The notes: generated by a model not told the origin, from the letters alone. A DNA stretch of 64,000 nt from Rubritalea marina DSM 17716 (GCF_000378105.1 NZ_KB899250.1:1-64000), one strand, 5' to 3'. Numbered from the stretch's first letter, positions 1 through 64,000 are shown. Numbers and translations are program-made.

Positions 1-235
1 CTTCAGGTGGCCGTGGCGGAACTTCCACGAGAATGTGGAAGTGGTTGCTCATGATGCAGAAGCTGAGGACGCGGACGCCGCAGAATTCTTCATAGAGGCG
101 CATGATCTCAACGAACTTCGATTTTTCGCGATCACCGAAGAGGAATTGTCGGTCGACGACACGCGAGACACAGTGGTAGATGGCGGGTCTGAGTTCTTTA
201 CCGGCCCAAGGCGCTAGGGTTCTAGGGGAGGACAT
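1..235 (-). CDS. REP-associated tyrosine transposase (RAYT, Y1_Tnp family), 3' part outside window
   Basis: The first 78 codons are present, starting at the ATG at 235-233; the rest lies left of the window. The visible part has the N-terminal signature of IS200/IS605-like Y1 transposases of the RAYT branch: YHCVSRVVDRQFLFGD at the front and the metal-binding HUH-type motif NHFHILVE near residues 66-73. Family members nick single-stranded DNA through a catalytic Tyr, which would lie beyond the edge. RAYTs are usually single-copy domesticated genes that spread short REP palindromes. The only nearby palindrome is a weak hairpin at 250-265, so a REP partner is not shown. Family confidence is high; whether the gene is intact is unknown. 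Confidence 0.8.
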   Translation of the reverse strand, partial: MSSPRTLAPWAGKELRPAIYHCVSRVVDRQFLFGDREKSKFVEIMRLYEEFCGVRVLSFCIMSNHFHILVEVPPRPPE

Positions 236-296
236 AGAGCAGATTGTAACACGGGAAGCCCTGTGGCATCAACGATCCTCTCAATTTAGTCTGTCT

Positions 297-332
297 AGGA
301 ATAGAAGGAATAGGATATAGGAATAGGAATAA
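297..332. repeat. GGAATA-type short tandem repeat
   Basis: Degenerate direct repeats of AGGAATA/GGAATA lie in the 332-base gap between the transposase fragment and guaA. Apart from this repeat and the guaA terminator at 491-522, I see nothing in 236-567: no open frame with coding character and no RNA gene. Confidence 0.5.
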
Positions 333-490
333 GTACCATTACCGTTTACCAAGTACTCAGTTCATTCTGTGAAGCAATTTGTTCACATGGCCGATTCGCT
401 CCTTCCTAGATCGACTGATAGCAGTTGTGCTGAAGGTGAGCTCACTTGGTACGATCTCGGCCCTCTTGCATCTACCGCTGTTCCAAACAC

Positions 491-522
491 AAAAAAGCGA
501 CTGAGCCATGAGCCAGTCGCTT
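491..522 (-). terminator. Rho-independent terminator of guaB-guaA
   Basis: Read on the minus strand, a 9-bp stem (AAGCGACTG paired with CAGTCGCTT) closes a 10-base loop and is followed by six T. It lies 46 bases past the guaA stop. Confidence 0.85.
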
Positions 523-567
523 AGTAAATAGGTTTCGTCATCTAGACCAATGACGTTGGCTGCGCCA

Positions 568-2091
568 CTACTCCCACTCGATCGATGCTGGTGGCTTCGA
601 TGAAATATCGTAGAGCACGCGGTTGATGCCGGACACCTCATTGAGGATTCGGCTAGAAACCTTGCGCAGCAATGGAGTTGGTAGGTCAACCCAGTCGGCA
701 GTCATCGCATCTTCAGAGATGACGGCGCGCAGGTTGGTGGCGTACTCGTAAGAGCGCTCATCACCCTTCACTCCAACAGTCTTTACCGGAATGAGGCCCG
801 CATAAGCCTGCCAAGTCTTCTGATACCAGCCACTCTCCTTCAGTTCTGAAATGAAGATGTCATCACAATCGCGGATGATGTCGAGGCGTTCCTTGGTCAC
901 CACTCCAGGGCAACGTACGGCAAGGCCCGGTCCCGGGAATGGGTGGCGGTCGAGGATGTCTTGCTGGATGCCCATGTTGGCACCGAGCTCGCGCACCTCG
1001 TCTTTGAAGAGCTCAGCCAATGGCTCAAGCACCTTGCCTTCTTTCTGCATTTCAAGGATGCGGTCGACGCGATTGTGGTGGGTCTTGATCGTGGAAGCCT
1101 TGGAATTCTCGTTGGAGGCGGACTCGATCACGTCTGGGTAGAGCGTGCCCTGTGCGAGCATTTCGGCATCGCCTACAGCGTCCCAGAACACATCGATGAA
1201 CATGTTGCCAATGATCTTGCGCTTCTTCTCAGGATCTCCTTCACCAGCGAGGGCTGTGAGGAATCGCTCAGAGGCGTCGACCACTTGGATCGGCACTCCC
1301 ATGCGCTTGAAGTTCTTCTTCACTTCCTCAGTCTCGTTCTTACGCATCAATCCTTGATCCACGTAAATGGCTTTCACATTCACCCCTGCTTCGTGCAGAA
1401 GTACCGCCAACACTGTGGAATCAACACCGCCAGACACCCCGCAGACAACTTGCTTCTGGCCCACGCGCTCGCGGATGCCATCGATCAGTTCTTGCTTGAA
1501 GTCTTCGATATGGAATGGAGCGAGCTCGCCCGCCACATCGAGGAAGTTCTTGAGAATTTGAGTTCCCTCGTGTGAGTGGGTCACCTCTGGGTGGAACTGG
1601 ATACCGAAGAACGTATCCCCCCACTGCAGTGAAACTGGCGTGCCATGTTGATTTTTTGCAATCACAGTGCAGTCATCTCCCAGGCTATCGACCGTGTCTG
1701 AGTGGCTCATCCACACTTGAGATTCCTTAGAAATCTCCGCATAAAGTCCGGATTGCTCGACGGGGAACAATCCAGCCTGACCATACTCACGGTGGTTGGA
1801 TTTCTTTACTGAGCCGCCAAACTTGATGTTGAGCAACTGCATGCCGTAGCACACACCGAGCACGGGAACCTTGTACCGTTTAAGAAGATCAAAATCGATA
1901 TCTGGAGCATCCTCATCGCTGGTGCTCTTTGGGCCCCCAGAGAGGATGATCGCACCGGGCTTGCCAATGGCATCTAGGTGCTCTGGTAGATATAACTTAG
2001 CAAAATAGCCGAGCTCTCGTACGCGACGCACGATAAGCTGGGTGTACTGTGAGCCGAAATCGAGAACGGCTACGTGGTTGATTTCTTCCAT
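568..2091 (-). CDS. guaA: GMP synthase (glutamine-hydrolysing)
   Basis: Converts XMP to GMP using ATP and glutamine, the last step of de novo guanine nucleotide synthesis. The 507-residue product has the N-terminal class I glutamine amidotransferase domain with nucleophile Cys81 (GVCYGMQ) and the His167/Glu169 pair (FHPE). The ATP pyrophosphatase P-loop SGGVDS follows at about 220-225, then the C-terminal dimerisation domain ending in the typical IEWE. The ATG at 2091 is chosen because the protein then starts just before the conserved VAVLDFGSQYTQLI; a frame 15 codons longer exists. guaB lies 94 bases upstream on the same strand, so the two probably form a guaBA operon ending at the terminator at 491-522. 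Confidence 0.97.
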   Translation of the reverse strand: MEEINHVAVLDFGSQYTQLIVRRVRELGYFAKLYLPEHLDAIGKPGAIILSGGPKSTSDEDAPDIDFDLLKRYKVPVLGVCYGMQLLNIKFGGSVKKSNHREYGQAGLFPVEQSGLYAEISKESQVWMSHSDTVDSLGDDCTVIAKNQHGTPVSLQWGDTFFGIQFHPEVTHSHEGTQILKNFLDVAGELAPFHIEDFKQELIDGIRERVGQKQVVCGVSGGVDSTVLAVLLHEAGVNVKAIYVDQGLMRKNETEEVKKNFKRMGVPIQVVDASERFLTALAGEGDPEKKRKIIGNMFIDVFWDAVGDAEMLAQGTLYPDVIESASNENSKASTIKTHHNRVDRILEMQKEGKVLEPLAELFKDEVRELGANMGIQQDILDRHPFPGPGLAVRCPGVVTKERLDIIRDCDDIFISELKESGWYQKTWQAYAGLIPVKTVGVKGDERSYEYATNLRAVISEDAMTADWVDLPTPLLRKVSSRILNEVSGINRVLYDISSKPPASIEWE

Positions 2092-2185
2092 GATAGTTGA
2101 AGTAGAAAATAGAGAGTATTGATAGAGAACAAGCATCCTGCACTCCAGCGCAGAAACTTATCTAAAAACTAAGAACTCAAAACAA

Positions 2186-3637
2186 TTAACCCAATGGCTG
2201 ATAGTTCGTCGGTTCTTCGGTGATGGTGATATCGTGAGCGTGGGATTCGCGAAGGCCTCCAGCCGTGATTTGAGTGAATTCTGCACGCTCGCGAAGCAAG
2301 GCAAGATCTTGGGCACCTACGTAGCCCAAACCGGAACGCAGTCCGCCCATGAGCTGGAACACCACATCAGCTACTGGGCCTTTGTAAGGCACGCGGCCTT
2401 CCACACCCTCAGCAACCATTTTACCAGAAGCATTCTGGCTGTAGCGATCTTTAGAGCCTTTGCGCATGGCGCCGAGTGAGCCCATGCCTCGGTAGGTCTT
2501 GAAGCGACGCCCTTGGAAATGCACCGTTTGACCAGGTGACTCACGAGTACCCGCTAGTAGGGATCCCAGCATCACTAGGTCCGCCCCTGCTGCCATCGCT
2601 TTCACAATGTCGCCTGAATAACGAATACCGCCATCAGCAATCACAGCCACGCCGCGCTCGCGCGCCACGGAAGCCACATTTTGAATCGCCGTAAACTGAG
2701 GCATCCCCACACCTGCCACCACGCGAGTGGTACAGATAGAACCAGGACCAACACCCACTTTTACCGCTGAAACCCCTGCATCGCAGAGATCCTTGGCTCC
2801 TTGAGCCGTCACCACATTACCAGCAACAACAGGAACTCCCAGTGTCTTAAGATTTTTGATCACCTCAATCACCACTTGTGTGTGGCCAGTAGCCGCATCG
2901 ATGAAGAGCGCATCCGCACCAGCCGCCACCAGCGCCTCAGCGCGTTGCATGTGATCCGGCCCAGGGCCGACAGCCGCACCACAGCGCAGCTGACCATTGG
3001 CATCCTTCGCCGAGTGAGTGAAAGTCATGCGCTTCTCAATGTCCGCACCAGTAATCAGACCCGCTAGCGAGCCGAAACCGTCAATCAGTGGAAGCTTTTC
3101 AATACGGTTCTCATAGAGGATGCGGCGCGCTTCTTCGATACAAGTGTCCGCAGGGGCAACCACGAGACGGTCGATCGGAGTCATCACATCAGCCACCGCG
3201 CGGTTCTTATTCTCCACATAGCCGATGTCACGGCCAGTGACCATACCTTCTAACTTGTTGTCTTCATCCACTACTGGGAAGCCAGAAAAACCTTCTTGAG
3301 CAATGATATCGCGCACTTCCGCAAGAGTCATGTTCTTGCTAACAGTAACAGGGTCATGAATCACGGCATTTTCTGAGCGCTTCACTTTAGCCACCATGGC
3401 TGCCTGCTCTTCGATCGTATTATTTCGGTGAATCACACCAATGCCACCTTCACGGGCGAGCGCAATCGCGAGCTCAGCTTCCGATACAGAATCCATTGCC
3501 GCAGATACGACAGGAATGTTCAAACCAATGTCTGGGGTGAGCCAAGAGGAAATGTCCGTCTCATTCGGAATCACCGCACTGTGCTGCGGTACGAGAAGAA
3601 CGTCATCAAATGAAAGTCCAAGAGAAATCTCTGCCAT
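2186..3637 (-). CDS. guaB: IMP dehydrogenase
   Basis: NAD-dependent oxidation of IMP to XMP, the committed step of GMP synthesis. The 483-residue protein is a TIM barrel split by two CBS domains (about residues 92-145 and 150-205). The catalytic loop GSICTTR places the nucleophile at Cys302, and the flap region near GRVPYKG is present. Start: ATG at 3637 ([15 protein letters not shown]); a GTG three codons upstream at 3646 is possible. It is the first gene of the guaB-guaA pair and is divergent from the envelope operon beginning at 3856. Confidence 0.97.
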
Positions 3638-3783
3638 GCACGACACAAGAGGTTTTCACCCCATATTGCAAGCGCAAACCCTCGCTGAAGCGTTTTTGTC
3701 AGTCTAGTGCTCACTCACAGACTGCTCGCCTAGCATGAATACGTATTAAGTCATTAATCTCATTTAGCTAAGACCTATAAAAC

Positions 3784-3798
3784 ATTGATTCAATCAAT
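3784..3798. promoter_or_regulatory. Perfect palindrome in the guaB/hydroxylase divergent region
   Basis: ATTGATTCAATCAAT is a perfect inverted repeat with a one-base centre. It lies in AT-rich DNA 58 bases before the start at 3856 and about 150 bases upstream of guaB. It could be an operator for either side; no regulator is identified. Confidence 0.35.
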
Positions 3799-3855
3799 AG
3801 AGTATCATCAATTATCGATTTAAATAATTAAGAGCCGACTGTTAGTTTCACATGC

Positions 3856-4686
3856 ATGACCGCACTACTGATCATGCTACCGACCACAGCCGTCATGCTG
3901 TTGATAGAAAAACTATGGCCAGCCAATGACTTGCCGAAAGTCAACAACTGGTGGGCCAGAGTCGCCTTAACCAACCTTTGCCAACTACTCATCGTTCTTT
4001 GTATTGGCTATGCAATCGAGCCACATCTGAGCAGCATCACGCCTCCATGGGCCTTGAGCCTCCATGTGAATCTAGCCTGGCAACTTGGAATTGGCTACCT
4101 GCTCACCACATTCCTCTATTACTTCTGGCACAGGCTTCGGCATGAGTCGCGCTTCTTTTGGAAACTCTGCCACCAGCTGCATCATTCCCCCGAGCGCATG
4201 GAGGTGTTGATGTCATTCTACAAGCATCCCGTAGAGATCACTCTCAACGCATTGATCAGCTCCACCATTAGCTACTTGATACTCGGTTGCAGCATTGAAG
4301 CTGCTGGCTTGATCACGCTGGCCACCGGCATTGCTGAGCTCTTTTACCACTGGAATATCAAAACCCCCGTGTGGCTCGGCCCATTATTTCAGCGCCCTGA
4401 GTCGCATCGCGTGCATCACCAACGCTACCGCCACACCAACAACTACTCCGACATCCCCCTGTGGGACATGTTGTTTGGAACCTACAAGAACCCACGAAAG
4501 CGTGTCGAGCATTGTGGGTTCCAAGATCAAAAAGAAGACCGCATCGACGACATCCTCGCCTTCCGCGATGTGCTCTCAAAAAACTCCGACAAGGTCTCCC
4601 CCCTACACCTGCTTCCCAGCTGTATCGGCTGCTCCAAGCGTTGGGCCTGCCACGCCTCTCAAACAAAGCAAAACACCAAACCATGA
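3856..4686 (+). CDS. Sterol desaturase / fatty acid hydroxylase superfamily membrane protein
   Basis: A 276-residue integral membrane di-iron protein. The His boxes typical of the superfamily are visible: HRLRH (92-96), HQLHH (106-110), H124, H165, and SHRVHHQRYRH (184-193), followed by NNYSDIPLWDMLFGTY. Hydrophobic spans lie at about 5-20, 38-53, 73-90 and 132-160. Family members hydroxylate or desaturate lipid acyl chains, sterols or carotenoids with O2; the substrate here is unknown. It is the first gene of a four-gene operon; its TGA overlaps the next ATG (ATGA at 4683-4686). The operon partners suggest an envelope lipid modification rather than sterol synthesis, which is inference. Confidence 0.9.
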   Translation: MTALLIMLPTTAVMLLIEKLWPANDLPKVNNWWARVALTNLCQLLIVLCIGYAIEPHLSSITPPWALSLHVNLAWQLGIGYLLTTFLYYFWHRLRHESRFFWKLCHQLHHSPERMEVLMSFYKHPVEITLNALISSTISYLILGCSIEAAGLITLATGIAELFYHWNIKTPVWLGPLFQRPESHRVHHQRYRHTNNYSDIPLWDMLFGTYKNPRKRVEHCGFQDQKEDRIDDILAFRDVLSKNSDKVSPLHLLPSCIGCSKRWACHASQTKQNTKP

Positions 4687-5174
4687 AAACATCCAAATTC
4701 GTCAAAGGCTCCTGCGCCCTCCTCTTGCTGCTCGGCTGCTCGACTATGCTAGGAGAGGCGCTCTCCAACAAAGCGCTTAAAGGGTTCGGGCTCGCCTCGC
4801 AGATCGCCCCCTACACCAAAGTCTTTGGCATCGCACACAGCTATGAACAGCAACAAGCCTTCGAGACATTCGCCTGCAGTTTCACGCTAGAATACACCCT
4901 CCCCAATGGCGAACGCAGCGCGCTTGAGCTGAGCCCTGAAGTCTACTCCAAACTCCGTGGCCCTTACAACCGGCGCAATGTCTATGGTGCTCTACTCGCC
5001 TATGGCCCCGCCCTCTCGCCAGAACTCAGAGCTCGTGGCCTCCAACAAGCATTGCTCTCATCGCATGCCATCATCGATGAGCTTGGCATCCCAGAGGGCA
5101 GCACAGACTTCCAACTCACTATCCGCTCCAAAAACCCCAAGCTCAATCACTCTAACTACCTACTCACTCCATGA
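4683..5174 (+). CDS. Predicted lipoprotein, second gene of the envelope operon
   Basis: 163 residues, no family recognised. The N-terminus is a lipoprotein signal: basic MKTSKFVKG, a hydrophobic core and LLLLLGC, giving a lipobox Cys near residue 18. The remainder is a soluble, probably periplasmic domain with a YTLPNGERSALELSPEVYSKLRGPYNRRNVYGALLAYGP segment in the middle, here noted only as positions about 60-100. The start is fixed by the ATGA overlap with the hydroxylase stop; its own stop overlaps the HTTM-DCC start, again as ATGA. This strongly suggests translational coupling and a shared job with both neighbours. Confidence 0.75.
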   Translation: MKTSKFVKGSCALLLLLGCSTMLGEALSNKALKGFGLASQIAPYTKVFGIAHSYEQQQAFETFACSFTLEYTLPNGERSALELSPEVYSKLRGPYNRRNVYGALLAYGPALSPELRARGLQQALLSSHAIIDELGIPEGSTDFQLTIRSKNPKLNHSNYLLTP

Positions 5175-6376
5175 ACCACAACAGCACAGCCTTCAGCCTA
5201 TTCCGCATTCTCTTTGGGACGTACTTACTCATTCATTTCGCTCAACTGCTCCCCTATGCCGAAGAGCTTTTCAGTTACTCGGTCATTTTTTCTGACACTA
5301 GCCCCAGTCCCTTTCAAGGGATGTGGCCCAACCCGCTCTTCAGCGCCACCCCACATCTAGCAAGCGCGATGGTCAGTCTCGGCTGCCTAGCCTCCATCTG
5401 TATCATCGTGGGCAGGCTGAGAAAAACTGCAGCCTTCTACCTGTGGTACCTCTCCACCTGCCTTTTCACAGCAAACCCACTCATCTCAAATCCATCACAA
5501 GCCTACACTGGGTTGCTATTGATCTTCCTGACACTCATCCCCCATGGTGAAACATGGGTCCTCAATCGACCAGAGTCAGCGGATTGGCACTTTCCCTCCA
5601 CCATCAAAAAGACCGCCTGGTTGCTTCTCGCTATCGGTTACTCGTTCTCCGGCATCTTGAAACTCTCAAGCCCCAGCTGGTGTGATGGCTCCGCACTCGC
5701 TTTTGTGCTCGAGAACCCACTGGCGCGACCAAATGGATTGCGTGAGCTCATGCTGAGTTTCCCACCCGTGTTCTTGATGCTCCTGACTTGGTTCACACTG
5801 GCACTCGAGATCCTCTTCCTCCCGCTGGCATTGATCAAGCAAGCTCGGCCCTGGCTTTGGCTCGCCACCGTTGCGATGCACATAGGCATCATGTGCGTGA
5901 TCGACTTCGCCGACCTCAGCTGCGGCATGCTCCTGTTTCATCTATTCACCTTCCAGCGGGATTGGCTGCCAGCTCGCCGTGGGACACACATCCTCTTTGT
6001 CGATGGTGCATGCAGCTTCTGCCACAGCTCTATCAAGGTACTCACAAGATTAGACCCAGAGCGGGCACTCTCCTTTAGCACACTGCAAGGTCTCACCGCA
6101 CAGCAATACCAAATCCAAGACGCTGGCCAGGCCGCAGACGCCGCAGTGCTCCTGGAACATGCTGGAGCAGCCGATGCGCGAACGTGGCGCGGTGCCGATG
6201 CGATCCTTCGCTCCCTCTATCTCGCTGGTGGCTACGGCTCGTTGATCTGGGCACTGCATTACTTACCCCAATTTCTCAAAAACAAACTCTACCAAGTCAT
6301 CGCAAACCATAGGTACTCCATGAGCACCCTGTGCCCCATTCCAACTCAAGAACAACGTCAACAACTCCTTCCTTAA
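5171..6376 (+). CDS. HTTM (vitamin K carboxylase-like) membrane domain fused to a DCC thiol-disulfide oxidoreductase domain
   Basis: 401 residues. Residues 1-265 are a multi-pass HTTM-type domain, related to vitamin K-dependent gamma-carboxylase, with the hallmark MHIGIMCVIDFADLSCGMLLFH near 236-257. Residues about 273-395 form a DCC (DUF393) domain with VDGACSFCHSS (Cys281 and Cys284) and the family ending GSLIWALHYLP...LYQVIANHRYS. HTTM proteins are thought to act on membrane substrates; DCC proteins are thioredoxin-like redox proteins. Fusion suggests a redox-driven membrane modification, possibly quinone-linked (inference). It is coupled to the lipoprotein by ATGA and followed after 2 bases by the amidase-like gene. 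Confidence 0.85.
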   Translation: MNHNSTAFSLFRILFGTYLLIHFAQLLPYAEELFSYSVIFSDTSPSPFQGMWPNPLFSATPHLASAMVSLGCLASICIIVGRLRKTAAFYLWYLSTCLFTANPLISNPSQAYTGLLLIFLTLIPHGETWVLNRPESADWHFPSTIKKTAWLLLAIGYSFSGILKLSSPSWCDGSALAFVLENPLARPNGLRELMLSFPPVFLMLLTWFTLALEILFLPLALIKQARPWLWLATVAMHIGIMCVIDFADLSCGMLLFHLFTFQRDWLPARRGTHILFVDGACSFCHSSIKVLTRLDPERALSFSTLQGLTAQQYQIQDAGQAADAAVLLEHAGAADARTWRGADAILRSLYLAGGYGSLIWALHYLPQFLKNKLYQVIANHRYSMSTLCPIPTQEQRQQLLP

Positions 6377-6378
6377 CC

Positions 6379-7164
6379 ATGAATAAGAAACAACTCAAAC
6401 TATGCACCTTCCTGCTCGCACTCATTTTTTTCAGCTCAGGAAATATCGGCAAAGGCAAAGCTCACACAGGGATCTTTCCATTCTCATTGATGGAAAAGGC
6501 TCCGAGTGAACGAAGAACAAGTAGACGGGCGAACACAGCAACGACCCAACTAGAGCCGGTTGCTCACCACAATCACCATCAACACGATGCACCCGATATG
6601 ACTGAACTCCAAGCGGGTGATGTCATCGCCTTCTACATGCCGCACAAAGAAGCGCGTCACTATCTCAAGCGGGGCAAGATTCAGAAACTGCCCTACGAGC
6701 TCTTCAGCTTCGGCCACCTTGCCGTGGTGGTCGAACACCCTGCCTCAGGAGAACTAAAGCTCTTGCAGGTCGCGATGAAGCAACGCTGCAACATCGATGA
6801 GGACCTCAGCTACCTCGATGGGAAATCCTGGAACGTGTACCGAGCTCCATCAGGGGCGATTGACTCAGCACGTTTGACTGAATTTGTGGAACACCTCTGC
6901 CACTCCTCCCACCCAGCACCCAAGTATGATTACACAGCAACGTCTGGCATAAGCAATGGCATGATATACCCGAACACCCTCGATGAAATCAAATCGAGCT
7001 ACACCTGCACCACCCTCGCCGTGGCAGCGCTACACTATGCGGGATTCAGTCTCTACCCGATGCAGCGCTCAGGCTTCATGGATGTGCTCACCCCCAAGCA
7101 AGTCATCAGCGCTTGGGGAGCCCCGCGCCACAAAGCTTCAGCCACTCTCACGATGGCGCAATGA
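6379..7164 (+). CDS. Permuted papain-like (YiiX/NlpC-P60 type) amidase, secreted
   Basis: 261 residues from the ATG at 6379, two bases after the previous stop. An N-terminal signal or anchor (about 7-22) is followed by a His-rich linker (AHHNHHQHD, 62-70). The core then begins LQAGDVIAFY, with a catalytic-type His113 in FGHLAVVVE and, about 100 residues later, Cys210 in SYTCTTLAVAAL. This His-before-Cys order matches the circularly permuted papain-like families (YiiX/YaeF, LRAT-like). Such enzymes cleave amides of lipids, peptides or proteins. As last gene of the operon it may hydrolyse or transfer the group handled by the hydroxylase and HTTM-DCC protein. The family call is from motif order, not a search. 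Confidence 0.7.
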   Translation: MNKKQLKLCTFLLALIFFSSGNIGKGKAHTGIFPFSLMEKAPSERRTSRRANTATTQLEPVAHHNHHQHDAPDMTELQAGDVIAFYMPHKEARHYLKRGKIQKLPYELFSFGHLAVVVEHPASGELKLLQVAMKQRCNIDEDLSYLDGKSWNVYRAPSGAIDSARLTEFVEHLCHSSHPAPKYDYTATSGISNGMIYPNTLDEIKSSYTCTTLAVAALHYAGFSLYPMQRSGFMDVLTPKQVISAWGAPRHKASATLTMAQ

Positions 7165-7190
7165 CTGGCAATGGGGCCCAAACAAGCCGC

Positions 7191-8507
7191 TCACTCACAT
7201 CCACACGGGGCTTGTAGCTGATCATTCACTACCGCCAAACGCGGAGCGTCTAATGCATGGCTTGCTTGCACCCACGCTTCAAAGCTCTCAAAGTCCGGTG
7301 GGTGCTGGCTGTAGGCAGCTTCATACCATTGCTGAAGCTGTCCACCACACGCCTGAACCAGGGTGAAATCCAAATCAAATTCCTGGCTGCGAAGCTCCCT
7401 GTCCAGCCGCCCGGCTTTATCCAATTGCACCTTGTGCCAAAAGCGCTTCAGGTGCATAAGGCCAAGGGAGCCTCGGTCCTCGCGGCTAGTGAGCTGTGGG
7501 TCGGGCTGGTAGTGTGGTGTGTCATAGATGAAGTCCGGCGATTCTGAGAAGTCGTAGTGAAAGGGAATCTGACGTCGTTCGCCAAAGTAAAGAGCATCCA
7601 CATAGATCGGCATGTTCAAGCTGCACTCATTGCGCCTCAGCCAATGCTCGCCATAGACCTTGAGATCGGTCTCCACGCACAAGCGCGTCGGTAGTCCTTC
7701 CCCATCCGGCACTTCGAGCACCCCCTGGTAGGCATCCATCCGCTCCTCGCGCGCCGCCTGAGCAGTCTCGCGCGATAAGGTGAAGACGTGCCCCAAAAGC
7801 ACCCTCTCATTGCCATCATTAGATTCCAAGGATGCGTGGATCTGAATCTCCTGCGGGATGAGCACGCCCTCGGGCTTCAAAAATTGCTCAAGGTGGGCGA
7901 AGATCTTCACCTGTGGTTCGCGGCGCAGCATCGCCGTCATCGTTTCAGAAATCAGAATATCAAAGGCATCAATCGCGCTCGGCTGCCACAGCGTGGCGTC
8001 TGCTTCATCCACCGAGACCACGCGCTCTTCAATGCCGTAGAGCGACACCAAGTGCTGGATCGAGGACACATTGCGCGCGTGGATGTCGATCAAGCAAATA
8101 TCTAGTGGCGCTTCGCGGAAGTAGCGCGCCACCAACGGCAATAGCAACAAGCCATAGGGCCCAGTTCCCGCATACAAAATGCGCACGCGCTCGTTCGCTG
8201 CCAGAGCATCCTCGATCGCCTGTTTCACCCCTTGCATGAACACCTGAGTGCGCAAGGGTTCCTTCAGACACTTCGCCGCCTGCACCGGCGAAATGGCCAC
8301 GCCATGTTGCGTCTCAGCATCGTCGCGCGTCAGCATCTCCTCCTCCACCGACACCCCAGTCAGCTCAGCCAAGCCATCTGCCATCGCCTGCACCAACGGT
8401 GTGGCCAACGCAAAATCACGCGGCATCGAAATCAATTGCTCCATCAGCTCTAGCAAGGATTGCACCTTCGCTTCAGCTGCCTCAGAAGAATGGGTCAGGG
8501 TCATCAT
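7191..8507 (-). CDS. Class I SAM-dependent methyltransferase, PRMT-like
   Basis: 438 residues. The SAM-binding glycine motif ILYAGTGPYG lies near residue 115, followed by an acidic strand end (LDICLIDIH) and an ISETMTAML segment resembling the acidic double-E loop of protein arginine methyltransferases. The preceding HGVAISPVQAAKCLKEPLRT is also PRMT-like. The C-terminal half shows no domain I recognise. Substrate unknown; class I methyltransferase is secure, PRMT-like is tentative. It converges with the amidase operon (26 bases between the stops). Two adjacent ATGs (8507, 8504) could both serve as start. Confidence 0.75.
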   Translation of the reverse strand: MMTLTHSSEAAEAKVQSLLELMEQLISMPRDFALATPLVQAMADGLAELTGVSVEEEMLTRDDAETQHGVAISPVQAAKCLKEPLRTQVFMQGVKQAIEDALAANERVRILYAGTGPYGLLLLPLVARYFREAPLDICLIDIHARNVSSIQHLVSLYGIEERVVSVDEADATLWQPSAIDAFDILISETMTAMLRREPQVKIFAHLEQFLKPEGVLIPQEIQIHASLESNDGNERVLLGHVFTLSRETAQAAREERMDAYQGVLEVPDGEGLPTRLCVETDLKVYGEHWLRRNECSLNMPIYVDALYFGERRQIPFHYDFSESPDFIYDTPHYQPDPQLTSREDRGSLGLMHLKRFWHKVQLDKAGRLDRELRSQEFDLDFTLVQACGGQLQQWYEAAYSQHPPDFESFEAWVQASHALDAPRLAVVNDQLQAPCGCE

Positions 8508-8708
8508 GAATAAAAAAATCTAATCTAACTAATGTTAGCTCACCGCATCTTTAGCGAATGGGGGAGCGCCTTACAAGAGTGCATCTGCACTTAAATCCCA
8601 GAAAGATCTACGTGATAAGACCCAGAGCTAACACTGAAACATCGACACTAAGCGGAATGGGCAACCATGAAGTAATGGCTACACCATTTCACTAGTTTCA
8701 AATAACGA

Positions 8709-9929
8709 TTACCCCTTCTTCCAATTCGCCTTCAGCTCGGGCAGGAGCATGAGTGAGGCGATGAAGATGCAGCTGGCGCCAATAATCGCAACAATGGTGG
8801 GTCCAACCCACTGAGCCAGTTCAAAAGCAAGGAAAGCGGAGACGATGCCGCGCACACCAGTGAAAAAGGTATGCACGCTCATGTACTCGCTGACCTTGTC
8901 GGCAGGGGCAAACTTGGTGGTCCAGAGTGACCAAAGCACCACCCCCCCGCTCTTGCCAATACCATGCAGAACCATCCCAAAGCAAAGCCCCCAGAAACTA
9001 GGAACTGAATAATAGACGAGCAGACCAGCAAAGAAAAAGACATTGATGATCACACGAAGGCGGTAAAATTCCACCTTATCGTAGATCGCCCCCCAAGCGA
9101 CGATCGACACGATGAATACCAGCATGGGAATCGTGGTCGTGATCAAGCTCACCTTCTCAGCACCAAAGCCGAAGTTGTAAATCGGGTTGGTGATGTACTC
9201 CACAAACAAGGCCATGCAGAGTAAATTTCCAAAGCCTAGCACCATCCAAGAGCTGATCAATTTGCGAAAGACTGGGTCAGCCTTGAGGTGCCCAAATGAA
9301 CCCAAAATCGAGAGTTTCATACTCTTGCGCAAGTACACCCGTTCCATGCACAAGGTAAAGAATGCTTTCATGAGGCTCGCGCCACTGAATACCCAAAACA
9401 AACCCGCATAGGAATCATCATGCTCAAACAACCAACGACCGGCATAGAAGGCGAACACTGCCGCCACGATCGCTCGCGACGTACCCATCAATGAAAACAA
9501 ACGGCCCCGAATCGAGTCCGCATAATGCTCGCGGTAGATTTGTGCCTGCAAGGGTGCCGCCAGTGTGTGAGTCGTGAGTCCTGTCACCGCGCCCACCACA
9601 AAGGCATGCGCATTCCCCTCCGTCATGGCTACCAAGCCATAACCCATGGACGCCACCATCCACCCGAGGGCTGCAGAGACATTGGCCGACCATCCGATCC
9701 GCCGCACAATGGCGACAGAGAATAAACTCAAAATCAAACCACAGGCTGGGCCAGCGATGATCAAAGACTTGGCAAGACTACCCAGGTCGAGCATTGCCAC
9801 AGCAATGAACATGGCGAAGGTTGAGCTCACGGTCTCAGTCACCCCCATCGGCACAGAGCGTAGGATATCTAAGGTAAATGTTCTACGCCATGTCTCCGAC
9901 CAAATCACCACCCTGTCGTGCGCCCACAC
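8709..9929 (-). CDS. Major facilitator superfamily transporter
   Basis: A very hydrophobic 406-residue protein with about 12 transmembrane spans and a central cytoplasmic loop (LRKSMKLSILGSFGHLKADP), as in MFS carriers. No substrate motif is recognised. The frame is opened by a TGA immediately before the GTG at 9929, so the start is that GTG or one of two later GTGs (9911, 9908); there is no ATG before the first membrane span, so the N-terminus may be short. It is transcribed away from rlmN, and the intervening 106 bases should hold both promoters. Confidence 0.85.
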   Translation of the reverse strand: MWAHDRVVIWSETWRRTFTLDILRSVPMGVTETVSSTFAMFIAVAMLDLGSLAKSLIIAGPACGLILSLFSVAIVRRIGWSANVSAALGWMVASMGYGLVAMTEGNAHAFVVGAVTGLTTHTLAAPLQAQIYREHYADSIRGRLFSLMGTSRAIVAAVFAFYAGRWLFEHDDSYAGLFWVFSGASLMKAFFTLCMERVYLRKSMKLSILGSFGHLKADPVFRKLISSWMVLGFGNLLCMALFVEYITNPIYNFGFGAEKVSLITTTIPMLVFIVSIVAWGAIYDKVEFYRLRVIINVFFFAGLLVYYSVPSFWGLCFGMVLHGIGKSGGVVLWSLWTTKFAPADKVSEYMSVHTFFTGVRGIVSAFLAFELAQWVGPTIVAIIGASCIFIASLMLLPELKANWKKG

Positions 9930-10035
9930 TCACTCAATAGCAAGGAGAAAACGATTGAGCAGACGCTCAGAGCACGTCAGAACAAAAGTCAAAATTGTGC
10001 GTGATTTTTCTCAAGAATCTGGCACTCACAAGTCT

Positions 10036-11106
10036 GTGAGCACGAAAGAGAACATCCTAGGGGTTACACGTGATGACCTCAGCACCTTCTTCACCGAGCA
10101 CGGAGGATCCTCCTTCCATGCCAAAGAAGTGATGGAAGCGATCTACCGACAGAATATCCGTTGCTTCTCGCAGATTGACTCAATCACTGAAAAGTACCGA
10201 GAATTACTGATCGAGCACTTCGTCATCGAGCTCCCTCAGATTGTGAAGGTTCAAGGTTCAGAAGACACCACTCGCAAGTACTTGTTCCAGCTCCACGACG
10301 GACGCTACATCGAATCAGTGCTCATTCCAGCCACACCGCTAGAAGACGGCACCCGCTCCGAGCGCATGACTGTCTGTGTCTCATCCCAAGTCGGCTGCGC
10401 CTACGGCTGCAAATTCTGTGCCTCCGGGCTCGACGGCCTCACCCGTAACCTCAGCACAGCAGAGATCATCAGCCAGCTCGTCGCCATTCAGGAACACAGC
10501 CGCAAGACCGTCACCAATGTCGTCTTCATGGGCATGGGCGAACCACTCGCCAACTTCAAAAACCTTAACAAAGCACTCGACATTATTGTCGGGCACTGGG
10601 GTCTGCACCTCGCACCACGCTCCGTCACCGTCTCCACTTCAGGCCTCGTTCCCATGATCCGCAAACTCGCTGAACGCGAGCAACAGGTCTCACTCGCCAT
10701 CTCACTCCACGGTGCCACCAATGAAGTACGCGACAAGATCATGCCGGTGAACTCCAAGTGGGATGTCGATGAACTCTTCGACGCTCTCCATTACTTCGCC
10801 AGCACCAACAAGCAACGCATCACCCTCGAGTACATCCTCATCCAAGGCATCAATGATGCGCTTGAGCAGGCAAATATACTCGCTCAAAAAGCTAAAAAAC
10901 TCGGCGGTTTCGTCAACCTCATCCCCTACAACACCGTGGAAGGCCTCGAGTGGGAACGCCCGAGCGACGAGCATTGCAAGCTCTTCCGCGATACCGTTAA
11001 AGCCACTGGCGTGATGACCACCATGCGCCTTGAAAAGGGCCATGACATCGACGCCGCCTGCGGCCAGCTCCGCCTCAAGGAGATGAAAAAAACCGCGGAA
11101 TCATAA
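10036..11106 (+). CDS. rlmN: 23S rRNA (adenine2503-C2)/tRNA adenine37-C2 methyltransferase, radical SAM
   Basis: Radical SAM enzyme methylating C2 of A2503 in 23S rRNA and A37 in some tRNAs. With a GTG start at 10036 the protein is 356 residues and begins MSTKENILGVTRDDL, aligning with the usual N-terminus. The iron-sulfur motif CAYGCKFC gives Cys121, Cys125 and Cys128; the catalytic Cys pair is Cys114 (TVCVSSQVG) and Cys342 (DAACGQLR). FMGMGEP and SLHG motifs are present. The frame is open far upstream, but that region is the antisense of the MFS gene and has no coding character. A second GTG at 9997 is an alternative start. Confidence 0.95.
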   Translation: MSTKENILGVTRDDLSTFFTEHGGSSFHAKEVMEAIYRQNIRCFSQIDSITEKYRELLIEHFVIELPQIVKVQGSEDTTRKYLFQLHDGRYIESVLIPATPLEDGTRSERMTVCVSSQVGCAYGCKFCASGLDGLTRNLSTAEIISQLVAIQEHSRKTVTNVVFMGMGEPLANFKNLNKALDIIVGHWGLHLAPRSVTVSTSGLVPMIRKLAEREQQVSLAISLHGATNEVRDKIMPVNSKWDVDELFDALHYFASTNKQRITLEYILIQGINDALEQANILAQKAKKLGGFVNLIPYNTVEGLEWERPSDEHCKLFRDTVKATGVMTTMRLEKGHDIDAACGQLRLKEMKKTAES

Positions 11107-11109
11107 TCT

Positions 11110-12030
11110 CTAATTGTAATCCCGGCGTCTGAACTGCCAGCAGGTGAAGCTGAGCACCACCACTTGGAACAGAGCAGCCACCCACCAGGGATTGCCTTTG
11201 GATGCAGTTGCTGTCCCCCCCACAGTGCGGATTTCACCTTTGATCTGAATCACTGACTCAAGGCGATCCGTGATTGCGGCAACATTCGGCAGTAGGCGGT
11301 TCACCGTGCTCAGGTAGCGCTGACTTTGCTTCAGCTTGATGAGTTCGTCTGGCTCCTCATCCAAGTGCATGGCCTCGATTTGAGCAACCCCGCTTTCCAC
11401 CCCTTGTTGCGCAATTTGTAGGCCCCAACTTGCAGCAGACAAGAACACAGCAGCCATCAAGGCCATCAGGCTAGAGCGGGTGATGACACCGACCCACGCC
11501 ATGATCACAGCATAACAGCTGTAGGCAAAAGTCACGATTGGCACCACCCAGAAAAGCGAAAGATTGAGCACTCCCGTGCGCAGGTAAATGGAGATCACGC
11601 CGATCAAACAAAGCACCAATAGAAGTGACCCCACATAAATCAAACAACTGAGGTACTTCAGTAAAATCAAGCGCACGCGTGATATTGGTTTCGAAAGAGA
11701 TACTTCAATCAGTCCGCCACGGATGAACTCCGGGAATACTGAGGCCGTCGTAAGCAAGGAGAGCAGAATGAATCCGCTACCTAACCAATATGGCACAATG
11801 GCATCGCGAAACACTTGCTGATAGAGCACACTATTGCTTTGCTCATCCATCGCCCAGCTACTGCCATGAAATTCTGAAGCTCCAAAGAAAATACTCCACG
11901 ATTCACCTGCATACCCGATCGAGGCGTACAGTACTAGTAATAGCACACTCAGTGTCGCTGATGCCCAGAAAAGAAATCGAGCGCGCAGCATGCGCATCGT
12001 TTCGAGCAGAATGGTGACAGTTTGAATCAT
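11110..12030 (-). CDS. ABC-2 type transporter permease
   Basis: 306 residues with six predicted spans and a large extracytoplasmic segment after the first span (about 40-80). The style MIQTVTILLETMRMLRARFLFWAS followed by FPEFIRGGLIEVSLSKPISRVRLILLKYL is that of ABC-2/NosY-like permeases. Its ATG overlaps the stop of the ATPase gene by four bases (12027-12030), so the two are translationally coupled and form one exporter. Substrate unknown. Confidence 0.85.
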   Translation of the reverse strand: MIQTVTILLETMRMLRARFLFWASATLSVLLLVLYASIGYAGESWSIFFGASEFHGSSWAMDEQSNSVLYQQVFRDAIVPYWLGSGFILLSLLTTASVFPEFIRGGLIEVSLSKPISRVRLILLKYLSCLIYVGSLLLVLCLIGVISIYLRTGVLNLSLFWVVPIVTFAYSCYAVIMAWVGVITRSSLMALMAAVFLSAASWGLQIAQQGVESGVAQIEAMHLDEEPDELIKLKQSQRYLSTVNRLLPNVAAITDRLESVIQIKGEIRTVGGTATASKGNPWWVAALFQVVVLSFTCWQFRRRDYN

Positions 12031-12974
12031 CTTTCCCCTCCTGCTGTCACGTCCGAATCTGTCACTCGATCCACGAAAATTTCTTCCAAGCTGTAGCGTT
12101 GTTGAGCAATCCCTGTGATGGTCATGTCTTCACTCCTAAGTAGATCAATAAGCTGTTGGAGCTTGGCCGCTTCTAAATTCTTGATGCTCAATTTACCCGC
12201 ATCGACTTTCATGGGTGCAATGTCGAACAATGCCTTCTCAAGCTGTGATTCGATCAATCCATCTACCAACACTTCGGTCCGCGACGACTCTGCTTGCAAC
12301 TCCGAGAGCCTCCCTTGCTCAACCATTTTACCTTCCTTGAGAATTGCCACATGGTCACAGAGCATTTCAAGCTCACCCAGCAAATGGCTGCTAATCACAA
12401 TGGTTTTCCCCTGTTCCTTGAGGCGCAGCAACATCTGGCGCATCTCACAACGGCCCTCGGGATCGAGCCCATCGGTCGGTTCATCAAGGAAGATCAGCTC
12501 GGGGTCATTCACCAATGCCTGCGCCAAGCCAATCCGCTGGCGCATTCCTTTTGAATAGGTGCGTAGCTTGCGCCCAGCAAAGCCTTGAGCCCCGACAAAG
12601 GTATAGAGCTCCTCCTCGCGTTTCCGACAAAACTTCTGGCAAACCCCTGACATCCCAGCAGCGTATCGCACCACTTGCTTGCCAGTCAGGTAGTCAGGAA
12701 ATTGAACATTCTCGGGAAGGTAGCCTACCTTCTGTAGCACCGATTTCGTACCAATTGGTTGCCCGAGCATCACTCCAGAACAAGTCGATGGCCGAATGAT
12801 CCCAAGTAGAATCTTCAACAAGGTACTCTTGCCTGCGCCATTAGGACCTAACAGACCGAAAATTTCGCCACGAGGCACAGTAAAATTCACCCCCTTCAAG
12901 GCCTGCAAACGACCACGGTAGCGCTTGCGCACTCCCCTGACATCGACTGCCGGCATGTATGGGTTTTCGGTCAT
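12027..12974 (-). CDS. ABC transporter ATP-binding protein
   Basis: 315 residues. Walker A GPNGAGKST (43-51), Q-loop region GYLPENVQF (about 84-92), signature YSKGM (140-144) and Walker B IFLDEP (161-166) with the D-loop DGLDPEGR are all present. This is the single-domain ATPase style that pairs with ABC-2 permeases (CcmA/NatA-like), with about 90 extra C-terminal residues. ATG at 12974 is preferred over GTG at 12977. It lies 34 bases after the MYG1-like gene on the same strand. Confidence 0.92.
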   Translation of the reverse strand: MTENPYMPAVDVRGVRKRYRGRLQALKGVNFTVPRGEIFGLLGPNGAGKSTLLKILLGIIRPSTCSGVMLGQPIGTKSVLQKVGYLPENVQFPDYLTGKQVVRYAAGMSGVCQKFCRKREEELYTFVGAQGFAGRKLRTYSKGMRQRIGLAQALVNDPELIFLDEPTDGLDPEGRCEMRQMLLRLKEQGKTIVISSHLLGELEMLCDHVAILKEGKMVEQGRLSELQAESSRTEVLVDGLIESQLEKALFDIAPMKVDAGKLSIKNLEAAKLQQLIDLLRSEDMTITGIAQQRYSLEEIFVDRVTDSDVTAGGER

Positions 12975-13008
12975 CACCTAAACTAGAAATTGCTGAGGGT
13001 CGGAGAAA

Positions 13009-13860
13009 TCAACCCACCCAGCTAGTATGAAGAATGTTTTTGAGACGGTCGACTTCTAATGCTGTCGTTTTCGCGATGAAACCCGCCTTGTGGGCAAAAT
13101 GCACATCCTCACAATCATTCACACGGGTGAAGTCCAATCTGAGATCATCATTAAAACGGCTCAGACCATATCCTTCTCCACGACGATCCGGGTAAACCAT
13201 CGCGGCACAGCCGAGTTGATTCTTCTCAATATAGCGGCTCATGCAGGCGGACAGTTCACCATTATCTGCATCGACACGTGGCATAAACAACGCTTTAAAC
13301 CCTTCGCCAAGCTCCCAAACCTCACAGGCATTTGCGATTTCATCCATGCGCGTGCGCATCCCTTCGAGGTAGCTGATCATGTCCTCGCCAATCATTCGCA
13401 TCACCTCATAGATCGGCTGACCTGGGTGGTGCTCTTGCTCCTTGGCAAAGCGTCTTAGAAGCGTGATGTCTACCGGCGAGTTGAGCTTTGCAACAGTCAA
13501 TCGATCAACACCCAACCATTGCGAGGTCTTCACGATCCCACGAGTGTCTATCCATTCCGTGGTCTCAAGCCAATCACAGAACTCACGCGCCTCTTCATAC
13601 AATCTGAGATGCTTGAGTACCAAACTCAAGGCACAAGTCGGCGCATAGTTTGCCGGAAATTGGTGATGATCAAAGTTCATCTGCTCTGGAGCATGCTCGC
13701 CCCCAACATCCACCACTGCTGTGGAGCGGTCACTCAAATCATCCGCACTTGGCTCACGCCGCAATACTGGAACAGCATAGCGCGCGATCATCAAGCTACA
13801 GGCCAAAAAATCATCCTTATGGGCACCACCAGGATGAGTCACAATCCGCTCTAAACTCAT
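13009..13860 (-). CDS. MYG1/UPF0160 family metal-dependent hydrolase
   Basis: 283 residues. N-terminal RIVTHPGGAHKDDFLACSLM matches the THxGxFHxDD metal-site motif of the family, and MNFDHHQF gives the DHH-like second motif near residue 60; a C-terminal GEGYGLSRFNDD segment fits the family end. Eukaryotic MYG1 is reported as an RNA exonuclease; bacterial members are largely uncharacterised. It lies between the kinase (45 bases upstream) and the ABC pair (34 bases downstream), all on the minus strand, so co-transcription is likely. Confidence 0.8.
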   Translation of the reverse strand: MSLERIVTHPGGAHKDDFLACSLMIARYAVPVLRREPSADDLSDRSTAVVDVGGEHAPEQMNFDHHQFPANYAPTCALSLVLKHLRLYEEAREFCDWLETTEWIDTRGIVKTSQWLGVDRLTVAKLNSPVDITLLRRFAKEQEHHPGQPIYEVMRMIGEDMISYLEGMRTRMDEIANACEVWELGEGFKALFMPRVDADNGELSACMSRYIEKNQLGCAAMVYPDRRGEGYGLSRFNDDLRLDFTRVNDCEDVHFAHKAGFIAKTTALEVDRLKNILHTSWVG

Positions 13861-13905
13861 GCATCTAGCATCCTTTAGAAATTGCGAATGTCAACACTTC
13901 CAAGC

Positions 13906-16383
13906 TTACTCGCTGGAATCAGATTCATCGTTAGAATCAACCCCGTAACTCTCAATGATCGACATGCATGCCATCCAGCGCTGGGCAAAGTCCTCATCAT
14001 CTTCAGCCAACTTCATCGCACCAAGCTCGGCAAACTCTTCCAAACCAGTGAGGTAGGCATACGCCACCAGGCCTTCGCGGCGGGCAGACTCAGATAGCTC
14101 AGAACTAATCAATTGTCGGTGAAGGTCGATAAAATCTGAAGGATCAACCATGTCCCACTTGAGCAGACTCTCCACACCTGATTGGTCAGACACGAGGAAG
14201 CCGTCAGGTGTAGAACCCAAGATGAGAGTGTAATGAATCCCCTCACTGCCTTTCAGAGCAAAATTAAAGAGCTCACCATCTAGTTCCTTCTCGGTGATTT
14301 TGAAGAGATTCTGTACCAGCCCAGAAAGGTAAGAAAGCTGCTTGATCCATTCCTTACCCTCATCTGTGCGCGGCTTCGCAGCCTCTAGCTCATCAGCAAG
14401 CTGCGTTAGCCGGTGCTCTTCGATACTAGCACGAATGTCGTCCTGTCGCTTTTGCCACGATCTTTCAGCGGCTATTTCCTCTTGCTTGATGCGTTCCTGA
14501 TGTTCTTCGCGTCGCGTTTGGGCTTCAAGCAAACGGATGCCCACCTGCTGCTTCCAGAGCATGACATTGTAGGGTGCTCTTCCCTGAGTTTTCAGCGCCT
14601 TTGCCAACTTACCTAGCTTGGCTAGGGCTGCATCTGCATCGCGACGATCATTAATTTCTGGTTGTGCACCCGCGTAGTTGCGCAGCACTTGATAGTCCGC
14701 AAGGTAGTCACGACTGACTGATTCGTAGTAGGCTCCCGCTGTACCATGGCTACTAGAAAAGGCACTCATCACACGTCGGAATTTCGAAACGGCGAATTTC
14801 CAATTCCCCTGTTCCCACTCCTTGAGTGCCGAAGCAAATAAGATGATGTGATGAAGGTCTTCCCCCACTTCGCCTTCCTCGCGCAGCATCACTGAGTCAA
14901 ACCCTTGTAACTCGCTCAGCGCCGCACGCAGTCGCTGCTCCAGTTCATTCGGCTCACTCTCTTGCTCCTGACGACGCTTGAGTACTTGGTGCAAGCTTCT
15001 ACGAGCTCGGTTAGAATCTCCCTTCATCCAGCTGGCCATCGCCGAGTGAACACCAGCCCAATAGACGGTTTCACCTTCGACATTCGGCTCCATCGCCAAG
15101 GCGAGATACACCTTCTGTGCATCGCTGAACTTCTTGGCCTCCATCAGCGTCTGAGCATCTCGAATCATCGAGGCCACCATGAGGCGCACCGCCTCTTGAG
15201 CTTTTGCCTCAAGCTCTTCCTCAGTTTCTTCTTCTGGTTCTGGCACCTCAGCCACCTCGCTAAGCACCGGAGCCACCACAGGTTCAGCACCGCGATCCAT
15301 CACCACCAAAATCCCTGCAACAACAATCAAGCAAAAGACAGCGATCAATGAACCCGTGGCCTTCTGCCGCGAAGCAGAGCGCGCGCGCGAAACCTCTTCC
15401 AATGAGACCGGATCTTCCAACACCTTGGGATCGCGCCCAGATTGATAATACTCATCCACCTTGCGCAACGCTTGCTTGAGCTCTGCGTAGTCCTGATAGC
15501 GATCCCCCACCTCGTAAGCCATCGCCTTGTTGATCACATCACAAAGCGCCTGACTCACATTCGGAGCCACCTCCTCTAGAGGAGCAACCTCTTGCTTGAT
15601 TTTTAGTAGCTCTGTGGTCGAACGCGTCTCGGTGGTGAATGGAGGTTTACCTGACAGCGCATGATACAGACTCGCTCCCAGAGCAAAAACATCTGAACGC
15701 AGATCCTCAGGCTTCATCTCAAGCGTTTCAGGAGGGACATAATACGGTGTGGCCCATACTTCATCAGCAATGGCAGTCCCACCAGACGTCATCAATGCCA
15801 AACCAAAATCTACAATCTTCGCGTGTCCATCCCGGTCAATCAACACATTGCCGGGCTTCATGTCGCGGTGCAACAAATTCTCGGAATGCGCAGCATAGAG
15901 GCCATCCGCAATCTCAATCGCCAACTTGGCAATCATTTCCTCATCTTGCGGCCCACTGCGAGCGATCATCTCTTCGAGACTTTCTCCCTCCACCAGCTCC
16001 ATCGCGATGTAGTAACGATTGAATTCCTGTCCCACCGTGTAGACACGGACCACATTCGGGTGACTGATTGAGGCGGTAATCTGCGCCTCTTTTTCAAACT
16101 CTGCCGCGCGCTTCTTGTCCTGCGAGTATTCCTCGTTCAACAACTTGATCGCCACATTGCGCCCAAGGCTCACATCGGTGGCACCATACACCACACTCAT
16201 CCCCCCAACTCCTTGACGCTTAAAAATCTGATATCCCCCGATGCGGCTTTTCACGTGGGTGTGTTCTCCACAGTGAGGGCACTGCACGTTGGTGTAGATC
16301 GGCAACATGGTGATCTCCATTTCTCCACCACATGCCGGACACTTTTCGAGCTCTATCTCAAAATCTAGGGGTTCGTCCTCCAT
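13906..16383 (-). CDS. Transmembrane Ser/Thr protein kinase with N-terminal zinc ribbon
   Basis: 825 residues. Two CPxCG knuckles (Cys15/18 and Cys35/38) form a zinc ribbon before the kinase domain. The kinase has a Gly-rich loop GVGGMSVVYG (58-67), Lys80, HRDMKPGN (172-179) and DFG (192-194), so all catalytic residues are present. A single span at about 344-362 leads to a long periplasmic part of about 460 residues, with a repeat-like segment on amounts and memory of load (KKFSDAQKVYLALAMEPN) suggesting TPR-like helices. It probably senses envelope state and phosphorylates cytoplasmic targets; the ligand is unknown. First gene of the kinase-MYG1-ABC run. Confidence 0.92.
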   Translation of the reverse strand: MEDEPLDFEIELEKCPACGGEMEITMLPIYTNVQCPHCGEHTHVKSRIGGYQIFKRQGVGGMSVVYGATDVSLGRNVAIKLLNEEYSQDKKRAAEFEKEAQITASISHPNVVRVYTVGQEFNRYYIAMELVEGESLEEMIARSGPQDEEMIAKLAIEIADGLYAAHSENLLHRDMKPGNVLIDRDGHAKIVDFGLALMTSGGTAIADEVWATPYYVPPETLEMKPEDLRSDVFALGASLYHALSGKPPFTTETRSTTELLKIKQEVAPLEEVAPNVSQALCDVINKAMAYEVGDRYQDYAELKQALRKVDEYYQSGRDPKVLEDPVSLEEVSRARSASRQKATGSLIAVFCLIVVAGILVVMDRGAEPVVAPVLSEVAEVPEPEEETEEELEAKAQEAVRLMVASMIRDAQTLMEAKKFSDAQKVYLALAMEPNVEGETVYWAGVHSAMASWMKGDSNRARRSLHQVLKRRQEQESEPNELEQRLRAALSELQGFDSVMLREEGEVGEDLHHIILFASALKEWEQGNWKFAVSKFRRVMSAFSSSHGTAGAYYESVSRDYLADYQVLRNYAGAQPEINDRRDADAALAKLGKLAKALKTQGRAPYNVMLWKQQVGIRLLEAQTRREEHQERIKQEEIAAERSWQKRQDDIRASIEEHRLTQLADELEAAKPRTDEGKEWIKQLSYLSGLVQNLFKITEKELDGELFNFALKGSEGIHYTLILGSTPDGFLVSDQSGVESLLKWDMVDPSDFIDLHRQLISSELSESARREGLVAYAYLTGLEEFAELGAMKLAEDDEDFAQRWMACMSIIESYGVDSNDESDSSE

Positions 16384-16507
16384 TTGCTAGATCCTATATT
16401 TAACAATTATTAACAATACTCAACCCCTTTTATCTGATGACCAACAGCATTTTTTTATTTATCGCTTCTCACAATCAGCATACATCGCTCTATACAAGCC
16501 TCTGACT

Positions 16508-17434
16508 ATGGAAATTGTAGCCGATACTACTGGAGCTAGACTCGACATCTTTCTCAACGAGAAAATAGATGACATGTCGCGCGCGCAGATCCAAACCCTC
16601 ATCAAGTCAGGCAATGTCACAGTCAATGGCAAGGCCTGCAAAGCCAAGTATTCAGTCCAACACAACGACACCATCGCAGTCGACATCCCCGAGCCAGAGA
16701 ACGAGGAAGTCGCAGCAGAGGACATCCCGGTAGAAATCCTCTTTGAAGACGAGCACCTCATCGTGCTCAACAAAGCCACTGGCATGGTCGTTCATCCAGC
16801 AGCGGGAAATAACTCCGGCACACTCGTGAATGCGCTATTACATCATTGCCACGGCAAGCTAGCGGCAGAAGGAGGAGAAGGCCGCCCAGGCATCGTTCAT
16901 CGTCTAGACAAAGACACCTCGGGCTGCATCGTAGTGGCTAAATCTGACACAGCCCACCGCAGCCTCGTGGCACAATTCAAAGAACGCAGCACAAAAAAGC
17001 AATACCTCGCAGTGGTCAATGGCACACCACTCAAGGAAAATGACACGGTATTCACCCACATCGGACGCCATCCAGTGAACCGCTTGAAAATGGCAGTAGT
17101 CAATCCTGGCTCAGGAAAAACCGCCATCACAGACTACCAATGCCTCGGCCACGATGACCTCACCGATAGCTCGCTCATCCATTGTGACCTCCACACCGGC
17201 CGCACCCACCAAATACGCGTTCACATGCTCCACATCGGCTGCGCTATCCTCGACGATCCAATATACGCGAAGGTCAAACATCAGAAAACCAGCACTGGCC
17301 GCCTCATGCTCCACGCACGTCGTCTGAGCATCACGCACCCGGTCACCGAGGAGCGACTCACCTTCCGCGCCCCGATCCCCGAGGAATTCCATCCCTGGAC
17401 AGATCGATTCTACACAGATCCCGTCGAGGCCTGA
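16508..17434 (+). CDS. RluD-family pseudouridine synthase
   Basis: 308 residues: an N-terminal S4 RNA-binding domain (about 8-58; RLDIFLNEKI...VTVNGK) followed by the RluA/RluD catalytic domain with HRLDKDTSG, placing the catalytic Asp at 134, and HTGRTHQIRVH further on. The family isomerises uridines in 23S rRNA (RluC/RluD) or tRNA. The S4 domain favours RluC/RluD over RluA, but which uridines are modified cannot be told. ATG start at 16508; it is divergent from the kinase run. Confidence 0.92.
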   Translation: MEIVADTTGARLDIFLNEKIDDMSRAQIQTLIKSGNVTVNGKACKAKYSVQHNDTIAVDIPEPENEEVAAEDIPVEILFEDEHLIVLNKATGMVVHPAAGNNSGTLVNALLHHCHGKLAAEGGEGRPGIVHRLDKDTSGCIVVAKSDTAHRSLVAQFKERSTKKQYLAVVNGTPLKENDTVFTHIGRHPVNRLKMAVVNPGSGKTAITDYQCLGHDDLTDSSLIHCDLHTGRTHQIRVHMLHIGCAILDDPIYAKVKHQKTSTGRLMLHARRLSITHPVTEERLTFRAPIPEEFHPWTDRFYTDPVEA

Positions 17435-17506
17435 TGCAAGGAGAGGCGCAGCACAAATTTTACCCTTCCACTCTGAGGATCAATCTCGTAAAAGCCTGCC
17501 ATACCT

Positions 17507-19756
17507 ATGCGCTTTATCCTCGTCAAGATTGCCCTTGCCCTCTTCTGTGCTCAGATCAGCACTCTGACACTGGCTGCCGATAGCACAGGCCCTGTACGCC
17601 CGGGCACTTTATTCCTCTCCGCCTACCAGACTGTTTCTGAAGCAAAGAAATGCGAGCAAGACCAGAAGTACAAGCAAGCGTGGGAAAACTACCACCAAGC
17701 ACTCAAGTACTACCAATCTCTCGCAGCATCATTTCCTGCTTGGAAACCAGAACTCGTCCACCGTCGCATCGAGCTCACTAGCAAAGCCATCAAGGATGTA
17801 GAACCCAAAGCGCAGCAGGTAGTACTCGCTGAGAAGGCCAAGTTGCAGCACCTTATTACAGACGAAAATAGCTTCGCCCAGATCCCTGACCCCACAACCA
17901 CCAATGTGCTACAGGACGAACAACTCTCCCAGCTCACCCGCATGAACCAACGCATCAATGCGCAGCAACAAGAGCTCAATCAACTTAAGAAAAAACACAG
18001 CCAAGAAGCCTCCCTCTACCAACAGAAAATTGTGGAGCTTCAGAAAAAACTCCAAGACAGCCAGCGAGGGCTCGGGATTGAAAGTAACCAAAGCCGACTG
18101 CTGAACCAAGAAATCGCCAAACTCCAACGCGAACTCAAACGCAGCCGAGAGCTCGGTAAAAATGACCAACAAAAGTTGCTCTCCACTATCGAAGAACTCC
18201 AACAAACTCGCACCAAACTCGCCACCGCACCACTCCGAGCCGATGTAGAAAAATTACGTCAAATCAAAGCTCAGCAAGAAAAAGAACTCAAATTCCTCGT
18301 CAATGCCCACCGCAATGCCACCAAAAAAATCGAACTAAAAACGATTGAAAACCAAAAACTGAGCAAAGAACTCGCCGAGACCAAACTCGAGCTAAAACTC
18401 AAAGTTCAGTCACTCGAGAGCGCAAAAACCAACACAGCCAACGTGGTCGCATCAATGCGCCAGGAAATCTCCAGCTTGAAGCGGAAACTCTCAAATGCCG
18501 AGAACACCATCGCCCGCCAGAAAGATGAAATTGCTGACCTCATCGACCGTGTCGCCCAATCAGAAATCCTCACTGACGAACTGCGTGAAGAACTCACCAA
18601 CGTCACTGCCGAGCGTGACCAGCTCAGTAGTATGCTCAAACTAAGCGATGCAGACCGCGCCCAAGAACTCATGCGCGAAAACCTGCGACTCGGCCGCGAG
18701 CTCAGCACTGCAAAGCAGCACCTCAAACAACTCCACAGCGACAAAAATGTCGCCCTTGATCGCGTCACAGAAGCAGAAAACAGCCTGGCCATCGCCAAGC
18801 ACCAGCTCATCCTCAAGCGCCAAGAAAACGCAGAGTTCCGCAAGCGAATCTCCCAACTAGAATCACGCCTAAAGCAAACGCAAGAACAACTCATCGCCAG
18901 CAACAACGCACCACAAGACGACCCCGCTGCGCGCGAAGAAGCAGAAATTCTCAAGAAAACAGTCAATCGCTTGATCGCGCAATCCTCACGACGCCGCCAA
19001 GCTGAACGCCTGCTATGGATGGAATACCAAAAGCTCGCACCAGCGAGTTCCTCCTTCACCAAAGAATACCTCGAAATCGCTGGCGAGGATATACAACTCA
19101 CCGAGCGCGAGCGCCAAGTCGTGCTTGAGCACCAATCCGAAAGCACCCTGCGTAGCCCACTCACAGGATCCAATCGCTTTGACCAACAGATTGCCAAAGC
19201 TAAAGCCGATGAACGCATCTCCACCTTCCACACCATCGCCACCAAACTCGTCAGTAAAGGGCAGTTAGAATTTGCCCAAGACATCTACGATGAAGCCTAC
19301 GACTCGATCCCTGACTTCAGTTTTCTCGTCAACCGCGGCGTCATCAGAATGCGCCTACAAAATTACAACGAAGCAGAGGAAATCTTTGAGCTTAGTACCT
19401 CGCAGCGCCCGCGCAATCCCTACAGCCACTTCATGCTAGGCATGACACGCTTCCACCTCGAAGACGACGACCTCGCCAGCAAGTCAATCGAACAAGCGAT
19501 CACCCTCAAACCAGACTACAAAGAAGCAATCCTCTACCGTGGAATCATCGAAGGCAGAAACCATCGCTACCAAAGTGCCATCGAACACTTCAATAATGCG
19601 ATCGAACTCGACCCCAACTTCGAAGCAGCACACTTCAACCTCTCGATCATCTACAACATGATGGGCAACAACAAACAGGCGATTAAAGCCTACAACAATG
19701 CCCTGAGAGCCGGACTCGCGCCGAACCAGAATTTTGAGAAAAAGATTGGCATCTAA
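17507..19756 (+). CDS. Secreted coiled-coil protein with C-terminal TPR repeats
   Basis: 749 residues. A signal peptide (1-23, ending TLTLAAD) is followed by a helical N-terminal region, then a very long Gln/Glu/Lys-rich heptad region (about 120-490) that reads as a coiled coil. The C-terminal 170 residues carry TPR-like repeats, for example ANRGVIRMRLQNYNEAEEIF, KEAILYRGIIEGRNHRYQSA and AAHFNLSIIYNMMGNNKQAI. No enzyme motif is visible. It could be a periplasmic scaffold or spacer. It follows the pseudouridine synthase by 72 bases and may be read with it. Confidence 0.75.
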   Translation: MRFILVKIALALFCAQISTLTLAADSTGPVRPGTLFLSAYQTVSEAKKCEQDQKYKQAWENYHQALKYYQSLAASFPAWKPELVHRRIELTSKAIKDVEPKAQQVVLAEKAKLQHLITDENSFAQIPDPTTTNVLQDEQLSQLTRMNQRINAQQQELNQLKKKHSQEASLYQQKIVELQKKLQDSQRGLGIESNQSRLLNQEIAKLQRELKRSRELGKNDQQKLLSTIEELQQTRTKLATAPLRADVEKLRQIKAQQEKELKFLVNAHRNATKKIELKTIENQKLSKELAETKLELKLKVQSLESAKTNTANVVASMRQEISSLKRKLSNAENTIARQKDEIADLIDRVAQSEILTDELREELTNVTAERDQLSSMLKLSDADRAQELMRENLRLGRELSTAKQHLKQLHSDKNVALDRVTEAENSLAIAKHQLILKRQENAEFRKRISQLESRLKQTQEQLIASNNAPQDDPAAREEAEILKKTVNRLIAQSSRRRQAERLLWMEYQKLAPASSSFTKEYLEIAGEDIQLTERERQVVLEHQSESTLRSPLTGSNRFDQQIAKAKADERISTFHTIATKLVSKGQLEFAQDIYDEAYDSIPDFSFLVNRGVIRMRLQNYNEAEEIFELSTSQRPRNPYSHFMLGMTRFHLEDDDLASKSIEQAITLKPDYKEAILYRGIIEGRNHRYQSAIEHFNNAIELDPNFEAAHFNLSIIYNMMGNNKQAIKAYNNALRAGLAPNQNFEKKIGI

Positions 19757-19769
19757 GCCTCCCCCTCAA

Positions 19770-19796
19770 GTGGTTCGAACCACCACTCCGCAGTGG
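19770..19796. other. Two adjacent intergenic hairpins
   Basis: GTGGTTCGAACCAC (19770-19783) is a perfect 14-base palindrome and is followed at once by CCACTCCGCAGTGG, another 5-bp stem. Neither is followed by a T run, so they are not a standard terminator. Confidence 0.4.
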
Positions 19797-19850
19797 CTCT
19801 AGCATTTGATTGAATCACGCCACACCATTCTCCACTCGATCTCATTCTCC

Positions 19851-21245
19851 ATGAAACACCTACTCTTGCTCTTCAGCTTCGTACTCACGGGCTATTGTTT
19901 GGCCACAGAAAAACCAAACATCATCTACATCAATGCCGATGACCTCGGAGTGATGGATGTCGCCTTCATGGGCGACACCCGCTACCACACTCCGAATCTA
20001 AGCCGACTAGCGAAGCAAGGAATGGTCTTCACGGAAGCCTATGCGCCCTCCGCCAACTGCGCTCCAAGCCGAGCCGCTTGCCTCAGCGGCCAAGCAGCGC
20101 CACGAACTGGCGTCTACACTGTGGGCACTTCCGAGCGCGGCAAAAAAGCAACACGCAAGTTGATCCCAACCCCAAACACCACGCACCTCGACAACGACTG
20201 CGTGACACTCGCCGACGAAATGAAGGCTGCTGGTTACCTCACCTGTCAGATTGGTAAGTGGCACGTGGGTAAAGACCCCGAGAAACAAGGAATCGACATC
20301 AACATTGCTGGCGCACACTGGGGCACCCCACCCGGAGGTTACTACCCACCATACAAAAATAAGCACCTCAAAGATGGCCCCGCTGATGAATACCTCACCG
20401 ACCGCCTCACCAATGAAGCGATCCAATTTCTCACCAAGCACAAGGACCAAAGCTTCTTCCTCTACCTCCCCTATTACTCGGTCCACACCCCCATACAAGG
20501 TCGCCGAGATCTCCTAAAAAACTACCCAGAACTCAAAGGCGTGCAGCGCCAGTACGCGGCCATGGTAGAAGCACTCGATGAAAATATTGGTCGTTTACTC
20601 GACACCCTGGACACACTCAAACTTAGCGACAACACCCTCCTCGTCTTTAGCTCAGACAACGGAGGAATCACCAAATTCAGCAGCCAAGCACCACTACGCT
20701 CCGGCAAAGGCGCATACTATGAAGGTGGCATCCGCGTACCAGTCGTGATGCGCTGGCCAAATGAAATCCCAGCGAACACGACCTGCGATGTCCCCATCAC
20801 CGGGCTAGACTTCTACCCAACAATGGTCCACGCAGTGGGTGGCACACCCAAACCCGGGAAGCCAATCGATGGCACCAACCTCATGCCATTAATGACCCAA
20901 TCAGGATCCATCCCAAACCGGGCACTCTACTGGCACTTTCCTATTTATCTGGAAAAATATAGCGATGAAGATGGAGGGCGCGACCCCTTGTTCCGCACCC
21001 GCCCAGGATCCGTAATTCGTTATGGTAAATGGAAGATGCACCAATACTTTGAAGATGGTGGCATCGAACTCTACGACCTCAGTGCCGACCAAGGTGAAAG
21101 CAATAATCTGGCGCAACAAATGCCAGAAAAAACCGAAGAGTTGATGGGGATGCTTCAGAATTGGAGAAAAAAACTCCATGCTCCAATCCCTACAGAATTA
21201 AACCCCAGCTACGACCAGCGCACTGCGCCAAAAACCGCAAACTAA
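19851..21245 (+). CDS. Secreted formylglycine sulfatase (arylsulfatase family)
   Basis: 464 residues with a signal peptide (1-18). Type I sulfatase features: metal ligands Asp30-Asp31 (INADDLG), the modification motif CAPSR with Cys70 to be converted to formylglycine, GKWHVGK, and late SSDNGG with a Lys-containing follow-up. It hydrolyses sulfate esters, most likely on algal or animal polysaccharides given the probable lifestyle (inference). Start: ATG at 19851, which gives the signal peptide; a frame 15 codons longer exists. No anaerobic maturase or FGE gene is nearby. The stop overlaps the convergent DUF2721 stop. Confidence 0.92.
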   Translation: MKHLLLLFSFVLTGYCLATEKPNIIYINADDLGVMDVAFMGDTRYHTPNLSRLAKQGMVFTEAYAPSANCAPSRAACLSGQAAPRTGVYTVGTSERGKKATRKLIPTPNTTHLDNDCVTLADEMKAAGYLTCQIGKWHVGKDPEKQGIDINIAGAHWGTPPGGYYPPYKNKHLKDGPADEYLTDRLTNEAIQFLTKHKDQSFFLYLPYYSVHTPIQGRRDLLKNYPELKGVQRQYAAMVEALDENIGRLLDTLDTLKLSDNTLLVFSSDNGGITKFSSQAPLRSGKGAYYEGGIRVPVVMRWPNEIPANTTCDVPITGLDFYPTMVHAVGGTPKPGKPIDGTNLMPLMTQSGSIPNRALYWHFPIYLEKYSDEDGGRDPLFRTRPGSVIRYGKWKMHQYFEDGGIELYDLSADQGESNNLAQQMPEKTEELMGMLQNWRKKLHAPIPTELNPSYDQRTAPKTAN

Positions 21246-21655
21246 CAGCTGTCCTTCGGCTGTCCTGTAGCATCCAGAAGAATGTTCAAAGCTCCCCCAG
21301 AAATATAAGCCTCCCGCACCAATGCCACCAGCGACACAGCCATCAACACCAACGCGATCCCAAACATTACCGCGCCCAGGCTTTGAAGCTGAAAAAGCAT
21401 GACCCCCATCGAGCAAACACAGAGGAACAAGCTCAACGCACCACTCACCTGCATCCAACGAATCAAGATCAAGCGCTTGCGTAAGTTGGCAATCTGCGCA
21501 AGTAAATGATCGCTGCAGTGCTGCGGCGATTGAATCCAATCCGTGTGCAACTTGCGAATCAATGCCGAGAGAGCAAGAAAGCGATTGGTGTAACTCAGGA
21601 ACAACAAGCTCACCGCCGGAAACAGTAAGGCGGGTGTGGAAATATCAATATCCAT
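21242..21655 (-). CDS. DUF2721 family membrane protein
   Basis: 137 residues from the ATG at 21655. STPALLFPAVSLLFLSYTNRFLALSALIR at the N-terminus, positions about 5-33, is typical of DUF2721, and three hydrophobic spans follow the family layout. Function unknown. It is the last gene of the run uppP-M23-hisF-DUF2721 (57 bases after hisF) and its TAG shares bases with the TAA of the convergent sulfatase. Confidence 0.8.
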   Translation of the reverse strand: MDIDISTPALLFPAVSLLFLSYTNRFLALSALIRKLHTDWIQSPQHCSDHLLAQIANLRKRLILIRWMQVSGALSLFLCVCSMGVMLFQLQSLGAVMFGIALVLMAVSLVALVREAYISGGALNILLDATGQPKDSC

Positions 21656-21711
21656 GGCGACGCCAGTATGGGCCAGTAGCCCCAGCAATGGCAAGCGCGA
21701 TAGGCTCCAGC

Positions 21712-22479
21712 CTATTGCACACTCGGTCGCACTGGGATATGGCGCTCGGCAAAGTAATCCTTCGCTTCACCCACCGTGTGCTGGCCGAAGTGGAAGATAC
21801 TCGCAGCAAGCACTGCGTCAGCCTTGCCACCCTCAAGAACATCCACCATGTGTTGCAGATTCCCTGCACCACCACTGGCAATAACTGGGATTCCTACAGC
21901 TTCGCTCACTGCGGCTGTGAGTTCGATATCGTAACCATCTTTGGTACCATCCGCATCCATTGAGGTCAGCAAAATCTCACCAGCACCGCGGTTGTAGATT
22001 TCCTTAGCCCACTCAACAGCGTCAATACCCATCGGTTTGCGACCACCGTGGGTGTAAATCCCCCACTTACCTGGCCCTTCTTTCTTCGCGTCAATTGCAC
22101 ACACAATACACTGACTTCCGAAAGCAACCGCACCTTCATCGATGAGACTCGGATTGAGAATGGCGGCGGTATTCACCCCCACTTTGTCAGCACCCGCCAT
22201 CAGCATCTCACGCATGTCTTCTACTTTACGGATCCCACCACCAACAGTGAGCGGGATGAAACAATGTTCGGCCGTGCGCTTGACCACATCAACCATGGTA
22301 TCACGACCATCCGAAGACGCCGTAATGTCCAAAAATACTAGCTCGTCTGCTTCTTGTTCGTTGTAAGCAATCGCACACTCCACAGGATCCCCAGCGTCAC
22401 GGAGGTCCACAAAGTTGGTGCCTTTCACCACACGACCATTGGTCACATCCAAACAAGGTATAATTCGCTTTGCGAGCAT
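21712..22479 (-). CDS. hisF: Imidazole glycerol phosphate synthase cyclase subunit
   Basis: Uses ammonia from HisH to convert PRFAR to IGP and AICAR in histidine synthesis. The 255-residue (beta/alpha)8 barrel has both catalytic aspartates, Asp11 (IPCLDV) and Asp130 (CAIDAKK), and the phosphate-binding loops GGGI and SGGAG. ATG at 22479 is chosen over a longer frame because it starts at [12 protein letters not shown]. hisH and the rest of the his genes are not adjacent; hisG is alone at 54673. Confidence 0.97.
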
Positions 22480-22521
22480 GCAGCGACTAATAACCACTCA
22501 GCTAGAATCGTCAATCCGATA

Positions 22522-23178
22522 TCACAAGCCCTTGAAGTTGCGGTAGGGTTTGTAGGTTCCCGTGGGAACCGCCACCTTCTTGGATTCCTTTTTCAAGCGA
22601 CGGTACTTCTCGATGAATTTGCTAGGGTTTGCCCAGTTCGCATACGTGCGCCCAACCGAACTGCGGTGCATCCCAACCTTGAGGTTGTGCCTGATCTCAA
22701 AATGCAGATGGGCACGATACATCCCACGATTGTTTCCCATAGTAGCGATCTGCTGGCCGCGCTTCACCTTATCCCCCACCTTCACCAACATCTTACGGCA
22801 GTGCCCATAGAGTGCGTCGATGTAACGAATCTGCTTGGTCTCTGGGTCGCGATACGCATGACGCACAATCACCACACGCCCCCATCCAGCACGAATGTCG
22901 TAGGCAAATGCCACCACGCCATCCGCAATCGCATACAGCGGGTCATGCAGGTCAGTATCACCACCTCCACGACCATTCCAGTCTTCACCGAAATGCACGG
23001 GACTACGCAAGCGTAGGCCTCGCGCCTTGTAGTATCCCTCGGCATTTGGCTTTCCCACTGGGTAGTCAAAACCATCAGCAAGACGCACCTTCACCCCTGC
23101 CTCTGTAGGCTTCACCAGAAGTGTTAGAATGGCGACAAGTAAGATCCAAGGGCTGAGTGGATGGCGAGGTCGACCCAT
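22522..23178 (-). CDS. Secreted M23 family peptidoglycan endopeptidase
   Basis: 218 residues with an N-terminal hydrophobic signal (about 10-26, ending PTEAG). Zinc ligands of the LytM type are visible: His62 and Asp66 (HFGEDWN), and His159 in HLHFEIR with His157; His126 (YGHC) is the usual general base. It cleaves peptidoglycan cross-bridges or acts as an activator. The ATG shares a base with the uppP stop (TGATG at 23180-23176), indicating coupling with lipid carrier recycling. Confidence 0.9.
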   Translation of the reverse strand: MGRPRHPLSPWILLVAILTLLVKPTEAGVKVRLADGFDYPVGKPNAEGYYKARGLRLRSPVHFGEDWNGRGGGDTDLHDPLYAIADGVVAFAYDIRAGWGRVVIVRHAYRDPETKQIRYIDALYGHCRKMLVKVGDKVKRGQQIATMGNNRGMYRAHLHFEIRHNLKVGMHRSSVGRTYANWANPSKFIEKYRRLKKESKKVAVPTGTYKPYRNFKGL

Positions 23179-23996
23179 CAATTAGAAAAGTAGATCATCC
23201 CCGCAATACCAGCCACGAAACAATAATAGGCAAAGTATTCTAGTTTGCCTTTTTTCACAGCCCCCATCACCAGATAAATCGCTAGAAAGCCGACCACAGC
23301 CGCCGCCGCCGCCCCAGCTAAATATGCATTTGAGAAACATTCCTCCATCGCGGCGCCCACGGATCCAGTGGACTCCACCTTGTCTTTCATGGTAAAGACA
23401 AAGCCACCGAGAATTGCTGGAATCGACATCAAGAAAGAGAATTCAGCAGCCTTATCCGGCTTCACCCCAGCCACCAATCCAGCTGCAATGGTAGAGCCAG
23501 ATCGTGAAATACCAGGAAGAATCGCAAACGCTTGGCCGATCCCCATCACCACAGAACTGCGCCAACCAGGCTCACCTTTGGTCGATTGAATCAAACGAGG
23601 CACAAACAAAATTCCACCAGTCACAATCAATAGCCCGGCCACCAAAACCGGATTCCCTGGCGCTGCTTCAAAGAAGTCCTTGAAAAGCAATGCAGCGATC
23701 ACTGCTGGGACCGTCGCCAAGCCTAACATTAGAATCATCTTCCGCTCCGCAGCCATGCTCGGCGTGTACAGTGACTGCACCAACTTCCACAGACTCTTCC
23801 TAAAAAATAACAACACGCTCATAAGCGTTCCCAAGTGCAGCACAATCTCAAAAGCCAAGTCACCATGATGGCCTGAGCCCACCTCGCGAATCCCCAATAA
23901 ATACTCAGTGAGCACGATGTGCCCGCTTGAACTAATCGGGAGGAATTCTGCCAATCCCTGCACTATCCCGACTACCACTGCCTTCCAAATCTCCAT
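23178..23996 (-). CDS. uppP: Undecaprenyl-diphosphatase
   Basis: Dephosphorylates undecaprenyl diphosphate in the cytoplasmic membrane to recycle the cell-wall lipid carrier; overexpression of family members gives bacitracin resistance. The 272-residue multi-span protein has both signature loops, GLAEFLPISSSGH (14-26) and LPGISRSGSTIAAGL. First gene of the uppP-M23-hisF-DUF2721 run. Confidence 0.96.
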   Translation of the reverse strand: MEIWKAVVVGIVQGLAEFLPISSSGHIVLTEYLLGIREVGSGHHGDLAFEIVLHLGTLMSVLLFFRKSLWKLVQSLYTPSMAAERKMILMLGLATVPAVIAALLFKDFFEAAPGNPVLVAGLLIVTGGILFVPRLIQSTKGEPGWRSSVVMGIGQAFAILPGISRSGSTIAAGLVAGVKPDKAAEFSFLMSIPAILGGFVFTMKDKVESTGSVGAAMEECFSNAYLAGAAAAAVVGFLAIYLVMGAVKKGKLEYFAYYCFVAGIAGMIYFSN

Positions 23997-24096
23997 TGTT
24001 ACAAATTGTTAGTTGGCTGATCATAAGGCAGAGACCCATATGAGCAACCTAAATCTATCACTACCCAACAGATATTACTCCCTGGATCACCTGAAC

Positions 24097-24129
24097 AAAA
24101 AAAGAGCGCCCTGATTACTCAGGACGCTC
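24097..24129 (-). terminator. Rho-independent terminator of the porin gene
   Basis: Read on the minus strand, an 11-bp stem (GAGCGTCCTGA with TCAGGGCGCTC, one G-U pair), a 4-base loop, then seven T. Confidence 0.85.
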
Positions 24130-24186
24130 CACGGATAGATAGTTTAACTAGTAAACGTTTGGCAGGGCTATACCCTACCGTGCGTT

Positions 24187-25290
24187 TTACCAGAGAAGCT
24201 GTGCACGAACGCGAACGCCGGATACTTCGTTCTTGTCGTCGCCTGCGCCGTTTTCAGCGTCAGCATTTTCGTAACCAACCATGAGCTTAACAGCCTTGGA
24301 AACGTGGTAGTTAACACCTACGAAGAGGGACTTGATTTCTGAGTCTTCACCTGAGATACCTACAACTGGAGCACGTCGGATGAGCTCGTCAGTGTCGATA
24401 CCGAACTTGTCGTTCTTGAGGTATGCCCAACGTACAACTGGCTCCCACTTGTCGTAGCGGTATGAAGCACGGAGTGAGTAACCTTGTGAGTCACCTTCTT
24501 CGCCGAGGTCGCCGGAGAAGTACTCACCAAGAAGGTTTACGCCTGCGAACTTAGCATTTGCGTAACCAGTCCAAGCTGTAACTTTGTCACCTACAACGTC
24601 GTTTTCAGACTGGTAACCGTAGTCACCACCGAGTGTGAAGTTGTCGTTTGACCAACGAAGACGACCGAAACCAGCGAATGCATTGCTTGCGCTTGCAGTA
24701 CCACCGAGACGGGAACCTTCACCTTGAGCTGCGTTTACGAATGACGCACCGTAAGAGAAACCTGCACCGAGCTTACCAGTGGAGTGGATACCTGTGTGAC
24801 GAGCAGAGAAGTCGATGTCATCAGCGAAGAAGCGGTTAGCTGCGGAACGCTCGATTGTTGGAATCTTAGCTGAAGAAGAATTTTCTTCGAAACCGAATGG
24901 TACCTTGATGTAACCAAACTTGAGGTTTGCGTAGTCAGCCGCCTTGTAGCCGATGTATACTTTGTCGAAACCAAGCTCAGGAGCATCATCACCAGCAAGG
25001 GAGAGAACTGTCTCACCGTAGAAGCCGTTGGAAAGCTTTGCCTTAGCACCGAGGTAAACACGGCGGAAGTAGAAGTGGTTTGTGCTTGGTACTTTTTCAC
25101 CATTGTCTTCTGCATCGAGTGCATCGTACTGGAGGTGAAGACGACCATTGAAGCGTACTTCAACTGTTTCTTTCTGCTTAGCCTTGAAGACTACGCCTGC
25201 TGCTTCTTGAACAGGAGCTACTTCACCTGCTAGTGCTGCGCCGGAAAGAGCAGCTGCACCGATCATTGTTGTTACTACTTTGTTATTCAT
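24187..25290 (-). CDS. Outer-membrane porin, OprO/OprP-like
   Basis: 367 residues. The signal peptide ends at ALAGE (about residue 22); the rest is a chain of amphipathic beta strands ending in the aromatic VRAQLLW that marks outer-membrane barrels. VRFNGRLHLQYDA, FYFRRVYLGAKAKLSNGFYGE and LKFGYIKVPFGFEEN match the Porin_O_P family. Family members in Pseudomonas select phosphate or pyrophosphate; specificity here is not shown. The gene has its own terminator and a monotonous, strongly biased codon choice, consistent with a major, highly expressed porin. ATG at 25290 gives the signal peptide; a frame 14 codons longer exists. Confidence 0.9.
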   Translation of the reverse strand: MNNKVVTTMIGAAALSGAALAGEVAPVQEAAGVVFKAKQKETVEVRFNGRLHLQYDALDAEDNGEKVPSTNHFYFRRVYLGAKAKLSNGFYGETVLSLAGDDAPELGFDKVYIGYKAADYANLKFGYIKVPFGFEENSSSAKIPTIERSAANRFFADDIDFSARHTGIHSTGKLGAGFSYGASFVNAAQGEGSRLGGTASASNAFAGFGRLRWSNDNFTLGGDYGYQSENDVVGDKVTAWTGYANAKFAGVNLLGEYFSGDLGEEGDSQGYSLRASYRYDKWEPVVRWAYLKNDKFGIDTDELIRRAPVVGISGEDSEIKSLFVGVNYHVSKAVKLMVGYENADAENGAGDDKNEVSGVRVRAQLLW

Positions 25291-25461
25291 AGTTATAAGT
25301 GTATATTTTTCACGAAGGAACGCTGGCATCACGCGCTGGCTAATTCGTTTCGTTGATCACACTTCTAGAACAATTTCGCATTTCAGGAATAAATTTAATG
25401 TGTTTATTCTGTCACATTACTCCAAGCCACACCATGAGTCGAAGGACCAGACACGTCCCGA

Positions 25462-26232
25462 CTAAGAACGATAAAGGCCTAGTGCCTGCTTAAGGCAAGC
25501 AACCCCAAAGGAGAAGCGATTGTGCGTCGGTCGATCCGGCTGCATCAACTTCCATCCATATAGCTCACCTTCGTGTAACAATTTCTCTGTTGGGTGAACC
25601 ATGATGTTGCGCTCACATAGCATCAACATCGGTAAATCAGCGTGACTATCAGAGTACCCAGAGCTATTCGGAAGCACATCTCCCTTACTCCAACCCTCCG
25701 GGAACAAGTGCTGCATGCGTTTGATTTTGACACCGCCTTTATTGTTAGAACCAATGATATCTGGGAAGAGACTGATGCGGCTACCGTAATCGACTCGGGT
25801 GCCGAAGTAATGATCCACCTCAAACTTTTCGGCAATGTATTTCACCCAAATTTCTGGGCTAGCAGAATTCAGAATCACCAATTGCCCGGCCTCTTTGTGT
25901 TTATCTAACTCGGCTTTGATTTCATCGTAGATGTCTGCAGGCTGCAGGGTGTCCACGAAGTCTCTAGCATAGCCATCTAACTTCTGGCTATCCATCCCTG
26001 CTAGATAATTGAGAAAGATGCGCTTCATGGTCTCTGGGCCAAGCCACTTCGCAAATGGCAGGAATGGGATGAACCCGAGGATATATAAAACGCGTAACGG
26101 TTCTTTACGGATGATATAATTACAGAAGAGCAACTGAGTATCCCAAGGAATCAATGTTTGATCTAAGTCAAACAGTGCATATCCGTTAGGGGACTCATAC
26201 GAGCTCTCGGTTGCTAGTTCCGCAGAATTCAC
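25462..26232 (-). CDS. HAD-IB family phosphatase (phosphoserine phosphatase-like)
   Basis: About 256 residues. Motif I FDLDQTLIPWD gives nucleophile Asp22 and acid Asp24; motif II is VILNSASPE; motif IV is GYSDSHADLPML. This is the IB subfamily that includes SerB and bacterial lipid/phosphocholine phosphatases; the physiological substrate is unclear. No ATG precedes motif I; the GTG at 26232 has a purine-rich stretch upstream and is preferred over the TTG at 26274. It follows the LysR gene by 160 bases on the same strand. Confidence 0.82.
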   Translation of the reverse strand: MNSAELATESSYESPNGYALFDLDQTLIPWDTQLLFCNYIIRKEPLRVLYILGFIPFLPFAKWLGPETMKRIFLNYLAGMDSQKLDGYARDFVDTLQPADIYDEIKAELDKHKEAGQLVILNSASPEIWVKYIAEKFEVDHYFGTRVDYGSRISLFPDIIGSNNKGGVKIKRMQHLFPEGWSKGDVLPNSSGYSDSHADLPMLMLCERNIMVHPTEKLLHEGELYGWKLMQPDRPTHNRFSFGVACLKQALGLYRS

Positions 26233-26392
26233 TGCATCACACTCTCTGACTTCGCATGGATTGGCAAGCGCCAAACTAAGCGTTTGATGGGCTTGGTTGA
26301 TGAAGCGCTTGATACTAACATCCCTACACAGTTTCGCTTGGAAGCAACGAGTGCTTTACGAGATAGGAATGCATCGCAATACAACAGAGATG

Positions 26393-27271
26393 TTACTGCG
26401 AATGCTTTTTCGCTAATTCCCACATCGCTGCCACACTCGATCGAGATAGGCTTTTGCGAGTGGCACACAAGCCTACCACATAGGGTTCCAGTGAAGGCGC
26501 GTTTTCTAAAAGCTCTACCTCATCTCGAAACGGGCTACGATCCAGAACGAGCTGGGGAACCACGCCCACACCACAGCCCAAGCGCACCATGGCGATGATT
26601 CCCTCATTCCCTGAAACCTCAGTGATGCGAGCCGTATGCGCGCCGAGCTCGCGAAGGCATTGGTCTACCCTGCCCCGTGACACCCCACTCCGAGGTAGCA
26701 CCAGTGGCAGCTTACCAATATCCGCTGGGGTTTCATAATGATCATCGAAGCCTGCGCCCCTCGGGCTGATGAAGACTAATTGAGTAGTTTGTAGGGGCAG
26801 GAAATCGACACGATCAGACAGCCTATCAGGTAGAGCCGCTACAGCCATGTCAATATCCCCAGCAAACAAAGCATCCAATGACTCTTCCGCTGCACCAGTC
26901 CTCAAATTAAGCCGCACTTTCGGAAATGCAGCTCGATACCCCTCAAGCAAGTCAGGCAATAGGCTGTAAACCGCCGTGACCGAAGCATAGATAGACAAGC
27001 GTCCTTCTACCGAAGCATCATCGACCAATTCACTACAGATTCCCTCCCATTCTTTCTGAGCCTTGTGTGCATAGGTGTAAAACTTCTCGCCCGCACTGGT
27101 GAGCTGGACCTGGCGAGTATCGCGGATGAACAAGGTCGTATTCAAAACGGCTTCCAAACGCTTAATGCTGCGAGTCAAAGCCGACGGACTAAGGTTACAC
27201 AACTCACTCGCTCTGCCAAAATGCATCGTTTCTACCAGTGCAAGGAAATGTTTAATTTCGTGCTGATTCAC
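26393..27271 (-). CDS. LysR family transcriptional regulator
   Basis: 292 residues: N-terminal winged HTH (about 1-60; HFGRASELCNLSPSALTRSIKRLE) followed by a periplasmic-binding-protein-like effector domain. The HTH and the GCGVGVVPQLVLDRSP region resemble IlvY, but no ilvC is adjacent, so the target is open. GTG start at 27271. It is divergent from the FHA gene, with a Fur-like palindrome between them. Confidence 0.9.
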   Translation of the reverse strand: MNQHEIKHFLALVETMHFGRASELCNLSPSALTRSIKRLEAVLNTTLFIRDTRQVQLTSAGEKFYTYAHKAQKEWEGICSELVDDASVEGRLSIYASVTAVYSLLPDLLEGYRAAFPKVRLNLRTGAAEESLDALFAGDIDMAVAALPDRLSDRVDFLPLQTTQLVFISPRGAGFDDHYETPADIGKLPLVLPRSGVSRGRVDQCLRELGAHTARITEVSGNEGIIAMVRLGCGVGVVPQLVLDRSPFRDEVELLENAPSLEPYVVGLCATRKSLSRSSVAAMWELAKKHSQ

Positions 27272-27335
27272 AGTACCAAGAGGCTAAACCATAGCTTTAG
27301 CGCTCCACAAGATTAAGATTTGAACAAAGCTTTAT

Positions 27336-27354
27336 GATGAAAATGATTGTCATC
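27336..27354. promoter_or_regulatory. Fur-like palindromic site
   Basis: GATGAAAATGATTGTCATC is symmetric at 16 of 19 positions and carries the AATGATTGTCAT core seen in Fur-family boxes (about 11 of 19 matches to the classical box by eye). It lies 65 bases upstream of the LysR start and 41 bases upstream of the FHA start. No fur gene is in the window. Confidence 0.45.
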
Positions 27355-27395
27355 TGAAAGATGGCTCTTTATTTCAACTTACTAACTAAGTTGCC

Positions 27396-28286
27396 ATGCC
27401 AAGAATTGTAATCATCGAACCGAACAAACAAGATCAGCCCTATAGTGTGAGCTTGGATACGAAACGACTAAGCATCGGCCGAGCTGCGGGATGCGACATC
27501 AAACTTGATGAACCGTCGATATCCAGCAACCACTGCAATTTTCTCCGAGTGCCCGGTGGCTACATTGTTGAGGACCTGGGATCCACCAATGGCCTCAAAG
27601 TCAATGGTGAACGATTCGACCGCATTGGTGTTGCCAGCAACGAGACCATCACACTTGGTCGTGAAGTCCACATTGATTTACAGTTCAGCGATGAGGAAGT
27701 CGCCTACCTTCAAAACGAAGGGCCAGCGCCACTATCCTCCTCCAATGAACTGCCACAAATGCCAAAGACGGCCCCTCTACCAGCACCTGAACCAGAGCTA
27801 CCAGTGGCAGATCTCGCAGCCCCCACCCCCACTCAACAGGCTCCTGCATACCAAGCTCCCCCAGCCGCTGCACCGCCACATCAAGCTCCCGCTTACCAAG
27901 CGCCTCCAGCCGCTGCACCGCCACACCAGGCTCCCGCATACCAAGCGCCTCCGGCAGCTGCACCGCCACACCAGGCTCCCGCATACCAAGCGCCTCCGGC
28001 CGCTGCACCGCCACACCAGGCTCCTGCTTACCAAGCGCCTCCGGCCGCTGCACCGCCACACCAGGCTCCCACATACCAAGCACCTCCGGCCGCTGCACCA
28101 GCAGCAGCTAGACCTCAAGTCACGCCTCTACCTCCGAAAAAGGCAAACCCTTTGGCCAAACTGATCGGCTTTTGCGCCTGCACTGCGCTTGCGATCCTTG
28201 CACTCAGCGCCGGCTACCTCACCCGCTATTATCAAGACGAAATAGCTCCTGACAAAGAAGAAACGCAAAACAACAACGAGCGATAG
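27396..28286 (+). CDS. FHA-domain protein with Pro/Ala repeats and a C-terminal membrane anchor
   Basis: 296 residues. The FHA domain (about 1-100) has the phosphothreonine-binding features GRAAGCDIKLDEPSISSNHC and DLGSTNGLKVNG. Residues about 149-238 are six copies of a 15-residue unit, APAYQAPPAAAPPHQ. A basic segment and one span (about 251-270) follow, then a short acidic tail. FHA domains read phosphorylation by Ser/Thr kinases; the kinase at 13906 is the only one in the window but is far away. The repeat probably acts as an extended linker. Confidence 0.88.
   Translation: MPRIVIIEPNKQDQPYSVSLDTKRLSIGRAAGCDIKLDEPSISSNHCNFLRVPGGYIVEDLGSTNGLKVNGERFDRIGVASNETITLGREVHIDLQFSDEEVAYLQNEGPAPLSSSNELPQMPKTAPLPAPEPELPVADLAAPTPTQQAPAYQAPPAAAPPHQAPAYQAPPAAAPPHQAPAYQAPPAAAPPHQAPAYQAPPAAAPPHQAPAYQAPPAAAPPHQAPTYQAPPAAAPAAARPQVTPLPPKKANPLAKLIGFCACTALAILALSAGYLTRYYQDEIAPDKEETQNNNER
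27840..28109 (+). repeat. Six 45-bp in-frame tandem repeats in the FHA gene
   Basis: Six consecutive 45-bp units encode APAYQAPPAAAPPHQ variants; the last diverges at its end (AAAPAAA). Near-identity between units 2-5 suggests recent expansion by slippage or recombination. Confidence 0.9.
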
Positions 28287-28301
28287 GCCAAAGCCCCGCG
28301 C

Positions 28302-28979
28302 TCATCGCTTCTGTAGCCACTCCGCGCTAGCATAGCGCGCCTGCACCAATCCAGCCACAGCCATCCGCTCAGGCTGGATTTTTTGTGTCATCATGACGAG
28401 CTTGGGAGAAAGCTGCTGAGCAAAGCACCCTTGCCAGGCATCTCCTGCCGCCTGCACGCACCCTTGATGCAGCAGTCCGAAACGACCACGTTTCTGTCCA
28501 GCGCCTGCCACCTTGGCACCACTGTCACTCACCACATCCTGAGCGACTGGATTACGAAAGCAATCCCGCCCCCCAGTCGCCACACTCCCATCACAAAGTG
28601 ACACTCGCTGCCCATTCAACGCCAGGCTACGCACCAAAGCCTGATGAATATCATAATAACTAGCATCACCACGCAGCGTCGCAAGATGATATGCTTTAGG
28701 CACGATCAAGGTGTAGGTCCCCCCCAGCCGATGGTCCACCATCCCCCCGCCAGTCCAGCGCCTCACAAAACCCACCTCATCATCAAACATCGCCTGTGCC
28801 TCCGCGAGCCTATCAAAATACCCCAGACTAACCGTAGGCGAATTCCAGCGGTAAAACCTCAACAATGGGCGCTCACGCTGCTGCGTGTAGAGAAGTTCAT
28901 CCACGGCCATATTCTCAGCGCCACTGCGCGGGTCCAGATCCACCCAAACATCCAACACATCAAATAGGAACTCAGCCAT
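28302..28979 (-). CDS. Lipoate-protein ligase A-like protein
   Basis: 225 residues of the BPL/LplA/LipB fold: SGAENMAVDELLYTQQ near the start, LLRFYRWNSPTVSLGYFDR, and FVRRWTGGGMVDHRLGGTYTL with the conserved RRxTGGG lipoyl-binding loop. A Lys in GAKVAGAGQKR fits the catalytic Lys region. It may attach lipoate or octanoate to 2-oxoacid dehydrogenase E2 or GcvH. It lacks the extra C-terminal domain of E. coli LplA, so LipM/LplA-like amidotransferase is an alternative. Divergent from the DAHP synthase gene. Confidence 0.8.
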   Translation of the reverse strand: MAEFLFDVLDVWVDLDPRSGAENMAVDELLYTQQRERPLLRFYRWNSPTVSLGYFDRLAEAQAMFDDEVGFVRRWTGGGMVDHRLGGTYTLIVPKAYHLATLRGDASYYDIHQALVRSLALNGQRVSLCDGSVATGGRDCFRNPVAQDVVSDSGAKVAGAGQKRGRFGLLHQGCVQAAGDAWQGCFAQQLSPKLVMMTQKIQPERMAVAGLVQARYASAEWLQKR

Positions 28980-29058
28980 TGACGATGATATTATTTGGAT
29001 TTCTCAAACTCTCAAACTAATTACTTGAATCCTCTTCTATTACAGACACATTGGTGCC

Positions 29059-30129
29059 GTGAACAACACACAGACAGACGACATCCGTATTCAGGCCATT
29101 TCCCCACTCATCTCGCCAGCGGTACTTTCCTACTATCTTCCCATCACCGATGAGGCTGTGGAAACTGTGACCAAAGCTCGCCGTGAAGCGGAAGACATTC
29201 TTCTTGGCAAAGACGACCGAATTCTCGTGGTCGTTGGCCCATGCTCGATCCACGACCCTAGCGCCGCCATCGAATATGCAGAGCGCCTCAAGTCGCTTGC
29301 TGAGCAACACAAAGAAGACCTCTGTATCATCATGCGTGTGTACTTTGAAAAGCCTCGCACCACCGTCGGCTGGAAAGGCTTGATCAATGACCCTCACCTC
29401 GATGGTTCTTTCGATATCAACCGCGGCCTCCGCATCGCTCGTGAGCTACTCCTAGAACTCAACACCATGGGCATGCCTGCTGCCACTGAATTCCTCGATG
29501 CGATCTCACCTCAGTACGTCGCCGACCTCATTTCCTGGGGCGCTATCGGAGCTCGCACCACCGAGTCTCAAGTGCATCGCGAGCTAGCCTCTGGCCTTTC
29601 CATGCCGATCGGGTTCAAAAATGGCACGCGCGGCACAATCCAGATCGCCCTCGACGCGATCCAAGCAGCCCAAGGCTCCCACCACTTCCTTTCTGTCACC
29701 AAACAAGGTGTCTCAGCGATTGTCACCACCGCCGGGAACCATGCAGGCCACATCATCCTGCGAGGCTCCTCAGACGGACCAAACTTCAGCAAAGAACATG
29801 TGGACGCCTGTGCAGAACGCCTCACGGCAAAAGGACTGCCAGAACAGCTCATGGTCGATGCCTCACACGGCAATTCCTGCAAAGACTACCGCAACCAACC
29901 GGCTGTCGTCGCCGACCTCTGCGAACAAATCAGCGCAGGCTCCAAAGCAGTCGCCTCAATCATGATTGAGTCCAACCTCATCGAAGGCGCACAAAAACTT
30001 GGCGACGATCCATCACAGCTCGTCTATGGACAGTCGATCACCGACCAGTGCATCAGTTGGCAGAGCACAGAAGATGTGATCTCTCAGCTCTCTGAAGCGG
30101 TGCAGAAGCGTCGTGCCCAAAATAGTTAA
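29059..30129 (+). CDS. 3-deoxy-7-phosphoheptulonate synthase, class I (AroF/G/H type)
   Basis: Condenses PEP and erythrose 4-phosphate, the first step of the shikimate pathway. The 356-residue protein has VVGPCSIHDPSAAIEYA, RVYFEKPRTTVGWKGLINDP, the metal-ligand region DASHGNSCKDY, and SIMIESNLIEGAQ. This is the feedback-regulated AroFGH class; which aromatic amino acid inhibits it cannot be read by eye. Start is GTG at 29059. A strong terminator follows, so it is monocistronic. Confidence 0.95.
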   Translation: MNNTQTDDIRIQAISPLISPAVLSYYLPITDEAVETVTKARREAEDILLGKDDRILVVVGPCSIHDPSAAIEYAERLKSLAEQHKEDLCIIMRVYFEKPRTTVGWKGLINDPHLDGSFDINRGLRIARELLLELNTMGMPAATEFLDAISPQYVADLISWGAIGARTTESQVHRELASGLSMPIGFKNGTRGTIQIALDAIQAAQGSHHFLSVTKQGVSAIVTTAGNHAGHIILRGSSDGPNFSKEHVDACAERLTAKGLPEQLMVDASHGNSCKDYRNQPAVVADLCEQISAGSKAVASIMIESNLIEGAQKLGDDPSQLVYGQSITDQCISWQSTEDVISQLSEAVQKRRAQNS

Positions 30130-30150
30130 ACCATACCCTCTCGCTTTTCT

Positions 30151-30188
30151 AGCCAGCTACCCAGCTCACCGGGTAGCTGGCTTTTTTT
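30151..30188 (+). terminator. Rho-independent terminator of the DAHP synthase gene
   Basis: A 12-bp stem (AGCCAGCTACCC with GGGTAGCTGGCT) is followed by a run of seven T. Confidence 0.9.
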
Positions 30189-30347
30189 GTACCGCATCAA
30201 GCAAAAGCACAGTCACTATGAAATCTGCTCATCATCACCAACAATGATATCGACGATTTATAGCACGATTCCTCATTCAATAGACACAATTCCCACTTGC
30301 CCAACAGTCTCTGATGCTCTAAACACGCGCGCATCGAATCTAATTAG

Positions 30348-32543
<2,196 letters not shown>

Positions 32544-32546
32544 CGG

Positions 32547-32571
32547 CTTAAGAGGCTTCCAGCCTCTTAAG
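32547..32571. other. Hairpin directly after icd
   Basis: CTTAAGAGGCT and its exact complement AGCCTCTTAAG flank a 3-base loop, starting 4 bases after the icd stop. There is no T run; it may protect the mRNA 3' end or be part of a composite terminator. Confidence 0.6.
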
Positions 32572-32599
32572 AGTAGCCAGTAGTGAGTAGCAAGTAGCT
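32572..32599 (+). repeat. Four tandem AGTAGNN heptamers
   Basis: AGTAGCC, AGTAGTG, AGTAGCA and AGTAGCT follow each other without gaps between the icd hairpin and its terminator. A related pair lies at 39341-39354. Confidence 0.7.
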
Positions 32600-32612
32600 A
32601 GCATTACTTTCA

Positions 32613-32644
32613 AAGCGTTTCCGATCAGTCGGAAGCGCTTTTTT
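32613..32644 (+). terminator. Rho-independent terminator of icd
   Basis: A 12-bp stem (AAGCGTTTCCGA with TCGGAAGCGCTT, one G-U pair), a 4-base loop, then six T in total. Confidence 0.85.
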
Positions 32645-32731
32645 GTGGCCTCAAACAAGCAGGCACTACCCTGCCTCAGAACTGAGTCACAGCAGCTAAA
32701 TATTCCAGCCCCATTGCTCCCCTCTAACACG

Positions 32732-33477
32732 TCATTTAGCCGCTTTTTTCGCAGCCTTCTTCTTTGCTTGAATGATCTTCACCATCACTCCGCCGTCCGC
32801 ACGCTTCACTTCGACCTTGGGTATCAGCTCTGCTAGGTCGGACAATTTAGTAGCGCCCCACATGCGGGGGTCAAAATCCGGAGATTTATTATTGATGTGG
32901 CTTCCTACACCACCGAGCTGAGCCCAGCCATTGTCCTCCCCTATTGCATCAATGGCATTTTTAATAAATTAAACAACTTGGGATCCGTAGGAGCTTTCGT
33001 ATCAACCTCAGTTTTCTGTTCAGAATCACCAAGCAGTTCAATGTAGGTGAATTTGTCGCAAGATTCAACAAATGGCTTCGGTGTCTTTTTCTCACCAAAC
33101 CCATAAACTCTCAATGCTTGTTCTCGCAAGCGCATTGCCAATGGAGTGAAATCGGAATCACTAGACACCAAGCAAAAGCCATAAAAGCGACCAGAGTGCA
33201 TCAAATCCATAGCTTGGATGATCATCGCTATATCGCTGGCATTCTTACCTGTTGTGTATGCAAATTGTTGGATGGGTTGAATCGAATGATCCAACATCAC
33301 CCTCCTCCAACCACTAAGATGCTTACTACTCCAGTCACCATAGGCTCGCCTAACACTAGTAGATCCAAACTTTGCTATTTCTTCGAGAATACCAGGAATA
33401 GCAGTCAGTGAGGTATTATCAGCATCGATCAAAACCACAACACTCGAACTATGAGAACTATTAGATATTGATATCAC
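32732..33477 (-). pseudogene. NYN domain / OST-HTH (LOTUS) protein, interrupted by a one-base frameshift
   Basis: The 5' frame (33477, GTG, to 32941) encodes a NYN/LabA-type PIN-like RNase domain: VVVLIDADNTS, KNASDIAMIIQAMDLM, CLVSSDSDFTPLAMRLRE and VYGFGEKKTP. It stops after KLFNLLKMPLMQ. If one A is added to the five-A run at about 32956-32960, the frame continues as KLFNLLKNAIDAIGEDNGW and then through SHINNKSPDFDPR, a normal C-terminal OST-HTH domain, to a Lys/Ala-rich tail and a TGA at 32734-32732. The continuation is too family-like to be chance. It may be a sequencing error in the homopolymer, a real mutation, or a -1 frameshift; no classical slippery heptamer is present. Confidence 0.85.
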
Positions 33478-33631
33478 CTAACAAAAAACTACATCATGTC
33501 GAGACTTCAACAGACTCCCTATACATCGATTATGATTCCCTTGAAATTATAGTAAGCAGCCGCACACTTCCTCAAAACTTACGATAGGCAAATTCAATTC
33601 AAACCTGTTTTATATTGTTAGATCGAACATT

Positions 33632-35509
33632 ATGCACCTTAAGTACGCCATAGCCTGGATCTTTAGCTTCCTATTCCTAACAGCAACGCTACTCGCTGAA
33701 AAGATGGAGCTCGAATTCAAATCGGGTGAAACAAAAGAAGTGCAAGTGATCGTCTTTCAGAAGGGCTGGCTCATGTATGCCGATACCGAAGGTGCACTAC
33801 ACACGATTCAAGAGCATAAGCTAAGTGAGGAGTCACAAAACAAAGTAAGGCTCTACCGACCTCAGCCAAATCTCGTCAAAGAATGGATGGGTAATCTCTT
33901 GGAAGAACCCGCTGAGTTTCCTCCCACTCCTCCGAGAGGTTGGCAGCTAGTTGGCTGGGATGATGCAGACCGTAGCTTCATTCAGAACCTGAATCAGCAG
34001 GATTATGGAAACTCCTGGACGGACTGTGTTCCCAACAGCTTGATCAATTCACTCAAATGGTGGGACAACCGCAAGCTTCTCCCTTTTAAAAAAAAGCGCG
34101 ATTATGAGGATCAAGTCGATTGGATGCATTCAGAATTGGCAATGCTCAGCTCTACGGGAATGAATTCGGGAACCCGTCTGAGCAAGTTAGCCCATGGGAC
34201 TGCTAGATTTTTTCAGAAAAACCTCACCCGTCCCTTCTTATTCCCCTTTTTCGAAATCAAAGATATTACACCTGGGAAACTATGCTTCTACACACAAAAC
34301 AACACGGCTGCCTGTTTGACTCTCTCGGTTTATTATGCAGGTAATTACAAAGCGGAGCATTGCGTCACCCTCGTGAGTGCCGATCTGGACGGGCGCATCA
34401 AATTCAACACTTGGGGTCATAAGTTTAGCGGCAAACTTATCCCAATTCCAGGTAAGCCACACTCCTACACGATTGAGCTATTCAATCAAAATGAACTACC
34501 AAATCATTTCCTTTCCTACGATATGAGCTTCGCTATTCAGCATTCTAGAAGAGGCTCACTCAACATCTGTCTTCCCTACAAACGCCTCCAAGTGGGAGAC
34601 ACCTGGACACCGCCCCCAACATCCCTCGTCTACTCTGCTGATCAATACAAAGCCACGCCGAAGAAGCACCACCACGTCATTGTCGAATGGGACACCTGCA
34701 CTAAAGATGGCTTTAAAAAGAAGCGCCCCTTTACTTCGACTTGGACCTCTTCATCAGGCAAGACAATGGATGCTAGCCTGGTCGGCTCTACCGATCATGC
34801 CTACATTTTCCGCAAGGGCAAAAAGCAGTTTAAACTATCCCGCCATGAGCTCAATTTCGAGAGCTATATCCGAGCTGAGCTCTGGAAAAGCAACATCGGA
34901 GAAAGCTTTCAGCTTCCTGCTTGTGTCCTCCATTATCGCCTAAAGCACCCAGGAAGAGCCAATACTGAGACCCTTGTAAAAGTGTATTATGATGGTGATG
35001 GCATTGCTGAAGCCAAGCTACCACACATTCAAAAAGCCTTCAGTTACAACCATCAGACGAAAACACTCTCCACACGTTCTCTAATCAATGAAGGGTATCA
35101 TTTCTCAACAGTTCTAGAAGACACCCCTTCACCCTTTGTAATGCCACCCGATCAATGCCTAGAGCTTTGCAATTGCGACCAAGCCAACCGCAATGAATTC
35201 CCAAGTCGTTCCACAAGAATTAAACCATTCAGAAGAAACCAGTACCACCACGCGAATACCTCAGCTCCAGCCGTTACACGCTTGCTCTACCTCATCAATG
35301 GTTCACCTGTTCACACGGATCAAGGTACAACCAAGTACATTTACACTTTTAATCAAGGGGTTCCTTCTCAGAGCGGAAGCCTCAACATTCCGCTCGATGT
35401 AGCCCACCATTGGGGAGTTCTCCCAACAAAGTACGCTTGGAGTACCGAAGACAAAAAACACAGTTCATTCGAACTTATCAAAATCACCGAACCAAGTATC
35501 GAGTTTTGA
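33632..35509 (+). CDS. Secreted protein with SHD1-like domains flanking a papain/C39-like fold
   Basis: 625 residues, signal peptide 1-22. Residues about 24-75 (MELEFKSGETKEVQVIVF...LHTIQEHKLSEESQNKV) and about 355-415 (FTSTWTSSSGKTMDASLVG...LSRHELN) resemble SHD1-type domains common in Planctomycetota and Verrucomicrobiota. Between them, DCVPNSLINSLKWW (Cys132), EHCVTLVSADLDG (His243) and FNTWG (Asn259) are in the order and spacing of a papain-like Cys-His-Asn triad as in peptidase C39-like domains. No named family is recognised for the whole. It stands alone between the NYN gene and the LysM gene. Function unknown; peptidase activity is inference. Confidence 0.65.
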   Translation: MHLKYAIAWIFSFLFLTATLLAEKMELEFKSGETKEVQVIVFQKGWLMYADTEGALHTIQEHKLSEESQNKVRLYRPQPNLVKEWMGNLLEEPAEFPPTPPRGWQLVGWDDADRSFIQNLNQQDYGNSWTDCVPNSLINSLKWWDNRKLLPFKKKRDYEDQVDWMHSELAMLSSTGMNSGTRLSKLAHGTARFFQKNLTRPFLFPFFEIKDITPGKLCFYTQNNTAACLTLSVYYAGNYKAEHCVTLVSADLDGRIKFNTWGHKFSGKLIPIPGKPHSYTIELFNQNELPNHFLSYDMSFAIQHSRRGSLNICLPYKRLQVGDTWTPPPTSLVYSADQYKATPKKHHHVIVEWDTCTKDGFKKKRPFTSTWTSSSGKTMDASLVGSTDHAYIFRKGKKQFKLSRHELNFESYIRAELWKSNIGESFQLPACVLHYRLKHPGRANTETLVKVYYDGDGIAEAKLPHIQKAFSYNHQTKTLSTRSLINEGYHFSTVLEDTPSPFVMPPDQCLELCNCDQANRNEFPSRSTRIKPFRRNQYHHANTSAPAVTRLLYLINGSPVHTDQGTTKYIYTFNQGVPSQSGSLNIPLDVAHHWGVLPTKYAWSTEDKKHSSFELIKITEPSIEF

Positions 35510-35628
35510 TCTCACACGCTTAGGTCACATGATCATGGTACCTAGCACAAAGAAAACCTAGTCCCTATCAGCGACTCTAATACTTTCTAACTTTACATCA
35601 TGGAGGGAATCGCAGATCGTTGTGTGCA

Positions 35629-36828
35629 ATGAAATCCTTGGTTTGTACTGCGGCCCTAGCAAGCGCGACACTCGTTTCCACTGCCCTCGCTGATTCTGAG
35701 CTTGAGATCCTGCGCGAGCGGATCAAGCAACAGGAAGAAACGATCAACGACCTCAAGGAAAAGCTTTCCAAATACGAGGCCACACCGGCGACGACGGAAG
35801 CAGCTGCGAGTAAGCCAGCAGCGCCGATCGACATCCCGCCGCCAAGTATCGACATCCCAGCGCCCTCTCTCGCTGACAGCGTGGAGCTCCCGCCAGCAGA
35901 GGTCGCACAAACAGCTGAGGCTGTGGCAGAGGGTAAGGCTCCAGAGGAGGAGGCTAAGCCAGTCACACCAGCCAAGGCACTCATTGTCGAAGCAGCTCCA
36001 GCTTACTACACTGTCGAGTCCGGCGACCACCTGACCAAGATTGCGCGCAAGCACGACACCAGCGTGGCCGAGCTTCTGGCAATCAACCCTGGAATCAACC
36101 CGAATGCTCTACGTATTGGCCAGCGCGTCAATATACCAGCCAGTGCAGAATCTAAAGAAACCGTAGAACAAATTGCAGCAGCAGCGGGCACCAAGCCGGC
36201 TCCAGTGGTCGAGGAAACGCCAGCAGCTCCGGCCGACAAACCAGCAGCGCCAAAAGCAGCCATTGTCGTAGAAGAAGCACCAAGCGGCCCGATTCCCTAC
36301 ATCGTCCAGCAGGGCGACACCATGTTCAACCTTTCACGCAAGCACAACACCACCGTAGCGGCGATCAAGGCGGTGAACCCAGGACTGGACCCTCGCAAGA
36401 TGTGGGCAGGCCGCAAGATGTACCTTCCTGCTCCTAAACAAGCAGCGCCCCAAGCAAAGCCTGCCGCTACTCCGGCTGCAGCTCCAGCCCCTGAGGCACC
36501 AGCCGCTCCCGCTCCGGCACCAGAGCCGCCTAAAGTCGAAATTCCAGAACCAGCACCTGAACCGGTGCAGGAAATTCCTGAGCCCTCAGCCGCTACGACT
36601 GGTGCCAGCAACGAGGACGTGAAAGAGCCACTCACCGAGACTGCATCCAACAATGCCGGCATCGACGGCAAGATCACCACCGTGAAAGTCGAAAAACAGA
36701 TGACCTTTGGCGAATTTGCGGCACAACACCAATCCACTGTCGATAAAATCAACATCCTCAATGGTCTGAGACTCAACTCAGACACCGTTCTAGCCGAGGG
36801 CTCGGAGCTCTATGTGCCTCAAAAATAG
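35629..36828 (+). CDS. Secreted LysM protein with three LysM-like repeats
   Basis: 399 residues. Signal peptide (1-22, STALAD), a short coiled coil (about 23-48), and Pro/Ala-rich linkers separate two good LysM domains, YYTVESGDHLTKIARKHDTS and YIVQQGDTMFNLSRKHNTT, each ending in a hydrophobic NIP/YLP. A third, degenerate one occupies the C-terminus (TTVKVEKQMTFGEFAAQHQS...ELYVPQK). LysM binds N-acetylglucosamine in peptidoglycan, so this is probably a cell-wall-anchored periplasmic protein. A ten-codon open frame (35600-35632) overlaps its ATG. Confidence 0.88.
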   Translation: MKSLVCTAALASATLVSTALADSELEILRERIKQQEETINDLKEKLSKYEATPATTEAAASKPAAPIDIPPPSIDIPAPSLADSVELPPAEVAQTAEAVAEGKAPEEEAKPVTPAKALIVEAAPAYYTVESGDHLTKIARKHDTSVAELLAINPGINPNALRIGQRVNIPASAESKETVEQIAAAAGTKPAPVVEETPAAPADKPAAPKAAIVVEEAPSGPIPYIVQQGDTMFNLSRKHNTTVAAIKAVNPGLDPRKMWAGRKMYLPAPKQAAPQAKPAATPAAAPAPEAPAAPAPAPEPPKVEIPEPAPEPVQEIPEPSAATTGASNEDVKEPLTETASNNAGIDGKITTVKVEKQMTFGEFAAQHQSTVDKINILNGLRLNSDTVLAEGSELYVPQK

Positions 36829-36915
36829 TGGCTCATTGCCGCCTCTGATCAGAATCTGAAGCATCTCCAGACTCCAAGCTTGTACTTCCGCCAAGGTCTC
36901 GGCACAGTGCTCAAC

Positions 36916-37368
36916 ATGAGCATGAACGACACACTGACAGCCGATATGAAGACCGCGATGAAGGCCAAGGACAAAGTAGCCCTGGGCACCATCCGCGCGT
37001 TGAAGACGGCAATCAAAAATGCAGCGATTCAGGACGGCAATGCCGATACCGTGCTCGACGATGCGGCCATCATGAGCATCACTCGAAAGCAAATCAAACA
37101 GCGCGTCGATTCCGTAGAACAATACTTGAGTGCTGGACGTGAAGAGCTCGCTGAAGTCGAGCGCCTTGAAATTGCAGTCCTTGAAAAATACCTTCCCACA
37201 GCACTCAGCGCTGATGAAATCGCGGCAATCGTGTCCGCTGTCGTAGCTGAAACTGGTGCCAGTTCACGTGCTGACATGGGCAAAGTCATGCCACTGGTAC
37301 AGCAGCGCACAGAAGGTCGTGCCGATGGCAAGACACTCTCACAAGCCGTGATGCAGGCACTTTCTTAA
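36916..37368 (+). CDS. yqeY: GatB/YqeY domain protein
   Basis: 150 residues, beginning MSMNDTLTADMKTAMKAKDKVALGTIRALKTAIKN, positions 1-35, and ending GRADGKTLSQAVMQ, as in YqeY. The domain is the RNA-binding tail of GatB; free-standing YqeY proteins are widespread and of uncertain role. A second ATG two codons in is an alternative start. ispD follows after 6 bases, so the two are co-transcribed. Confidence 0.92.
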   Translation: MSMNDTLTADMKTAMKAKDKVALGTIRALKTAIKNAAIQDGNADTVLDDAAIMSITRKQIKQRVDSVEQYLSAGREELAEVERLEIAVLEKYLPTALSADEIAAIVSAVVAETGASSRADMGKVMPLVQQRTEGRADGKTLSQAVMQALS

Positions 37369-37374
37369 GCTAGC

Positions 37375-38049
37375 ATGGAGACACTTTCGGTCATCATCGT
37401 AGCCGCTGGTTCAAGCAGGCGAATGGGCTTTGACAAGCTTATGGCACCGCTCAATGGCAAGCCAGTACTCCAGCACAGCATGGAGACCTTCCTGGCGATG
37501 GACTGCGTCGAGCGCCTGGTGCTCGTGAGCCCAGCCTCTCGACTCGAACAACTTCAGCTCGCGCCTGAGCTGCTCAAAAAAGTCTTACGTGTCGATGGCG
37601 GCAGTGAACGCCACTTTTCGGTACTCAACGGCCTGCATGCCCTCGACGCACAAGCGCGTTGGGTGGCCGTCCACGATGGCGCACGCCCGCTCATCAGCGC
37701 ACAGCAGACACTGGCCACCTTCAAGGCAGCTCAAGCACATCAAGCCGCCACATCGGGCAAGCGCATCACCGACACTGTGAAACGCACCGATGCCCAGCAA
37801 AAAATCAGCGAGAGCGTCTCTAGAGAGAACCTCTGGAGCATGGAAACCCCTCAAATTTTTAGCCGTTCGCTCCTCGATCAAGCGTACGCCAAGGTAGTCA
37901 AAGAACAATTGCTCGTCACTGATGAAGTCTCGGCAGTCGAACACATGGGCGTCGCCACCTTCATCCAAGCGAATACCACGCCCAACCTCAAAATCACTTT
38001 CCCCGAGGACATCCCACTCGCGGAGATCCTACAGCAACACAGCCACTGA
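37375..38049 (+). CDS. ispD: 2-C-methyl-D-erythritol 4-phosphate cytidylyltransferase
   Basis: CTP-dependent step of the MEP isoprenoid pathway. The 224-residue nucleotidyltransferase has the N-terminal VIIVAAGSSRRMG loop with the catalytic Arg, AVHDGARPL, DTVKR, and VTDEVSAVE. Its stop shares a base with the next start (TGATG at 38047-38051), so the M16 peptidase gene is translationally coupled. Confidence 0.95.
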   Translation: METLSVIIVAAGSSRRMGFDKLMAPLNGKPVLQHSMETFLAMDCVERLVLVSPASRLEQLQLAPELLKKVLRVDGGSERHFSVLNGLHALDAQARWVAVHDGARPLISAQQTLATFKAAQAHQAATSGKRITDTVKRTDAQQKISESVSRENLWSMETPQIFSRSLLDQAYAKVVKEQLLVTDEVSAVEHMGVATFIQANTTPNLKITFPEDIPLAEILQQHSH

Positions 38050-39332
38050 TGCTCACCAACGCCAGTTACCACCATGACCAGATTGAGGGATTTCACGTGG
38101 CAACATGTGAAATGCCATTCAGCGAGAGCGTCTCAGTAGGGTTCTACATCCCTGTAGGAAGCCGCCATGAGGACTCACGCCTCAATGGCATTGCCCACTT
38201 CGCGGAACACATGATTTTTAAGGGCACGCAGCAGCGCAGCGCGCGCGATATCGCCATTGCCATCGAGGGCGCTGGAGGCACCGTCAACGCCTACACCACC
38301 GAGGACCAAACCTGCCTCGAAGCCCGAGGCCCGGCCGAGCTCATGGAGCATATGCTACAAATCATGGGCGATATGCTGTGGCACTCAACCTATGCCGAAG
38401 CCGAACTCGAGAAAGAACGTGATGTGATTTCTGAAGAGATCGCAATGTACTACGAGAACCCTAGCGAGCACCTACACGACCTCCTCTCCGAAGTCCTCTG
38501 GGGCCAGCATGCATTGGGCCTCCCTATCACAGGGTCGGAACAAAGTATCCTTCAAATCGATAGCAAGGAGCTGAAGTCGTTCACCTCCAAGCAATACACC
38601 TGTGAAGGACTCAGCATCGTCGTCGCTGGTAAAGCGAAGCACATTGAGGTGCTCAACACAGTCCGTGCAATCATGCCAAGCGGGCACCACTTGAGACCTT
38701 CCTGCCAGCACTTCCAGCGCCCGATTGAGACTCAAGGAGCGTCCCTCCTACACCAACAACGAGACATCGAGCAAATCCACTTTGCTGCTGGATTTCATAC
38801 CGAAGGGCGCCATTCGGAAAACCGTCATGTCTTGCGCATGCTCAGCCTACTGCTCGGCGAGACGATGAGCTCGCGCATGTTCCAAGAGCTTCGCGAATCA
38901 CTCGGCCTTTGCTACCATATCTCTACCGACTTCTCGCTCTTCGAAGACACAGGCACCTTCGAAATAGACGCAGCCTTCGATCATAGCAAACTTGATGAAT
39001 CCTTGGAGGCCATCAGCCGCACCCTCAGCCAAATCAAATCTACTGGCTTCAGCCAGGAAGAGCTCGACCAAGCAAAGCGCTTCGCTCTGGGCCAAGCTAA
39101 GATCAGCCTAGAGAGCCCACATTCCCAGATGGGCTGGATGGGAGATTCCCTCACCTCCTTCGGTAAAATCATCGACCCAGTAGAGACACGCAACCTGCTC
39201 GACTCAGTCACCTTGACAGAAGTCCAGGACCTCTCTCAGTTGCTGTTCACGAACAACAACCTACACATCGCCTCCATCGGCCCAGTAGAGCACTCAAGCT
39301 TCGAATCAAAAGTAGCAAGCCTCGCATTCTAA
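38049..39332 (+). CDS. M16 family zinc peptidase
   Basis: 427 residues. The inverted zinc motif HFAEH (His50, Glu53, His54) is followed 76 residues later by Glu130 (ISEEIAMY), the exact HxxEH-x76-E spacing of the family. The second half has the usual inactive-type M16C fold with the GLCYHIS motif. Bacterial members process peptides or small proteins; a role linked to isoprenoids is not implied by the shared operon. Last gene of yqeY-ispD-M16. Confidence 0.93.
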   Translation: MLTNASYHHDQIEGFHVATCEMPFSESVSVGFYIPVGSRHEDSRLNGIAHFAEHMIFKGTQQRSARDIAIAIEGAGGTVNAYTTEDQTCLEARGPAELMEHMLQIMGDMLWHSTYAEAELEKERDVISEEIAMYYENPSEHLHDLLSEVLWGQHALGLPITGSEQSILQIDSKELKSFTSKQYTCEGLSIVVAGKAKHIEVLNTVRAIMPSGHHLRPSCQHFQRPIETQGASLLHQQRDIEQIHFAAGFHTEGRHSENRHVLRMLSLLLGETMSSRMFQELRESLGLCYHISTDFSLFEDTGTFEIDAAFDHSKLDESLEAISRTLSQIKSTGFSQEELDQAKRFALGQAKISLESPHSQMGWMGDSLTSFGKIIDPVETRNLLDSVTLTEVQDLSQLLFTNNNLHIASIGPVEHSSFESKVASLAF

Positions 39333-39340
39333 ACAAGCCA

Positions 39341-39354
39341 AGTAGCCACTAGCC
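39341..39354 (+). repeat. AGTAGCC/ACTAGCC heptamer pair
   Basis: Two adjacent heptamers of the same type as those after icd at 32572-32599, here between two convergent genes. Confidence 0.5.
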
Positions 39355-39391
39355 ACTTGAGCCAAACACGTGGCTTGCACAAGGATTTGCC

Positions 39392-40006
39392 CTAGCGTTC
39401 AAAGCCTGGCAAGACAAAATCGATCAATGAGTTGAACGACTCCTCTCGGTCCAGAGCGGGCTCTTCCCCTTTGATTTTCTGCGCGATTTCCGCAAAAGAT
39501 TGGTAATGCAAGGCGGCCCCAACGGTGAACATGAGAGCACGTAAAATCGCGTCCTTCTCCATGTGCGGCACCTTAGTAGCAATCACAATCACAAAGTTCT
39601 GGAACACATCAGCGAAGTGCTGATTGACGCTCAAGGGAATATCGTAGTTGCGCTTGATTAAGTACCGTGCTGCCAACATCGCCAAAATATCATGGTTGCC
39701 ACCATGCTCTTCTGGAAATGCCATCGGTCGAACGTAGCACTCCACAACCTGCCTCAAGGACACGTTGTCAATGCTGCCAGTCTGCTCTATCAAGGTTTTG
39801 AGGCTTTCCATACGAGCAGCATTCATCGGATTCAACACCTGCTTCACCACCTCCTGAATTAAGCCATCCTTGCTCCCAAAATGGTAGTTTACTGATGCTA
39901 AATTCACGCCTGCATCGCTGGTCACATCTCGAACGGAAACGTCTTCGAATCCCCTCTCAGTGAACAAGTTCCATGCTGATGCCAGTATTTGATCTCTTGT
40001 ATTCAT
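39392..40006 (-). CDS. TetR family transcriptional regulator
   Basis: 204 residues. The N-terminal HTH (about 6-52) reads RDQILASAWNLFTERGFEDVSVRDVT and AGVNLASVNYHFGSKDGL, typical TetR/AcrR; the C-terminal ligand domain resembles the CerR/YbiH type. A near-palindrome lies directly upstream at 40009-40023. The next gene upstream is the divergent gmk, an unlikely target; no efflux gene is adjacent. Confidence 0.9.
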   Translation of the reverse strand: MNTRDQILASAWNLFTERGFEDVSVRDVTSDAGVNLASVNYHFGSKDGLIQEVVKQVLNPMNAARMESLKTLIEQTGSIDNVSLRQVVECYVRPMAFPEEHGGNHDILAMLAARYLIKRNYDIPLSVNQHFADVFQNFVIVIATKVPHMEKDAILRALMFTVGAALHYQSFAEIAQKIKGEEPALDREESFNSLIDFVLPGFER

Positions 40007-40008
40007 TA

Positions 40009-40023
40009 CAATTTACGTAATTG
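40009..40023. promoter_or_regulatory. Candidate TetR autoregulatory operator
   Basis: CAATTTACGTAATTG is CAATTACG/CGTAATTG with one extra T in the left arm. It ends 3 bases before the TetR ATG, a common position for a self-repressing operator. Confidence 0.35.
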
Positions 40024-40259
40024 ATTCTGTGCCCAACTCTCCTCTAAACGATTACATCCACAAAAGTTTTGTACACATGGCTTTATGACCTAGGGGCAAA
40101 TAAAGACTACTTGAGGATCGCTAATTCGCAAACTCAATTAATCTAATTTTTTTACCGCTCACATGACACAAAACAAACGTTAGAGCAAAAGCCCGCAACA
40201 CCATGCGGACAAACGATTTAATTCTTGATGAATGAACGCCATCCAGACACCTTTCCCGC

Positions 40260-40877
40260 ATGCCATCACGTTCAGGAATTCTCTACCTAATCTCCGGCCC
40301 ATCAGGCTCAGGGAAGACCACACTATGCCGAAGACTCGCCTCTGAGCAGCAAGCTGAATATGCAATTTCATGCACCACCCGTGCACCCAGAGAGGGAGAA
40401 TCCCACGGTGTCGATTACTATTTCCTTAGCATTCATGAATTTAAATCGAAGATTGAGAAGGGAGAATTTTTAGAATTTGCAGAGGTTCATGGGAACTACT
40501 ATGGCACACTTCTCAGCGAAGTTGTCACAAAGCTAGAAAGTGGAAAAGACGTGGTCATGGACATCGACGTTCAAGGAGCTGCTCTCGTGCGCAACTCCAA
40601 AAACCCAAGCATCAAATTGGCATTAGTCGACTTATTCATCATGCCACCCACTGTCGCAGAACTCCGTAAACGCCTAACAGGTAGAGGGACTGACAGCGAC
40701 GAAGTCATCGAACTACGTATGAATAATTCGTTAGAAGAGATGGCTTACAAGGATCAATATTCTTACCTCTTGTGCTCCGGCACGCATGAAGAAGACTACC
40801 TTCAATTTTTGGCACTGCTCCAAAGTCAACGGCTCATGACCTCGCGGCTGGATGTGAAGACGCTTGATGTAGGTTGA
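40260..40877 (+). CDS. gmk: Guanylate kinase
   Basis: ATP + GMP to ADP + GDP. 205 residues with P-loop GPSGSGKTT (13-21), the GMP-binding stretch SCTTRAPREGESHGVDYYFLS, and DIDVQGA. The protein ends soon after the lid and core helices, at normal family length. ATG at 40260. rpoZ and the coaBC neighbours common elsewhere are absent. Confidence 0.95.
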   Translation: MPSRSGILYLISGPSGSGKTTLCRRLASEQQAEYAISCTTRAPREGESHGVDYYFLSIHEFKSKIEKGEFLEFAEVHGNYYGTLLSEVVTKLESGKDVVMDIDVQGAALVRNSKNPSIKLALVDLFIMPPTVAELRKRLTGRGTDSDEVIELRMNNSLEEMAYKDQYSYLLCSGTHEEDYLQFLALLQSQRLMTSRLDVKTLDVG

Positions 40878-40956
40878 GCGGAACGATTCAAGAATGCTTG
40901 ATGCATTCATTTGAGTCACTTACAATGGTAGACCCACCTAACCCTGGTGCACCCCC

Positions 40957-41610
40957 ATGCCATTCTCGATTCACCTCATTGTTGCTGCATTGCTCGCCAT
41001 TTGTTTTGCGAGCTGCACGAACACGGTCTCAACACCCAACTCACGGCAAAAAGACAAGCTCAATGCGGTCTTTGTCAATCCGTATAGTGAAGGCACCTAT
41101 GATCATTTTGTGTCCTCAAAAAACTACCCGGACACCTATTCTATCTTCATCGACCCACATCTACTGGAGCAGCTCGACAAGTCCAATACTTCGATCGAAA
41201 TCGACCTGCAGCGTCAGCGAGGCTACCTCTTGTACAACAACGAATACGTGGCCATGGATTATCCAGTCTCTACCGGTCAATCGGCCTTTCCTACACCACG
41301 AGGCGAATACCGCATCCTGAAGAAGATCCGTACCAATAAGCGTTCAAACCTCTATGGTAAAATCTATGACGCGGATGGCAACGTCACCAATAGCGACGCC
41401 AACATCAACCAAGACCCCATACCTGCTGGGGGTAAATTTGTGGGTGCCTCGATGAAATATTGGATGCGTATTTCCTGGGAAGGACTCGGAATGCACCAGG
41501 GTAAGGTGCCGCGCTACCCAGTCTCGCATGGGTGTATCCGCACCTACTACAAAGCAGTCCCACTTGTCTACGACAAGGTCAGTGTCGGAACCCCCGTAGT
41601 CATCCGTTAA
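40957..41610 (+). CDS. L,D-transpeptidase (YkuD), probable lipoprotein
   Basis: 217 residues. The N-terminus ends FASC, giving a non-canonical but plausible lipobox at Cys20. The YkuD domain (about 78-217) carries His180 and the motif SHGCIR with His191 and nucleophile Cys193. Such enzymes form 3-3 peptidoglycan cross-links or attach lipoproteins to the wall. It lies 80 bases after gmk and converges with ribF. Confidence 0.9.
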   Translation: MPFSIHLIVAALLAICFASCTNTVSTPNSRQKDKLNAVFVNPYSEGTYDHFVSSKNYPDTYSIFIDPHLLEQLDKSNTSIEIDLQRQRGYLLYNNEYVAMDYPVSTGQSAFPTPRGEYRILKKIRTNKRSNLYGKIYDADGNVTNSDANINQDPIPAGGKFVGASMKYWMRISWEGLGMHQGKVPRYPVSHGCIRTYYKAVPLVYDKVSVGTPVVIR

Positions 41611-41619
41611 AGGCCACGG

Positions 41620-42561
41620 CTACTCGATCCCGAGCCCCATTTTCACATCCGCCACATCGGCTTCAATTTGTGCCTTGAGTAGTTCTACAGAATCAAACTT
41701 CCGCTCTGCGCGGATGTAGCGCATGAACGTGGCCTCGACAACAGCATCATAGAGGTCTCCCTCGAAGCCGAAAACATGCACCTCCAGCAGACGACGCGCG
41801 TCCTCAGTTTCCACCGTAGGGCGGCGTCCCAAGTTGCCAATCGCGTGGTACTGTGTATCCCCAATCTTCACCTCGAGCTGCCAGACTCCATCGGGCGGCA
41901 ATTGCTCGTTGTGTGCCACCACATTGGCGGTAGGGTACCCGAGCTGACGCGCAAGTTGACGCCCGCGCTCAACCGTGCCACGGACTGCAAATTGACGACC
42001 GAGCATTTGCTCGACTGCTTCTAGACTACCATCTCGAATGGCTTGGCGGATACGCGTGCTACTGACGCGCTCACCATCGACTCTTACCGGAGCTGCAGCG
42101 TGAACATCAAATTGGTACATCTCGCCCCATTCGAGTAATTTACCGACATTACCTCCACGCCCTTTGCCAAAGACCCAGTCCTCGCCAACAGATATACTGG
42201 CCAGCCTCCCCTGGCAGGCGTCGACGATTGAACGGATAAAGACCTCGGCTTCCTGCTGCGCAAAGTTCACAGTAAATTCCTGAACACAGAGGAAATCAAC
42301 ACCCAGTTGATTGACGAGCTCAGCCTTGTGTCCAATTGAAGCGAGGATGCGGCGCGGTGCGCGAGCTGGCGCGAGGACTCGTATCGGGTGAGGATCAAAC
42401 GTCAGAACACCCACCGAGGCCTGACGCGACAATTTTGCAGCTTTGGTAGCCTGTGCAATGACAGCTTGATGGCCAACGTGCACACCATCAAATACCCCGA
42501 GCGCAAGGTGCACATCCCCCTGGGCATCTCGCAGTTCATCAATGGTTGGATAGACACGCAT
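41620..42561 (-). CDS. ribF: Bifunctional riboflavin kinase / FAD synthetase
   Basis: 313 residues: N-terminal FMN adenylyltransferase with LGVFDGVHVGHQAV (about 23-36) and RIR loop SSTRIRQAI, and C-terminal riboflavin kinase with GRQLARQLGYPTANV. Makes FMN and FAD from riboflavin. ATG at 42561; a TTG two codons upstream is less likely. Third gene of nrnA-truB-ribF (11 bases after truB). Confidence 0.95.
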   Translation of the reverse strand: MRVYPTIDELRDAQGDVHLALGVFDGVHVGHQAVIAQATKAAKLSRQASVGVLTFDPHPIRVLAPARAPRRILASIGHKAELVNQLGVDFLCVQEFTVNFAQQEAEVFIRSIVDACQGRLASISVGEDWVFGKGRGGNVGKLLEWGEMYQFDVHAAAPVRVDGERVSSTRIRQAIRDGSLEAVEQMLGRQFAVRGTVERGRQLARQLGYPTANVVAHNEQLPPDGVWQLEVKIGDTQYHAIGNLGRRPTVETEDARRLLEVHVFGFEGDLYDAVVEATFMRYIRAERKFDSVELLKAQIEADVADVKMGLGIE

Positions 42562-42572
42562 GATCAATCAAC

Positions 42573-43310
42573 TTACTCCGCAGAGCCAAGCATCTCGTGA
42601 ATTTCATCTAATTTGATCATCTTGTCGATGATTTGCTCACGCGTGGCCACTTTGAGGTCCTCTGTCTTGATCGCGCGGCTGAGATCAAACTTGCCAGAAC
42701 GCGTGCGCCGTAGCGCAATCAAATGAGCTCCACAGCCTAGATGCTGTCCGATATCATGCGCGTAAGTACGCACATAGAAGCCTTTGGTACACTCCACGGT
42801 AAAATCGACTTCGGGCAATGCCACGCGATGGAGTTGGAAGTCCATCACCTTAACGGCTCGCGGCTTGCGCTCCACAGTCTTTCCTTGGCGCGCTAGTTTG
42901 TAGAGTGGCACACCATTCTTTTTGATCGCAGAAACCATGGGTGGGATTTGCTCAAAGTCGCCCAAAAATGTGGTGAACGCTTGGTCGATCTCCTCGGCGC
43001 TGAATGCTGGCACTTCTTTAATTTCTTCAATGTCGCTTTCCTTGTCTTGCGAGCCAGTTGTCTCACCGAGCTTCAGCGAGCCATCGTAGACTTTGTCTTC
43101 AGACATCAATCGATCTTGAAGTTTGGTCGCCTTCCCTATCACCAACATCATCACCCCGGTAGCCATTGGGTCCAAGGTGCCACAGTGGCCAATTTTCTTA
43201 AATTTTAACTGACGTCGCGTGATCGCAACCAAATCATGAGAAGTCATGCCGCCGTCTTTATCGACAACCAAAACGCCACTGGGCACCTCCTCGAGTATTG
43301 GATTCTCCAT
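42573..43310 (-). CDS. truB: tRNA pseudouridine(55) synthase
   Basis: 245 residues. Catalytic Asp47 lies in GHCGTLDPMATG; KGFYVRTYAHDIG and RTRSGKF are also diagnostic. Makes the T-loop pseudouridine-55 of tRNAs. It is 12 bases downstream of nrnA; nrnA-truB-ribF is a common conserved block, usually preceded by infB-rbfA, which are not here. Confidence 0.95.
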   Translation of the reverse strand: MENPILEEVPSGVLVVDKDGGMTSHDLVAITRRQLKFKKIGHCGTLDPMATGVMMLVIGKATKLQDRLMSEDKVYDGSLKLGETTGSQDKESDIEEIKEVPAFSAEEIDQAFTTFLGDFEQIPPMVSAIKKNGVPLYKLARQGKTVERKPRAVKVMDFQLHRVALPEVDFTVECTKGFYVRTYAHDIGQHLGCGAHLIALRRTRSGKFDLSRAIKTEDLKVATREQIIDKMIKLDEIHEMLGSAE

Positions 43311-43322
43311 AAGAAATGTTGC

Positions 43323-44312
43323 TTATACTGAAGCCACTGCAGCAATCTGCGCAGTGAGCACCTTAAGAACCTCGCCGCGCACACCATCCAAACTTCCCTC
43401 AGTACGAATACCTGCTGCCATGGTGTGCCCGCCACCGCCAAATTGCTTGGCGACTTCGCAGACATCGATGGCTGGATTCTTCGAGCGCATGCTAACCCGG
43501 ATCTCTCCGGTTTGCAGCTCTTCAAAGAATGCAGCTACCTCGACCCCTTCAATGGCACGAATCATGTCGATCAAACCCTCGCTATCCTCGGGCTTGAGTG
43601 ATAGCTCTTCTTGCACGGCATACGCCAGCTTCCAGTCGGCTAGGCGACCACCTTCAGACATCTCTAAGCTATTGAGCAAGCGACGTAATAACTCGACTCT
43701 TCGGTAGGGATGGGAATCATATGTCTTGGCATTGATGTCCCCCACATCCAATCCTTGTCGCACGAGATCTGCCGCCATTTCGTAGGTCGCTACAGTGGTG
43801 CCACTATATTGAAAAGACCCAGTATCAGTAGACACTGCCACGTAAATCGCATCGCGTGTGACGGCACTCATAGGCAAGCCTTCACTGGTGATTAAATGAT
43901 AAAGAATCTGGCCAGTCGCAGGTGAGCTAGAGTCGATTAAATTGACATCGCCATAGCCTGGATTTGACTTGTGATGGTCGATGTTCAACCAAAGCTTCGC
44001 CTTTTCCGCAGCGACCAAGGCATTCGCTCCCAAACGTGGCTTCGTGGCACAGTCGAGGGCAATCGCCACATCAACATCGAGCACCTCGCCAGCCGGCTTC
44101 ACGATACGCTCAGAATGCGGAAGAAATGCAAGATTGTCAGGTAGACCATCCTCGTTGATGTAATGGACAGTCTTGCCCATTTCTTCCAGCGCATGGCCGA
44201 GCGCCAACTGTGAACCAATCGCGTCGCCGTCCGGGCGTACGTGGCTCATCACTACAAAAGAATCATGCTGACGAAGCAGCTCGGCTATCTCGGAAAATGT
44301 GGCGTTACTCAT
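43323..44312 (-). CDS. nrnA: DHH/DHHA1 phosphoesterase, oligoribonuclease/pAp phosphatase NrnA-like
   Basis: 329 residues. Metal motif HVRPDGDAIGS (His24, Asp28, Asp30), NIDHHKSN and the C-terminal DHHA1 motif GGGGHTMAAG are present. Family members degrade nano-RNA and pAp. The ATG at 44312 is used; a frame 12 codons longer exists. First gene of the nrnA-truB-ribF operon. Confidence 0.9.
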   Translation of the reverse strand: MSNATFSEIAELLRQHDSFVVMSHVRPDGDAIGSQLALGHALEEMGKTVHYINEDGLPDNLAFLPHSERIVKPAGEVLDVDVAIALDCATKPRLGANALVAAEKAKLWLNIDHHKSNPGYGDVNLIDSSSPATGQILYHLITSEGLPMSAVTRDAIYVAVSTDTGSFQYSGTTVATYEMAADLVRQGLDVGDINAKTYDSHPYRRVELLRRLLNSLEMSEGGRLADWKLAYAVQEELSLKPEDSEGLIDMIRAIEGVEVAAFFEELQTGEIRVSMRSKNPAIDVCEVAKQFGGGGHTMAAGIRTEGSLDGVRGEVLKVLTAQIAAVASV

Positions 44313-44390
44313 GGTGAAATCTTGAATATCCGCGATTGTCGCCAGCATTCGACCACTGGCAAGAAATTTAACCCCTTATTCATCAGGCAC

Positions 44391-44426
44391 AAAAAAGCCG
44401 GCTCTCGTACCATCACGAGGCCGGCT
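44391..44426 (-). terminator. Rho-independent terminator of the alpha/beta hydrolase gene
   Basis: On the minus strand a 12-bp stem with one bulge (AGCCGGC and CTCGT arms), a 6-base loop and six T, between the hydrolase stop and nrnA. It isolates nrnA-truB-ribF from upstream transcription. Confidence 0.85.
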
Positions 44427-44450
44427 AGATTTACCTTCTTCGAGTGTCAA

Positions 44451-46289
44451 TCACTCAGCATCAACAAGCTCAATACGCTGAAGCATCTTCATGTTGCTTG
44501 GGTCCTCAAGATTCAACTTTCTCTTGGTTTTCTCGTCGGTAAGGGTGAGCGTAAAGCCCACCACACGATCCCACTCCAAGGTCTCGTCTTCCTTGGTATT
44601 GAAGTCGGTGTTCTTGATCGAAATCACATTGTTACCTTCTTTGTTCAGACGACAGCCCCAATGGAAGTTCCCTTGATCGCGGCCATTGCCGAGGAACTTA
44701 CTATCCGTGCCTAAGCCCACGAGTATTGATTGATCTTTGGCCAATTTCAACGTGATCTGCAACACCTTATCATTAGCTCGATCTAGCTCAGGGTCCTGGA
44801 ACTTATAGGTCTTGAAAGAACCGTGCCCACGGGTGCTCCAGTTCTGTAGCCCAGCACTAAAGTCATCGAATAGCCCGGTCTTCTTGAGGGCCGCATAACC
44901 CTTGGCGAGATCCAAGTCTTCAGGCAGGTACACCTGCTCCGTTGAATTGATACTCAAGGTCTTCGTCGATCCGCGCTCGAGCACCTGTTCTTCAGGTAGG
45001 CTGTAGCGGCAAAGCGCGTAGCTGAAGATTGGCAAGTTCGCGTGAACTGCAATGGTTGCGCTGTAACTACCATCTGCCTGCTTCACAGCCTCCGCACTCT
45101 TCCAGAAACGCGTGATCGAATTTGGATCGTAACTGTAATAAATTTCTAATGCTTCCAAGCGCTCCGGCTGATCCGGTGTCACCTTGAAAGTCGCGTTGCC
45201 GCCCTTGATATCGAGCGTCGTTTGCGCCGTCTTGGGGATGTGTTGCTCTTCACCCACCAAGTACTGCTTGAACCACTGATTCACCATGACCAACTGCTCA
45301 GGGCCTGGACCATGATTGGCATGGATGTTCCCACTCACACGCCAATGGTCATGCGGCAGCAAATCCATCGACTGGTTGATGCGCTCAAAAGCTGAGTGAA
45401 AGTCATTGGTCGAGGTGATGAACATCACTGGGATATCCACATGAGGCCAATATGCTCCTGGGTCGATCGTCGTCTCATAGAGCTTAATGTCTTTGATGCC
45501 ATGGATCATGTTCCCAGTCTGCATCCCTGGGAAATTCTTGTTCAAGTTGGCAGTACCACCAACAAATGGAGCCACCGCCTTCAAGCGTTTGTCGATCGAG
45601 GTCATCGAGGTGATCGTCCCGCCCATCGAAAAGCCTGTGAAGCCTAGGCGCTCAGGATCCACTTCTGCTTGTTGCTCGAGGAATGTGATCGCACGGCGCC
45701 CCGCTAAGGAAAGCTGAAACCAGTTGCTGTTACGCGGGCTCATGATCGGATCGATCGTAAATTCATCAGCCACAAAAGTGCGTTTGAAGCCTTTACGCTT
45801 TGCCTTAGCATAAAACCCTGGTCCCTGCGTGGGATCGAGAGCCCCCCAATCCGTCCCCCATTGGTTCTCCGGATCGAGTTCCTCTTCTAGAGGGCGCCCA
45901 CCCCAGTTGATGTCTACCGTCGCAAAGCCCTGAGTAGCATAATAATGGCTGCGATTACGGTCTGCACGTTGGCCACCTCCGTGAGCCCAGACAAATGCTG
46001 CGTTCTTCTTTCCGTTTTCAGGGAAGCTATAATAAGCAGCGATGCGTGATTCCACCCCTTTGAAGGTGCCGAGCTTGAAGGTAATCAGCCGCGTAACCAC
46101 CCCATCTTTCTTCCATTCTTTGTGCACGTTCACCTCAAGAGCATCAGCTCTAGGATCAAAAGTAGCCCAGAGGTCCACAGCATTTTGTGGCACATCACTG
46201 GCTTGTTGGAACGGGCTGAGACTATCAGCTGCGTGGAGGGATAAAACGGGTGAGACGAGCAACGAAAGCCCCAAAATTGCGTGTTTCAT
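44451..46289 (-). CDS. Secreted alpha/beta hydrolase (acetyl xylan esterase / prolyl oligopeptidase-like)
   Basis: 612 residues, signal peptide 1-21 (LSLHAAD). The alpha/beta-hydrolase domain has FVWAHGGGQRADR (oxyanion region), nucleophile Ser221 in GFSMGG, Asp296 (TSTNDFHS) and His326 (ANHGPGPEQ), a complete triad. The C-terminal 200 residues form a beta-rich domain (carbohydrate-binding or PhoPQ-regulated-protein-like, not identified). Likely a periplasmic or extracellular carbohydrate esterase. ATG at 46289 gives the signal peptide. It carries its own terminator. Confidence 0.85.
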   Translation of the reverse strand: MKHAILGLSLLVSPVLSLHAADSLSPFQQASDVPQNAVDLWATFDPRADALEVNVHKEWKKDGVVTRLITFKLGTFKGVESRIAAYYSFPENGKKNAAFVWAHGGGQRADRNRSHYYATQGFATVDINWGGRPLEEELDPENQWGTDWGALDPTQGPGFYAKAKRKGFKRTFVADEFTIDPIMSPRNSNWFQLSLAGRRAITFLEQQAEVDPERLGFTGFSMGGTITSMTSIDKRLKAVAPFVGGTANLNKNFPGMQTGNMIHGIKDIKLYETTIDPGAYWPHVDIPVMFITSTNDFHSAFERINQSMDLLPHDHWRVSGNIHANHGPGPEQLVMVNQWFKQYLVGEEQHIPKTAQTTLDIKGGNATFKVTPDQPERLEALEIYYSYDPNSITRFWKSAEAVKQADGSYSATIAVHANLPIFSYALCRYSLPEEQVLERGSTKTLSINSTEQVYLPEDLDLAKGYAALKKTGLFDDFSAGLQNWSTRGHGSFKTYKFQDPELDRANDKVLQITLKLAKDQSILVGLGTDSKFLGNGRDQGNFHWGCRLNKEGNNVISIKNTDFNTKEDETLEWDRVVGFTLTLTDEKTKRKLNLEDPSNMKMLQRIELVDAE

Positions 46290-46383
46290 GTGACGACAAT
46301 TACGCACAATCTAGCAGCGTGTATCAACCCAGAGTTTCAATAATATTTAGGATAATGCGAGAAGCCGCAACACATGTGCGGGC

Positions 46384-46791
46384 TTAATCCATCACACTCC
46401 ATTGGATCTCAGCCACCTCACCACCATTGAACCAGAGCGTGAGCTCCACATCTGGGTAGGCAATCCCACGGCTGGTCTCTGGCACATGCTTGCCAATCTT
46501 CTGCAGATCCAAAAAGGAAATAGCCTCATCCTTGGTTTTGCCAATCAACTTTTGCCCAAAGAGAGTCACTTCAGGGCTCGCGACCTCTATCGTACACAAT
46601 GCATAGGAAGCGCTTTCATCAAAATTGAGTGAAATCCCAAGATCCCAATAGTGCCAAGCGATAGACTCTTCATCACCAAGGTCAACGCTATCCTTCTCGT
46701 CGGGCTCGCCCAAGACTTTCAGCACCTCATCACGGGTGGCGCCAAAGGGTAAATCAGCTAATCCCTTGCCTGGTAAAATTTTTTGATTCAT
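46384..46791 (-). CDS. Small uncharacterised protein
   Basis: 135 residues from the ATG at 46791. The N-terminal GKGLADLPFGATRDEVLKVLGEPDE resembles the short BamE/SmpA-like repeat in which a fold is set by G-x-T-xx-E-x-xx-x-LGxP; it recurs later as LIGKTKDEAISFL. No signal peptide, so cytoplasmic. It follows the Nudix gene by 17 bases and is probably translated from the same mRNA. Confidence 0.7.
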   Translation of the reverse strand: MNQKILPGKGLADLPFGATRDEVLKVLGEPDEKDSVDLGDEESIAWHYWDLGISLNFDESASYALCTIEVASPEVTLFGQKLIGKTKDEAISFLDLQKIGKHVPETSRGIAYPDVELTLWFNGGEVAEIQWSVMD

Positions 46792-46808
46792 CACGCTAGC
46801 TATACTCT

Positions 46809-47378
46809 TCAATCCGCACTGGTCAACCCCGAGCTGGTTCCATCCACGGATTCTCCTAGCCATTGTTCCTTGGCAGACTCACCAAATTCCACCTCCATCC
46901 ACTGGATCTCTTCTCCCTCAAACTCGAACTTCCCATTGAAGACCTGTCCCTCAAGCATCTGTGGCAACCAATAACGATCATCTTCCCACATCCGATCAAA
47001 GGGGATTTCACTCAGCTTTGTCCACCTCGGATTCGCCTCGCGCGTTGCTGTAGGCACTCCATCAAAATCATAAGACATAAACACATGGCAATGAATGTCT
47101 GGAATGTCAGACATCGCGAAATGCAGCTCGCCCATCTTCACCGGTTGCTTGGGAGTGACATGGAGTTCCTCTTGGCACTCACGTATCACAGCTTGCTCTG
47201 CAGTCTCACCTGGGTCGATCTTACCTCCTGGTCCATTGATCTTCCCCTCTCCAATACCCGTCAACTTCTCAATCAACAGTAGCTCGCCATCACGTTCAAT
47301 GAACATCAAGGTCGCAAGAATCTCCCCACGCCAGTTTGTCCAATCAATCTCACTTTCACGCATGCATGTCGATTCCAT
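46809..47378 (-). CDS. Nudix hydrolase, MutT-like
   Basis: 189 residues from ATG 47378 (GTG at 47384 and ATG at 47363 are alternatives). The Nudix box runs from Gly52 to Val74: GKIDPGETAEQAV then RECQEELHV, with Glu58, Arg66, Glu70 and Glu71; the usual last Gly is His73. The KINGPGGKI lead resembles human MTH1 and bacterial 8-oxo-dGTPases, so removal of oxidised nucleotides is likely but not proven. Confidence 0.88.
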   Translation of the reverse strand: MESTCMRESEIDWTNWRGEILATLMFIERDGELLLIEKLTGIGEGKINGPGGKIDPGETAEQAVIRECQEELHVTPKQPVKMGELHFAMSDIPDIHCHVFMSYDFDGVPTATREANPRWTKLSEIPFDRMWEDDRYWLPQMLEGQVFNGKFEFEGEEIQWMEVEFGESAKEQWLGESVDGTSSGLTSAD

Positions 47379-47450
47379 GGACACAAGTTACACACCCTAA
47401 CCAGCTCAACTCAAGCATACGATCATCTCACTGCGTAAATTCTTCAAGCA

Positions 47451-47496
47451 TTAACATTACACACTTGCATTTGTAATATTGTTGCATTAATACAAG
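47451..47496 (+). promoter_or_regulatory. Promoter and putative metal operator of the znuA-like gene
   Basis: TTAACA (47451-47456), 17 bases, TAATAT (47474-47479) fit a sigma-70 promoter. Overlapping the -10 region is a 33-base imperfect inverted repeat with outer arms CTTGCATT and AATACAAG (47464-47496) and two direct TTGCATT copies (47465 and 47482). This is where a Zur- or Fur-type repressor would bind; no consensus is matched. Confidence 0.45.
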
Positions 47497-47506
47497 CCCT
47501 GAAAAC

Positions 47507-48382
47507 ATGAAACTTCTCATATTCATCACTTTACTCATTGCCAATCTCGCCTCTGCTGCCCCCCTGAAGGTGGCTGTCCTCAGTGAACTGCTTGGAGACT
47601 TAACCCAACAGATCGGAGGAGACAAAGTTTCTGTGATCAACCTTGCTGAGGGAATGAGCAATCCGCATGACTTTAGCCCGACCCCGCGTGACATCAGCAA
47701 AGCTCAAGGGGCCAGACTCTATATAGCATCAGGCAAGGGACTAGAAAGCTACCTACCAAAACTCAAAAGCATTGTGGGCAGCCAGGCAGAAGTCATCGAA
47801 CTAGGTCGTAGTGTCGTTTCAATCAAGATCTCTGGTGATTCTGCGGTGTACGCATGCTGCCCCAAACACAGTTTCGGAGCAATTGACCCCCATTGGTGGC
47901 ACTCCATTGAAGCCTGGCGCCGCGCTAGCACAGCCTTAGCCAAAGAACTCGGCAAAGCAGACCCCACCAATGCAGCCTACTACAAAGCAAGAGCAAAGAA
48001 TTATCGAAACGAGCTCAGTAAACTCAAGTCATGGTGCAAGAAAGAACTCGCTGGCATCCCGCGCCAGCAACGCTTGCTCACCACAGCACACGCAGCATTC
48101 ACCTACTTCTGCAAGGAATTCAAGTTCCAAGCGATCCCGATTCAGGGGCTCAACAAACAACAATCCGCCTCTCCGCAATACATCGCAGAAGCGATCAGCA
48201 TCATCAAAAAGCGCAAAGTCGAAGCAATCTTCCCAGAAAAAGGGGCCAACTCAAAAGGCATCCAGAGTATCGCAAACTCCACAGGAACCAAAATTGCTCC
48301 GGCTCTCTATGGCGACACCGCTCCAACGATCAAAGAATTGTTCAGACACAACGTCAGCGTCATCAAGCAAGCGCTGCAATAA
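47507..48382 (+). CDS. znuA: Zinc/manganese ABC transporter substrate-binding protein (ZnuA/TroA family)
   Basis: 291 residues, signal peptide 1-18. Metal ligands of cluster A-I proteins are visible: His54 (GMSNPHDFSPTP), His129 (DPHWWHS; His132 also possible), His195 (TTAHAAFTYF) and an acidic ligand near Asp270 (YGDTA). It delivers zinc (or manganese) to a ZnuBC-type permease in the periplasm. The ATPase and permease genes are not adjacent, which is unusual. The next gene, 98 bases on, is a His-rich outer-membrane barrel, fitting a zinc route across both membranes. Confidence 0.85.
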   Translation: MKLLIFITLLIANLASAAPLKVAVLSELLGDLTQQIGGDKVSVINLAEGMSNPHDFSPTPRDISKAQGARLYIASGKGLESYLPKLKSIVGSQAEVIELGRSVVSIKISGDSAVYACCPKHSFGAIDPHWWHSIEAWRRASTALAKELGKADPTNAAYYKARAKNYRNELSKLKSWCKKELAGIPRQQRLLTTAHAAFTYFCKEFKFQAIPIQGLNKQQSASPQYIAEAISIIKKRKVEAIFPEKGANSKGIQSIANSTGTKIAPALYGDTAPTIKELFRHNVSVIKQALQ

Positions 48383-48480
48383 AGCACATTTCTCCCTCCG
48401 CATCTTCAGTCGCGCTTCATTTGTGAAACCAATCACAGCCTGAGCCAACGAACACAACACACCAAGGATACATACAAAAC

Positions 48481-49665
48481 ATGAGAACTACTAAGCTCGC
48501 CCTCAGTGCGATTGGCCTCTGTGCCAGCATCGCTCAGGCCAATGAACTCCTCGACAACTTCAGCGTCGACTTCAATGCGCACCTCAACATGGCCGCAGGT
48601 GATTCTTCACTCAAGGACACAGCAGCTCTTGCGACCCACGCGCACGATCCTAACGACCACTTCACCCTTCAAGGTATCGAATTAAGCGCATCCGCAAGAT
48701 ACGGCCAACACCTTCAAGGCTTCATCAGTGGTCTCGGATTTTATAACGAAAACAATGAGTTTGATGGAGAAATCGAAGAAGTCTTCGCCAAGTTTGTGGA
48801 ACTTCCAGGTGGCTTCGAAGCACGCGGTGGTCGCATGCTTGCACGCGTTGGCTCCCAGAACAACCAACACATGCACAGCTGGGACTTTGTGGATGCCAAC
48901 CTAATCACCACACGTTTCCTCGGTGATGAAGGCCTCATCTCCGAAGGTGGTGAGCTCAGCTGGTGGCTTCCATTCGAGCACAAATCACTATTCTCTGTTG
49001 GATACTCCAACGCATTGGCCCACGGACATGGTCATTCTGAAGAGGAAGAAGGTCACGACGAGCATGACGAAGAAGAAGGTCACGACGACGAGCACGAAGA
49101 GCATATCGAGGGGGAGAACGCGCTCCTTCAAGACGAGATCATCAACTTCCGACTCAAAGGCATCTACCAATTCAACGACTTCCGCTCACTTACCTACGGA
49201 GCTTCCTACCTCACTGGTAAGAATGGTTTTAAAGAACGTGGCCACGTGATCGGCACCGACTTCACCTACCTCTGGCGTGAAAATGGCTTCGAACCAAAAG
49301 GAAATCACGTTCGCGCTATCATCGAACCAATCTACCGCACCTTCGACTTCAAGAGTGATGACGGTGACGTCAAAGGCAGTGCTTCTGAGTGGGGTATCCA
49401 CTCCTCAGTTGGCTATGGTTTCTTGGATGACTGGGAACTTGGTGCACGTTACGACTACACCCAGGGTGTTGATGAACCGATCGAAGGTCTTGGTCGTCGC
49501 CACCGCACTTCACTAGCCTTGACTCGCGGGTTCGACTTGAGCGAGATCTTCAAAGGCCACGCTCGCCTTCAATACAACTACGACCGCCTCGAAGAATCAC
49601 AAAGTGAAAATTCCATTTGGTTGCAGGTCCAGCTCGACCTCGGCAAAGGTGGCGAAATTCGCTAA
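48481..49665 (+). CDS. Outer-membrane barrel with a His/Asp/Glu-rich metal-binding loop
   Basis: 394 residues, signal peptide 1-20 (SIAQAN). Alternating amphipathic strands with a C-terminal NSIWLQVQLDLGKG read as an outer-membrane beta barrel. Between strands, residues 181-208 hold HGHGHSEEEEGHDEHDEEEG and a further HDDEHEEH, eight His among acids; a second cluster is at 53-60 (HAHDPNDH). Such loops bind Zn2+. Its placement after a ZnuA-like gene suggests a zinc-specific outer-membrane channel that is not TonB-dependent (no plug domain). No named family is recognised. Confidence 0.75.
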   Translation: MRTTKLALSAIGLCASIAQANELLDNFSVDFNAHLNMAAGDSSLKDTAALATHAHDPNDHFTLQGIELSASARYGQHLQGFISGLGFYNENNEFDGEIEEVFAKFVELPGGFEARGGRMLARVGSQNNQHMHSWDFVDANLITTRFLGDEGLISEGGELSWWLPFEHKSLFSVGYSNALAHGHGHSEEEEGHDEHDEEEGHDDEHEEHIEGENALLQDEIINFRLKGIYQFNDFRSLTYGASYLTGKNGFKERGHVIGTDFTYLWRENGFEPKGNHVRAIIEPIYRTFDFKSDDGDVKGSASEWGIHSSVGYGFLDDWELGARYDYTQGVDEPIEGLGRRHRTSLALTRGFDLSEIFKGHARLQYNYDRLEESQSENSIWLQVQLDLGKGGEIR

Positions 49666-49699
49666 TTCTATTTGATAGGGATTATTCCGCTAACACTAA

Positions 49700-49738
49700 A
49701 AGCTCAGAACCAGCCCCAAGCTGGCTCTGAGCTTTTTT
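49700..49738 (+). terminator. Rho-independent terminator of the zinc barrel gene
   Basis: A stem of about 15 bp (AAGCTCAGAACCAGC with GCTGGCTCTGAGCTT, one mismatch), then seven T. It may act weakly in the other direction for the convergent subtilase. Confidence 0.85.
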
Positions 49739-49756
49739 TATGAATTCAGGGACCAA

Positions 49757-51340
49757 TCAATCGGGATAGCAGCGAGCTTGGTAAAAGTACTGTGAGCCTG
49801 AGCCAGCACCAGCATCGGTATACTGAATCTCACCCTGAGTATTGCTCGTGATCGTGGCAAGCTGAGACCAACTATTCAGGTCCTGACTGCGCCGAATCAC
49901 ATAGGCTTCGTTGGGAAGCAAACCAGTGAATTGGATTTGATTGTCTACCACACCCAATTGAAGCTCGCTCTCAGGGGCTTCTGAATAAAGATCCACACGC
50001 CATGCCAGAACGTACTCTTGGGGTGAGCTTGATTGATGTTCAACACGCAGAGTGTAATTACCCGGAGCAAGTTCTGGCTGCCAAATATGTTCGAGGTTGT
50101 TGTCCTTACTATCAGATTGATATACCTCACTCCCATCAGATTTATTGAGTGTCAAAGAAAGGTCATTCAAGGGCAAGTAGGCTGTCGCAAAACCAGTCCC
50201 CGTCGTATCGCGGTTCCAACTTAAATTCGCAGAAAGTGCCCCCGCGTGCGCCGTCTCAGGAATCGTGAATTCATACACATCGACACGCATATTAACCTCC
50301 CCTACAGCAGTCCCACCAACTGAGTCGTAGTTCCAGCCATAACGACTTACCAAGCCCGGTTCTTGCTCTCCAGCATGAAGAATACGGTAACTATTCAAGA
50401 TGTTTGATTCTCCAGCACCGTATACAGAATCCAGTGGCAATTCCTTCGAGTTCGACCAATCAACAAATGGCAGTTTATTCGCTCCAGCCAATAAAATACT
50501 CTTAATCGTCAACGCTTTTTCGCTGTTCGTAATCTCCGCCGTTTCAGTTTCCTCACCTTCATTAGGCGTCACCCCGTATCGCAAATATAGAGCCATGGAC
50601 GCCACTGCACCAGTAGCATAGCTTGTCGCACCTTGTGGGTTGACGAGCTCTGGTTTCTGCCGATTTGCCCCTTCATAGCCTGCTGGCACCTGACCAGATG
50701 TGTGCGTCCCTTCACTGATCCCAATCGTCAAATTGTTGTGCGCAAAACTAAACAGTCCAGAAAGGGCACTACCAGAGCTATTGCCAGTACCCACAATGTT
50801 GATCACATTCGAAACATTTGTCTGCTGATCAATCGAGGCCATAATGAAATCGGTGACCTCTTGCTGTGTGTAGGTTTGAAACGCACCAAGATTGCCAATG
50901 TATGCATGACTCATCACTGCCTCATCCCAACCTGTACTTCTGAATAAAATCGTGTTGATGAACGCATTCACGCCATAAGATCGCACTTCATTAACGTCTG
51001 GGGTAAAGCTCGTCGTATTACCAAAAAAGTAACGAGCTACTGTGCTGGCATGACCCGAATAACCCGCCCCATTCGTGCCTGGCACATCCACGATTGTTTC
51101 ATCAGAGAAATTACCATTCTGCGGATCTGGCATGTACGTTGTTTCCACCGAATCCACATAGGTTGATGATTCAACCATCCCTACCGTTAAGTCATCTCTT
51201 ACTGGAAGAGTCACTCCTCTGAGGTTGGCCCATTCCTGAAGCTCATCCCAACCCACATCATCTCGCCAGTCGGCAAGAACCACCGAAGAGGTAAGAGAAA
51301 CGACAAGGGAGATACATGTTTGAGTCAGACGGTGCTTCAT
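49757..51340 (-). CDS. Secreted S8-like (subtilase) protein with an Asp-to-Glu change in the triad
   Basis: 527 residues, signal peptide 1-23. Subtilase landmarks: SGHASTVARYFF (His97 aligned with HGTHVA), GTGNSSG with oxyanion Asn187, and NPQGATSYATGAVASMA with Ser240 aligned with GTSMATP. The strand that should carry the Asp (VAVIDTG) reads VGMVESS, with Glu57 in its place. Residues about 340-450 look like a PPC-type beta domain; the C-terminal 70 residues (LLPNEAYVIRRSQDLNSWS) match a tail common in Verrucomicrobiota surface proteins. It may be an inactive or altered peptidase. Confidence 0.7.
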   Translation of the reverse strand: MKHRLTQTCISLVVSLTSSVVLADWRDDVGWDELQEWANLRGVTLPVRDDLTVGMVESSTYVDSVETTYMPDPQNGNFSDETIVDVPGTNGAGYSGHASTVARYFFGNTTSFTPDVNEVRSYGVNAFINTILFRSTGWDEAVMSHAYIGNLGAFQTYTQQEVTDFIMASIDQQTNVSNVINIVGTGNSSGSALSGLFSFAHNNLTIGISEGTHTSGQVPAGYEGANRQKPELVNPQGATSYATGAVASMALYLRYGVTPNEGEETETAEITNSEKALTIKSILLAGANKLPFVDWSNSKELPLDSVYGAGESNILNSYRILHAGEQEPGLVSRYGWNYDSVGGTAVGEVNMRVDVYEFTIPETAHAGALSANLSWNRDTTGTGFATAYLPLNDLSLTLNKSDGSEVYQSDSKDNNLEHIWQPELAPGNYTLRVEHQSSSPQEYVLAWRVDLYSEAPESELQLGVVDNQIQFTGLLPNEAYVIRRSQDLNSWSQLATITSNTQGEIQYTDAGAGSGSQYFYQARCYPD

Positions 51341-51526
51341 TGATACCTTGTTACTATAATCAATATGAATAGGAGCTTAGAATCCACTAATTTACTAAAT
51401 CTGCGCTGAACACCGCAAGCTCAAAGATCTAGCAGAGAGTTCATGATTACAATCCATCTCAGCCCAAGCGCCATCAATCAACCACCCGCTCAGCAAAATC
51501 CTCTACGTGAATTCGAACCTGTTTCT

Positions 51527-51958
51527 CTAGTTTGGCTTCTGTTGAGGTGATGGGAAAAACTGGTCCACCAAAAGATAAGCTGTTGCGGTTAACATCAAGG
51601 AAAGGAAGAGTAAATGACTCGGATATCCATTAAAGGTCACAAGATCTCCACCGCAGCCACAATCAATATCGATCTCTCGCACCCAAACGCTACAAATCGC
51701 GACAACGAAGCTCAATGTCAGCGCTAAAAAGCCAAACAATGCAGCACGCAATGCTCGGTTGAATACCAAAGCAACGCCAATCACCAACTCTGCAGCTACC
51801 ACTAGGTAGGCCAGCACCTGATCCCAGGGTTTCATGTTGAAGGGTGCTATTTGGTAATTCGCAACATCTAAGACGAAACCATGCAAGTCAGGAAGCTTCG
51901 CTCCCCCGTAAACGAGAAATACCAAGCCCAATAGGAGTCGCAAGACAGTCGCTAACAT
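51527..51958 (-). CDS. MauE/DoxX-like membrane protein
   Basis: 143 residues, four hydrophobic spans. RLLLGLVFLVYGGAKLPD at the start and IDCGCGGDL near residue 100 match the MauE/methylamine-utilisation-type DoxX family, whose paired Cys handle thiol-disulfide electrons. Partner oxidoreductases are not adjacent. It lies 41 bases upstream of the pta-like gene end, on the same strand as it, so it may be co-transcribed with it. Confidence 0.8.
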   Translation of the reverse strand: MLATVLRLLLGLVFLVYGGAKLPDLHGFVLDVANYQIAPFNMKPWDQVLAYLVVAAELVIGVALVFNRALRAALFGFLALTLSFVVAICSVWVREIDIDCGCGGDLVTFNGYPSHLLFLSLMLTATAYLLVDQFFPSPQQKPN

Positions 51959-51999
51959 CTCATGAATGGTTCAACATTGGCTATACCAAACGGCATAGA

Positions 52000-53076
52000 T
52001 CATACAATCTCACCATCCGGATAGAGATCGCGATACTTGATCGCCTCCACACCCACAAGCGCAGCAGTCCCCAGCAGCGATTCCTCGGTCACAGTCTTCG
52101 GCACCTGTGCAGCAGGACGGCTCAAACCACACAACAGGTGACCATACATCTTCGCACCACCCACATGCTCGAGAAGCTTGAAGGCAATATGCGCGCTGTC
52201 CAAATTGGGGAACACCAAGACATCAGCACTCTTCGCAGCGCGTGCGTCTTTAAGCTTCACTTCTGCCGCTGCCATATCGAGAGCCACATCAGCCTGAAGT
52301 TCGCCATCGATCTCAATATTCACTCTCTGGCGCTTTGCTAGATCACGGGCCAGCACGGTAGCCGCTGCCACGCGCTTGGATGACGTCGTCGGCATGGTGC
52401 CGTGCGTCGAGTGAGATAACATCGCGACCTTAGGCGTGTGCCCCATGAAATGCTCGGCGAGCTTGCCAGTTTCCACGGCGAAACCAGCCAGATCCTCCAC
52501 GCTTGGCTCAGGGTTTACCCCACAGTCGGCAAGGAAGAGCATCCCCTCGCTCCCAAAGTGTTGAAGTTCCTCTGATGCCATTGCCACCACCGAAAACAAG
52601 CGCGGCGTGTGAGGGGACTTTTTAATGAATTGCATCAAGGCGCGGTAAATGATGGCAGGATTCGCTTGATTGCCCGATACCATCGCGTCGGCCTGACCAT
52701 ACTGCAGCATCATCGCCGCAAAATTGTGTGGTTTCACCATCACATCGCGAGTTTCAGCAGCCACTCGACCACGGTAACGCTCCATTTTCTCCAGACGCTT
52801 GCAGAAAAGATCTAGATCACTCGAGTCGCGTGGATCGAGTACCTTCACAAACATCAAAGAAACATTCAAGTTCACCGCAATCGCTTGAATCCTCGCACGA
52901 TTCCCCAACAATATCGGCACAGCCACCTCCAAAGCCACCAGCTGAGCTGCCACGCGTACCACGCGTTCATCCTCACCCTCGGTGAAGACAATACGCTTTG
53001 GGTTTCGCTTCAGGGCAGCAAATAAATGATCCGTGAGTGGGTTGGAATGCGTCGTTGGCTTGCTAGATTCGCTCAT
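52000..53076 (-). CDS. Phosphate acetyltransferase / butyryltransferase family protein
   Basis: 358 residues forming a single PTA_PTB domain: KRIVFTEGEDERVVRVAAQL at the N-terminus, MVSGNQANPAIIYRAL, ADCGVNPEPSVEDLA and FPNLDSAHIAFKLLEHVGGAKMYGHLLCGLSRP, positions about 290-322. The fold interconverts acyl-CoA and acyl phosphate. Length fits the short Pta form; no ackA is adjacent, so substrate choice (acetyl or butyryl) is uncertain. Confidence 0.88.
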   Translation of the reverse strand: MSESSKPTTHSNPLTDHLFAALKRNPKRIVFTEGEDERVVRVAAQLVALEVAVPILLGNRARIQAIAVNLNVSLMFVKVLDPRDSSDLDLFCKRLEKMERYRGRVAAETRDVMVKPHNFAAMMLQYGQADAMVSGNQANPAIIYRALMQFIKKSPHTPRLFSVVAMASEELQHFGSEGMLFLADCGVNPEPSVEDLAGFAVETGKLAEHFMGHTPKVAMLSHSTHGTMPTTSSKRVAAATVLARDLAKRQRVNIEIDGELQADVALDMAAAEVKLKDARAAKSADVLVFPNLDSAHIAFKLLEHVGGAKMYGHLLCGLSRPAAQVPKTVTEESLLGTAALVGVEAIKYRDLYPDGEIV

Positions 53077-53258
53077 ATAAAATTGGTACTACAAAGATAC
53101 TTCGAGGATGTTAGTTCACAGCCTTTGCCAGAAGCAATGGAAAAAACGATCATGTCACAATTTGCTATTTCCTGAAATAATGACACAGTTTCGTACTCTC
53201 ATTAGCGTCCTAGTGAAACTTCTGCTACAGCTGCCTCGTTATAGTATAGAACAAGCCA

Positions 53259-54500
53259 TTGCCTATTTTGAAAAAGATTCTCAAATTTCTGCCAGCAGTC
53301 GTGATCCTCGGGTTGGGGTTTGCCGGCTGGAAGCTTTTCACCAAGAAACCTAGCGCTGAGAACGATGGTGGCAAGCAGAGCGCAGTCGCAAAAGCCGGGA
53401 AAAAAGCCAAGTACAACCCATATAAAAACGCCATTCAGACCGAAGTGGTCAAACTCAAGAAAATCAATTTTGATGTGACCTTGAGTTCTCACGGGATAGC
53501 AGCGCCATCCTCCATCACCCCCCTTACCCCTCAGGTCAGCGGTATTATCCAATCGGTTTCCGACCATTTTTCCAATGGTTCCTTCGTCAAAAAGGGTGAA
53601 GTCCTCGTCGAGCTCAACCCAAGCGACTTCGAATCCCAAATCGCTACCGCATCAGCCAATGTCGCCCAGGCTGAAGCCGGCTTAGCCCAAGAACAAGCTC
53701 GCGCCGCACAGGCATTGCGTAATTGGGAAGACATCGGCTTCGATAAAGCCCCCAATGACCTCGTCCTGCGCAAACCACAGCTGAAGCAAGCCAAAGCAAA
53801 CCTAGCCGCACGCCTCGCCGCATACGAACTCGCAAAGCGGAATCTAGAACGTAGTAAAATCAGAGCACCATACGATGCGCGCGTGCGCTCGCGTGATGTC
53901 GGTATTGGCCAGTCGGTCGGGACTGGCACAAAACTAGGCGAGCTGTACCCAACCGCATTCGCCGAAGTCCGCCTCCCACTCTCAATCCGCCAACTCAGAA
54001 AAATCGACATCGATGAGATCAATTTTTCCGAGGTGCCCGTCACCCTCAATGACTCGCTCAACAACATGCCTGACCGCCATTGGGAGGCAACCTTGGTACG
54101 AGCAGAAGGTGAGCTAGACCCAAACTCGCGCGAACTCTTCGTGGTGGCCCGTGTTCATGATCCCTTTGGCATCCATGGCGTTTCACGCAAGCACCCGCTG
54201 CGTATGAACCAGCCAGTGACAGCCACCATTGAAGCAATCACGCTGCAAGATGTGGTCGCGATCCCACGATCAGCTCTCTATGGTAAAGATGAAATCATCC
54301 TCGCAGTCGACCAACACATCAAACGCGAGACCATCAACATCCTCTGGTCAACCATCGACTACGTCTACACAGACACGCCAGAACTCGATGGCAAACTACT
54401 AGCAACCACACGCCTATCCTTTGCTGCCGAGGGAGCCCCCCTGCGTATTCTCAATCAAGAATCTGTCCTCACCAATAGCTCCAGCAAACCGAGCATGTAG
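53259..54500 (+). CDS. Efflux RND periplasmic adaptor (HlyD/MFP family), orphan
   Basis: 413 residues. N-terminal anchor (about 5-24), a barrel-sandwich/lipoyl half motif GSFVKKGEVLVELNPSDFE, an alpha-hairpin (about 125-205), the second lipoyl half KIRAPYDARVRSRDVGIGQSV, and a beta-barrel. No RND, MacB or outer-membrane factor gene is nearby; the next gene is hisG. There is no ATG before the anchor; TTG at 53259 is used, TTG at 53268 is possible. Confidence 0.88.
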   Translation: MPILKKILKFLPAVVILGLGFAGWKLFTKKPSAENDGGKQSAVAKAGKKAKYNPYKNAIQTEVVKLKKINFDVTLSSHGIAAPSSITPLTPQVSGIIQSVSDHFSNGSFVKKGEVLVELNPSDFESQIATASANVAQAEAGLAQEQARAAQALRNWEDIGFDKAPNDLVLRKPQLKQAKANLAARLAAYELAKRNLERSKIRAPYDARVRSRDVGIGQSVGTGTKLGELYPTAFAEVRLPLSIRQLRKIDIDEINFSEVPVTLNDSLNNMPDRHWEATLVRAEGELDPNSRELFVVARVHDPFGIHGVSRKHPLRMNQPVTATIEAITLQDVVAIPRSALYGKDEIILAVDQHIKRETINILWSTIDYVYTDTPELDGKLLATTRLSFAAEGAPLRILNQESVLTNSSSKPSM

Positions 54501-54672
54501 CCCTCCATCAGGTGGGCAAGCTCACGAATGCGAAGTATCGACAGCTCTCAATTCCCCGTCCTGAAGCGCTCGGTCAGCCGCAAATTCAGAGAATCCCCCT
54601 AGTTTCCCTAAATTTGCCTTGCTTCTCAGCGGATTGATGTCCATAAGCCACGTCCCAACGCGTTTCACTGCC

Positions 54673-55548
54673 ATGGCAAACAAACTAAAAATCGCCTTAC
54701 CAAAAGGATCACTCCAAGAACCAACTCTCAAGCTCCTTGAGAAAGCTGGTTATAATGTGTATACTTCTGACCGCGGACTTCGCCCATCATCTGACGATGC
54801 TGAGCTCGATATCTACATGATCCGCGCGCAAGAAATCGGTGGCTACATCGATTCTGGATTCCTCGACTGTGGAATCACCGGCCTCGACTGGGCATACGAA
54901 AACCGTGCCGACCTCGTCGATCTCGCTGAGCTTCCATACTCACGCGCTACCACACGCCCAACCAAGTGGGTACTCGTGGTACCTGAAAATTCTCCAATCC
55001 AGTCGGTGCACGACCTCGAAGGCAAGCGAATTGCCACTGAAGGCGTCGGCATCACTGAACGCTACCTCGAAGAAAAAGGTGTCAAAGCTGACATCGAATT
55101 CTCCTGGGGCGCTACCGAAGTGAAAGTACCAGATCTCGTTGACGCCATCGTCGATGTGACGGAAACAGGAAACTCCATCCGTGCGAACAAACTTCGCATC
55201 CTCGACACACTTCTCACCTCATTCCCACACTTCTACGCCTCCAAGGATGCCTACGAAGACGCATGGAAGCGCGGTAAGATGGAGCGCCTCGTCCTCATGC
55301 TCGAAGGCGCACTCGACGCACGGGACAAGGTAGGTCTTAAAATGAACCTCCCAGAAAAATCTTTGCAACAAGTGATCGATACACTACCGTCACTCCGCCG
55401 TCCGACTATCTCCCAGCTTGCTGAAGATGGCTGGCTCGCGGTAGAGACTGTGATCGAAGAAACAGTCTCACGCAAAATCATTCCAACTCTGAAGGAACTC
55501 GGCGCAGAAGGAATTATCGAGTACCCACTCAATAAACTCGTTCGCTAA
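54673..55548 (+). CDS. hisG: ATP phosphoribosyltransferase, long form
   Basis: First step of histidine synthesis: ATP + PRPP. 291 residues, so the long form with a C-terminal ACT-like regulatory domain, expected to be feedback-inhibited by histidine and independent of HisZ. LKIALPKGSLQEPTLKLLEKAGY, DCGITGLDW and the PRPP loop DAIVDVTETGNSIRAN are present. ATG at 54673 (MANKLKIALPKG) is chosen over a frame 18 codons longer. The small COX24-type gene follows after 54 bases. Confidence 0.97.
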   Translation: MANKLKIALPKGSLQEPTLKLLEKAGYNVYTSDRGLRPSSDDAELDIYMIRAQEIGGYIDSGFLDCGITGLDWAYENRADLVDLAELPYSRATTRPTKWVLVVPENSPIQSVHDLEGKRIATEGVGITERYLEEKGVKADIEFSWGATEVKVPDLVDAIVDVTETGNSIRANKLRILDTLLTSFPHFYASKDAYEDAWKRGKMERLVLMLEGALDARDKVGLKMNLPEKSLQQVIDTLPSLRRPTISQLAEDGWLAVETVIEETVSRKIIPTLKELGAEGIIEYPLNKLVR

Positions 55549-55602
55549 CCCGACGCACAACGCCGAATCACAATCTAATCGAACCGTAACCAACATAAAA
55601 TT

Positions 55603-55707
55603 ATGGGAAGCCTAAAAAAACGCCGTAAGGCAAAAATCAACAAGCACAAGCGCTCCAAGCGCTCGAAGGCAAATCGTCACAAGAAGCGCCTTCGTTACAA
55701 GTCATAA
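55603..55707 (+). CDS. 34-residue AURKAIP1/COX24-type basic protein
   Basis: MGSLKKRRKAKINKHKRSKR and then SKANRHKKRLRYKS: 34 residues, more than half Lys or Arg. The KKRRKxKxxKHKxxKRxKxNRHKKR pattern is that of the COX24/mS38-like family, found in bacteria as tiny ribosome-associated proteins. It ends at a strong terminator, 54 bases after hisG. Confidence 0.85.
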   Translation: MGSLKKRRKAKINKHKRSKRSKANRHKKRLRYKS

Positions 55708-55740
55708 CTGACCTGTAAGAAGCGGAAGAATTTCTTCCTC

Positions 55741-55778
55741 AAAAAATGCGTGAGCTCTCGGGCTCACGCATTTTTTTT
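55741..55778. terminator. Bidirectional Rho-independent terminator
   Basis: AATGCGTGAGC and GCTCACGCATT form the stem, with A run before and T run (8) after, serving the small basic protein gene on the plus strand and the YHYH gene on the minus strand. Confidence 0.9.
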
Positions 55779-55853
55779 ATGAGCATTCTCATGAAAAAAG
55801 CACTCAAGAACCATTCAAGAGTGCTTTCATAACCAAGAGAGAAATAAGAGGCG

Positions 55854-56843
55854 CTACCGTCGGGGTGGGCGGTTCCCGTGAGGCGGTTTCCCGCCCGATG
55901 GCGGGCCATGGCCGTGGGGTGGCGGGCCGTGCCCATCGGGTCCTCCCCTACCTCCAGGGCCACCACGCCCCCCACGACCTTGATTGAAACTTGGGTCAGG
56001 TGTTCCTTTGTAAAACCTTGGAATGAATGGGAAATCTTCAGTCACCACATAGTAGTAAGTACCCTCTGGAAATTCCGGAGTGACCCCTTCACGACCATTG
56101 CAAGCATCGAGATCACCTGAACCTTCAATATATTCATAATCACTGGCAAAACTCCCATCGGCATCCCCACCTGGCCCATCAGGGCTATCTGGCCGCTCGA
56201 TACCATCTTTCAATTGGTAACTGGACTGCAACTCTTTCAACCCACTCGCAGCATCAGCGGCATCACTGTATGCAAATTTAGCATAGATCGGAAAACCATC
56301 AGCTGCCCAGCCAACCAACACCATTTCCTTGTCTTTAAACTTTTTCGCACCATCCAAGGCCTTGATCAGGCCATTTGGCATCGCGTGATAGTGGTAGGCT
56401 CCCGTCGGTTGTACGTGCGCATGGCTCTCATCCAGACCGAGGTTCAACGCACTGGTCAATGCTTCATAACTCCACTGAGCTTGGTTGTTCCAGCGCTCCG
56501 CAGTTCCTGGTTCGAATACCACACCATTGACTGCCACACCAAAGATACCACGCGCAACCGTAGGAGCGGGGTTCTGCTCAGGCTCCAATGGCATCTCAAA
56601 CCGATAGCTTTGTTCCGATATCGTGTTTGGATTATTGCGGTTCGGGAATCGGCCTGTGCTGTGATTTGGAATGCCATTCGACTCGATCACCCGCATAGCC
56701 CCCTCCACCGTGATCTTCACCTCATTATCGCGAGCTAGCGATTGGGTAGAACGCCTAGTGCGCTCGTGATCACCGTCGTGAGCCATCACTCCCCCAACGC
56801 TTAGGAATACTACAGTCATTATGTGTGAACCAATTTTCATCAT
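55854..56843 (-). CDS. Secreted YHYH-domain protein with Gly/Arg/Pro/His-rich tail
   Basis: 329 residues, signal peptide 1-21 (GGVMAHD). The YHYH domain occupies about 75-260: GIFGVAVNGVVFEPGT, SHAHVQPTGAYHYHAMPNGL and LVGWAADGFPIYAKF, the family core, whose His residues suggest metal binding. The last 40 residues are GRGG/HGPPPHG repeats. It is the third gene of an operon with the response regulator and sensor kinase at 56902-59213 (58 bases after the kinase). Function of YHYH proteins is not established. Confidence 0.88.
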   Translation of the reverse strand: MMKIGSHIMTVVFLSVGGVMAHDGDHERTRRSTQSLARDNEVKITVEGAMRVIESNGIPNHSTGRFPNRNNPNTISEQSYRFEMPLEPEQNPAPTVARGIFGVAVNGVVFEPGTAERWNNQAQWSYEALTSALNLGLDESHAHVQPTGAYHYHAMPNGLIKALDGAKKFKDKEMVLVGWAADGFPIYAKFAYSDAADAASGLKELQSSYQLKDGIERPDSPDGPGGDADGSFASDYEYIEGSGDLDACNGREGVTPEFPEGTYYYVVTEDFPFIPRFYKGTPDPSFNQGRGGRGGPGGRGGPDGHGPPPHGHGPPSGGKPPHGNRPPRR

Positions 56844-56901
56844 GTCATTGATAGCAGATGCTTGATTAAAAATGGGTTAAAATTTGAGATATCGCAGGAG
56901 C

Positions 56902-58560
56902 TCAGGCGAGTGGCACACGCAAGGTGAAGCATGAACCGCTCCCCACCTCACTCTCAGCCAAGATCGCGCCACCGTGGGCTTCTACAATCGCCTTGGTAAT
57001 CGCGAGCCCCAAACCAGTGCTTCCTTCTTTGCCAGTGCGTGCAGCTTCCACACGGTAGAAACGGTCAAACAAATGCTGGAGGTGCTCCTGAGAAATCCCC
57101 TTCCCAGAGTCAGCGACCTTCAACACCCAAGATTCGCCATCGACACCAAGCTCTAAACGTATCGTCCCACCTTCGCGGTTGTACTTGATCGCATTGCTCA
57201 ACAAATTGATAAATACCTGCTTCATGCGCGAGGCATCCACCATGCATTCCACTGGGCTCAGATCACTCACGACATGCAGTGAGGCCCTGTCTGCCAGCGG
57301 CTCTAGCAATGCGGTACAATGATGGACCAAGTCATCCAAACGAGCGGGTGCTCGATGAATGGAAAAGCGACCAGAGTCGACTTTCGATAGATCTAGCAAC
57401 GACTCGATCAAGCCCTGCATGTGCGAGGCTGAGTCATAACAAGATTGAATGGTCTCTTGGTACTTTTCAGGCGATCTCTCCCGTGCTAGTGCCAACTCAG
57501 ACTTGGCTAAAATAACAGCCAAAGGGGTGCGCATTTCATGCGAGGCATCAGCCGTGAAGCGCACCTGCTGCGTGAACGATTGCTCAATCTTCTCAAAACT
57601 ATCATTCAGCACCTTGGCCAAACCACTCAACTCATTGGCCGACTTCCTCAAATCAATACGTTGAGAATAATCCCCCTGCGAGATCAGCTCTGCGGTCCCC
57701 TCCATCTGATGAATCGGCGCCAGAGCACGGCGCGTCAGCAATGCCCCACCGAGAAACCCCAACACCACCACCGCGCAACCTACCAAAATCAATTGGTTGC
57801 GAAAGCTCGCCATCTCCTCGTCAATGATGTCTGCCGAAACCCCCACGATCACCTTACCAAACGGAGTGGGCTGCACCAACTCGCGGTTATTGCCATTCCA
57901 ACGTTCTTGCACCCCATCGTGCAGAGCCCCCAATTCATGATCACTGGCAATGCTCTCACGCTCTGGAGCCCCCTCTGATCGATACACCAAGCGATCCTGC
58001 ATCCACGCTTCCACGTAAAAACCATTCTTCTCCATTCTTTTCAATGCCCGGTTGTCACTCAAGCTTCGTTCATCAAATTGGGTTTTCTCTGGATCTTCCC
58101 CCGGCGGCACAAAAGCATTCCGATCGCCATCACCACGACGCATCGCTGGACCATATGAGCCCCCAGCCCCCTCCTCTCTTGGGCCACCTTGCTGCCCACT
58201 TTCACTTGAATCACCTCTCCCTTGGCCATTGCGCCTATGCGGCGGCAATGGACGCTTGCGCCCCTCGCCATCAGCTCCTGGCCCCCTTCTGCGTTCACCG
58301 CGCTGGTAGCCAGGCTCCGCGCCACTCTGACTCAACCCACCTGGCCGCTGTCGAGCACCACCGTGACGGGTGTCTGGAGCCATCCGAAATGCCGGCAAGA
58401 TAGCGTGCACCGGCTTCCACAAACGCTTATCTAATAGATCAACTTGCACGCGCTTCTCATAAAAATAGAAGGCGGTAAGCATACCGCCAACGATGCTCAG
58501 CAAAAGGAGCAAGTGCCACAGCTGAATCTGCCAGCGAAGCGATTGAAAGTTTCCGAGCAT
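56902..58560 (-). CDS. Sensor histidine kinase with a low-complexity periplasmic region
   Basis: 552 residues. TM1 14-33; the periplasmic part contains a Gly/Arg/Pro/Glu-rich stretch (about 66-147, e.g. GERRRGPGADGEGRKRPLPP); TM2 256-277; HAMP 278-330; HisKA with His341 (ASHEMRTPL); HATPase with NLLSNAIKYN, GKGISQEH and GLGLAIT. The ATG shares a base with the response regulator stop (TGATG), so the two are coupled. The low-complexity stretch is the likely sensing or binding region; it is acidic and basic mixed and probably unstructured. Confidence 0.93.
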   Translation of the reverse strand: MLGNFQSLRWQIQLWHLLLLLSIVGGMLTAFYFYEKRVQVDLLDKRLWKPVHAILPAFRMAPDTRHGGARQRPGGLSQSGAEPGYQRGERRRGPGADGEGRKRPLPPHRRNGQGRGDSSESGQQGGPREEGAGGSYGPAMRRGDGDRNAFVPPGEDPEKTQFDERSLSDNRALKRMEKNGFYVEAWMQDRLVYRSEGAPERESIASDHELGALHDGVQERWNGNNRELVQPTPFGKVIVGVSADIIDEEMASFRNQLILVGCAVVVLGFLGGALLTRRALAPIHQMEGTAELISQGDYSQRIDLRKSANELSGLAKVLNDSFEKIEQSFTQQVRFTADASHEMRTPLAVILAKSELALARERSPEKYQETIQSCYDSASHMQGLIESLLDLSKVDSGRFSIHRAPARLDDLVHHCTALLEPLADRASLHVVSDLSPVECMVDASRMKQVFINLLSNAIKYNREGGTIRLELGVDGESWVLKVADSGKGISQEHLQHLFDRFYRVEAARTGKEGSTGLGLAITKAIVEAHGGAILAESEVGSGSCFTLRVPLA

Positions 58561-59213
58561 CACTCAATATAATAACCCGCCCCACGTTTGGTCTTCACCA
58601 GCTGACTACCTAACTTTTTGCGGAGATTACAGATGTAGACATCGAGAATATTCGAACCCACTTCCTTCTCATCCGAAAAAAGGTGCAGGTAGAGATGAGA
58701 ACGAGACACGACCTCACCACGCTTGGACAATAAAGAATCGAGCACCTTGTACTCCAGAGCCGTCAACTCTACCGCCTTGCCCGCCTTGCTCACTTCATGC
58801 TTCGCAGCGTCCACCGTCACATCCCCTAGCACCGTCACCGCCGTGGCATTGCCACGAGAACGACGGATCACGGAACGAATACGCGCGCTTAACTCAGCCA
58901 AACGAAATGGCTTCACCAAATAATCATCCGCACCTAAATCCAAGCCCTGCACTCGATCCTCCACTTCATCCCGCGCGGTCAACATGATCACAGGCACCTG
59001 ATTGCCCTGCTCGCGCAGCTTGCTCAGTACCTGCCAGCCATCAAGCTTGGGCATCATCACGTCTAACACAATTAAATCGTACGCATACTCTGTGGCCTGG
59101 TATAAGCCAAGCTCACCATTCTCAACAGCATCCACTGTCATTCCTTCTTCGCCGAGCGCCTCCTGAACCGTCATACGCAGCGGATCATTGTCCTCAACTA
59201 ACAAAATTCGCAT
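58560..59213 (-). CDS. OmpR/PhoB family response regulator
   Basis: 217 residues: receiver domain with acidic cluster EDND and phosphoacceptor Asp51 (IVLDVMMPK), then a winged-helix DNA-binding domain (GDVTVDAAKHEVSKAGKAVELTALEYKVLD, about 125-217). The ATG at 59213 is used; a frame 11 codons longer exists. First gene of the RR-HK-YHYH operon, so YHYH is a probable target or effector of the system. Confidence 0.95.
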   Translation of the reverse strand: MRILLVEDNDPLRMTVQEALGEEGMTVDAVENGELGLYQATEYAYDLIVLDVMMPKLDGWQVLSKLREQGNQVPVIMLTARDEVEDRVQGLDLGADDYLVKPFRLAELSARIRSVIRRSRGNATAVTVLGDVTVDAAKHEVSKAGKAVELTALEYKVLDSLLSKRGEVVSRSHLYLHLFSDEKEVGSNILDVYICNLRKKLGSQLVKTKRGAGYYIE

Positions 59214-59267
59214 TACCGATGGACTATAGACAGGTTTGATCATCATTCCAAATTCTTTTATTGTTAG

Positions 59268-59330
59268 CCCTCCGGTGCCAGTACCTAGTAATACCTTACT
59301 TCCCCTATCTCGACACCAGGCACCAGAGGG
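59268..59330. repeat. Long-loop inverted repeat upstream of the two-component operon
   Basis: CCCTCCGGTGCC (59268-59279) and GGCACCAGAGGG (59319-59330) pair at 11 of 12 positions around a 39-base loop. It sits in the 272-base gap between the regulator gene and the YHS gene, upstream of the operon start. Purpose unknown: leader structure, binding site or small repeat element. Confidence 0.45.
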
Positions 59331-59415
59331 ACTAAAAGTTGTCTGATGCCTATGGGTAGCACAGTGAAGATGAATGGCAGATTAAGGGGGGATACATTCT
59401 CAGAAAGTTAAGCAA

Positions 59416-59450
59416 AAATAAAAAAGCAGACCCCGAATTTGGGATCTGCT
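59416..59450 (-). terminator. Rho-independent terminator of the YHS gene
   Basis: On the minus strand GCAGATCCC and GGGGTCTGC (one G-U pair) around a 6-base loop, followed by five T and further T-rich sequence. Confidence 0.75.
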
Positions 59451-59485
59451 CTCTTCTAGAATGGTATGTTAGAACGCGCTTCTAC

Positions 59486-59956
59486 TCAGTTTTTCTCCTT
59501 CTGCCAAGCGGCATCGGCAATAGCGATCTGGGCCTTATCGCTGCCTTTATTCCATTTGTTTAATGTGTTCCCAAAGGGAAACTGGTTGTAGAATAAGAAG
59601 AGTTTTCCATCCACGACTTTGTAACTCTCTGGGTCGATTCTCACCTTGCCATTCCCAACAGCCAGCGCATAAGCACACCAGCCACCGTACTGAGGTTCAT
59701 ACTTTTCTGGCTCCGCCTTGAATGCTGCAGCATTGGCCGCAGAAGAGAAATGGTAAGTCACCCCCTGATAGGCGACACGGTGAGCAGAATTCCCTTCCTT
59801 CGGTGAGCCAGAAAAATAGGAAACGGGATCCCACCCTTGAAGCGCAACACCGCGTTTGAGGTTGTAATGTTGCTCGCGCACCCCTTGAGAGTCTTGACCC
59901 AAGGCTGAGATGGCTGCTGCTAGAGTGAGGATAATACTGAGTAAGGTGGTTTTCAT
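59486..59956 (-). CDS. Secreted YHS-domain protein
   Basis: 156 residues from the ATG at 59956, signal peptide 1-21. The YHS domain (about 35-105) reads KRGVALQGWDPVSYFSG, then GVTYHFSSAANAAAF and PQYGGWCAYALAVG with the single Cys. The domain is found in metal-related proteins; the molecular role is unclear. It is monocistronic with its own terminator. Confidence 0.88.
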   Translation of the reverse strand: MKTTLLSIILTLAAAISALGQDSQGVREQHYNLKRGVALQGWDPVSYFSGSPKEGNSAHRVAYQGVTYHFSSAANAAAFKAEPEKYEPQYGGWCAYALAVGNGKVRIDPESYKVVDGKLFLFYNQFPFGNTLNKWNKGSDKAQIAIADAAWQKEKN

Positions 59957-60094
59957 AGTACGTTTTGGGGTTACCTCCATGAGAGCACCTCAGCCACAAT
60001 CGTATTCCATCCAATCTCCTCACCATCATCCGCGCAGCTGGAATCAAACACACAAATCCTTGCCTAACAGCTCAATCTATATTTCGTTGATCAC

Positions 60095-60757
60095 ATGACT
60101 CCTTTGATCAAGACAGCATTGTGGCTCGTAGGATTTTTTCTCGGCCTGTTTGTCCTGCTACAAAGTACAGGTTGGCTCACCCAAGAGGAAATTGAAGCTT
60201 GGTTACGAAGTGCACACGACATGCCAAAAGTCTGGATCGGCATCATCATTGTAGCCTTGCTGGTAGCCGACATCCTACTCGCCGTTCCCGGTATCGTGGT
60301 CGTCAGTCTGGCAGGGTATTTCTTAGGTCCCTTCTGGGGCGCCTTCTGCGGTAGTTTGGGGCTCACCCTCGCAGGCGTGGTCGGCTACGGACTCTGTCGG
60401 GCCTTTGGCGAACCGATGCTACACCGCCTCTTTGACAAACCTGAAATGATCGAAGACATGCGTGCTAGCTTTCATAAGCATGGCGCCCTCGCCTTGATGC
60501 TCTCACGCGCTGCACCGATGCTGCCTGAAGTCACTAGCTGCCTCGCAGGTGTGACTAAAATGCGCTTTAGCACCTACCTCTTGAGCTTTGGCACCAGCTG
60601 CACTCTCTATTCCATAGCCGTGGCCTACGCGGGCTCTCTCTCCTCCGCCGAAAATGTCACCCCTGCCATCATTGCCTACTTCTGTATCATGTTGGTACTG
60701 TGGGTGAGCTGGTTCAGCTTCACTAGGAAGCAGCGTAAAAAATCCAGACAGGAATAA
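60095..60757 (+). CDS. TVP38/TMEM64 (DedA-like) membrane protein
   Basis: 220 residues with about five spans. The VTT-domain core GALALMLSRAAPMLPEVTSCLAGVTKMRFSTYLLS, positions about 128-162, carries the F/R-x-P-pattern and re-entrant loop of the family. Members act in lipid scrambling or transport in several organisms; the substrate here is unknown. ATG at 60095; the next gene starts 131 bases on. Confidence 0.88.
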   Translation: MTPLIKTALWLVGFFLGLFVLLQSTGWLTQEEIEAWLRSAHDMPKVWIGIIIVALLVADILLAVPGIVVVSLAGYFLGPFWGAFCGSLGLTLAGVVGYGLCRAFGEPMLHRLFDKPEMIEDMRASFHKHGALALMLSRAAPMLPEVTSCLAGVTKMRFSTYLLSFGTSCTLYSIAVAYAGSLSSAENVTPAIIAYFCIMLVLWVSWFSFTRKQRKKSRQE

Positions 60758-60888
60758 GGGCCGACTGATGTGCTCTAGGCTTCTCACCAAGTCCAGCTCT
60801 CGCGCCTTAGAATTAAACAAATTCACCCTTGCGGAACCCCAAGGCGGGTGCTTTCATCCGCTGCAACCAATCCTTTTTATCAACGAAC

Positions 60889-62487
60889 ATGGCTGAACGC
60901 GAAAACACCGACCCACAGAAGATGGAAAAAATCGTCTCTCTCTGTAAGAGCAAAGGTTTCATCTACCAATCTGCAGAACTCTACGGCGGTCTCAATGGCT
61001 GCTGGGATTACGGCCCACTCGGTGCTGAGCTCAAGCGCAACCTCAAAGACTATTGGTGGCGCAAAAACGTGCAAGAGCGCGATGACATCCTCGGCATGGA
61101 TGGTTCCATCCTCACCCATCATGCGGTACTCACTGCCTCTGGCCATGTGGGTGGCTTCTCAGACCCAATGTGTGATTGCTTGCTGTCCAAAGCTCGCCTT
61201 CGCGCTGATCAAATCGATCCACAATCCGGCACAGCCTATCACTACACCGGGGCAAGCCACGCTGAATCCGGCTTCTCAGTTGAAAAGCCATTCTCAGTAC
61301 TCATCGACCCAACGGCGAACCAAAACGAGAACAACGCACGTAAAGTAGCCAAGCAATACTATGCGCAATTCCTCAATGGTCAGGACGTCCCAGCAAAGAA
61401 GTTAGAACTAGCCGGCGAATCGACTACCGAAGAAGTCGACACCACTAAATACAATCCTGAAAACGGTTCCCTTCTCACCGAAGCTCGTGAGTTCAATCTC
61501 ATGTTCCAAACCAAAATGGGAGCTTCCTCAGATGACAATGACCCCAATGCCGTTGCCTACCTCCGCCCAGAGACAGCACAAACGATCTTCGTGCAGTACA
61601 AAAATGTGCTAGATTCCTCACGCGTCAAACTACCATTCGGCATCGCTCAGATTGGTAAGGCATTCCGTAACGAGATCAACCCACGCAACTTCACCTTCCG
61701 TTCGCGCGAATTCGAACAAATGGAAATCGAGTTTTTCTGTCGCCCAGAAGACGGCCTACGTCTCACCGAAGAATGGCTCGAAACACGCCTTTCCTTCTAC
61801 GAGGAAATCGGTGTGCCACGCGAGAAGCTTCACGTGCTCGACGTCCCAGATGGTGAGCGTGCTCACTACTCAGCCAAGACCTACGACATCGAATACGAAT
61901 TCCCATTCGGCATCCAGGAGCTCGAAGGTGTGGCGTACCGCGGTGCCTACGACCTCACAAAACACCAAGAACATTCTGGCAAGAACATCGAATACTTCGA
62001 CGAAGAAACCAAGGAACGCTTCATCCCTCACGTGGTGGAACCATCCGCTGGGTGTGATCGCACCGTACTCGCGGTTCTCTGCGAATCCTATGACGTCGAA
62101 GACCTCACCAAAGAAGGTGCTAAGAAGAAGGACGAACGCACCGTCATGCGCTTCAAACCATGCATCGCGCCAATCAAAGCCGCGATCCTCCCACTCCTTA
62201 AAAACAAGCCTGAGCTCGTGGCCAAGGCCAAGGAAGTCCAGCACCTTCTTCAGCCATTCATGAATGTCTTCTACGACGAGACCGCTGCCATCGGCCGCCG
62301 CTACCGTCGTCAGGATGAAATCGGCACACCCTTCTGTATCGCCATCGACTTCGAGACTCTCGGAGAAGAAGGCCCGAACGGTGAAGACCTCACGGACACC
62401 GTCACCGTGCGCCACCGTGACTCCATGGAGCAAGAACGTATCGCGATCAGCGATCTTCTTCCATGGCTCCTCGAGCGCCTTCGCTAA
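60889..62487 (+). CDS. glyS: Glycyl-tRNA synthetase, dimeric (alpha2) class II
   Basis: 532 residues. KIVSLCKSKGFIYQSAELYGGLNGCWDYGPLG (motif 1 region) opens the single-chain alpha2 type that resembles archaeal and eukaryal enzymes, unlike the alpha2beta2 E. coli enzyme; motif 2 is FRNEINPRNFTFRSREFEQMEIEFF and the C-terminal anticodon-binding domain ends in LERLR. ATG at 60889 is chosen; a frame 20 codons longer lacks conservation. A strong terminator follows. Confidence 0.96.
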   Translation: MAERENTDPQKMEKIVSLCKSKGFIYQSAELYGGLNGCWDYGPLGAELKRNLKDYWWRKNVQERDDILGMDGSILTHHAVLTASGHVGGFSDPMCDCLLSKARLRADQIDPQSGTAYHYTGASHAESGFSVEKPFSVLIDPTANQNENNARKVAKQYYAQFLNGQDVPAKKLELAGESTTEEVDTTKYNPENGSLLTEAREFNLMFQTKMGASSDDNDPNAVAYLRPETAQTIFVQYKNVLDSSRVKLPFGIAQIGKAFRNEINPRNFTFRSREFEQMEIEFFCRPEDGLRLTEEWLETRLSFYEEIGVPREKLHVLDVPDGERAHYSAKTYDIEYEFPFGIQELEGVAYRGAYDLTKHQEHSGKNIEYFDEETKERFIPHVVEPSAGCDRTVLAVLCESYDVEDLTKEGAKKKDERTVMRFKPCIAPIKAAILPLLKNKPELVAKAKEVQHLLQPFMNVFYDETAAIGRRYRRQDEIGTPFCIAIDFETLGEEGPNGEDLTDTVTVRHRDSMEQERIAISDLLPWLLERLR

Positions 62488-62517
62488 TCACGGCGAAAAG
62501 CTACGATCCTTTAGACA

Positions 62518-62548
62518 AACGCAGAGCTTCGGCTCTGCGTTTTTTTTT
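62518..62548 (+). terminator. Rho-independent terminator of glyS
   Basis: AACGCAGAGC and GCTCTGCGTT pair around a stable TTCG tetraloop, followed by nine T. Confidence 0.92.
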
Positions 62549-62632
62549 GCGTAGCTTTTTCACAATCCCCTCACCGTTCATAGATTGACTTGGAGCACAA
62601 AAGGGAGTAATTGAGCGATTCTAAATCTATCT

Positions 62633-64000
62633 ATGAGTGTGAATAAAACCATCGTTGGTAGCGCAGAATGGCTTGCGTTACCACAACTCCAAGTCCCAGC
62701 GATCAAGGCGCGCGTTGACTCAGGCGCCAAGACATCATCGCTCCACGCTTTCAATATCCATAGCTTCAAACGCGACGGAGAAGCATGGGTTTCCTTTGAA
62801 GTCCACCCAATCCAAAAGAACCGCAAAACCGTGGTACGCTGCGAAGCGATGGTCGTGGATCGACGCATCATCAAGTCCTCCAATGGGGAACGTGAAAAAC
62901 GCTACGTCATCCGCACCGCCATGGAGCTGGCTGGGGAATCCCATTCCATTGAGATCACACTCAGCAACCGTGACAACATGGGCTATCGCATGCTTCTGGG
63001 CCGAGAAGCCATGGTTGGCCGCATTCTAGTAGATCCATCTGAGGAACTCTCACATGGCGACCACAGCAAATCTGAAATCAGCACCATGTACGGCGAGGTC
63101 GAGGAAGTAAAACGTGGCCTTAAGATCGGCATACTCGCTTCCAACCCTGAATTATACAGTAATCAACGTATCATCGAAGCAGGTGAACAACGCGGGCATC
63201 AAATGCAGTTTCTCAATGTGAAGCATTGTTACCTCAAAATGGATGCTGATCACCCAGAAGTGCTCTCGCGGGGTGGCTCAAGTCTCAATGGGCTCGACGC
63301 AGTGATCCCACGCATCCGCCCCAGTGTGACCTTCTATGGTTGCGCTCTCACCCGACAGTTTGAAAGCCTGGGCAAGTTTGCACTGAACTCGGCAGATTCG
63401 ATCAGCCACTCACGAGACAAGCTCTTTTCCATGCAGCTGATGCTGAAGAACGGCTTGGATATCCCCACCTCTGGCTTCGCCAATTCCCCCATGGATACCA
63501 ATGACCTGATCGACATGGTCGGCGGAGCTCCATTGATCGTGAAATTATTAGAAGGAACTCAAGGTAAGGGTGTCGTCCTCGCGGAAACGAAGAAAGCCGC
63601 CGAGTCAGTGATCAATGCATTCAAATCCTTGAACGTAAACCTTCTGGTTCAAGAATTCGTCAAAGAAGCCAATGGCAAGGACCTAAGATGCTTCGTCATC
63701 AATGGTAAGGTCGTGGCATCCATCGAACGTACCGCTGCTGCTGGAGAGTTTCGAGCCAATATCCATCAAGGTGGTAAAGCGGCCATTGTCAAAATCACTC
63801 CAGAAGAACGCACGCTCGCCATCAAAGCAGCCAAGGCTTTCGGCCTAGATGTCGCGGGTGTCGATCTCATCCGTTCATCGAAAGGACCTCTCCTACTAGA
63901 AGTGAATTCCTCACCTGGCTTGGAAGGCATCGAATCAGCCACTGGCAAGGACATCGCAGGACTCATGATCCAAGCGATTGAAAAAAAGCTCGGCTGGGAA
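62633..64000 (+). CDS. rimK: RimB-like retropepsin domain fused to RimK ATP-grasp ligase, runs off the right edge
   Basis: 456 codons without a stop. Residues about 1-145 form a DUF785/RimB-type domain with the aspartic-protease motif VDSGAKTSSLHA near the start and MLLGREAM. Residues about 160-455 are RimK, with HSRDKLFSMQLM, the ATP-grasp segment LIVKLLEGTQGKGVVLAE and the metal-binding LLEVNSSPGLEGIE. RimK adds glutamates to the C-terminus of ribosomal protein S6; RimB, in RimABK systems, is thought to act as the opposing protease. Here both are one chain, and the stop should lie within a few codons of the window end. Confidence 0.88.
   Translation, partial: MSVNKTIVGSAEWLALPQLQVPAIKARVDSGAKTSSLHAFNIHSFKRDGEAWVSFEVHPIQKNRKTVVRCEAMVVDRRIIKSSNGEREKRYVIRTAMELAGESHSIEITLSNRDNMGYRMLLGREAMVGRILVDPSEELSHGDHSKSEISTMYGEVEEVKRGLKIGILASNPELYSNQRIIEAGEQRGHQMQFLNVKHCYLKMDADHPEVLSRGGSSLNGLDAVIPRIRPSVTFYGCALTRQFESLGKFALNSADSISHSRDKLFSMQLMLKNGLDIPTSGFANSPMDTNDLIDMVGGAPLIVKLLEGTQGKGVVLAETKKAAESVINAFKSLNVNLLVQEFVKEANGKDLRCFVINGKVVASIERTAAAGEFRANIHQGGKAAIVKITPEERTLAIKAAKAFGLDVAGVDLIRSSKGPLLLEVNSSPGLEGIESATGKDIAGLMIQAIEKKLGWE

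Follow-up and report, generated by a model that had tools for sequence, protein, structure and literature searches.

What could a tightly packed set of genes encoding a di-iron membrane hydroxylase, a small membrane-anchored protein, a carboxylase-like membrane domain fused to a thiol domain, and a secreted amidase do together? Such a set lies at positions 3856-7164 of the window, a stretch of 64,000 nt of the Rubritalea marina DSM 17716 genome (NZ_KB899250.1:1-64000). Relatives of the vitamin K carboxylase (GGCX) are widespread in bacteria, with the reaction known for almost none of them, and for most bacterial FA_hydroxylases no electron donor is known. As shown below, conserved linkage and gene fusions tie a GGCX-like HTTM domain to an FA_hydroxylase, making both questions approachable in one system. 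An initial reading of this DNA, made from the sequence alone, knew of no described pathway with this set of genes, and we have found no published description of the combination in the open-licence literature.

The four genes are all located on the plus strand and form one operon, as read directly from the DNA (Table 1). The two ATGA overlaps and the 2-base gap between the gene 3 stop codon and the ATG of gene 4, reported in the sequence-only reading, are confirmed. The operon is a self-standing unit, as both flanking genes, guaB/IMPDH upstream (2186-3646) and a methyltransferase-like gene downstream (7191-8507), are on the other strand. Scans for promoters and terminators yielded nothing above chance. 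The family assignments of that reading were upheld by Pfam, sequence motifs and fold matches, with HTTM being weak by Pfam alone.

Table 1. Features of the operon in the window (nucleotide positions counted from the first base of the window).
Feature	Position	Strand	Evidence or remark
Gene 1, FA_hydroxylase-superfamily di-iron membrane enzyme (FAH), 276 aa	3856..4686	+	Pfam, His motifs, fold of a homologue
Gene 1/gene 2 ATGA start/stop overlap	4683..4686	+	
Gene 2, P0002 family, 163 aa, core subunit	4683..5174	+	
Gene 2/gene 3 ATGA overlap	5171..5174	+	
Gene 3, HTTM-DCC fusion	5171..6376	+	TAA at 6374-6376
Gene 3, HTTM part, GGCX-like membrane domain	about 5171-5980	+	K164, the base lysine, is in KLSSPSW
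Gene 3, DCC1-like thiol domain	about 5993-6325	+	C281-x2-C284
Gene 4, secreted permuted NlpC/P60-type enzyme, 261 aa	6379..7164	+	His113 before Cys210

The same genes were found again in the genus and family of R. marina, with 34-68% identity. Searches with the gene 2 family, here called P0002, retrieved 18 of 145 genomes of the family and 7 of 387 genomes of the phylum; in these neighbourhoods P0002 adjoins an HTTM gene and, in all but one, a hydroxylase. A plasmid search with P0002 gave no match, nor did an earlier scan of the genome collection with a single window protein. Scanning named genomes with an HTTM-DCC alignment yielded 64 loci from at least seven groups: Verrucomicrobiota, Planctomycetota, Myxococcota/Deltaproteobacteria, Acidobacteriota (Holophagae), Obscuribacterales, Rhabdochlamydiaceae, and Elusimicrobia. 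P0002 is present in 61 of the 64 loci, and both P0002 and the hydroxylase are adjacent to HTTM in 59. Two of the exceptions (L104 and L113) have P0002 with no hydroxylase nearby, and three (L121, L125, and L127) have neither, L125 and L127 containing no more of the HTTM gene than its end. Haloferula rosea, Luteolibacter marinus, Persicirhabdus sediminis, and Enhygromyxa salina are among the cultured bacteria with the module. The spread of the core over at least seven groups excludes chance co-occurrence among close relatives.

The arrangement of these genes exceeds chance, as seen in recurring tight overlaps, correlated distances and gene fusions. A 4-bp overlap occurs at 35 of the 45 unfused FAH/P0002 junctions and at 38 of the 61 P0002/HTTM junctions; in seven loci, found in Opitutaceae and their relatives, the FAH gene runs in the other direction. 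Pairwise distances of FAH, P0002, and HTTM correlate with r of 0.71-0.79 (permutation maximum 0.14), which shows common descent as a unit, although physical contact does not follow from the correlation alone. FAH and P0002 form a single protein in seven loci (L099, L109, L117, L119, L120, L122, and L123), HTTM and DCC in 49, and HTTM, DCC, and amidase in 8 of the 64. HTTM may also be joined directly to the amidase (L110 and L007/L026), with a separate DCC gene downstream in L007/L026. As a control, 47 loci were retrieved using either the general HTTM model or a carboxylase-like protein as query. The hydroxylase and P0002 were found in four of them (L132, L133, L136, and L145), and all four are the module's own HTTM genes in genomes already known to hold the module. 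HTTMs outside the module thus lack these partners, and the linkage is specific to this HTTM subfamily.

Genes 1-3 are thereby shown to be conserved as a single functional unit, to which DCC and the permuted amidase add accessory activities: as DCC is absent from about a quarter of the loci, the core consists of FAH, P0002, and HTTM. The sequence-only reading had put all four genes together in a joint role. The joint role is borne out by the conserved linkage and the fusions, and the three-gene core is indeed conserved; an equal partnership of all four is not borne out, since DCC and the amidase come and go.

For structural comparison, two natural fusions were modelled with AlphaFold, chosen so as to cover every domain: HTTM-DCC-amidase from L077 (pLDDT 83.9) and FAH-P0002 from L099 (pLDDT 91.9, pTM 0.65), both being homologues and not the window proteins themselves. 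The HTTM part of gene 3 matches Pfam with E = 1.4e-5 (25.2 bits, just below the cut-off of 27.7). In the L077 model, about 270 residues of HTTM align with human GGCX, with a Foldseek E of 1.4e-6 and a VIA Z of 17.7, while the best non-GGCX transmembrane chain reaches VIA Z 7.4, and the HTTM profile matches bacterial carboxylase-like proteins with hhalign E = 1.3e-13. For GGCX, deprotonation of vitamin K hydroquinone is assigned to K218, and coordination of the glutamate to His160 (PMC12589487). The lysine of the motif FSGxxKLxSPSW, K164 in the window, aligns with the K218 equivalent of the carboxylases and is invariant in 58 of 58 HTTMs, all of which also have a tryptophan near the W223 position. 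By contrast, where the bacterial carboxylase-like proteins have the His of their LNHYY motif, which we take to correspond to human N159-H160, the HTTMs of the module have an invariant asparagine, so that this residue stands at the His160 position. The quinol side of the domain has thus been kept and the glutamate side altered, although retention of the lysine is in itself no proof of quinol chemistry.

Like GGCX and the bacterial carboxylase-like HTTMs (PF05090), gene 3 combines this fold with the base lysine, the nearby tryptophan and a predicted cytoplasmic N-terminus. Unlike GGCX, it has no fused luminal propeptide-binding domain, as HTTM is followed by DCC, amidase or nothing, and its partner is a di-iron hydroxylase. 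The even HTTM loops are positively charged, and the odd ones are poor in Lys/Arg except for the long cap loop; these charges fit a predicted topology of eight helices, N-in/C-in, which would place DCC in the cytoplasm and the P0002 ectodomain outside. With this topology, the proposal that DCC is an envelope redox domain seems unlikely. Where DCC is fused to the amidase, a hydrophobic stretch is inserted between both domains and would keep the amidase outside. The DCC domain itself clearly matches the DCC1-like oxidoreductases (PF04134, E = 1e-14, 56.1 bits against 27.8) and shares their CxxC; the motif D[AG]xCxxC is present in 45 of 46 sequences, the remaining one having DSDCxxC. It differs from its relatives in being C-terminal to HTTM within one chain and in its irregular presence.

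P0002 is a newly defined protein family of ∼160 aa, with a single N-terminal membrane helix followed by an alpha/beta ectodomain. Its conserved motifs are a P-x-x-K-V-F stretch and GPYNRRNxYGA (GPYNRRNVYGA in the window protein). No relatives were found in PHROGs, in PDB sequence searches or in Pfam/NCBIfam scans of 49 members. Gene 2 had been read as a lipoprotein and a possible substrate of the other enzymes. However, Cys19 is at the lipobox position in the window genome only, the site being occupied by different residues in relatives, which have no cysteine in common, so that a membrane-anchored subunit is the better reading of P0002; nor does the role of a substrate suit an anchored domain that has a conserved GPYNRRNxYGA motif and is sometimes fused to the hydroxylase. 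Profile comparison with the luminal domain of bacterial carboxylase gave no support for a relationship, while the P0002 part of the L099 model weakly matched GGCX residues 338-491 (VIA-align Z 2.5, 7.1 A).

Gene 1 is a clear FA_hydroxylase (PF04116, E = 2e-28, 99.9 bits against the gathering score of 31) with the histidine motifs HRLRH (aa 92), HQLHH (aa 106), and HRVHH (aa 184), the histidines being conserved at 95% or more across homologues. Its nearest NCBIfam model is the ornithine-lipid hydroxylase OlsE (7.7e-19), although the score of 68.1 bits is far under the cut-off of 475. A Foldseek search of the whole L099 model against PDB gave no significant match, and its FAH part matches the hydroxylase domain of Scs7p (4zr0, VIA-align Z 6.9). 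Gene 1 thus resembles OlsE and Scs7p in histidine motifs and fold, and differs from them in being linked or fused to P0002 and, in Verrucomicrobiota, in a Cys-rich tail. This additional C-terminal C-x2-C-x5-C (aa 256-265 in gene 1) is found only in verrucomicrobial copies. A thiol relay from DCC to the tail was considered and dropped, as the tail does not track with DCC: it is present in 23 of 45 FAH proteins from loci with DCC and in 5 of 14 from loci without.

Gene 4 has no Pfam match. Its permuted order, with H113 before C210, is seen in the invariance of both residues in six homologues, and the amidase domain of the L077 model has the fold of 3kw0, a permuted NlpC/P60 enzyme (Z 10.9, 151 residues, 3.8 A). 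It shares the His-before-Cys order and the fold with BcPPNE (3kw0), YiiX, LRAT, and LnsA, and differs from known permuted NlpC/P60 enzymes in having no Pfam match and in being co-encoded with, or fused to, HTTM(-DCC). Several relatives carry a lipobox-like cysteine. Cleavage of fatty acid-amino acid amides has been proposed as an activity of permuted NlpC/P60 enzymes (PMC3142127), and LnsA, a lipoprotein N-acylation factor, also belongs to them (PMC7387801).

Each catalytic domain thus comes from a known superfamily, and the combination is built round an undescribed GGCX-like subfamily, pointing to an undescribed modification of a lipid, quinone or protein among diverse bacteria. Our main reading, to which we assign a probability of roughly 0.4, is that the module forms a membrane complex which depends on O2 and menaquinol and modifies a lipid, perhaps an aminolipid. 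FAH, P0002, and HTTM would assemble in the membrane and oxidise one of its lipids at the expense of O2 and menaquinol. HTTM would serve as a GGCX-like quinol-binding domain retaining the quinol-deprotonating lysine, and P0002 as its separate ectodomain partner, in place of the GGCX TM9 and propeptide-binding domain, much as SdpA may stand to SdpB; P0002 would additionally dock the di-iron hydroxylase. Oxidation of the quinol by HTTM might conceivably deliver electrons to the di-iron site, or else drive carbanion or oxygen chemistry on the same substrate. The predicted cytoplasmic DCC could supply thiol redox power, for example by resetting the quinone, and the periplasmic permuted NlpC/P60 enzyme could act on the product by cutting or transferring an acyl or amide bond. 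The genome encodes MenA and a protein with an OlsB domain. As OlsE is the nearest model for gene 1, an OlsB-domain protein is present, and permuted NlpC/P60 enzymes have been proposed to act on acyl-amino acid amides or in lipoprotein N-acylation, an aminolipid (N-acyl amino acid lipid) is a reasonable and good candidate substrate, a suggestion that draws on the distant resemblance of two enzymes. Somewhat less probably, the core would act as a hitherto undescribed quinol-driven lipid oxygenase, with the split GGCX-like enzyme (HTTM and P0002) coupling menaquinol oxidation to the di-iron hydroxylase and with DCC and the permuted NlpC/P60 enzyme as thiol and acyl/amide add-ons.

The substrate could also be a protein. 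Maturation of the SdpAB or GGCX kind, in which HTTM and P0002 would act on a peptide or lipoprotein after export, FAH would hydroxylate the same target and the NlpC/P60 enzyme would process it, agrees with the action of GGCX on proteins and with the weak match of HTTM to SdpB (TIGR04033, E = 6.1e-7). As in SdpA/SdpB, which mature the SDP toxin of B. subtilis, an HTTM protein is accompanied by a separate small protein with one membrane helix, and the SdpB-type HTTM of one myxococcal genome has such a one-TM partner (SdpA) of similar size. P0002 resembles SdpA in topology alone: none of the 49 P0002 members matched SdpA (TIGR04034) at E<5, and hhalign with a single SdpA sequence gave no support. 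We nevertheless consider such maturation rather unlikely. HTTM scores 29.3 bits with the SdpB model, far short of its cut-off of 178.4. The module further differs in having a hydroxylase and no toxin precursor gene: in the neighbourhoods examined, neither a small ORF nor a substrate gene is conserved, the sole recurring close neighbour being a divergent LysR-type regulator (seven loci), and the asparagine at the His160 position is a further point against such maturation. The same asparagine makes gamma-carboxylation, with the module forming Gla residues like GGCX and the other genes in support, very improbable despite the GGCX fold and base lysine, as do the absence of the fused luminal domain and the constant pairing with a di-iron hydroxylase, unlike any carboxylase.

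Menaquinone itself might be the substrate, HTTM holding the quinol head and FAH oxidising the head or the isoprenoid tail to give a modified quinone. The conserved quinol-pocket fold and lysine, the MenA gene and the lack of a co-encoded substrate fit this unlikely alternative, which leaves the permuted NlpC/P60 accessory unexplained. Finally, the genes could encode separate envelope enzymes that are merely co-regulated and have no joint reaction, as the dispensability of DCC and amidase in many loci and the inverted FAH genes would allow; given the several fusion combinations, the conservation across phyla and the correlated distances, this is improbable.

Returning to the accessory amidase, it was found only in verrucomicrobial relatives, where its distribution matches that of the module. 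Among 58 relatives, it is present in seven of the eight genomes with the module and in one of the 50 others (Fisher p = 2e-7). In one of the seven (G024) the amidase is on a separate contig, and the single module genome lacking it is only 58% complete.

The second gene of the operon belongs to the membrane-anchored P0002 family. In the phylum sample, P0002 was absent from every one of the 18 genomes listed for g3, a genus of the same family as R. marina with genomes of 2.2-3.3 Mb. Should g3 prove to be this family's anaerobic gut genus, the absence of P0002 would fit an O2-dependent module.

The FA_hydroxylase encoded by the first gene carries a cysteine motif (table below). The motif is present at 28 loci, almost all of them named as Verrucomicrobiota, and is missing from 31 others, including L092. 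Compared across loci, its presence did not track that of the DCC domain.

Cysteine motif of the FA_hydroxylase
Motif	Window position	Place in protein	Also found in
CxGCxKRxxC	4621-4650	C-terminal	verrucomicrobial homologues

The Obscuribacterales genome of L084 holds, besides a complete module, an additional P0002-HTTM pair (L113) that lacks both hydroxylase and DCC. At L104/L051 (Verrucomicrobia OFTM198), a gap of ∼590 bases lies between P0002 and HTTM-DCC, and the neighbourhood yielded no hydroxylase gene.

In fused HTTM-DCC-amidase proteins (L069-L073, L075, L080), the DCC/amidase junction is a hydrophobic segment with a lipobox-like SSC or VSC at its end. This segment resembles an internal lipoprotein signal, which could set a lipidated amidase free from the fusion.

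At L066, L068, L074, L106, L111, L118, and L126, the module is preceded at a distance of 39-153 bases by a divergently oriented gene for a LysR-type regulator; these loci are verrucomicrobial as well as proteobacterial, planctomycete or myxococcal.
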